From the IMG/VR virus record IMGVR_UViG_3300046010_004758, positions 1 through 21,317 of that record: a stretch of 21,317 nucleotides of DNA; one strand, given 5' to 3'. This document shows, piece by piece, positions 1 through 21,317 of the stretch (positions are counted from its first letter, which is position 1; every line of letters starts with the position of its first letter). A program made the translations under genes and the position numbers. Under the pieces are notes generated by a model. The model searched no databases and was not told the DNA's origin. It was given only the letters and a program-made list of their open reading frames with translations. This DNA comes from a virus.

Positions 1-526
1 ATTCGAGAGCGCGTGATGCCGCGTCTTGAACTGCTTTTGGTGGCGTGTAGGAGGCTTTAGAAAATCTTTCAATCTGTGTTAGGCGCTCTTCGGCTTCAGA
101 CTTTGTATCGTAAGTGCCAAACTTGCGTGTACCCGCTTCGTTATAGACGACGTATTTACCCTTTTCGCGACGGATAGTTTTGGCAAGAATCTCCTTCTCA
201 ATCCGCATTTCGTAGCCATTGACCGTGAGAACTGTTTGAACATTGGCTCGAGTGGAACCAGTTTTACGAATTACATCTCGAACGACTTCAGAAGGCAGAC
301 TCTTGGCGAACTGCAAGATATCGACATCATCAATCGAATCTACAAGGATTTCAAAACTGTCCCATTCATCCTTTGGTCTTTCCAATCCACGACGACCCAT
401 CTCATTCAGGATTGTGTGGTGAACTTCGATTGTGGCGGGTGTGGCTACAGACTTGTGAACACGCTCATGAAGCGCGAGTAACTTCTCAGCGCTTAGGTGT
501 AATAGTTTCGATGCAATATCAGCCAT
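1..526 (-). CDS. Phage head-region protein (XkdF/protease-scaffold-like), partial
   Basis: The first 175 residues are visible and the frame stays open at the left window edge, so the C-terminus is missing. The ATG at 524-526 is the first in the frame after an upstream TAA. The N-terminal ~90 residues are helical and unassigned. Residues 98-152 contain VNGYEMRIEKEI and FGTYDTKSEAEERLTQIERF, followed by TPPKAVQDAASRALE. The 'lid' motif with a Y..PP..V...A..AL tail recurs, from memory, in phage proteins encoded just after portal and MuF genes (XkdF-like putative proteases, prohead protease/scaffold fusions). Its place downstream of portal and MuF fits that role. No catalytic residues can be seen in this part, so enzymatic activity is unproven. 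Confidence 0.7.
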   Translation of the reverse strand, partial: MADIASKLLHLSAEKLLALHERVHKSVATPATIEVHHTILNEMGRRGLERPKDEWDSFEILVDSIDDVDILQFAKSLPSEVVRDVIRKTGSTRANVQTVLTVNGYEMRIEKEILAKTIRREKGKYVVYNEAGTRKFGTYDTKSEAEERLTQIERFSKASYTPPKAVQDAASRALE

Positions 527-563
527 AGATTCCAAGGATACGCTATTGATTTACAACTGCACG

Positions 564-710
564 TTAGTTTTTTTGAATGATGTTGAAAAGTTTGTCATAA
601 ATCTTTTCTTCATCTTCAGGCGTTGCCTTATCCAGTTGAACAAACGTCGCTAGTTTTTCCCATTCAGCATAAGCCTCTTGGATAGCCTTTAGTTTTTCTT
701 CTCTGTTCAT
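564..710 (-). CDS. Small acidic helical protein, 48 aa, unknown function
   Basis: A 48-residue frame beginning MNREEKLKAIQEAYAEW and ending NIIQKN. A good ribosome site (GAGGTGAT immediately before the ATG) supports it. It lies between two structural genes on the same strand, 22 nt after the 608-residue protein and 37 nt before the partial head protein. It is almost entirely charged helix with no Cys or membrane segment. Family not recognised. The position suggests a head-assembly accessory or scaffold fragment, which is inference only. Confidence 0.65.
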   Translation of the reverse strand: MNREEKLKAIQEAYAEWEKLATFVQLDKATPEDEEKIYDKLFNIIQKN

Positions 711-732
711 ATCACCTCATATCCTACCATAG

Positions 733-2559
733 TTAGTTATTCTTAGGTGCAGGACGCTCTCGACCAGTGCCGTCATAAATCAATCCATCGCCATCACGGT
801 CAATCGGTCCACTTAGTAGATTCCTGCCCTCGGCTGTCAGAGGCTTGACGTAATCTATGACCATATTCGACATGAGGCGCCTTCCAGCCCAATCCCATTC
901 ACCATCATCATCTTTGACTCGGTTTTCCCATCCGAGGTTTGCGAATTCGGCTGGCATCGGGAAATCAGGGTTACGCATATCGCGAACTCTTTTGCCAGCC
1001 TCAGCCGTGGAATCGTACATTCTTTCAAATAGAGCATCGAACGCTGGCTTTTCCTCGTCTGTCAATGAGTAATTGCGAGCCGTCTTTAGTTTGTCTGCAC
1101 TGCTACGGACTGAATCGGGGTCCCAATCAAAACCTGCTCTAGCCCAGTGACGAGCGCCATCGCTTAGACCAGCCATAATTTTGATATAGCCAAAACCTTT
1201 AGCGGTGTAGTAATCCTCAGACTGTTGAAGAAACTCTTTGCCGAATCCCTTACCTTGATATTCATCATCTATCTCGAACCATTTATGTTCAACATTCCAA
1301 GTATCGTCCTCTTTGAAGAAAACTCGCTCAAATTTACCAACCGCATAGCCTTCGGCATAGATTTCACCCTCAACGTAAATACCTTCATCTTCGACCAAAC
1401 TAACATCGGTGACTTGAGAAACCATTTCATATTCGTTGCCATCTTCTTCGACAACATTTACGCTTGAGAAGAAAACATCATTGAAAGGCGCTTTTAGGTC
1501 AGATGCGTTTTGAATTAGACCCATCTGCTCATTACGGATATTACGAATATCATCACCATATTCCAAGATATAGTTTTTGACTGCGTACTCTGATTCTTGC
1601 TCATAGATATTGGCTTTTTCTTGCTCTGTAAGAGGTCGACCTAATCGTGCTTCAGCCAATTCTGTTGCTTCACGAACTCTTTCATCTAAGCCTTGGCTGG
1701 ATGACATTTCGTCATACTGGTCGCCGTCATTGAGAACGAATTCGCGTAAATCATCAAACGAGGTTGGAGCAATTCCTGATATTGCTTCATCAAGCATTCC
1801 AACGCTTGGACCGAGATTCTCATAACGAGTAATTCCCTCGGCTTGGGATTCAGTATATCCCTGACCTGTTGCCCAGTTGCCATGACTCTTTTGGTCATGC
1901 TCGGGACCACCCTCATGTTTGAATACGGGCTTTAGCCCATACTCAAATCGGATTACTTGGGTTTTGCCATCTTCTCCCAAAGAACTTTTGCGTACTCCCG
2001 TAATTCTTCGTCCGTCATATCCGAGATATTCGGATTCAACTCCGCCACCTTGATATCTTTGTTTTCCGACACTGCCTGTTCCTCCCGTATCTATTTCAGC
2101 GAAGTTAGCAACATCCCAAATTGAAATTTGGTCACGTTCCCGACCTGCGCTGGTTGCCCTCTCTCTATCTTGGATATTTTCCGAGACATCTAAATAAACT
2201 TGGTTATCTGCCGTATTATGCCATAAACCGAGGTAGTTTTTCCCCGTTGCAAGGTCAGACTTGTTGGCTTTCATGTACTGATACAGAATCTCAGGACCAC
2301 GCTCAGAGTCGTAGAAATCTTCAGCCTTGACGATTCGCCCATATTGCTTGCCCTTGGCGACCATGAATCCAGTCGTAGGCTCAGAGCCGTCCACCATGTT
2401 GACCGAGAGACCACCATTGACTCGAACTCTATCTAAGATACTCGAGGCAACGGCAGGGTCAAGACTGATTCCCGTAGCCCATGAACCGTGGGTCTTTTGG
2501 TCATGAGAGCCATGTTTGACTAAAGGCTTCAATCCGTAATCAAATCTAATGTTACTCAT
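733..2559 (-). CDS. Modular head-associated protein with GNAT-like domain and repeated HDQK(T/S)HG linkers
   Basis: 608 residues, starting with an ATG that overlaps the MuF stop (4 nt), so it is translationally coupled to a head gene. Layout: residues 5-30 RFDYGLKPLVK...HDQKTHGSWATG; ~31-200 an unassigned domain rich in YLDVSENI and ISIWDVANFAEI strings; 204-232 a second copy of the linker (RFEYGLKPVFK...HDQKSHGNWATG); ~235-365 helical; ~366-500 a GNAT-acetyltransferase-like fold with EYQGKGFGKEF (434-443, motif A) and HWARAGFDWD (471-480, motif B end). The C-terminus (568-603) has a degenerate IDYVKPLTAEG and an EF-hand-like DRDGDGLIYDGT loop. HDQ..HG..A linkers recur in phage capsid-module proteins, from memory. 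The protein may be a virion-packaged multi-effector or a decoration/maturation factor. The acetyl-CoA role is inferred from the Q-x-x-G-x-G motif alone. Confidence 0.75.
   Translation of the reverse strand: MSNIRFDYGLKPLVKHGSHDQKTHGSWATGISLDPAVASSILDRVRVNGGLSVNMVDGSEPTTGFMVAKGKQYGRIVKAEDFYDSERGPEILYQYMKANKSDLATGKNYLGLWHNTADNQVYLDVSENIQDRERATSAGRERDQISIWDVANFAEIDTGGTGSVGKQRYQGGGVESEYLGYDGRRITGVRKSSLGEDGKTQVIRFEYGLKPVFKHEGGPEHDQKSHGNWATGQGYTESQAEGITRYENLGPSVGMLDEAISGIAPTSFDDLREFVLNDGDQYDEMSSSQGLDERVREATELAEARLGRPLTEQEKANIYEQESEYAVKNYILEYGDDIRNIRNEQMGLIQNASDLKAPFNDVFFSSVNVVEEDGNEYEMVSQVTDVSLVEDEGIYVEGEIYAEGYAVGKFERVFFKEDDTWNVEHKWFEIDDEYQGKGFGKEFLQQSEDYYTAKGFGYIKIMAGLSDGARHWARAGFDWDPDSVRSSADKLKTARNYSLTDEEKPAFDALFERMYDSTAEAGKRVRDMRNPDFPMPAEFANLGWENRVKDDDGEWDWAGRRLMSNMVIDYVKPLTAEGRNLLSGPIDRDGDGLIYDGTGRERPAPKNN
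1864..1950 (-). repeat. Second copy of the intragenic linker repeat
   Basis: Encodes residues 204-232 of the 608-residue protein. It matches residues 5-30 in order: R-F-(D/E)-Y-G-L-K-P, a short basic stretch, then H-D-Q-K-(T/S)-H-G-(S/N)-W-A-T-G. The copies differ by a four-residue insertion (GGPE region) and several substitutions, so this is a diverged protein-level duplication rather than a recent DNA duplication. Confidence 0.8.
2470..2547 (-). repeat. First copy of the intragenic linker repeat
   Basis: Encodes residues 5-30 of the 608-residue protein: the RFDYGLKP block followed by HDQKTHGSWATG. It precedes the first unassigned domain, while the second copy precedes the GNAT-like part. 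The element therefore appears once per module, like a linker or processing tag. Confidence 0.8.
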
Positions 2560-3596
2560 TCGTAGTAATCCTCATAGGTCATCTCTGAATAAATATCGGC
2601 GTACTTCTCAGGTGGGATAAGTTTGATTGTACAACGGCAATTAGGGTGCGCTATAGGCTTTTCCAGCCCGTTTGAGAAGGTATCTAGCCATCCCACGGTC
2701 TCTCCATCCAACTCAGCGCAGATAGGGCATGTACGCTCATCCTCAGCCGTTACCCATATCTTCATGGAATCAGGGTCTACGAATCCCTCTTTAGCGGCTT
2801 GCTTCCAACTCTCAAGGCGTCCCTCATTCTGTGCTATCTGAATCTCTGTACGGGCTATCATCGTGGCTCTAGCGCTCTTGAGACGCTCTGAATACTGGGT
2901 AGCCATAGTTGATGCCCTGTTGCGAGCCACGGTCTCTTTGAAGCCCTCTGAGACCAATCGGTTGAACTGACGATTCTCATACTTGACTACGGCTTGCGCC
3001 CATTTCGGATGTAGACCGACAGAATTCTTGATTCGTTTTGCGGTGGTCTTGTAATCCACTTTGTCATTGAAAGAATCAATGATGATTTGACGAACTCCCT
3101 GACGGGTCATGTCATCAATGGCTGTAATCAATTCAGCGGCGCGTTTCTGTGCAAAGAAAAGTGAATTCGGATTGGTCTTATCAAAAGAGATATTGACGTC
3201 CATCTTTGGTCGAGTGCTAGATGCCCATGCAGGAATCTTTGTGAACTCTAATCCTCGTAAAGAATTCTTGTTATCAATCTTTACCTTAGATGGCTTGAAA
3301 TTAGGGAAAGCCAATCTTGTTGACAATCTTTGAATCTCAGCGATACCAGCATTACCGCCAATATCAATCGAATTGAGCAAAGTCTCTTCAATACGTTTTC
3401 TATCGCCAGCGATAGTGATAGCACCTAATAAGCGATTGAGTTTGTCAGGGTCAAGACGTTCGATAATACGAGCCAACTCTTCAACCTTGATTTTGCTATT
3501 GGCACGACGAATCGCATCATAAAGATTACGAGCGAGAACTGCCTCTTCAGGTGTTAGTGGGTCTCTGCGTTCGGCTTTAGAGAACTTGAATGGCAT
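2556..3596 (-). CDS. Phage head morphogenesis protein, Mu gpF / SPP1 gp7 family
   Basis: 346 residues. The diagnostic MuF block is near the C-terminus: ARTEIQIAQNEGR at ~248-260, then WVTAEDERTCPICAELDGE at ~281-299 with CxxC (C290, C293), then AHPNCRC at 316-322, giving the usual C..C....HPNCRC pattern. The N-terminal two-thirds is helical. MuF proteins are minor head proteins associated with the portal and are needed for capsid assembly. The gene starts 3 nt after the portal stop and overlaps the next gene by ATGA, the standard portal-MuF order. The length suits a stand-alone MuF protein, and the extra modules sit in the neighbouring gene. Confidence 0.9.
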   Translation of the reverse strand: MPFKFSKAERRDPLTPEEAVLARNLYDAIRRANSKIKVEELARIIERLDPDKLNRLLGAITIAGDRKRIEETLLNSIDIGGNAGIAEIQRLSTRLAFPNFKPSKVKIDNKNSLRGLEFTKIPAWASSTRPKMDVNISFDKTNPNSLFFAQKRAAELITAIDDMTRQGVRQIIIDSFNDKVDYKTTAKRIKNSVGLHPKWAQAVVKYENRQFNRLVSEGFKETVARNRASTMATQYSERLKSARATMIARTEIQIAQNEGRLESWKQAAKEGFVDPDSMKIWVTAEDERTCPICAELDGETVGWLDTFSNGLEKPIAHPNCRCTIKLIPPEKYADIYSEMTYEDYYE

Positions 3597-3599
3597 GGA

Positions 3600-4997
3600 T
3601 TACTCCAAGTCGCCATCAAGTGGTTCCGTTCCTTCTGCAATCTCCAACTCTTGCGGATTCTCTCCGGGTTCAAGGTCAGTCGTAGGCATTGGAGGCATTC
3701 CGAAATTTTGTCCATCGTGTTCAGCAGGTGGAAGTCCAGCGAGGTCGCGTAGATAATCTTCCAACTTAGGGTCAGGCATAAGTACGCCAGCCTGTGCTAA
3801 CTTCGTAACGAAATCAGAAATCTCTGTTAGGTCAACATGGCTTACTTCACCATAAGTCAAATACGGTGGACGTGAAATATCCATTCCGTTTAGTTTCATC
3901 AATCGTGGAATCGCATATTGATTGATAACCTCAGCGATATTCTTTGCGATTGAATCAACTGCCATTGACCACAAATCCATCTTCGACGAACCAAGTGCGT
4001 ATGAACCAACGCGGTCATGTCCGAGAAGAATGAAGTCAGAAAGAATAGACATCGCCATTCTTTGGTCATAGCGTTGAATAATCTTGTCTGTATCAAACTG
4101 ACGTGAGCCACCTGATGAAAGCAACTGTAGGTCAAACATCTTGTGACCCTGCTCGTCATACATGGTTGGGAAAATAATTCCCTCTTGCTCATTACGCTTT
4201 ACGTTTTGAACAATAGTCGTAATAGCCGCTAGAACTGCCTGTTGGTCTCCTGAAGCACCGCTTGATAGATACTCAGGCGGAACGAATGCAACTGGCAAAC
4301 CTGCTAGGTCGCGCTCGATACCAATGGCTTCAATCTCTTCAATACGGCGCTTGAAAAACCAAGGGCGATAAGCATTACGAAGAATTGAACGACCTTCAGG
4401 GTTATTCTTTTGAGTTGTTGTACGGAACAACAAAGCCTTCTCGATTGGAATTGTATGAATTCCACCTTGTGATGGGTCAACTTGAATCATGGCTTGAATA
4501 CCGCCATCTTCATCAATTTCCCAACGGAACAAAGTTTCTTGTGCGCGAATTGGGAACTTGCGCCAACCTATCTTTCCATCATCAAATTTAGATTTACGCT
4601 TTGGGTCTTTGCTATCTCCACCGCGAATCTTGTAGACAATTTCGTGGTAAGAAAAACCGAATACCAACATTGAAAGCATTTGTGAAAGTGTTTGGTCCCA
4701 TGAATCGCTCATGTCATGAATACATGATTCAATGAATGCCGCGGCTTCTTTATCTTGCTCAGAAATATCTCCGTCAGCAGAATTATCTGAATATGGGTCT
4801 ACACGCCATTCAAGACGAGTGATAACTTTCTCAATAGCGAATAACATCGAGCCAATAGTTGGGTCGTTATCTGCCATCTCGCGATAAACACGAGCGCCAC
4901 GAATACCGCGAAGCGACGTAAGAAATTCTTCATAGACAGTGCCACCCGAGCGACGTAAGCCCGTACTACCTAATTCATTCAAATCGGGTTTTGCCAT
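3600..4997 (-). CDS. Phage portal protein, DUF935 (Mu gp29-like) family
   Basis: 465 residues. The N-terminus has the family pattern VYEEFLTSLRGIRGARVYREM, with ADNDPTIGSMLFAIEKVITRLEW at ~43-65. Further on come FGFSYHEIVYK, FRWEIDEDGG and a C-terminal region with NQYAIPRLMKLNG. Portals form the dodecameric ring at one capsid vertex through which DNA is packaged and to which the tail attaches. The last ~50 residues are acidic and Pro-rich (PTTDLEPGENPQELEIAEG), typical of a flexible tail. No terminase gene lies immediately upstream. The preceding genes are a 51-residue protein, a 99-residue hypothetical and SSB, which is unusual. The family call is firm; the exact start rests on the ATG with AGGA upstream. 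Confidence 0.9.
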   Translation of the reverse strand: MAKPDLNELGSTGLRRSGGTVYEEFLTSLRGIRGARVYREMADNDPTIGSMLFAIEKVITRLEWRVDPYSDNSADGDISEQDKEAAAFIESCIHDMSDSWDQTLSQMLSMLVFGFSYHEIVYKIRGGDSKDPKRKSKFDDGKIGWRKFPIRAQETLFRWEIDEDGGIQAMIQVDPSQGGIHTIPIEKALLFRTTTQKNNPEGRSILRNAYRPWFFKRRIEEIEAIGIERDLAGLPVAFVPPEYLSSGASGDQQAVLAAITTIVQNVKRNEQEGIIFPTMYDEQGHKMFDLQLLSSGGSRQFDTDKIIQRYDQRMAMSILSDFILLGHDRVGSYALGSSKMDLWSMAVDSIAKNIAEVINQYAIPRLMKLNGMDISRPPYLTYGEVSHVDLTEISDFVTKLAQAGVLMPDPKLEDYLRDLAGLPPAEHDGQNFGMPPMPTTDLEPGENPQELEIAEGTEPLDGDLE

Positions 4998-5008
4998 TAC
5001 ATCTCGTC

Positions 5009-5164
5009 CTAATCTTTCGTGGCTAATCCAACAACAATCTTCAGCGCTTGGTCCTCATTGAATCCTGCGTTGGTCAACTCGTAAAATAACTCATGAGTCT
5101 GTACCGCAAAAGCCTTGAGGTACGACATGACATCTTTACCATCTAAGGCAAAGTCATCACTCAT
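5009..5164 (-). CDS. Small protein upstream of portal, 51 aa
   Basis: MSDDFALDGKDVMSYLKAFA..., with a C-terminal TNAGFNEDQALKIVVGLA helix. The pattern of short proteins with E(L/F)Y.EL...GF...QAL..V recurs in actinophages, from memory. The gene ends just before the portal ribosome site and is the first cistron of the portal unit. There is no clear Shine-Dalgarno. Instead TATAAT sits 7 nt before the ATG, which suggests leaderless translation. Function unknown. Confidence 0.75.
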   Translation of the reverse strand: MSDDFALDGKDVMSYLKAFAVQTHELFYELTNAGFNEDQALKIVVGLATKD

Positions 5165-5171
5165 GCCGAAG

Positions 5172-5177
5172 ATTATA
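5172..5177 (-). promoter_or_regulatory. -10 element (TATAAT), probable leaderless start
   Basis: A perfect TATAAT on the minus strand ends 7 nt before the ATG of the 51-residue gene at 5164. That spacing places the transcription start at or very near the A of ATG. No good -35 is seen at 16-18 bp. Leaderless mRNAs are common in Actinobacteria. Confidence 0.5.
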
Positions 5178-5198
5178 CTTTATGAGAAATTTGTCTCT

Positions 5199-5498
5199 TT
5201 ATTCTCCGTCAAGTATAAATTCGCGTGAATTGAGTCGTAGATTCGCTGTCTCTAGCGCAATCGTTACGGCTAAATCTTTAGTACCCGCTTGACCATACTC
5301 GCGCTCTTCAATGATGCTACCTAGTGCATCAAAAGAACGAAATAGGATTTGAAACGGTAAATCAGTTTCACTTGTGGTCAAGTGAACTTCTACATAACTC
5401 TGCGGTTCAACTCGCATTGATACATAGGGGCGACCATTCGGTGATACAACTGTTTTCGCGTTAGGCAACTTGCCCACGAAAAAATCTGTCCACGCCAT
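5199..5498 (-). CDS. Hypothetical protein, 99 aa
   Basis: MAWTDFFVGKLPNAK... is mostly beta-rich with alternating hydrophobic residues (PYVSMRVEPQSYVEVHLTT, PFQILFRSFDALG) and ends LNSREFILDGE. It has no Cys, membrane segment or catalytic motif that I recognise. Its own leader lies upstream, with a TCTC-GAAAG-GAGA hairpin holding the ribosome site, so it probably begins a transcription unit after SSB. Family not recognised. Confidence 0.7.
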   Translation of the reverse strand: MAWTDFFVGKLPNAKTVVSPNGRPYVSMRVEPQSYVEVHLTTSETDLPFQILFRSFDALGSIIEEREYGQAGTKDLAVTIALETANLRLNSREFILDGE

Positions 5499-5502
5499 AG
5501 TG

Positions 5503-5535
5503 TCTCCTTTCGAGAGTTTTTCAACCCCTATGATA
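5503..5535 (-). promoter_or_regulatory. Divergent copy of the promoter/leader cassette
   Basis: On the minus strand a TATCAT -10-like hexamer (5530-5535) is followed by a leader holding TCTC (5512-5515 complement), a GAAAG loop and GAGA (5503-5506 complement), with the Shine-Dalgarno AAAGGAGA inside. The hairpin has the same geometry as TGTCC-GAAAGGG-GGACA elsewhere but different stem bases. The promoter half is weak. Confidence 0.45.
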
Positions 5536-5545
5536 CAACACCCGT

Positions 5546-5995
5546 TTAGAATGGGAAAGATTCAGGAGCCTGTGGCGTTTTGGATGCGTCCCATGCCGAT
5601 TGGCTCCAAGGGTCCACTTGAACATCTCCATCGCCGTTACGAGATAGATTTACCACGTTGACGATATGGCGCTTGAGGTCAACTCCCACTGAGTAAGCGG
5701 TAATCTCCATGCGACCGCGCTTCTCACCCGAATTCTTATCTTCCCATGAAGCCCACGTTGCGGTCCCTTGTACGACCACGCCCATGCCCTTAGAAAGAGA
5801 TTCAGCGACGTTTTCGGCTAGACGATTCCAGCACTTGACTGTCCACGGAGTAACGTCGGTCGATTCCCATGTCCCGTCAGGTTTCTTTGTGGACTTTGAT
5901 GAAATGACCGTGAATGATGCAACTGCTTTACCTTGAGGGGTAAATTTCAATTCAGGGTCGGCGGCAAGATTGCCAGTTATGCAAATTGTAGTCAT
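5546..5995 (-). CDS. ssb: Single-stranded DNA-binding protein
   Basis: 149 residues with a bacterial-type OB fold from the start: MTTICITGNLAADPELKFTP, then GKAVASFTVISS (~24-35), a strand with TPWTVKCWNRLAENVAESL (~50-68) and KGMGVVVQGTATWASWEDKN (~69-88). It binds ssDNA during replication and recombination. The C-terminal tail is short, Pro/Gln-rich and ends PESFPF. That keeps the terminal Pro-Phe but lacks the acidic DDDIPF run used to recruit partners in cellular SSB, so partner docking may differ. The ATG overlaps the upstream WhiB-like stop by 4 nt (ATGA), so the two are coupled. Confidence 0.93.
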   Translation of the reverse strand: MTTICITGNLAADPELKFTPQGKAVASFTVISSKSTKKPDGTWESTDVTPWTVKCWNRLAENVAESLSKGMGVVVQGTATWASWEDKNSGEKRGRMEITAYSVGVDLKRHIVNVVNLSRNGDGDVQVDPWSQSAWDASKTPQAPESFPF

Positions 5996-6285
5996 GAGAC
6001 ATACCTTTCATTAGTTATAGGTTTAGCGATGATATTGAGTTTTTTTCTTAGTTTGTCTCGGTCTTTGGTATTGGTTCCTGCCCATATACCAGTGACTTTG
6101 TAATGTAGCGCATAGGTCAGACATTCTTGTGTCCAGCGACATGAACTACAAATCCGTTTTGCTAATCGGTTTTCTTCTGTTGTCCCATTCTTTTCAGGAA
6201 AGAAAAACTCTGTTTCAATCCCCCAACAATTCGCTCCCTCGAAATTCCACGGCATCATCACTTTGGCTTGTCCCAACTTCAACAT
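5992..6285 (-). CDS. WhiB-family iron-sulphur transcription factor (first of tandem pair by coordinate)
   Basis: 97 residues with the four-Cys WhiB pattern: C20, then C46-x2-C49-x5-C55 (RICSSCRWTQEC), followed by GIWAGT (66-71, the G[VI]W(G/A)G turn) and a basic C-terminus (RDKLRKKLN). WhiB proteins carry a 4Fe-4S cluster and bind the primary sigma factor region 4. Phage members such as WhiBTM4 of mycobacteriophage TM4 repress host whiB2. AGGAGATACAG before the ATG supports this start. The first ~24 codons are read in a different frame from the C-terminal part of the upstream WhiB-like gene (71 nt shared). It is coupled to ssb by ATGA. Confidence 0.85.
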   Translation of the reverse strand: MLKLGQAKVMMPWNFEGANCWGIETEFFFPEKNGTTEENRLAKRICSSCRWTQECLTYALHYKVTGIWAGTNTKDRDKLRKKLNIIAKPITNERYVS

Positions 6286-6541
6286 CTGTATCTCCTAGTA
6301 ATAGACGATTCGGGGAAGATTCGTCCAGCCTAACTAAAATCTTTCCGTTTTTCCATACCCTGCCCCCGACAACTCCGTCATAAAAATTCTTTTTTGGCTC
6401 GACCAACTCATCGCATTCTTTCCAAAATGGACAGTAGCGGCAATAATCAAGGGCGGGTAAAGCAAGGTCGATACTGTTTTGGTCAAAGAGCCACGGGTCA
6501 GCCTCAGCGCATGGCGCGATTGCTACGAAATCAGGCTTCAT
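6215..6541 (-). CDS. Second WhiB-like iron-sulphur protein
   Basis: 108 residues. Cys pattern C11, C34-x2-C37-x5-C43 (YCRYCPFWKEC), then YDGVVGGRVWKNG (~53-65), which matches the WhiB Cys cluster and G-V-x-G-G turn. The C-terminus is Asp/Glu-rich (DTDVEVGTSQSDDAVEF) rather than basic, unlike a DNA-binding WhiB tail. The last ~24 codons overlap the next gene out of frame, so part of this tail may be constrained by that gene. No strong Shine-Dalgarno precedes the ATG. It may act as a sigma-factor-binding antagonist without DNA contact, which is inference. Confidence 0.75.
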   Translation of the reverse strand: MKPDFVAIAPCAEADPWLFDQNSIDLALPALDYCRYCPFWKECDELVEPKKNFYDGVVGGRVWKNGKILVRLDESSPNRLLLGDTDVEVGTSQSDDAVEFRGSELLGD

Positions 6542-6552
6542 GGCGGAAAATG

Positions 6553-6684
6553 CTACTCGGGTTGAGTCTCATTTTCTTGGATTTGAAATCTCTCGCGTGT
6601 CGCATCTTTGAATCGCTCATTCAGTAATTGCTTGAGCAACTCATCCCTATCACTTTTGGTTATCGTCTCTTGTTTTGACTTCAT
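6553..6684 (-). CDS. Small charged protein, 43 aa
   Basis: MKSKQETITKSDRDELLKQL... is a single charged helix ending ENETQPE. A strong GGGGGGA run lies just before the ATG, and the gene overlaps the end of the preceding 83-residue gene by 35 nt. It ends 11 nt before the WhiB-like gene starts. Nothing in it is recognisable, and its reality rests on the ribosome site and the compact packing. Confidence 0.5.
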   Translation of the reverse strand: MKSKQETITKSDRDELLKQLLNERFKDATRERFQIQENETQPE

Positions 6685-6901
6685 CGTCCCCCCATGTCTC
6701 TAAAGCGTGATGCAAAAGTCCTCTTTGTCTCCAATCAGGATTTTCGTCGTCACCTAGAACTATCGTCCAATAATCTTTATTACCGCCAAACCATTCCGCA
6801 ACTAATACCCATCCAGTACAAATCGCAGGGTCCTCGAAGGCGATGCGCCCGATTTCCGCGAGCGCATCGTCGATTATCGAAGGTTTGGTTTCGTCATCCA
6901 C
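6650..6901 (-). CDS. Conserved-looking phage hypothetical, 83 aa
   Basis: A GTG start, since no in-frame ATG exists. Acidic and Trp-rich: AICTGWVLVAEWFGG, YWTIVLGDDENPDWRQRG, LLHHALETWGDDE. The W.LV.EW....G..W......D..W...GLL..AL pattern resembles short actinobacteriophage proteins of unknown role (I recall DUF7213-like members, not verified). It follows the transglycosylase-like gene by 9 nt. Confidence 0.6.
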   Translation of the reverse strand: MDDETKPSIIDDALAEIGRIAFEDPAICTGWVLVAEWFGGNKDYWTIVLGDDENPDWRQRGLLHHALETWGDDEVKTRDDNQK

Positions 6902-6910
6902 TCCCTCAGC

Positions 6911-7369
6911 CTAGTACCAAAAATTGCGGGTCCAAAAGAGCCACGCAGAGCAAGGGCTGGAATAGCGAGACTGGATATAAATAAGTCCACGTTCAATCTG
7001 ATTCTCAACACTAATATCGGGGTCGAGACCGAGAATTTGTGGGATTCCACCAGCATTTAGTTTTTCGCCGTTTTGATATACGGGCTGTTTGTTATAGGCG
7101 TCGGGTCTCCAATTTGACTCCTTGGTCCATAGGGACTCAAGGCATGTCCATTGAGTTTTATTATCCCAACCATAGAGATGAAGAACTTTGCGAGCATATT
7201 TTTTCGCTGATTCAGGGTTGCGCTCTACTGGCGCAGGTTTCATCTCAACCACTATCTCTTCCGCATTCGCGGGAGTATCAGGTGGTATGTGTAGTGGATT
7301 GAAAAGAACTATTCCGAGAAAGAGAACTGCGAGTGGAATAGGTTTATAGAGTTTTTCATAGAATCGCAT
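6911..7369 (-). CDS. Membrane-anchored lytic-transglycosylase-like protein
   Basis: 152 residues from the ATG at 7367-7369, chosen over an upstream ATG at 7570 because GGAGGAAT lies 5 nt ahead and the protein then begins with a basic N-terminus and a hydrophobic signal/anchor (residues 9-27, PIPLAVLFLGIVLFNPLHI). The C-terminal half has the short actinobacterial lysozyme-like pattern: YGWDNKTQWTCLESLWTKES (66-85, putative catalytic Glu84), NAGGIPQILG (105-114), QIERGLIYIQSRYSSPCSAW (124-143) and final W-Y. Cys76 and Cys140 could form a disulphide. It likely cleaves peptidoglycan outside the membrane, for lysis or DNA entry. It has no cell-wall-binding domain. Confidence 0.8.
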   Translation of the reverse strand: MRFYEKLYKPIPLAVLFLGIVLFNPLHIPPDTPANAEEIVVEMKPAPVERNPESAKKYARKVLHLYGWDNKTQWTCLESLWTKESNWRPDAYNKQPVYQNGEKLNAGGIPQILGLDPDISVENQIERGLIYIQSRYSSPCSAWLFWTRNFWY

Positions 7370-7695
7370 ATTCCTCCATTGTTCGGAGCGAACACTTGAT
7401 GCAACTGGATGTTGCAGTTTCATGTTGTCGGTATCGGACCGACCTCGCTTTTGAGGTGTAGGTGTTTTGCGAACCTTGGTAATACGGTAGCAGATAAATT
7501 TAGTGATTCGGTGGAGGCGCTCAAGATACGCTGAAAGAGGACGGGACGCGTACCGAGCAATCGACTCCACCGAATCTAGCGCTCGCGAAAGGGGTGCAAG
7601 CGCTATCAGCGCATTACCGAGAAGGGACGTTGACGGTAATGCGATTCAGTCCCAATGTTTTTACACACTAGGACTGAATTTTATCTTACTAGGTT
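7370..7695. other. Hairpin-rich non-coding stretch
   Basis: About 326 nt with no convincing gene. It is packed with inverted repeats: TGTTCG/CGAACA (7380-7394), TGCAAC/GTTGCA (7400-7416), GTCGGT/ACCGAC (7427-7443), ACCTC/GAGGT (7442-7457), a 12-bp perfect pair GATTCGGTGGAG/CTCCACCGAATC (7505-7516 with 7565-7576), TAGCGCT/AGCGCTA (7577-7605), CGCATTACCG/CGGTAATGCG (7610-7619 with 7634-7643) and ATTCAGTCC/GGACTGAAT (7644-7652 with 7671-7679). It could be a structured RNA, an origin, or a long 5' region of the transglycosylase gene. No tRNA cloverleaf or T-loop was found. Confidence 0.6.
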
Positions 7696-8151
7696 TTAGT
7701 CTAGTCTGCCCGAGCCGTAGGCATTGATTCCGTAGGCTTGGCACACTTGAGCGAAGGCGTGAGCATAAGCAATCTTCTGTTCATAAGACTGCCCGAATCC
7801 TCTCACCCACACTTCGTAACCGCCGTAATATCCCTTGTGTCCAGCATTGATGGACTTCAAGTAATTCACGAACGCTCCACGAGCAGGAGAAATGTTTATC
7901 CACGCAAACCCACAGACTCCACTAGGAACCACATAGGTTTTCTTTGTGAAATCGATATCGTTGCCAAGTGGCGTGGTCGGTGTCCCGACTACCATCGGCG
8001 TTGGTTTGCATGCTTCACCAGCGGCAAGACCCGCTTGATGAGCCTCTTTGTAAATGCGAGCGCATTCACGCTTGCCGAGGGTTTTCTTCTTTACGGCTTC
8101 GGTCTGTTCCTCAGCCCACTTTTCAATCAGAACGGTTTCTAACTGAGTCAT
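7696..8151 (-). CDS. Conserved actinophage hypothetical protein
   Basis: 151 residues from the ATG directly behind the standard leader (GTCCGAAAGGGGGACAG before ATG), preferred over an ATG 33 nt upstream that would put the leader inside the gene. The N-terminal ~60 residues are charged helix (ECARIYKEAHQAGLAAGEAC). The C-terminal domain (GVCGFAWINISPARGAFVNY, KGYYGGYEVWVRGFGQS, YAHAFAQVCQAYGINAYGSG, RLD end) resembles an uncharacterised family widespread in phages of Actinobacteria. No catalytic motif is evident. Function unknown; family recognition is from memory. Confidence 0.8.
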   Translation of the reverse strand: MTQLETVLIEKWAEEQTEAVKKKTLGKRECARIYKEAHQAGLAAGEACKPTPMVVGTPTTPLGNDIDFTKKTYVVPSGVCGFAWINISPARGAFVNYLKSINAGHKGYYGGYEVWVRGFGQSYEQKIAYAHAFAQVCQAYGINAYGSGRLD

Positions 8152-8311
8152 CTGTCCCCCTTTCGGACACTTCCAGTATATCAAACTCCCCTTGGTTATT
8201 CAAGTTGAATCTACGACGGATGCGTCGTAATTCGCTTTCAGAGATATACCCTAAAACGCCTTCAGAGCGCCCTAGGAGCCTTTTTCGGAGTCTCTTGAAC
8301 AGATTACCCAC
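8123..8311 (-). CDS. Small basic protein, 62 aa
   Basis: GTG start two bases after the stop of the small membrane protein gene, so translation is probably coupled. The N-terminus is strongly basic (NLFKRLRKRLLGR, ELRRIRRRFNLNN). The last ~25 codons coincide with the promoter and leader of the following gene, so this C-terminus may be under little protein constraint. It could be a membrane- or nucleic-acid-binding accessory. Family not recognised. Confidence 0.45.
   Translation of the reverse strand: MGNLFKRLRKRLLGRSEGVLGYISESELRRIRRRFNLNNQGEFDILEVSERGTDDSVRNRSD
8153..8203 (-). promoter_or_regulatory. Promoter/leader cassette (minus strand copy)
   Basis: On the minus strand: TTGAAT (8198-8203), a 17-bp spacer ending GTTTGA, TATACT (8175-8180), then the leader hairpin TGTCC (8165-8169), loop GAAAGGG, GGACA (8153-8157), and ATG at 8151. 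This copy matches the plus-strand cassettes nearly base for base. Confidence 0.8.
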
Positions 8312-8313
8312 GG

Positions 8314-8460
8314 CTATCGCCCACTAGCCTCTATTGACCCTACAAGCACAAAGACGAGCAATATAAGGAGCGCCATCCCTATGCCTTGGATATTGTCGAT
8401 GAGATTCTGTCCTTTACGGGTCAGCCTCAGATTGTGCTTCGTTAGAAATTTTTCTATCAC
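8314..8460 (-). CDS. Small single-pass membrane protein, 48 aa
   Basis: GTG start preceded by GGAGGACAGC. A basic N-terminal half (IEKFLTKHNLRLTRKGQN) is followed by one hydrophobic helix (MALLILLVFVLVGSI, ~29-43) and a short polar tail. The start overlaps the zinc-ribbon stop (GTGA). Small membrane proteins of this shape are common near lysis and early genes in actinophages. A holin-like or accessory membrane role is possible but not shown. Confidence 0.65.
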   Translation of the reverse strand: MIEKFLTKHNLRLTRKGQNLIDNIQGIGMALLILLVFVLVGSIEASGR

Positions 8461-8594
8461 GCTGTCCTCCTATCGTTGATTGACCGAACTACCCCATACA
8501 CCTCGAGAGAGATATCTGACTCGCACTCGAAGCAATATGTCCTGCCCCCGACCATAGTTAGTCGGAATTGTGTGCCACATAAATAACACTTCAT
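8457..8594 (-). CDS. Zinc-ribbon mini-protein, 45 aa
   Basis: MKCYLCGTQFRLTMVGGRTY, then CFECE: two CxxC knuckles (C3/C6 and C21/C24) separated by 14 residues, a minimal zinc ribbon. The ATG overlaps the stop of the ADP-ribosyltransferase-like gene (ATGA), and its own stop overlaps the next GTG, so it sits in a tightly coupled chain. It is too short for the automatic gene length usually applied but well supported by context. Confidence 0.65.
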   Translation of the reverse strand: MKCYLCGTQFRLTMVGGRTYCFECESDISLEVYGVVRSINDRRTA

Positions 8595-9247
8595 AGAATC
8601 ACCGCCTCAAACTCGTTACGTCCCGTGAACACTGCGATAATGTCTCGCTTCGAAATTTGTTTTTCAAGCACTATGCCCTCTTTGCTAAATCGTGTCGCAA
8701 ACCATTCAGCCTTATCTCGCTTGAGTGTCCATGAGATTCCATCCTCATTTAGACCCGGCTGGCATCCTCGATAAACCGTGACGGTATCTGCGAGAGATTC
8801 GTAGGCTAACTGCTCATCCCAATCCATAAGCCACATTCGTTTTTCTCTTTTAGAGCCAAACAACTCACGCCACTGCTTGAGATTCGCCCATCCATTCTCG
8901 GTGTCTGTCCATATCTGACCGAGCAATTTCCAGTAAGTGTTATCGTCGAGCAGATTTTGAATCTTGATAAAGGCTTCGACTCGATACGGTCTTTCGTGTA
9001 GCCAAACGACCTTCTCGAATTCGCCATTACGGAGCGCTTCATCGACCTGATTACTTTTGATTCGGAACTGCTCATTAGCCATTCCATTAGACCAAAACGG
9101 AACTTGATAGACCAGTGGATGACGTAGCATGGGAAAACCCATCGCGCCATTTTCTTCAAAGTATGGTTGCAACTCAGGATGTAATTCCTCGGTGCTACTC
9201 ATCATCTTTGCATACTCTTTGAGAGTATCGTTGAATTCAGATTCCAT
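8591..9247 (-). CDS. ADP-ribosyltransferase-like phage protein
   Basis: 218 residues with AGGAGGGGATAG right before the ATG. The C-terminal ~70 residues show an R-S-E-type layout: VTVYRGC (156-162, Arg160), GISWTLKRDKAEWFATRF (170-187, S-T-type strand with Ser172), then RDIIAVFTGRNEFEAVI (201-217) ending in a Glu-rich E-F-E turn. This matches the fold order of mono-ADP-ribosyltransferases. Related phage proteins with YRG...SWT...E.E are common in actinophages, from memory. The N-terminal ~150 residues are helical and Trp-rich, with no assigned domain. If active it would modify host proteins or RNA. The exact catalytic Glu (212 or 214) is uncertain. Confidence 0.65.
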   Translation of the reverse strand: MESEFNDTLKEYAKMMSSTEELHPELQPYFEENGAMGFPMLRHPLVYQVPFWSNGMANEQFRIKSNQVDEALRNGEFEKVVWLHERPYRVEAFIKIQNLLDDNTYWKLLGQIWTDTENGWANLKQWRELFGSKREKRMWLMDWDEQLAYESLADTVTVYRGCQPGLNEDGISWTLKRDKAEWFATRFSKEGIVLEKQISKRDIIAVFTGRNEFEAVIL

Positions 9248-10054
9248 CTATCCCCTCCTCTTCTTCAACTTATTATTCAGGATTTCTAACTGCTGTTCAA
9301 ATGACACGCCGTTCTTCTCTGCAAGGCTGGCAACTATCAATCTTTGATTCTCTAATTCGTAATCTTCACGAGGTGAGAACTTTGCCCATGATTCTGTGTT
9401 GAGCCATTGGCTAACTGCGCTTCTCTCTGTCTTGAGCCATTCGTAGGAAATCTTTCCGTCGTTATAGATTGAACGGATAATCTTCAGAGGCTCACCCGAG
9501 GCTGTTGGAGCATTCGCTTTCTCCTTGGCAATCTTGGCTTGCTTCTTGGCTTCTCTTTCTTGACGAGCCTTTTCTTTGGCAATCTTGTCAGCCGTAACGA
9601 TTCGGCTTGGACGATTTAGAACCTCGGCAGGAGCGCTTGGGTAGCAGACCGTACAAGCATCTTGACCAGCATCTTCAACTATTGTTTTCTCGTCATCGTT
9701 ACTGTATTGAACTAACCATGCGTAACGAGTTTGCGGGAAGCAGGTCGAGCAGTACATATCTTTGTGAACATGACCATCGCTCGATACAACCAAGTAAGCG
9801 CGAGTCCATGGGTCCTGCTCATAAATCTCGTTTAGTTCCTTCTGACGCTTTTTGATTGGGACTAATTTTTGCTTGAGAATCTCAATCTGCTTTTCATAAT
9901 GCTCAACATTGTCACTGGCGTATTTTGGATTCTTGATATAGAAATCTAAGGAATCTTGATAGCCAAGAATCTTTTCGCGGATTCTCCATTCGTCGTTGTA
10001 GAGATTTGATAGTTCGGTATCAATCTCAACAGCGAACTCTTTTGTCACCGCCAT
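9248..10054 (-). CDS. Actinophage protein with coiled coil and treble-clef-like Cys cluster
   Basis: 268 residues. The N-terminal ~75 residues form a charged coiled coil (HYEKQIEILKQKLVPIKKRQ). The middle has WTRAYLVVSSDGHVHKDMYC, STCFPQTRYAWLVQ and then ACTVCYPSAP: H-x-H, C-x2-C and a distal C-x2-C that could bind zinc. A second Lys/Ala/Glu-rich helix (~165-185) follows. This arrangement is one I recall in many mycobacteriophage and other actinophage proteins of unknown role. It heads the minus-strand run with its own promoter, and its stop abuts the next ATG. Confidence 0.75.
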   Translation of the reverse strand: MAVTKEFAVEIDTELSNLYNDEWRIREKILGYQDSLDFYIKNPKYASDNVEHYEKQIEILKQKLVPIKKRQKELNEIYEQDPWTRAYLVVSSDGHVHKDMYCSTCFPQTRYAWLVQYSNDDEKTIVEDAGQDACTVCYPSAPAEVLNRPSRIVTADKIAKEKARQEREAKKQAKIAKEKANAPTASGEPLKIIRSIYNDGKISYEWLKTERSAVSQWLNTESWAKFSPREDYELENQRLIVASLAEKNGVSFEQQLEILNNKLKKRRG

Positions 10055-10055
10055 T

Positions 10056-10110
10056 TTGTCCCCTTTCCCTTTTACAACCCCAGTTTAGCATTTATCAACA
10101 TAAAGTACAA
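10056..10110 (-). promoter_or_regulatory. Promoter and ribosome site for the 268-residue gene
   Basis: Minus strand: TTGTAC (10105-10110), 17-bp spacer, TAAACT (10082-10087), then a G-rich leader with AAAGGGGAC before ATG. The TAAACT and GGGG pattern matches other cassettes. A weak TTGT/ACAA pair can enclose the ribosome site. Confidence 0.65.
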
Positions 10111-10147
10111 TTAGCAGTAATCGTGTCCCCGTGTGACCCCGTTCGGG
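10106..10147 (+). promoter_or_regulatory. Divergent promoter and leader of the surface-protein gene
   Basis: TACAAT (10106-10111) is a plausible -10 and overlaps the -35 of the divergent promoter. The leader ends with CCC-GTTC-GGG (10138-10147), whose 3' arm is the Shine-Dalgarno GGGAG, again putting the ribosome site in a hairpin. No good -35 was found. Confidence 0.4.
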
Positions 10148-10151
10148 AGAT

Positions 10152-12272
10152 ATGTCGCCTTTGCGTATTTTGCGTATCATTTTTATCTGCCTAATTACCC
10201 TGTGGTGGGTTTTCATCCCTATGTCCGATTCAGCCTCGGCTAATCAGGTCGTGGCAACTGCTACGGCTAACGAGGGCTTTGTCCTCTACATGGACGCCCC
10301 ACAGGGCTATAAGGTCGACCAAGTGCTTTTTGCCTCCTATGGGACCCCGAATGGGACGAGCCTTGGCTCATGTCATGCCAGTAATTCTTTGAGCATCGTT
10401 ACCGCCGCAATCAAGAATGAGAATCTTGCGATTCCCGCGACCAATGGTGTTTTCGGAGACCCATGCGGTGGAACTTACAAACGATTGACCGTCTCAATTT
10501 CCTATCAACAAATTGCGCCATCTGCTCCGCTACCTCCGAACAATCTTGTTGCATCATCGAGCAATACCGATATCACTTTGACATGGAATGCGCCATCGAC
10601 TGGAACAGCCGTCGAGCGTTATGCAATTTTTTGGTCATCTGATAATTGGGCAAGTGGTCGAGCCGTAGCATCGACAAGCACTTCAATTACTTTACCAATA
10701 GAGGTTGTTGTTTATGACGGACGCGGTAAAGATTTTAGTTTCAAGATTCGCTCTGATAATGATTCATTGAGTCTTTATTCGGAATGGTCGAATGTAGCAA
10801 CTGTCTTTATTCCTGCTTTGGCTCCCGTCCCAACACCCACGCCCACCCCTTCTCCAACGCCTGAGAATTCTCCGAATCCTGAACCAACCGTTGCACCGTC
10901 TCCTTCGCCTTCACTGACTGTTTCTGATTCACCCTCTCCAAGTCCGACGCCAACGCCTGAACTTTCCCCTTCTCCCACTTCAGAGCCATCTCCAACTTCT
11001 CAACCTCAGCCAAGTAGTAGTCCTTCACCGTCGAGTGAGCCAACATCCAGCCCAACCCCAAGCCCATCGCCAACACAAACAGAATCAAGCCCATCTCCAT
11101 CGCCTAGTCCCTCCACGGCTCCAAGTCAGTCGCCTCAACCAACGGCGAGTCCTGAACCAAGTGAGTCGGCACCGTCTCCCACTCCTTCCCCTTCACATGG
11201 ACAAGGACAGGAATCAGAGCCTCAAGTTTCTCCAAGCCCGACACCTTCTGTAACTCCGACAACTCCATCTCAACCGACCCCGGAACCCGAGCCGTCCAAG
11301 CCTGAACCCACACCTTTGCCATCGCCTACTCCTTCACCTTCTCCTCAACCACAGCCTACTCCTGAACCCATTCCCATTCCGTCCCCTGAACCTCAGCCAA
11401 GTCCAAGTCCCGAAGCGACACCCTCTGTCGACCCTCAGCCCGAGCCAACTCCTGAGCCTTCTCAAGAATCTCAGGATGAACCTTCCGAGTCCCAAGAGGA
11501 AAGCGACCAGCCAAGTCAAACACCTGAACCACAACCATCTACAGAACCGTCGCAATCAGAATCAGAATCCACACCGTCGGAAGAAGAATCTTCAGACTCA
11601 ACTGAAAACGACGAAGCATCTTCACCTGTTGATAGTGAAGAGGATTCAGACCAATCGAATACACAACCTGAAGAATCCGAGACCGACGCTTCAACCGACG
11701 AAGAAGAATCAGAGTCACAATCGTCAACAGAACAAGAGCCAACCAATCCGTCCACAGAATCATCTGAATCTCCCATCGAAATTTTGAAAGATATCTTACA
11801 AGATGGAACTGTCACTGCCGCTGAGGTCAAGTCAATCGTGTCCTCGGCGCTTGAAGATGGAAAATTAGATGAGCAAGAGCGCGAAGTTGTTGCCTCAGCC
11901 ATCGTCGCTCAATTTGTTGATGCACCTGCCGTACCAGCCGAAGCACTGAAAGATGCAGGATTGGATTTCGCTGATTTACCAGCCGAAACCCCCGTGGATG
12001 TTAGAACGGACGAGGATGGAAACGCAGTGATTATCACTGCTGAAGTGGCTGATGCGTTAGAACTACTTGTATCGCCAACAGAAATTATCTCTGCGATTTT
12101 CGAATCACCTGCTCAACTTATTTTTGCTCTCGGAAATCTCGGTGCAGACATGTCAACTGAGGAGAGAGAAGAAGCAACAAAAACAATTATTGCCGCGACC
12201 ATCGTTGGCAATATCGCAACAACAGCCATAGGAACTGCCGCTATCGGTAGTATCGGATATAGGAGACCGTAA
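10152..12272 (+). CDS. Large secreted/surface protein: lectin-like domain, Fn3-like domain, Pro/Ser/Glu stalk, C-terminal membrane helix
   Basis: 706 residues. Signal/anchor at 5-30 ([20 protein letters not shown]). Residues 40-118 resemble the SUEL-type galactose-binding lectin domain: [14 protein letters not shown], then [29 protein letters not shown], with Cys74 and Cys105. Residues ~123-221 look like an Fn3 domain ([15 protein letters not shown]). Residues ~225-540 are low complexity, first Pro/Ser/Thr-rich, later Glu/Ser/Asp-rich. Residues 540-706 contain two acidic helix-turn stretches ([17 protein letters not shown]), a TPVDV strand region, [12 protein letters not shown] and a hydrophobic C-terminus ([20 protein letters not shown]). 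It could be a virion fibre or a lysogeny/infection-time surface protein binding glycans. It is coupled by TAATG to a membrane protein. Confidence 0.75.
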
Positions 12273-12439
12273 TGAAAGACTTTATCAACGACATGATTGG
12301 GCAACTTTGGACATTACTTGGAATGTTCGTTGCTTGGATTGTTTTAGATGGAACTGCGAAGGGAATCGTAGGTAACGCGATTTTGGCTACCCTTGCAATA
12401 TGGGCAGTTACTTATCCTCTTCGTCGCTCAAAAGAGTAA
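12272..12439 (+). CDS. Two-helix small membrane protein, 55 aa
   Basis: ATG overlaps the stop of the 706-residue gene (TAATG). Two hydrophobic segments (WTLLGMFVAWIVL and GNAILATLAIWAVTY) with a short Gly/Lys turn and a basic C-terminus (PLRRSKE). The shape suits a holin/antiholin-like or partner membrane protein for the surface protein. Its last 32 nt overlap the convergent membrane-protein gene on the other strand. Confidence 0.7.
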   Translation: MKDFINDMIGQLWTLLGMFVAWIVLDGTAKGIVGNAILATLAIWAVTYPLRRSKE

Positions 12440-12698
12440 GTTTGCGAGCGTTATGCTCTTCGCTTTTTGCGAATGGGCTGAACGCTCCATTGATTTCATC
12501 GAGAGTCAGTTTTCCATCATCAAGATATTCTCGAGCCAAGCGCTCTGCCACTGATGCAACTGCAAGCAGACCAGCCATTGATAACGCGATTATCTCGTCA
12601 ACTCCAAAGACCGCGCCAGCACCGAGAGTGCCTAGTGCGCCCACAGTAAAGACCGCGACCATTCGAGAGAGAATATCTTTGATTTTTTTCACTCTCAA
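12408..12698 (-). CDS. Holin-like membrane protein
   Basis: 96 residues: a basic N-terminus, then RMVAVFTVGALGTLGAGAVF (12-31) and DEIIALSMAGLLAVASVAER (34-53) as two hydrophobic helices, then LAREYLDDGKLTLDEINGAF and a charged tail. This order, including the D-G-x-L-x-x-x-E-x-x-x-A-F tail, is one I recall in candidate holins of actinophages. TTG is the start implied by the frame, with AGG 7 nt ahead; a GTG two codons in (12692) is an alternative. It overlaps the convergent gene by 32 nt and follows the metallopeptidase by 8 nt. Confidence 0.7.
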   Translation of the reverse strand: MRVKKIKDILSRMVAVFTVGALGTLGAGAVFGVDEIIALSMAGLLAVASVAERLAREYLDDGKLTLDEINGAFSPFAKSEEHNARKLTLLSDEEDK

Positions 12699-12706
12699 AG
12701 TTTAGC

Positions 12707-13231
12707 CTAGGCGACTTGTGCCAATTTAGCCCTCAACTCTTGGTTACTTATTTTTTGCTCCTCAACCCAACCTCGTCGAGACTGTGGGCATCGTGCTTTT
12801 GTCGGTCCATTCTTTCCGAGGACTTTGACACCTTTGTAGTGATAGGCGCCCTGTAAAGCCTCGGATGCTTCTTTGCCCATGAAGTGTCGGACTAAATCCA
12901 ATAGGCATGAAGCGAACTCGGGCTTGTGTCCATCTAGTCGTGTTAGGTGATGAGCGACCTCGTGAAGAATCACGAATCTCGTTCTAGCCCACTTAGGCAA
13001 TTTGATTGCTCGATTGCCATGATGAAATGTTGCACACGCTTTACGGCGACCTCGACCATCGAGAACGACGATAGGCGACTTCATGCGATATTTCTCAATC
13101 ACATATTTTCGAGACATGATTTTGTCTACGAACTTTTGGCATTCCTTGAGGGTCATCGGGTCTGTGTACTTGATGCCCGACATGTCCTCAGCGATATAAA
13201 GGCGACCTGCTTGGTCTTTGACTTTAGCCAT
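12707..13231 (-). CDS. HExxH zinc metallopeptidase-like protein (TIGR04338-like)
   Basis: 174 residues from the ATG behind the leader GGAAGGGAGAAAC, not the ATG 30 nt upstream. FVILHEVAHHLTRLDGHKPE holds the HExxH zinc site, and KPEFASCLLDLVRHFMGKEA and HYKGVKV follow. The N-terminal part has KECQKFVDKIMSR and a VVLDGRGRRKACATFH strand. This arrangement matches a family of putative metallohydrolases found in actinobacterial genomes and phages. Substrate unknown. It lies in a minus-strand unit with the holin-like gene. Confidence 0.8.
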   Translation of the reverse strand: MAKVKDQAGRLYIAEDMSGIKYTDPMTLKECQKFVDKIMSRKYVIEKYRMKSPIVVLDGRGRRKACATFHHGNRAIKLPKWARTRFVILHEVAHHLTRLDGHKPEFASCLLDLVRHFMGKEASEALQGAYHYKGVKVLGKNGPTKARCPQSRRGWVEEQKISNQELRAKLAQVA

Positions 13232-13232
13232 G

Positions 13233-13257
13233 TTTCTCCCTTCCGTGACCCAGTATA
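13233..13257 (-). promoter_or_regulatory. Promoter/leader of the metallopeptidase unit
   Basis: Minus strand CCCCCGTTTGATATACTGG with TATACT at 13252-13257, identical in its core to the promoter before 17974. The leader GGAAGGGAGAAAC supplies the ribosome site but shows no clear hairpin. The -35 region (near 13275) is poor. Confidence 0.65.
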
Positions 13258-13348
13258 TCAAACGGGGGTTTAGAAAGAATCAGAAAGTTGAGTCGCTCAG
13301 GCTCAGGTTTGATAGGACACGCCACGATTTGACACCCTTTTCCACCTT

Positions 13349-13398
13349 TTGATTCCCAACCCCAGTTGTGATATCCTTGAGGTGTCCGAAAGGGGGAC
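13349..13398 (+). promoter_or_regulatory. Promoter/leader cassette
   Basis: TTGATT (13349-13354), 17-bp spacer, TATCCT (13372-13377), then GTCC (13384-13387), loop and GGAC (13395-13398) flanking the ribosome site AAAGGGGG, and ATG at 13401. Confidence 0.75.
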
Positions 13399-13400
13399 GC

Positions 13401-13721
13401 ATGGGAAAGAAACTTGAGGGGTTCGAATGGAACCAACGTGTAAGTGGCGATTACGAATCTGTTGACAGATTTCTTCACGAGGGTCTTGTTACTCCCGAGG
13501 TTGCCAGCGCAGGAGAACTGCTTCTTGCCGCTGAATGGTTGTCGACTTATGACGCAGATAGTATCGAAGATGCTCAGAGATGGGCAAATGTAATCGGTTT
13601 CTTGGTCGCGGGTGCTGAAGCCAAAGAAAAGCGCACCGCGCTCGCAAAGGCAAAACGTGAATATGCCAAAGCCCATGGCATCAAAGTTTCTCAAGTCAGA
13701 GTCAAAAAGGAGACGAAATGA
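13401..13721 (+). CDS. Helical actinophage hypothetical, 106 aa
   Basis: The start is fixed by the leader hairpin just upstream (GGGGGACGC then ATG); the longer frame would include the leader. All-helical: ASAGELLLAAEWLSTYDADS, AQRWANVIGFLVAGAEAKEK, then a Lys/Ala-rich C-terminus (KAKREYAKAHGIKVSQV). Short helical proteins of the AE.L.AAEWL..Y kind recur in actinophage early regions, from memory. The stop overlaps the next ATG (ATGA). Function unknown. Confidence 0.75.
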   Translation: MGKKLEGFEWNQRVSGDYESVDRFLHEGLVTPEVASAGELLLAAEWLSTYDADSIEDAQRWANVIGFLVAGAEAKEKRTALAKAKREYAKAHGIKVSQVRVKKETK

Positions 13722-13942
13722 CAACTCAAATTGATAACAACGAGATATTGGATTTCGTTGAGTATGTCGATACTTTCTACAATCCAGTGACAGGCGTTTA
13801 TCCAATCGGAGGCGCAACTGTCGAGGTCATTACGAAAGCGACCAAGGCTTATGTTGGTTCGCTCAATGATGAGACAACATGGGGCGGTGGCGATAGCGTC
13901 GATAGAGAGCGCGTTCGCGACATCATCTTCCAACTTGTTTGA
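13718..13942 (+). CDS. Small hypothetical, 74 aa
   Basis: Translationally coupled to the previous gene (ATGA). Sequence has IDNNEILDFVEYVDTFY, VYPIGGATVEVITKATKAYV and a C-terminal helix (RERVRDIIFQLV). The stop codon lies inside the -35 of the next promoter. No family recognised. Confidence 0.7.
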   Translation: MTTQIDNNEILDFVEYVDTFYNPVTGVYPIGGATVEVITKATKAYVGSLNDETTWGGGDSVDRERVRDIIFQLV

Positions 13943-13989
13943 TTTACAACCGTAGTTAGGTTACACTCGAACTGTCCGAAAGGGGGACA
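13939..13989 (+). promoter_or_regulatory. Promoter/leader cassette
   Basis: TTGATT (13939-13944, containing the previous stop), 17-bp spacer with ACAACCGTAGTTAGG, TACACT (13962-13967), then the hairpin TGTCC (13973-13977), GAAAGGG, GGACA (13985-13989). Confidence 0.75.
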
Positions 13990-13993
13990 ATCA

Positions 13994-14350
13994 ATGAAAG
14001 TCAAAGTAACGTGGAAGGCATTCGGCAATAAGCCCGATGCAGGTCGTTTCATCTCAAGCGTTGAGTTTGAAACTGATTTCACAATCACAAATCCGTTGTT
14101 GTTATGTGATGTTATTTATCATGTGACTAACACTTACTCAGGCAATCTATGGAAAATCATTGAGCCTAAGTTATCTCCAACCCGAACTCACACAGCGCTC
14201 TCAGTAGGCGACGAAATCGAAATCGATGGACAGGTTTATGTCTGTGCTGATTTCGGATGGGTCAAGGCTGAAGAGGCTGATATCGAATACTTGTCTAGCG
14301 AATATGGGGACGGTGCAGTATTCAAAGTTCGTGAAAGTGTGAATTTCTAA
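13994..14350 (+). CDS. Hypothetical protein, 118 aa
   Basis: Own promoter and leader hairpin. Begins MKVKVTWKAFGNKPDAGRFI, beta-rich in the first half. The second half has a small barrel-like pattern (HTALSVGDEIEIDGQVYVCA, DFGWVKA), of the type 'SVGD.I..DG..Y.C...GW' seen in many phage early proteins, from memory. No catalytic motif. Monocistronic by layout, since another promoter follows at once. Confidence 0.75.
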   Translation: MKVKVTWKAFGNKPDAGRFISSVEFETDFTITNPLLLCDVIYHVTNTYSGNLWKIIEPKLSPTRTHTALSVGDEIEIDGQVYVCADFGWVKAEEADIEYLSSEYGDGAVFKVRESVNF

Positions 14351-14389
14351 CCATAGTTTGATATAATCAGAATGTCCGAAAGGGGGACA
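14339..14389 (+). promoter_or_regulatory. Promoter/leader cassette
   Basis: GTGAAT (14339-14344, overlapping the end of the previous gene), 17-bp spacer with CTAACCATAGTTTGA, perfect TATAAT (14362-14367), then the hairpin TGTCC (14373-14377), GAAAGGG, GGACA (14385-14389). Confidence 0.8.
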
Positions 14390-14391
14390 CA

Positions 14392-14730
14392 ATGAAAAAT
14401 AAATACCAATGCCGAACCTTTGACACAAAGGAACTCGTCAATCAGATTGGTTTGATGAATGTTCTAGCAATCTCAGGTGGTCGCGTTCACAGCATCGTCA
14501 ATGATGAAGGTGAGACCGTCGAGGTTCAACTGCCAGTAGGTAAGGGATATCGAGTATCAATCACTCTAGGCTTCATGGATACATGGACAGTGCGCCGCGA
14601 ATATGTTCGAAAGGGCGAGGTCAAGGTCAAGGGTGTTCAAGAGGATGTCTACTTTGACCAAGTAGGCGAAGTTGCTTACAAGGCAAGTTGCTTTGTAAAT
14701 GTTCCGTTTGGAGAGGCGGTAAAGAAATGA
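14392..14730 (+). CDS. Phage hypothetical, 112 aa
   Basis: Begins MKNKYQCRTFDTKELVNQIG. LMNVLAISGGRVHSI (22-36) is followed by alternating strands (LPVGKGYRVSITLGFMDTWT, VRREYVRKGEVKVKGV) and a C-terminal FVNVPFGEAV. The 'iG..n.LA.sGGRv' start followed by 'Y.V.I.L...DTW.V' is one I associate with small phage proteins of unknown function. Coupled to the next gene by ATGA. Confidence 0.75.
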   Translation: MKNKYQCRTFDTKELVNQIGLMNVLAISGGRVHSIVNDEGETVEVQLPVGKGYRVSITLGFMDTWTVRREYVRKGEVKVKGVQEDVYFDQVGEVAYKASCFVNVPFGEAVKK

Positions 14731-14933
14731 CTCAACCAACACTCAACGCAGATGGAAAGTTTGACCTAACAACTCGAATCATCGAATTTGAAACAGGCGA
14801 ATCAACTCAAGAAGAGGTAATCGAATTGTTTCAATATCTCGTCGATAGTGGATTGGCTTGGTCTTTACAAGGTAGTTATGGACGAACTGCTGAAGCACTT
14901 ATCGAAGCAGGTTATGTAATTTCGTCCAAGTAG
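14727..14933 (+). CDS. DUF7417-like phage protein, 68 aa
   Basis: The ATG at 14727 overlaps the previous stop and is chosen over a frame that begins 39 nt earlier inside that gene. Contains RIIEFETGESTQEEVIELFQ, then YLVDSGLAWSLQGSYGRTAE and LIEAGYV, the 'E.GE....E...LFQ.L.DsGLAW.LQG.YGR.A..LI..G' signature common in actinophages. The DUF number is from memory. Function unknown. Confidence 0.8.
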   Translation: MTQPTLNADGKFDLTTRIIEFETGESTQEEVIELFQYLVDSGLAWSLQGSYGRTAEALIEAGYVISSK

Positions 14934-14935
14934 TA

Positions 14936-14962
14936 TAAACTAGGGTTCATAATCGAAAGGGG
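14936..14962 (+). promoter_or_regulatory. Promoter-like -10 and ribosome site before the deacetylase gene
   Basis: AAGTAGTATAAACTAGGG carries TAAACT (14936-14941) in the same context as the cassette before 19722. An alternative -10 is CATAAT (14948-14953). GAAAGGGGA (14955-14962) is a strong Shine-Dalgarno 6 nt before the ATG. The -35 is not convincing. Confidence 0.5.
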
Positions 14963-14968
14963 ATATCA

Positions 14969-15889
14969 ATGGAGCATGCAGTATTAGTACATTCGCCCGA
15001 GTATGCGAATTGGGTCTTTGACCCAAAGCATCCAACTCAGGGTCGACGATTCTTACACGGACGTAATCAGATTGTTCTTGAGGCGCAGAAGCGCAAACTC
15101 AACGTGTGGGAGATTGCTCCTGAATATCCATCAACTGATGACTTACATCTTGCACACGACGAAGAATATGTGTTCGATGTTGTTATCCGTGGCGAGTCAC
15201 ATGAATGGACGGGTCAACGTCATGACCTAGGAGATTTAGCCAAACTCTTTGTTGGCGGAACTCTGACTGCTCTCGATACGCTGATTGATTTGAAAACTAA
15301 GTTAGCGATTCACCTCCCCGGCGCAAAGCATCACGCACAGCGCGACCATTCAAGCGGATTCTGCGTATTCGGTGATTTTGCTATCGCCGCGAAGCGAGCC
15401 GTCGAACTCGGATATCGTGTTGCGATATTTGATATGGACGCACACCATGGCGACGGTACAGAGAATCTAACTCTCAATGACGAAAATATCTTGACCTTCT
15501 CGGTTCATGAGTGGGGCATCTTCCCCGGAACTGGTCTAACGTCAGATTTCAAGAATAACGCCTATAACTATCCGCTTGCCTATAAGAGTGGCGATATCGG
15601 ATTGTTGACTGCGACAGAGAACTTTCTGACGGTCTGCGAGAAGTTTGCGCCCACGATGATATTCGTAGCCTCGGGTGCTGACGGTCTCAAGGATGACCCG
15701 TTATCCTCACTCGAATATACATCCGATGGATATTTCCGAGCCGCGAGGATGATTAGGGAGCAATTCCCTGACCACCCGATTCTCATGGGCGGAGCAGGTG
15801 GCTACCTGCCCGATACAGGAACTCCCGAGGTTTGGAAGAATGTTGCGCTTGGTTTGATGGCGGTTCATACTGAGGTAGTAAAACCCTAA
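14969..15889 (+). CDS. Histone-deacetylase/AcuC-family deacetylase-like enzyme
   Basis: 306 residues with the full zinc-hydrolase signature of the arginase-deacetylase fold: LHLAHDEEYV (59-68), the His pair GAKHHAQRDHSSGFCVFGDF (118-137, H121/H122), FDMDAHHGDGTE (154-165, zinc ligands D157 and H159), VASGADGLKDDPLSS (233-247, third ligand D238) and MGGAGGYLPD (273-282, transition-state Tyr279). All catalytic positions of HDAC/acetoin-utilisation-type enzymes look intact. The family removes acyl groups from lysine side chains or small amines such as polyamines. It is rare to see in a phage. It has a strong ribosome site, and the Ntn peptidase gene follows 13 nt later in the same unit, so a shared role on host proteins is plausible but inferred. 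Confidence 0.88.
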   Translation: MEHAVLVHSPEYANWVFDPKHPTQGRRFLHGRNQIVLEAQKRKLNVWEIAPEYPSTDDLHLAHDEEYVFDVVIRGESHEWTGQRHDLGDLAKLFVGGTLTALDTLIDLKTKLAIHLPGAKHHAQRDHSSGFCVFGDFAIAAKRAVELGYRVAIFDMDAHHGDGTENLTLNDENILTFSVHEWGIFPGTGLTSDFKNNAYNYPLAYKSGDIGLLTATENFLTVCEKFAPTMIFVASGADGLKDDPLSSLEYTSDGYFRAARMIREQFPDHPILMGGAGGYLPDTGTPEVWKNVALGLMAVHTEVVKP

Positions 15890-15902
15890 GTAAGATATCC
15901 CA

Positions 15903-16463
15903 GTGACTACACTTGTTGGGATTCAAGGACGTTCTTGGGCTTTGCTAGGCGCTGATACTCGCGTTACGAGTGAAGGCACGATTTATCGTATGCCAAAGCA
16001 TCATTCTAAGATTGCTCAAATTGATGGGATTCTGATTGCATCCGCTGGCGATGTTCGCGGTATCAATGTGCTTGAACATAGTTTGAAGATTCCGAAAGTG
16101 ACTGCGAAATCTGATGAACAATTTATTACGAGTTATCTCATCCCTGCTATCCGTCAAGCATTCTCTGAGGCAGGGTACGAGAAAACTTCTGATGGGGTCT
16201 CGTCTCACGAAACCGAATTCTTGGTCGCTTACAAAGGAAAGATTTACGAGATTGATTCAGATTATTCTTGGGTTCAAGATTCGCGCAATATCTACGCTCT
16301 TGGCTCGGGTGGAATGATAGCCCTTGGCGCATTGGCAACTCTTGTCGGAGATTCGATTACTAAGACCGAGGCTCGCAAGTGGGCTTTGAAAGCATTAGAT
16401 ATCGCCAGTCAATATAACGCCGATACTGCTCCGCCTTATCATGTTGTTATTCAAGATAACTAG
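15903..16463 (+). CDS. HslV/proteasome-beta-like Ntn-hydrolase
   Basis: 186 residues, GTG start. After Met removal the protein begins TTLVGI, giving the N-terminal Thr nucleophile with no propeptide, as in HslV. WALLGADTRVT (12-22) supplies the Asp17 equivalent, KHHSKIAQIDG (32-42) the Lys33 equivalent (K36), IASAGD the following strand, and YALGSGGMIALGAL (131-144) the S-G-G loop. KWALKALDIASQYNADTAPP (163-182) matches the HslV C-terminal helix and strand. Length is like HslV. No HslU or other AAA+ partner lies in the window, so it may dock on a host ATPase or work alone. The ribosome site is weak, so translation probably depends on the deacetylase gene upstream. Confidence 0.87.
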   Translation: MTTLVGIQGRSWALLGADTRVTSEGTIYRMPKHHSKIAQIDGILIASAGDVRGINVLEHSLKIPKVTAKSDEQFITSYLIPAIRQAFSEAGYEKTSDGVSSHETEFLVAYKGKIYEIDSDYSWVQDSRNIYALGSGGMIALGALATLVGDSITKTEARKWALKALDIASQYNADTAPPYHVVIQDN

Positions 16464-16650
16464 ACTGCGTTGGCGATTCTTTATCGCTAGGCAACGTCTC
16501 AAGTTTGATGCGTGGCGTATCAATAGACGACTCAAAAGAATACTCCGAGGGCTTGAAAGACTCTAAGCCACAAACACAGACGGTGCGAACTTCATAGTAA
16601 GAATGATTCGGAACTGGCAAGACAACTAGGCATTCGGCTTTATGATTCAT
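16447..16650 (-). CDS. Small hypothetical, 67 aa
   Basis: The ATG overlaps the stop of the zinc-ribbon gene (ATGA), the main support for it. MNHKAECLVVLPVPNHSYYE, VRTVCVCGLES with C25 and C27, then a Ser/Glu-rich polar tail. Its end overlaps the convergent Ntn-hydrolase gene by 17 nt. No family recognised. Confidence 0.6.
   Translation of the reverse strand: MNHKAECLVVLPVPNHSYYEVRTVCVCGLESFKPSEYSFESSIDTPRIKLETLPSDKESPTQSSYLE
16468..16496. terminator. Bulged hairpin at convergent gene ends
   Basis: CGTTG-GCGAT, loop TCTTT, ATCGC, a TAGG bulge, then CAACG, just after the Ntn-hydrolase stop and inside the end of the opposing gene. No T-run follows on either strand, so intrinsic termination is doubtful; it may only slow polymerase or protect mRNA ends. 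Confidence 0.25.
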
Positions 16651-16814
16651 CGGATTGATTCTTTCACATCATCATGAACTTCAATATGAAACGCTTTGCT
16701 CTTGATATCTAAATTCTTTGTGTGATGACCGCAGAAGAAAAGAATCCCTGCTATGAAATATGCCTTGACCATGGCTGGCGCTCCGCACTTATCACAGCGC
16801 TCGCCAGTTTCCAT
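16647..16814 (-). CDS. DUF7455-like zinc-ribbon protein, 55 aa
   Basis: METGERCDKCGAPAMVKAYF, then LFFCGHHTKNL: CxxC (C7, C10) plus C-G-H-H (C28, H30, H31), which would complete a zinc site. The pattern 'RCD.CGA.A.V......G.L.FCGHH' is the small actinophage/actinobacterial family I recall as DUF7455. It begins two bases after the upstream stop with GAGGAAG as ribosome site, and overlaps the next gene by ATGA. Confidence 0.8.
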   Translation of the reverse strand: METGERCDKCGAPAMVKAYFIAGILFFCGHHTKNLDIKSKAFHIEVHDDVKESIR

Positions 16815-16816
16815 GT

Positions 16817-17002
16817 TTAGACTTCCTCGAAAATAGTGCCGCGGGTTGCGGTGCTTGAAACTCTCTCTGCGGTAAATGGTGTGTCTTTGCCGATTGACAC
16901 AGTAATTTCATCTTGGTCAACTACTGTTTCAACTCTAGCGTGACGGATTCTGTCATCTGATGTTAGGACATGCAAGTAGGTGAACGGACGAATGATTTTC
17001 AT
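16817..17002 (-). CDS. Small beta-rich hypothetical, 61 aa
   Basis: Start at the ATG with GGAAG 5 nt ahead, not the one 36 nt upstream, which overlaps the previous gene. Alternating strands (MKIIRPFTYLHVLTSDDRI, RVETVVDQDEITVSIG) and an acidic C-terminus. No Cys, no recognisable motif. Tightly packed with both neighbours, 1 and 2 nt apart. Confidence 0.65.
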   Translation of the reverse strand: MKIIRPFTYLHVLTSDDRIRHARVETVVDQDEITVSIGKDTPFTAERVSSTATRGTIFEEV

Positions 17003-17003
17003 G

Positions 17004-17636
17004 TTACTTCCAATCTTCAGGCAACTCGGCGGTTGCACCTAGGGCTTTTGCTCTACGGATAATGTGAGCCTTTACTTTGTCGGGATTCTTTGCCCGTCCA
17101 TAAGATGAAATCGCATTCTTCAAATCATTACGGCTTTTGATTGGATATGAACCATCAGGCATCGCCATATCTCGCGAGGCTAGGCGCTCGCGCTCTTCAG
17201 GTGTGAACTGACGCTTTGCAACTTTGTTCGTATCAGTAATCGGACCGCCAACAATCCATGCTCGACATGTTCTCGCTGAAGCACACTTGAAATCGAAAGC
17301 CTCGCAATATCCCAACTCACCTGCATCTGTTACATCCCATGCGTTTTCTTCAGTATCACCCGTGGCTAATCCACCTTGGATACATTCCATCATCTCTGAA
17401 GTTTGGATGAAAGCGGCGCAGTTTCCGCATTTTTGTTTCTTTGCTTCTTCTACAGAGACATCCCACTCATCAGCCATCTCTTGCCAATAGGCATCATTCG
17501 GCTCGGATGGATTGAGAGGACCGTAGTTAGCATCTTCAATCGCTTTTTCTCTGTTATCAAGATTAGCCCTTACATCCTGAGTCGCGGTTGGGCATACAGC
17601 CTTCAATAGTGTGTGAACTGCTGGCGTAAGGGTCAT
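17004..17636 (-). CDS. Cys-cluster protein with C-terminal DUF6582-like domain
   Basis: 210 residues. The middle has CGNCAAF (70-76), MMECIQGG, LGYCEAFDFKCASARTCRAW: at least six Cys in HiPIP-like spacing that could hold an iron-sulphur cluster or zinc. The C-terminus (MAMPDGSYPIKSRNDLKNAI, SSYGRAKNPDKVKAHIIRRA, KALGATAELPEDW) is the basic domain widespread in phage head-region and transferred proteins (DUF6582-like, from memory). No ribosome site; TAGAAT lies 7 nt before the ATG. In other phages this domain is often fused to or near protease or capsid genes, but here it is isolated among small early-type genes. Confidence 0.75.
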   Translation of the reverse strand: MTLTPAVHTLLKAVCPTATQDVRANLDNREKAIEDANYGPLNPSEPNDAYWQEMADEWDVSVEEAKKQKCGNCAAFIQTSEMMECIQGGLATGDTEENAWDVTDAGELGYCEAFDFKCASARTCRAWIVGGPITDTNKVAKRQFTPEERERLASRDMAMPDGSYPIKSRNDLKNAISSYGRAKNPDKVKAHIIRRAKALGATAELPEDWK

Positions 17637-17643
17637 GAAATAA

Positions 17644-17649
17644 ATTCTA
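17644..17649 (-). promoter_or_regulatory. -10-like TAGAAT, possible leaderless start
   Basis: TAGAAT on the minus strand ends 7 nt before the ATG at 17636, the same spacing as at 5172-5177. There is no Shine-Dalgarno and no convincing -35. Confidence 0.3.
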
Positions 17650-17654
17650 CGCTA

Positions 17655-17792
17655 TCAGGATTTCTTATCTTTTTTCTTCTCCATTGGTAAGCGCAATTTT
17701 TCTCTTCCATCTTTACGAAGAATCACAATCATGCCATCGCGAATGATGGACTTATTGAATGGATGTTTTACTTTTCTTTGACCGCTTGACAT
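17655..17792 (-). CDS. Small basic protein, 45 aa
   Basis: MSSGQRKVKHPFNKSIIRDG, MIVILRKDGREKLRLPMEKK and a Lys-rich end. Highly basic with one predicted strand pair, so it may bind nucleic acid. TATACT lies 6 nt before the ATG and no ribosome site is present, suggesting leaderless expression. It heads the minus-strand run opposite the SOS-box-controlled unit. No family recognised. Confidence 0.55.
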   Translation of the reverse strand: MSSGQRKVKHPFNKSIIRDGMIVILRKDGREKLRLPMEKKKDKKS

Positions 17793-17798
17793 TGGGAA

Positions 17799-17804
17799 AG
17801 TATA
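17799..17804 (-). promoter_or_regulatory. -10 element (TATACT), probable leaderless start
   Basis: TATACT on the minus strand with 6 nt to the ATG at 17792. It overlaps the inverted repeat at 17802-17835, so a protein bound there could block this promoter. The -35 is weak. Confidence 0.4.
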
Positions 17805-17835
17805 GAACCCCTGACTTCCCCTTCAGAGGTTCTAT
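17802..17835. repeat. Operator-like inverted repeat
   Basis: ATAGAACCCCTGA and its near-perfect reverse complement TCAGAGGTTCTAT (one mismatch in 13), separated by 8 nt. It covers the -10 of the minus-strand gene and lies in the divergent region with the SOS box. It may be a repressor site, or an RNA hairpin. Confidence 0.55.
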
Positions 17836-17884
17836 CCCGATAGGCAGATACATGAAGCGCTCAAAATCTATCACGAGTATTCAT

Positions 17885-17900
17885 TCGAACAAGTGTTCGA
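17885..17900. promoter_or_regulatory. LexA (SOS) box, actinobacterial type
   Basis: TCGAAC-AAGT-GTTCGA exactly fits the mycobacterial/actinobacterial LexA consensus TCGAAC-N4-GTTCGA. The palindrome extends one or two bases on each side (TTCGAACA..TGTTCGAA). It sits 19 bp upstream of the -35 of the promoter for 17974 and about 80 bp from the divergent TATACT promoter. Confidence 0.75.
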
Positions 17901-17919
17901 AACACCACTTAGTAACGTA

Positions 17920-17970
17920 TTGCATTACTAACCCCCGTTTGATATACTGGTCCCGCAAGAGAAAGGGGAC
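17920..17970 (+). promoter_or_regulatory. Promoter/leader cassette downstream of the SOS box
   Basis: TTGCAT (17920-17925), exactly 17 bp, TATACT (17943-17948). The leader has GTCCC (17950-17954) pairing with GGGAC (17966-17970) around the ribosome site, the same geometry as the common hairpin with changed stem bases. ATG at 17974. Confidence 0.85.
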
Positions 17971-17973
17971 GCC

Positions 17974-18132
17974 ATGAAGAAAGCCTTCAAGGTCGAAATC
18001 AAGGGAAAGAGAGCCGTCTACATCTTCAAGACTAAAGAAGAAGCAGAGGCTTACGCGATAACCGCGACTGCATGGGTCGGCGGTAAATACAGAATCACTG
18101 AGGTCGTCGTCAAGGAAGAGCAGGTTGCCTAA
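17974..18132 (+). CDS. Small hypothetical, 52 aa
   Basis: MKKAFKVEIKGKRAVYIFKT, KEEAEAYAITATAWVGGKYR, ITEVVVKEEQVA: a compact strand-helix-strand protein with no Cys. First gene of the unit behind the SOS box; its stop overlaps the next ATG (TAATG). Function unknown. Confidence 0.7.
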   Translation: MKKAFKVEIKGKRAVYIFKTKEEAEAYAITATAWVGGKYRITEVVVKEEQVA

Positions 18133-18338
18133 TGAAGCCAAAAGTCGGTCAGGTCAAAGAATGGATTGAGAACGAATTCATCGGCAACTCTGTTGCCAAG
18201 GTTTATGTCGCCGATATCGACGAGGATTTCTACAAGGTCGTCGGAGGCGGAAAGACCAAGTATTTCTACGGGGAAACTGCGTGGCAGGACGCACAGCGTT
18301 TGGCAGGGGATATCCACTGCAAAGTGTTGTTCGCTTGA
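18132..18338 (+). CDS. Small hypothetical, 68 aa
   Basis: Coupled by TAATG. MKPKVGQVKEWIENEFIGNS, VAKVYVADIDEDFYKVVGGG, KTKYFYGETAWQDAQRLAGD. The aromatic-rich strand with FYKVV and KYFYGETAW suggests a small beta fold. The stop lies in the -35 of the next promoter. No family recognised. Confidence 0.7.
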   Translation: MKPKVGQVKEWIENEFIGNSVAKVYVADIDEDFYKVVGGGKTKYFYGETAWQDAQRLAGDIHCKVLFA

Positions 18339-18384
18339 ATTCCTAACCCAAGTTTGATAAACTGATACTGCTCGGAAGGGGGCA
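18335..18384 (+). promoter_or_regulatory. Promoter/leader cassette
   Basis: TTGAAT (18335-18340), 17-bp spacer with CTAACCCAAGTTTGA, TAAACT (18358-18363). The leader has TGCTC (18369-18373), loop GGAAGG, GGGCA (18380-18384). Compared with TGTCC/GGACA the third pair has changed from T-A to C-G, a compensatory difference. Confidence 0.8.
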
Positions 18385-18386
18385 AA

Positions 18387-18788
18387 ATGACTCAGACAAT
18401 CGAAAAGGTAACGCCAAAGGTCGGCGACATCCTGTACTCATCATGGGGCTATGACCAAACAAATATCGAGTTTTTCAAGGTGGTCAAAGTCAGCGAGTTT
18501 TCCGTATGGATTCAACAATTAGGAGCCAAGGTCGTTGAGGTGACTGGATGGGCGCATGAAAACGTGGTTCCCACTGATTCCTCTCAGTATCAGGTTCGCA
18601 ACTGGGATAACAAAGAGGATGAATTCGGCAACATCAATGCGTTCGTGACCAAGACTTATCCAGTCACGCGCCACAAGATTCAACAAGGATTCGCCCATGA
18701 CCCTGAGAACTACTGGGTCAAATTGAACTCCTTCTCACATGCGAAATTGTGGGACGGGAAGCCAAAGGGTCAGAGCCACACCCATTGA
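18387..18788 (+). CDS. Phage protein of the GD.LYSSWGYDQTN family, 133 aa
   Basis: KVGDILYSSWGYDQTNIEFF (11-30), then KVVKVSEFSVWIQQLGAKVV, a central polar region, and NYWVKLNSFSHAKLWDGKPK near the C-terminus. This start and the closing 'A.LWDGKP' are shared by a widespread family in phages and plasmids that I recognise by pattern but cannot name a function for. Own promoter and leader; monocistronic by layout. Confidence 0.82.
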   Translation: MTQTIEKVTPKVGDILYSSWGYDQTNIEFFKVVKVSEFSVWIQQLGAKVVEVTGWAHENVVPTDSSQYQVRNWDNKEDEFGNINAFVTKTYPVTRHKIQQGFAHDPENYWVKLNSFSHAKLWDGKPKGQSHTH

Positions 18789-18791
18789 TAA

Positions 18792-18842
18792 TTGAATAAC
18801 TAACCGAAGTTTGATATAATGGACTTGTCCGAAAGGGGGACA
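18792..18842 (+). promoter_or_regulatory. Promoter/leader cassette (best match)
   Basis: TTGAAT (18792-18797), exactly 17 bp with CTAACCGAAGTTTGA, TATAAT (18815-18820), then the hairpin TGTCC (18826-18830), GAAAGGG, GGACA (18838-18842), and ATG at 18845. The cleanest copy of the cassette, yet it leads into the gene with the early stop. Confidence 0.85.
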
Positions 18843-18844
18843 GA

Positions 18845-19336
18845 ATGGCTAAGAGAGGTCAGATAGCGGTGGGTTAAGAATGGGCTTACCAAAGAAGCCG
18901 TCAACATGAACACAAAGCATGGGGCGGGTATGAAAAAGCAGTTATCGTTGCGGTTGAACCTTATGAAAAAGGTTACAGCAAAAATTACCAAGTTCAAAAA
19001 GGCAACGGCGTTCTCATCAAAATTGTGAGTGGGTATGGGGCTGGATATGAACAAGTTGTGCAGTTGAGCCAATTATGGAAACCATGGGCTGAGTATGAAG
19101 TCGCTCAGGCTGAATACAAGGTGCAATACGAAATCGCTCAAAAGAAAGCCGCGATAGCCAAGGCTGAAAGACAAGAATTTCAGCAGAAGGTTTATCAACC
19201 TGCTTTGAAAGAATTTCAAAAAACTATCGAAGCGGTGACTGGTAAATATGTTGGCGATTGGACAAGGATTGAAGAATTGCCAATCGAAGTTATCAAAGCG
19301 ATTACCGAAGCGGTCAAAGAAAAGGCGGTGGCATAA
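18845..19336 (+). pseudogene. Phage early gene interrupted by an in-frame TAA at codon 11
   Basis: From the leader-proximal ATG the frame reads MAKRGQIAVG, then TAA (18875-18877), then continues without a break for 153 codons: EWAYQRSRQHEHKAWGGYEK, AVIVAVEPYEKGYSKNYQVQ, KGNGVLIKIVSGYGAGYEQV, VQLSQLWKPWAEYEVAQAEY and a coiled-coil C-terminus. The part upstream of the GTG at 19025 is clearly protein-like, so a start at GTG alone would truncate it. One base (TAA versus CAA or AAA) would restore a 163-residue protein. It is either a real nonsense mutation, a sequence/assembly error, or a population variant. The usual promoter and hairpin leader are intact. Confidence 0.75.
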
Positions 19337-19693
19337 ATGGGTTGGACAGTAACTCAGGTCGGGAAAAACATCACGACCAAGAAGTTTCTCGAGTTTGATA
19401 TCAAGCGCGATTATCCGCACTTAGAACTCGTCAAACTTGTTGAGGGCAAAAACGAATACGGTCAGAAGCCATTCTTCGCCGCGTTCAAGCGTGGGGATAA
19501 AGTGACTGGCGCAGTGTTTCTAACAAGGCGCAGAAACGGTAGCCTCGCAGTCAAAGTCATTGGCGAAGAGGCAGGTCCGGGACATGTCGCACCAGCATCG
19601 TTCATCAAGTTACTTACTCCTACTGATAACGAATGGGCGAATCAATGGAGACAGCGTTCATTGGATGTTGAATTACTAACCCAAGTAGGATAA
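19337..19693 (+). CDS. DUF6927-like phage protein, 118 aa
   Basis: The ATG directly follows the previous stop, so it is probably translationally coupled. MGWTVTQVGKNITTKKFLEF, then AFKRGDKVTGAVFLTRRRNG, LAVKVIGEEAGPGHVAPASF, IKLLTPTDNEWANQWRQRS. The order 'MGW... GAV.L..R...G..VK...E..GP......I.LL.PTD.E.A..WR' resembles DUF6927-type proteins of phages, plasmids and chromosomes, from memory. Function unknown. The end lies within the next promoter. Confidence 0.75.
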   Translation: MGWTVTQVGKNITTKKFLEFDIKRDYPHLELVKLVEGKNEYGQKPFFAAFKRGDKVTGAVFLTRRRNGSLAVKVIGEEAGPGHVAPASFIKLLTPTDNEWANQWRQRSLDVELLTQVG

Positions 19694-19717
19694 ACTCAGA
19701 TACGAAAGAGAGGGGAC
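19668..19717 (+). promoter_or_regulatory. Promoter/leader cassette embedded in the previous gene
   Basis: TTGAAT (19668-19673), 17-bp spacer with CTAACCCAAGTAGGA, TAAACT (19691-19696, containing the previous stop), ribosome site AGGGGAC (19711-19717). The leader has no clear hairpin. Confidence 0.7.
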
Positions 19718-19721
19718 AAAA

Positions 19722-20123
19722 ATGGGATACACCCACTATTGGCGAAATGATACGGGTTACGTCATCGACGAATCCGCGTTTGCTAAGTTTGTTGAAGAAG
19801 TAAAGCAGATAACGGCAACTGCTCAAGAGGCTGGAATTGACCTCGAGGAGAGTTACACACCGACAGAAATCATCATCAATGGCGTTGGTCCACTAAGTCA
19901 CGAGACTTTCGTGTTTAGCCAAACTCCTGATGAATTCGAATTCTGCAAGACTGCTGGCAAGCCTTACGACATGGTTGTGACAGCGATTCTGATTCATGCC
20001 AAGAAATACTTCAAGGAGATAACCGTGAAGAGTGATGGCAACTGGAATGACTGGGAAGGTGGCAGATTCCTTTATGAATCAGTATTCAATGTCGAGCCAA
20101 AGAAAGAAGAGGTGTTTGCATGA
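19722..20123 (+). CDS. MGYTHYW-family phage protein, 133 aa
   Basis: Begins MGYTHYWRNDTGYVIDESAF, the hallmark of a widespread uncharacterised phage family. Further: FVEEVKQITATAQEAGIDLE, IIINGVGPLSHETFVFSQTP, EFCKTAGKPYDMVVTAILIH and NWNDWEGGRFLYESVF. The conserved N-terminal His/Trp/Tyr cluster and the later Cys/Asp-rich region may bind a ligand, but no reaction is known to me. First gene of a four-gene chain linked by ATGA overlaps. Confidence 0.85.
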   Translation: MGYTHYWRNDTGYVIDESAFAKFVEEVKQITATAQEAGIDLEESYTPTEIIINGVGPLSHETFVFSQTPDEFEFCKTAGKPYDMVVTAILIHAKKYFKEITVKSDGNWNDWEGGRFLYESVFNVEPKKEEVFA

Positions 20124-20359
20124 CGCTACGAGTACAGCCAAAGATAGGTTCCGTGGTTCGTTATTCAGATATGGAGAATGCAGGGTCTACCTTTATCGTG
20201 CTTGAGAAGCCTCATCGCGATATGCAATACGGCTGGTGGACTCAATACATCATCCGAGCAACGGAAGCGCCGTACACGTTGACCGCTTCAGATTTACGGC
20301 AACGAGGCTGGAAGATTTTTTATGATGAGACCGAGACATGGGAAGAGGTGCTGGCATGA
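20120..20359 (+). CDS. Phage small barrel-like protein, 79 aa
   Basis: Coupled by ATGA. VQPKIGSVVRYSDMENAGST, FIVLEKPHRDMQYGWWTQYI, then ASDLRQRGWKIF. 'G.VVRYSDM.N....f.V......W..QY.......T.SDLRQ.GW' recurs in actinophage early regions, from memory. Likely a small beta barrel. Function unknown. Confidence 0.78.
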   Translation: MTLRVQPKIGSVVRYSDMENAGSTFIVLEKPHRDMQYGWWTQYIIRATEAPYTLTASDLRQRGWKIFYDETETWEEVLA

Positions 20360-20667
20360 GCGTATTAGATGAAATCGAGAAGAGCAAAATCCTAGCCGAA
20401 TGGTTCGCCGATACATGGCTCCTCGTAGTTGAAAATGATTACGACATGTGGAATCAATTAGTCGATGACGCCAAGGGCAAAGACGTAAGCGAACTCAGCG
20501 AGTTATTGCGTGACGAATACGAGAACGTGGTCGAGCAGACTATCGATTATGTTGACGCCAAGAATTCGTTTAGTTGGTTCATGCGTGAATTCCTACAAGG
20601 GTGGGGAAGTGCGCCGTTCGACATTATCGCCCGTAGAGTGTTAGACCGATTGAAGGAGAGTAAATGA
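20356..20667 (+). CDS. Helical phage hypothetical, 103 aa
   Basis: The start at 20356 overlaps the previous stop and is preferred over a frame starting 18 nt earlier. Acidic, Trp-rich helices: LAEWFADTWLLVVENDYDMW, NQLVDDAKGKDVSELSELLR, FSWFMREFLQGWGSAPFDII. The 'NW.L...ND......' start is like other phage small proteins. No catalytic motif. Coupled on both sides. Confidence 0.75.
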   Translation: MSVLDEIEKSKILAEWFADTWLLVVENDYDMWNQLVDDAKGKDVSELSELLRDEYENVVEQTIDYVDAKNSFSWFMREFLQGWGSAPFDIIARRVLDRLKESK

Positions 20668-20876
20668 GCGACCCACGTTTTGAAATCCAAAAGGGAATCA
20701 ATGACCTTGTGTATGCAATTAGGCTATACGAGCGTCAGTTTATTATCTCGGAGATTCAAGCATTCGCAGGAGAGTACAGCCACCCTATGACAAAGGATGG
20801 CGTAACGCGAGACGTGCTAATCGTGGAGCAACTGATTGATTTCCTAAAGACTCCGCAAAGTGCTGAGGGGTCGTAG
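20664..20876 (+). CDS. Small hypothetical, 70 aa
   Basis: ATGA overlap with the previous gene. MSDPRFEIQKGINDLVYAIR, LYERQFIISEIQAFAGEYSH, VTRDVLIVEQLIDFLKTPQ. Mostly helical. The last 33 nt overlap the convergent PD-(D/E)XK-like gene, with no room for a separate terminator. Confidence 0.7.
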   Translation: MSDPRFEIQKGINDLVYAIRLYERQFIISEIQAFAGEYSHPMTKDGVTRDVLIVEQLIDFLKTPQSAEGS

Positions 20877-21317
20877 TTCCTCAATCCGTAGTTGGTAATT
20901 CTCAACTTGCTTATCGGCTGGACCAGTCATTAGCGGTGGTCGTATCTTCAAATCCGCGAGAGTGTTCCAGCCATGGATATTGACCTTGATTAGATTTTGA
21001 ACTGTGGTCGTTGAACACCACAAAATGAAATCGGCTTTCTTCTCAAGATAAGGCAACTGCGCTACTGATACAGCCCTTCCCCAATCGCTCCAAAAATCCG
21101 CATTCCATGTCTTGACCTCACATCTGCCTATCTTGGTACTGATATCGCAAAGCGCGTCATATTCTTCATTGGCAAAATATGGGTAGGCATCTATGCGCCG
21201 ATTGACAAAGTATTGATAAGCGCCCATCTCCCCATATCGCCCGATTGTGTGACTGCTCAGGAGATTGCGGTAATGACCTTTGACGTTGCGATACTTCTCG
21301 AAAGTATTTTGGGCTAG
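20844..21317 (-). CDS. PD-(D/E)XK-nuclease-like protein, 5' end missing
   Basis: The frame is open to the right window edge, so the N-terminus lies outside; 157 residues are visible. In order: GRYGEMGAYQYFVNRR (conserved Glu of the first helix), EEYDALCDIS (Asp), GRCEVKTWNADFWSDW (E-V-K), then YLEKKADFILWCST, matching the E..D..ExK core and a closing strand. An internal ATG at 21227 would cut off the first Glu, so the upstream extension is preferred. The 'G..GE.....' start with 'YD......EVKT' resembles small phage and restriction-type nucleases. It may cut DNA for repair, recombination or degradation. The C-terminal ~50 residues are polar. Confidence 0.65.
   Translation of the reverse strand, partial: LAQNTFEKYRNVKGHYRNLLSSHTIGRYGEMGAYQYFVNRRIDAYPYFANEEYDALCDISTKIGRCEVKTWNADFWSDWGRAVSVAQLPYLEKKADFILWCSTTTVQNLIKVNIHGWNTLADLKIRPPLMTGPADKQVENYQLRIEELRPLSTLRSL

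Follow-up and report, generated by a model that had tools for sequence, protein, structure and literature searches.

Two adjacent genes encoding a classical zinc-dependent deacylase (nt 14969-15889) and a proteasome-superfamily peptidase (nt 15903-16463) form a real, conserved and hitherto undescribed two-gene unit of phages. Each enzyme belongs to a known superfamily; the new part is the conserved cassette, of which no description was found in a literature search that had subscription journals mostly outside its reach. Our preferred reading, offered tentatively and at somewhat less than an even chance, is that the cassette supplies a lysine deacylase and a barrel-type threonine peptidase, made together at the same stage of infection in freshwater tailed phages of likely actinobacterial hosts. 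Functional coupling of the two enzymes is plausible, albeit unproven.

Genome context of the two-gene unit

The stretch of DNA analysed (the window) was the whole of IMG/VR virus record IMGVR_UViG_3300046010_004758, with a length of 21,317 bp and a GC content of 45-48%, and is probably a genome fragment. By Pfam and PHROG matches, minus-strand genes encoded a Mu-type portal (nt 3600-4997) and a MuF-type head protein (nt 2556-3596), and the same searches placed a 608-aa protein in the head module (nt 733-2559, minus strand). Since a virus record carries Mu-type portal and MuF genes, the label "phage" given in the preliminary description was right. Upstream of the deacylase gene, two small plus-strand genes of clusters 12 (nt 13994-14350) and 10 (nt 14392-14730) were conserved in the same lineage; past the peptidase gene, a conserved Cys-rich gene of cluster 9 (nt 17004-17636, minus strand) served as a backbone marker. 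A nucleotide search of a phage collection with nt 12700-17700 of the window returned zero matches.

Deacylase gene and its substrate class

The first gene (nt 14969-15889, plus strand) starts with ATG and encodes a protein of 306 aa that matched PF00850 (Hist_deacetyl) with an E value of 3.7e-53 and 181 bits (cut-off, 27.9). The zinc ligands D157, H159 and D238, the H121/H122 dyad and Y279 had all been named correctly in the preliminary description; in an alignment of 27-28 divergent homologues, H121, D157, H159, D238 and Y279 were invariant and H122 nearly so. The AlphaFold model (mean pLDDT 94.6) could be superposed, almost from end to end, on HDACs and on deacylases of bacteria (Z about 36-37, rmsd about 2.1, about 20-26% identity). 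On profile, fold and ligands, the protein belongs to the classical Zn-dependent deacylase superfamily (PF00850), as the earlier assignment to an HDAC-type deacetylase had it. The VIA structural matches were tied among HDAC classes, and the fold therefore leaves the subclass unassigned. A BFVD structure search returned only HDAC/APAH-type proteins of giant viruses, a result that says little on uncultured phages. The gene, with dN/dS values of 0.07-0.14, is under purifying selection.

In the scheme of Graf et al. (2024; PMC11532494), acetylpolyamine amidohydrolases (cluster 4) have the motifs RPPGHH and EGGY, an extended L2 loop and a head-to-head dimer, and the HDAC10-type polyamine deacetylase has a Glu gatekeeper in a PEG motif. 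In 21 of 21 phage deacylases, RPPGHH was replaced by PGAKHH (or AGAKHH) and EGGY by AGGY; the L2 loop was short, with no insertion in the aligned L2 region, and the gatekeeper position was occupied by L245 (D243-P244-L245), invariant over 28 sequences. Missing RPPGHH, EGGY and extended L2 loop depart from the published signature of cluster 4 acetylpolyamine amidohydrolases, and Leu instead of Glu at the gatekeeper departs from that of the HDAC10-type polyamine deacetylase. Because the RPP/EGGY motifs, the polyamine-specificity loop and the Glu gatekeeper are all absent, a deacylase of protein lysines, similar in type to AcuC, class I or class IV enzymes, would be the better reading than a polyamine enzyme. 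Polyamines had also been offered as possible substrates in the preliminary description, an option weakened by these motif criteria (PMC11532494), yet a SpeD gene adjoins the pair in two separate settings (see below).

Long-chain lysine deacylases of the VcHdaH/HDAC11-like kind are marked by a replaced RPP, a small residue in XGGY, an enlarged foot pocket and de-fatty-acylase activity. The two motif features were present, but their meaning is limited by the occurrence of GGxHH in AcuC-like homologues. GAKHH/AGGY was considered as a sign of long-chain deacylation and dropped, since the AcuC-like homologues L075 and L078 also have GGxHH, as do class I HDACs. The motif therefore leaves the acyl length unfixed, and what is claimed from it is limited to a predicted enzyme not of the RPP/EGGY class.

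Peptidase gene and its class

The second gene (nt 15903-16463, plus strand) starts with GTG and encodes an N-terminal-Thr hydrolase of 186 aa, of the "minor" subtype described below. It matched PF00227 (Proteasome; E value 1.2e-10, 41.8 bits, cut-off 22.4) and PHROG phrog_1040 "peptidase HslV family" (E value 1.3e-23). Residues M1, T2, T3, D18, K36, G49, G134 and G136 were invariant in 28 homologues. T2 is Thr1 after Met removal, and T2, D18, K36 and G49 are the equivalents of proteasome Thr1, Asp17, Lys33 and oxyanion Gly47, with a GSG loop at 134-136; the N-terminal Thr, D18, K36 and this loop had been rightly described as intact. Because the protein opens directly with Met-Thr, it has no propeptide. 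In the AlphaFold model (pLDDT 93), which has helices at 51-60 and 71-89, residue 2 superposed on residue 1 of BPH and proteasome chains, which standard numbering designates the catalytic Thr1. The best fold match was BPH 5ovt, at 20% identity, with a Z of 21.4 and 2.6 A over 174 residues. Pairs within one subtype gave dN/dS values of 0.05-0.17, and this gene, too, is under purifying selection. With intact sites, folds and low dN/dS, both genes look like working genes.

By profile, fold and residues, the product belongs to the proteasome/N-terminal-Thr hydrolase superfamily. Of the earlier designation "HslV/proteasome-like", the proteasome superfamily part stood (PF00227 and fold), whereas HslV proper was rejected, the scores of 24 and 22 bits lying below the 137 and 157.75 bits required by the NCBIfam equivalogs. 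PPH (Fuchs et al. 2021; PMC8665760) is, like the members of PHROG 1040, which the window peptidase matches, a phage-encoded protein of the proteasome superfamily, but it has about 140 residues and lacks helix H2, and identity with it was ruled out by the 186 aa of the window protein and its modelled helix 71-89 at the H2 position. The same authors noted that no actinobacteriophage with an AAH homologue was known then (PMC8665760). The window peptidase shares Thr1/Asp/Lys, the oxyanion Gly and the lack of a propeptide and of any AAA+ partner found with BPH of Thiobacillus denitrificans (5ovs/5ovt) and its group I homologues (PMC8665760); it is 20% identical to BPH, which is a tetradecameric double ring. 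No AAA_2 unfoldase, the kind of partner (HslU) that HslV requires, was detected in 15 related phage contigs, which may be incomplete and whose hosts could provide one, and the control was positive in 14/14 genomes. By analogy, the peptidase would most plausibly form a barrel like that of BPH and work without an unfoldase.

Conservation of the gene pair

As had been described, the two genes lie on the plus strand with 13 nt between them (nt 15890-15902), a slot that in relatives was mostly 9-45 nt long or held one gene. Two viral-contig scans with the deacylase, plus two loci that the scan with the peptidase had brought up, yielded 75 distinct deacylase genes, 70 of which had at least 700 nt of 3′ DNA and were counted. 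A peptidase gene followed on the same strand in 65 of the 70, directly in 50 and with one gene between in 15, the intervening gene being GP88 (PF17338) in 12 distinct loci and SpeD, for S-adenosylmethionine decarboxylase (PF02675), in 3. The pairing is therefore conserved across phage genomes rather than found only here, and the structural models keep both active sites, zinc and Thr; on these two points the preliminary description had made the idea of a pair depend. An adjoining peptidase was absent from a deacylase clade with a different backbone (L033, L037, L039 and L041) and from the short contig L043; on the 90-kb contig L041, a peptidase of the same family was located about 20 kb from the deacylase. 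Between the deacylase and peptidase genes, neither a promoter-like nor a terminator-like site was detected. In the 15 loci with an intervening gene, translation of the two is not coupled.

The GP88-family gene that splits the pair at L025 (4821-5543), as well as at L015, L018, L023 and others, carries the Cys motif CPQAGACASFCYA. Minus-strand ORFs between the two genes were rejected as shadow ORFs of the plus-strand GP88 gene. A missing, frameshifted or pseudogene peptidase was considered for L221, L224, L227, L231, L235, L247 and L258 and rejected, since an intact copy followed the deacylase in 7/7.

Three distant peptidase subtypes fill the slot, designated major, minor (the window, L044, L092, L093 and others) and third (L187). 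The window peptidase was 30-32% identical to the major subtype; the window deacylase was 72-76% identical to clade A deacylases that adjoin major-subtype peptidases, and flanking genes shared about 32 to 89% identity with those of the same relatives. When the subtype labels were placed on a maximum-likelihood deacylase tree, at least 6 changes were counted, 5 or 6 of them forced by well-supported forks, and the slot was almost never empty across the tree. Thus, on several occasions either the peptidase was exchanged or the deacylase acquired a new partner, with the slot kept filled.

Possible functions of the pair

According to the preferred reading, the product of the first gene would take acyl groups (acetyl or others) off lysines in proteins. 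That of the second, a small Thr-peptidase, would, like BPH, probably assemble into rings or barrels and, with no phage-encoded AAA+ unfoldase to help it, digest peptides or unfolded proteins. Both enzymes would be made together, at the same stage of infection, with the host (or virion) proteome as the target, the deacylase erasing lysine marks and the peptidase removing proteins, and one enzyme may depend on the other.

That there is no functional link, the cassette consisting of two separately useful enzymes in one conserved block whose peptidase was swapped by recombination via similar flanks, is a substantial possibility, if on the whole a doubtful one. Both genes were present in 50/50 loci that carry the backbone marker (the flanking Cys-rich gene) and at least 3.5 kb of downstream DNA; they are therefore core genes of one lineage, in which co-occurrence cannot separate coupling from shared ancestry, and simple synteny inside a single lineage of phages could account for much of the adjacency pattern. 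Furthermore, the peptidase is common without the deacylase, so the pair is not obligate: a short-pattern scan with a single sequence gave no relatives and a profile scan gave 529, and at 78 of the 80 best peptidase loci of the profile scan no deacylase was present within 6 kb. The pair can also be split by GP88 or SpeD. Against the absence of a link, 13 families were represented among the 5′ neighbours of the deacylase (66 loci) and 11 among the genes that come after the peptidase (64 loci), so that gene order around the pair is not simply frozen, whereas the peptidase slot stays filled, and the subtype changes on the deacylase tree took place without loss. The pair is maintained but not obligate, and it looks maintained by selection in this lake-phage family.

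The peptidase could instead be a virion-assembly protease that substitutes for a prohead protease, with the deacylase separate. As the peptidase is often found in structural clusters of other phages, this is a live rival, even if an unlikely one. In other freshwater phages, it directly followed the portal gene, in about 40 of the 78 deacylase-free loci, or stood shortly before it, as where metallophosphoesterase, peptidase and a small gene precede the portal in that order; a further deacylase-free setting was beside WhiB. No S78 prohead protease, S78 being one of several such families, was found in 18 related contigs. However, in the longer relative G010 the peptidase adjoins the deacylase, with a distance of about 11 kb to the portal gene, which is encoded on the opposite strand. 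In the window, too, peptidase and portal lie far apart and on different strands. In addition, matches to head-maturation PHROGs were given by head genes, those of MuF type and others. At L096 (6001-6570) and about 40 similar loci, a proteasome-type peptidase occupies the usual place of the prohead protease directly after the portal, and peptidases of this type are a possible new kind of head-maturation protease.

An "erase and degrade" scheme, in which lysine deacylation of host or virion proteins would control their destruction by the unfoldase-free barrel, perhaps reversing marks set by the GNAT-like protein of nt 733-2559, is improbable. This protein contains a GNAT-like acetyltransferase stretch with a QGKGFG motif (nt 1129-1380, minus strand) that scored just below the Pfam cut-off in the window copy and just above it in the orthologue L176 (4166-6040). 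The two proteins, of 608 and 624 aa, share an N-terminal tag, KHGxHDQxxHGxWA. In L176, two ADP-ribosyltransferase genes (2684-3460 and 3457-4179; PF03496, Alt-like PHROG) whose products have the same type of N-terminal tag, HGDHDQSSHG, adjoin the MuF gene. A tag of this type may label proteins that are packaged into the head or injected from it, and the tagged head-module protein and the ADP-ribosyltransferases look like virion-delivered modifying enzymes. A single phage may therefore encode both a putative writer and a putative eraser of lysine marks.

A polyamine module, in which the deacylase would free polyamines from acetylated forms and belong with SpeD, the peptidase being unrelated, has very little probability: SpeD, which phages carry more often than any other polyamine gene (PMC9992855), separates deacylase from peptidase in L012 (5957-6352), L021 (10959-11354) and L022, and in L187 (7815-8195) and L188 it follows the peptidase at a distance of one gene, the two versions being just 46% identical, but it was found in just 4 of the 25 related contigs tested, the deacylase has neither RPP and EGGY nor the L2 polyamine-specificity loop and Glu gatekeeper (PMC11532494), and the ten virus-encoded acetylpolyamine amidohydrolases of Li et al. 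were all from Imitervirales (PMC9992855). The presence of SpeD next to the pair in two settings still lends a polyamine role some weight.

Putative hosts

The nearest cellular deacylases (about 50% identity) were encoded in freshwater actinobacterial MAGs, including Nanopelagicaceae and Planktophila, and hosts of the phage lineage are therefore likely actinobacterial. Pup was detected in 4 of the 13 actinobacterial MAGs with the nearest deacylases and 20S proteasome subunits in 2 of the 13, these MAGs being incomplete. It had been suggested that acylation and Pup ligation meet on the same lysines; most relatives of the likely hosts showed neither Pup nor proteasome, and in general a contest of acylation with pupylation explains the pair poorly. 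With regard to the host-takeover or counter-defence role that had been suggested, neither the deacylase nor the peptidase matched the PADLOC defence systems. The MAG relatives of the deacylase (L048, L050, L053, L065 and L067) are located just downstream of a gene for a VWA-domain protein of about 440 aa, with which they form another conserved pair, distinct from that of the phages.

Comparison with known systems

The phage deacylase and the AcuC/class I-like, VcHdaH and HDAC11-like enzymes (PMC11532494) have in common the arginase-deacetylase fold (VIA Z about 36-37 to HDAC6, the lysine deacylase 5zmp and VcHdaH 9gky), the full catalytic set, a non-RPP foot-pocket motif and a small residue before GGY; the phage protein differs in sharing just about 21-26% identity with enzymes of solved structure and in falling into an HPTQGRR-bearing clade together with the freshwater actinobacterial homologues (about 50% identical). 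Fold and zinc centre are also common to the APAHs of M. ramosa and Imitervirales (PMC9992855), from which the phage deacylase differs in having none of the RPPGHH, EGGY and extended L2 loop of cluster 4. Little has been described of conserved classical deacylases encoded by phages, the viral APAHs of Li et al. (2023) being all from giant viruses. A lineage that keeps the pair side by side and has refilled the slot several times offers a direct test bed for phage deacylases and for the proteasome homologues that are widespread in phages.

Known phage-encoded lysine writers include Rac and AcrVA5. The nearest precedent for a link between phage acetylation and proteolysis is Rac of phiKMV-like phages (PMC7552054), which ties phage lysine-acetylation machinery to proteolysis of a host protein; Rac is a GNAT-type writer relying on host proteases, whereas here the eraser and the peptidase are both phage genes.

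Other genes of the window

The Cys-rich protein of the marker gene (nt 17004-17636, minus strand) shared about 80% identity across the lineage, with the motif QKCGNCAAFIQTS...CASARTCRAW, and in the window it had an extra C-terminal domain absent from 4 aligned relatives. The gene at nt 10152-12272 (plus strand) encoded a protein of 706 aa whose start resembles a signal peptide and in which a SUEL lectin domain (PF02140) scored at the cut-off; the protein of the same gene cluster in L030 was rich in Pro/Ser/Glu repeats.
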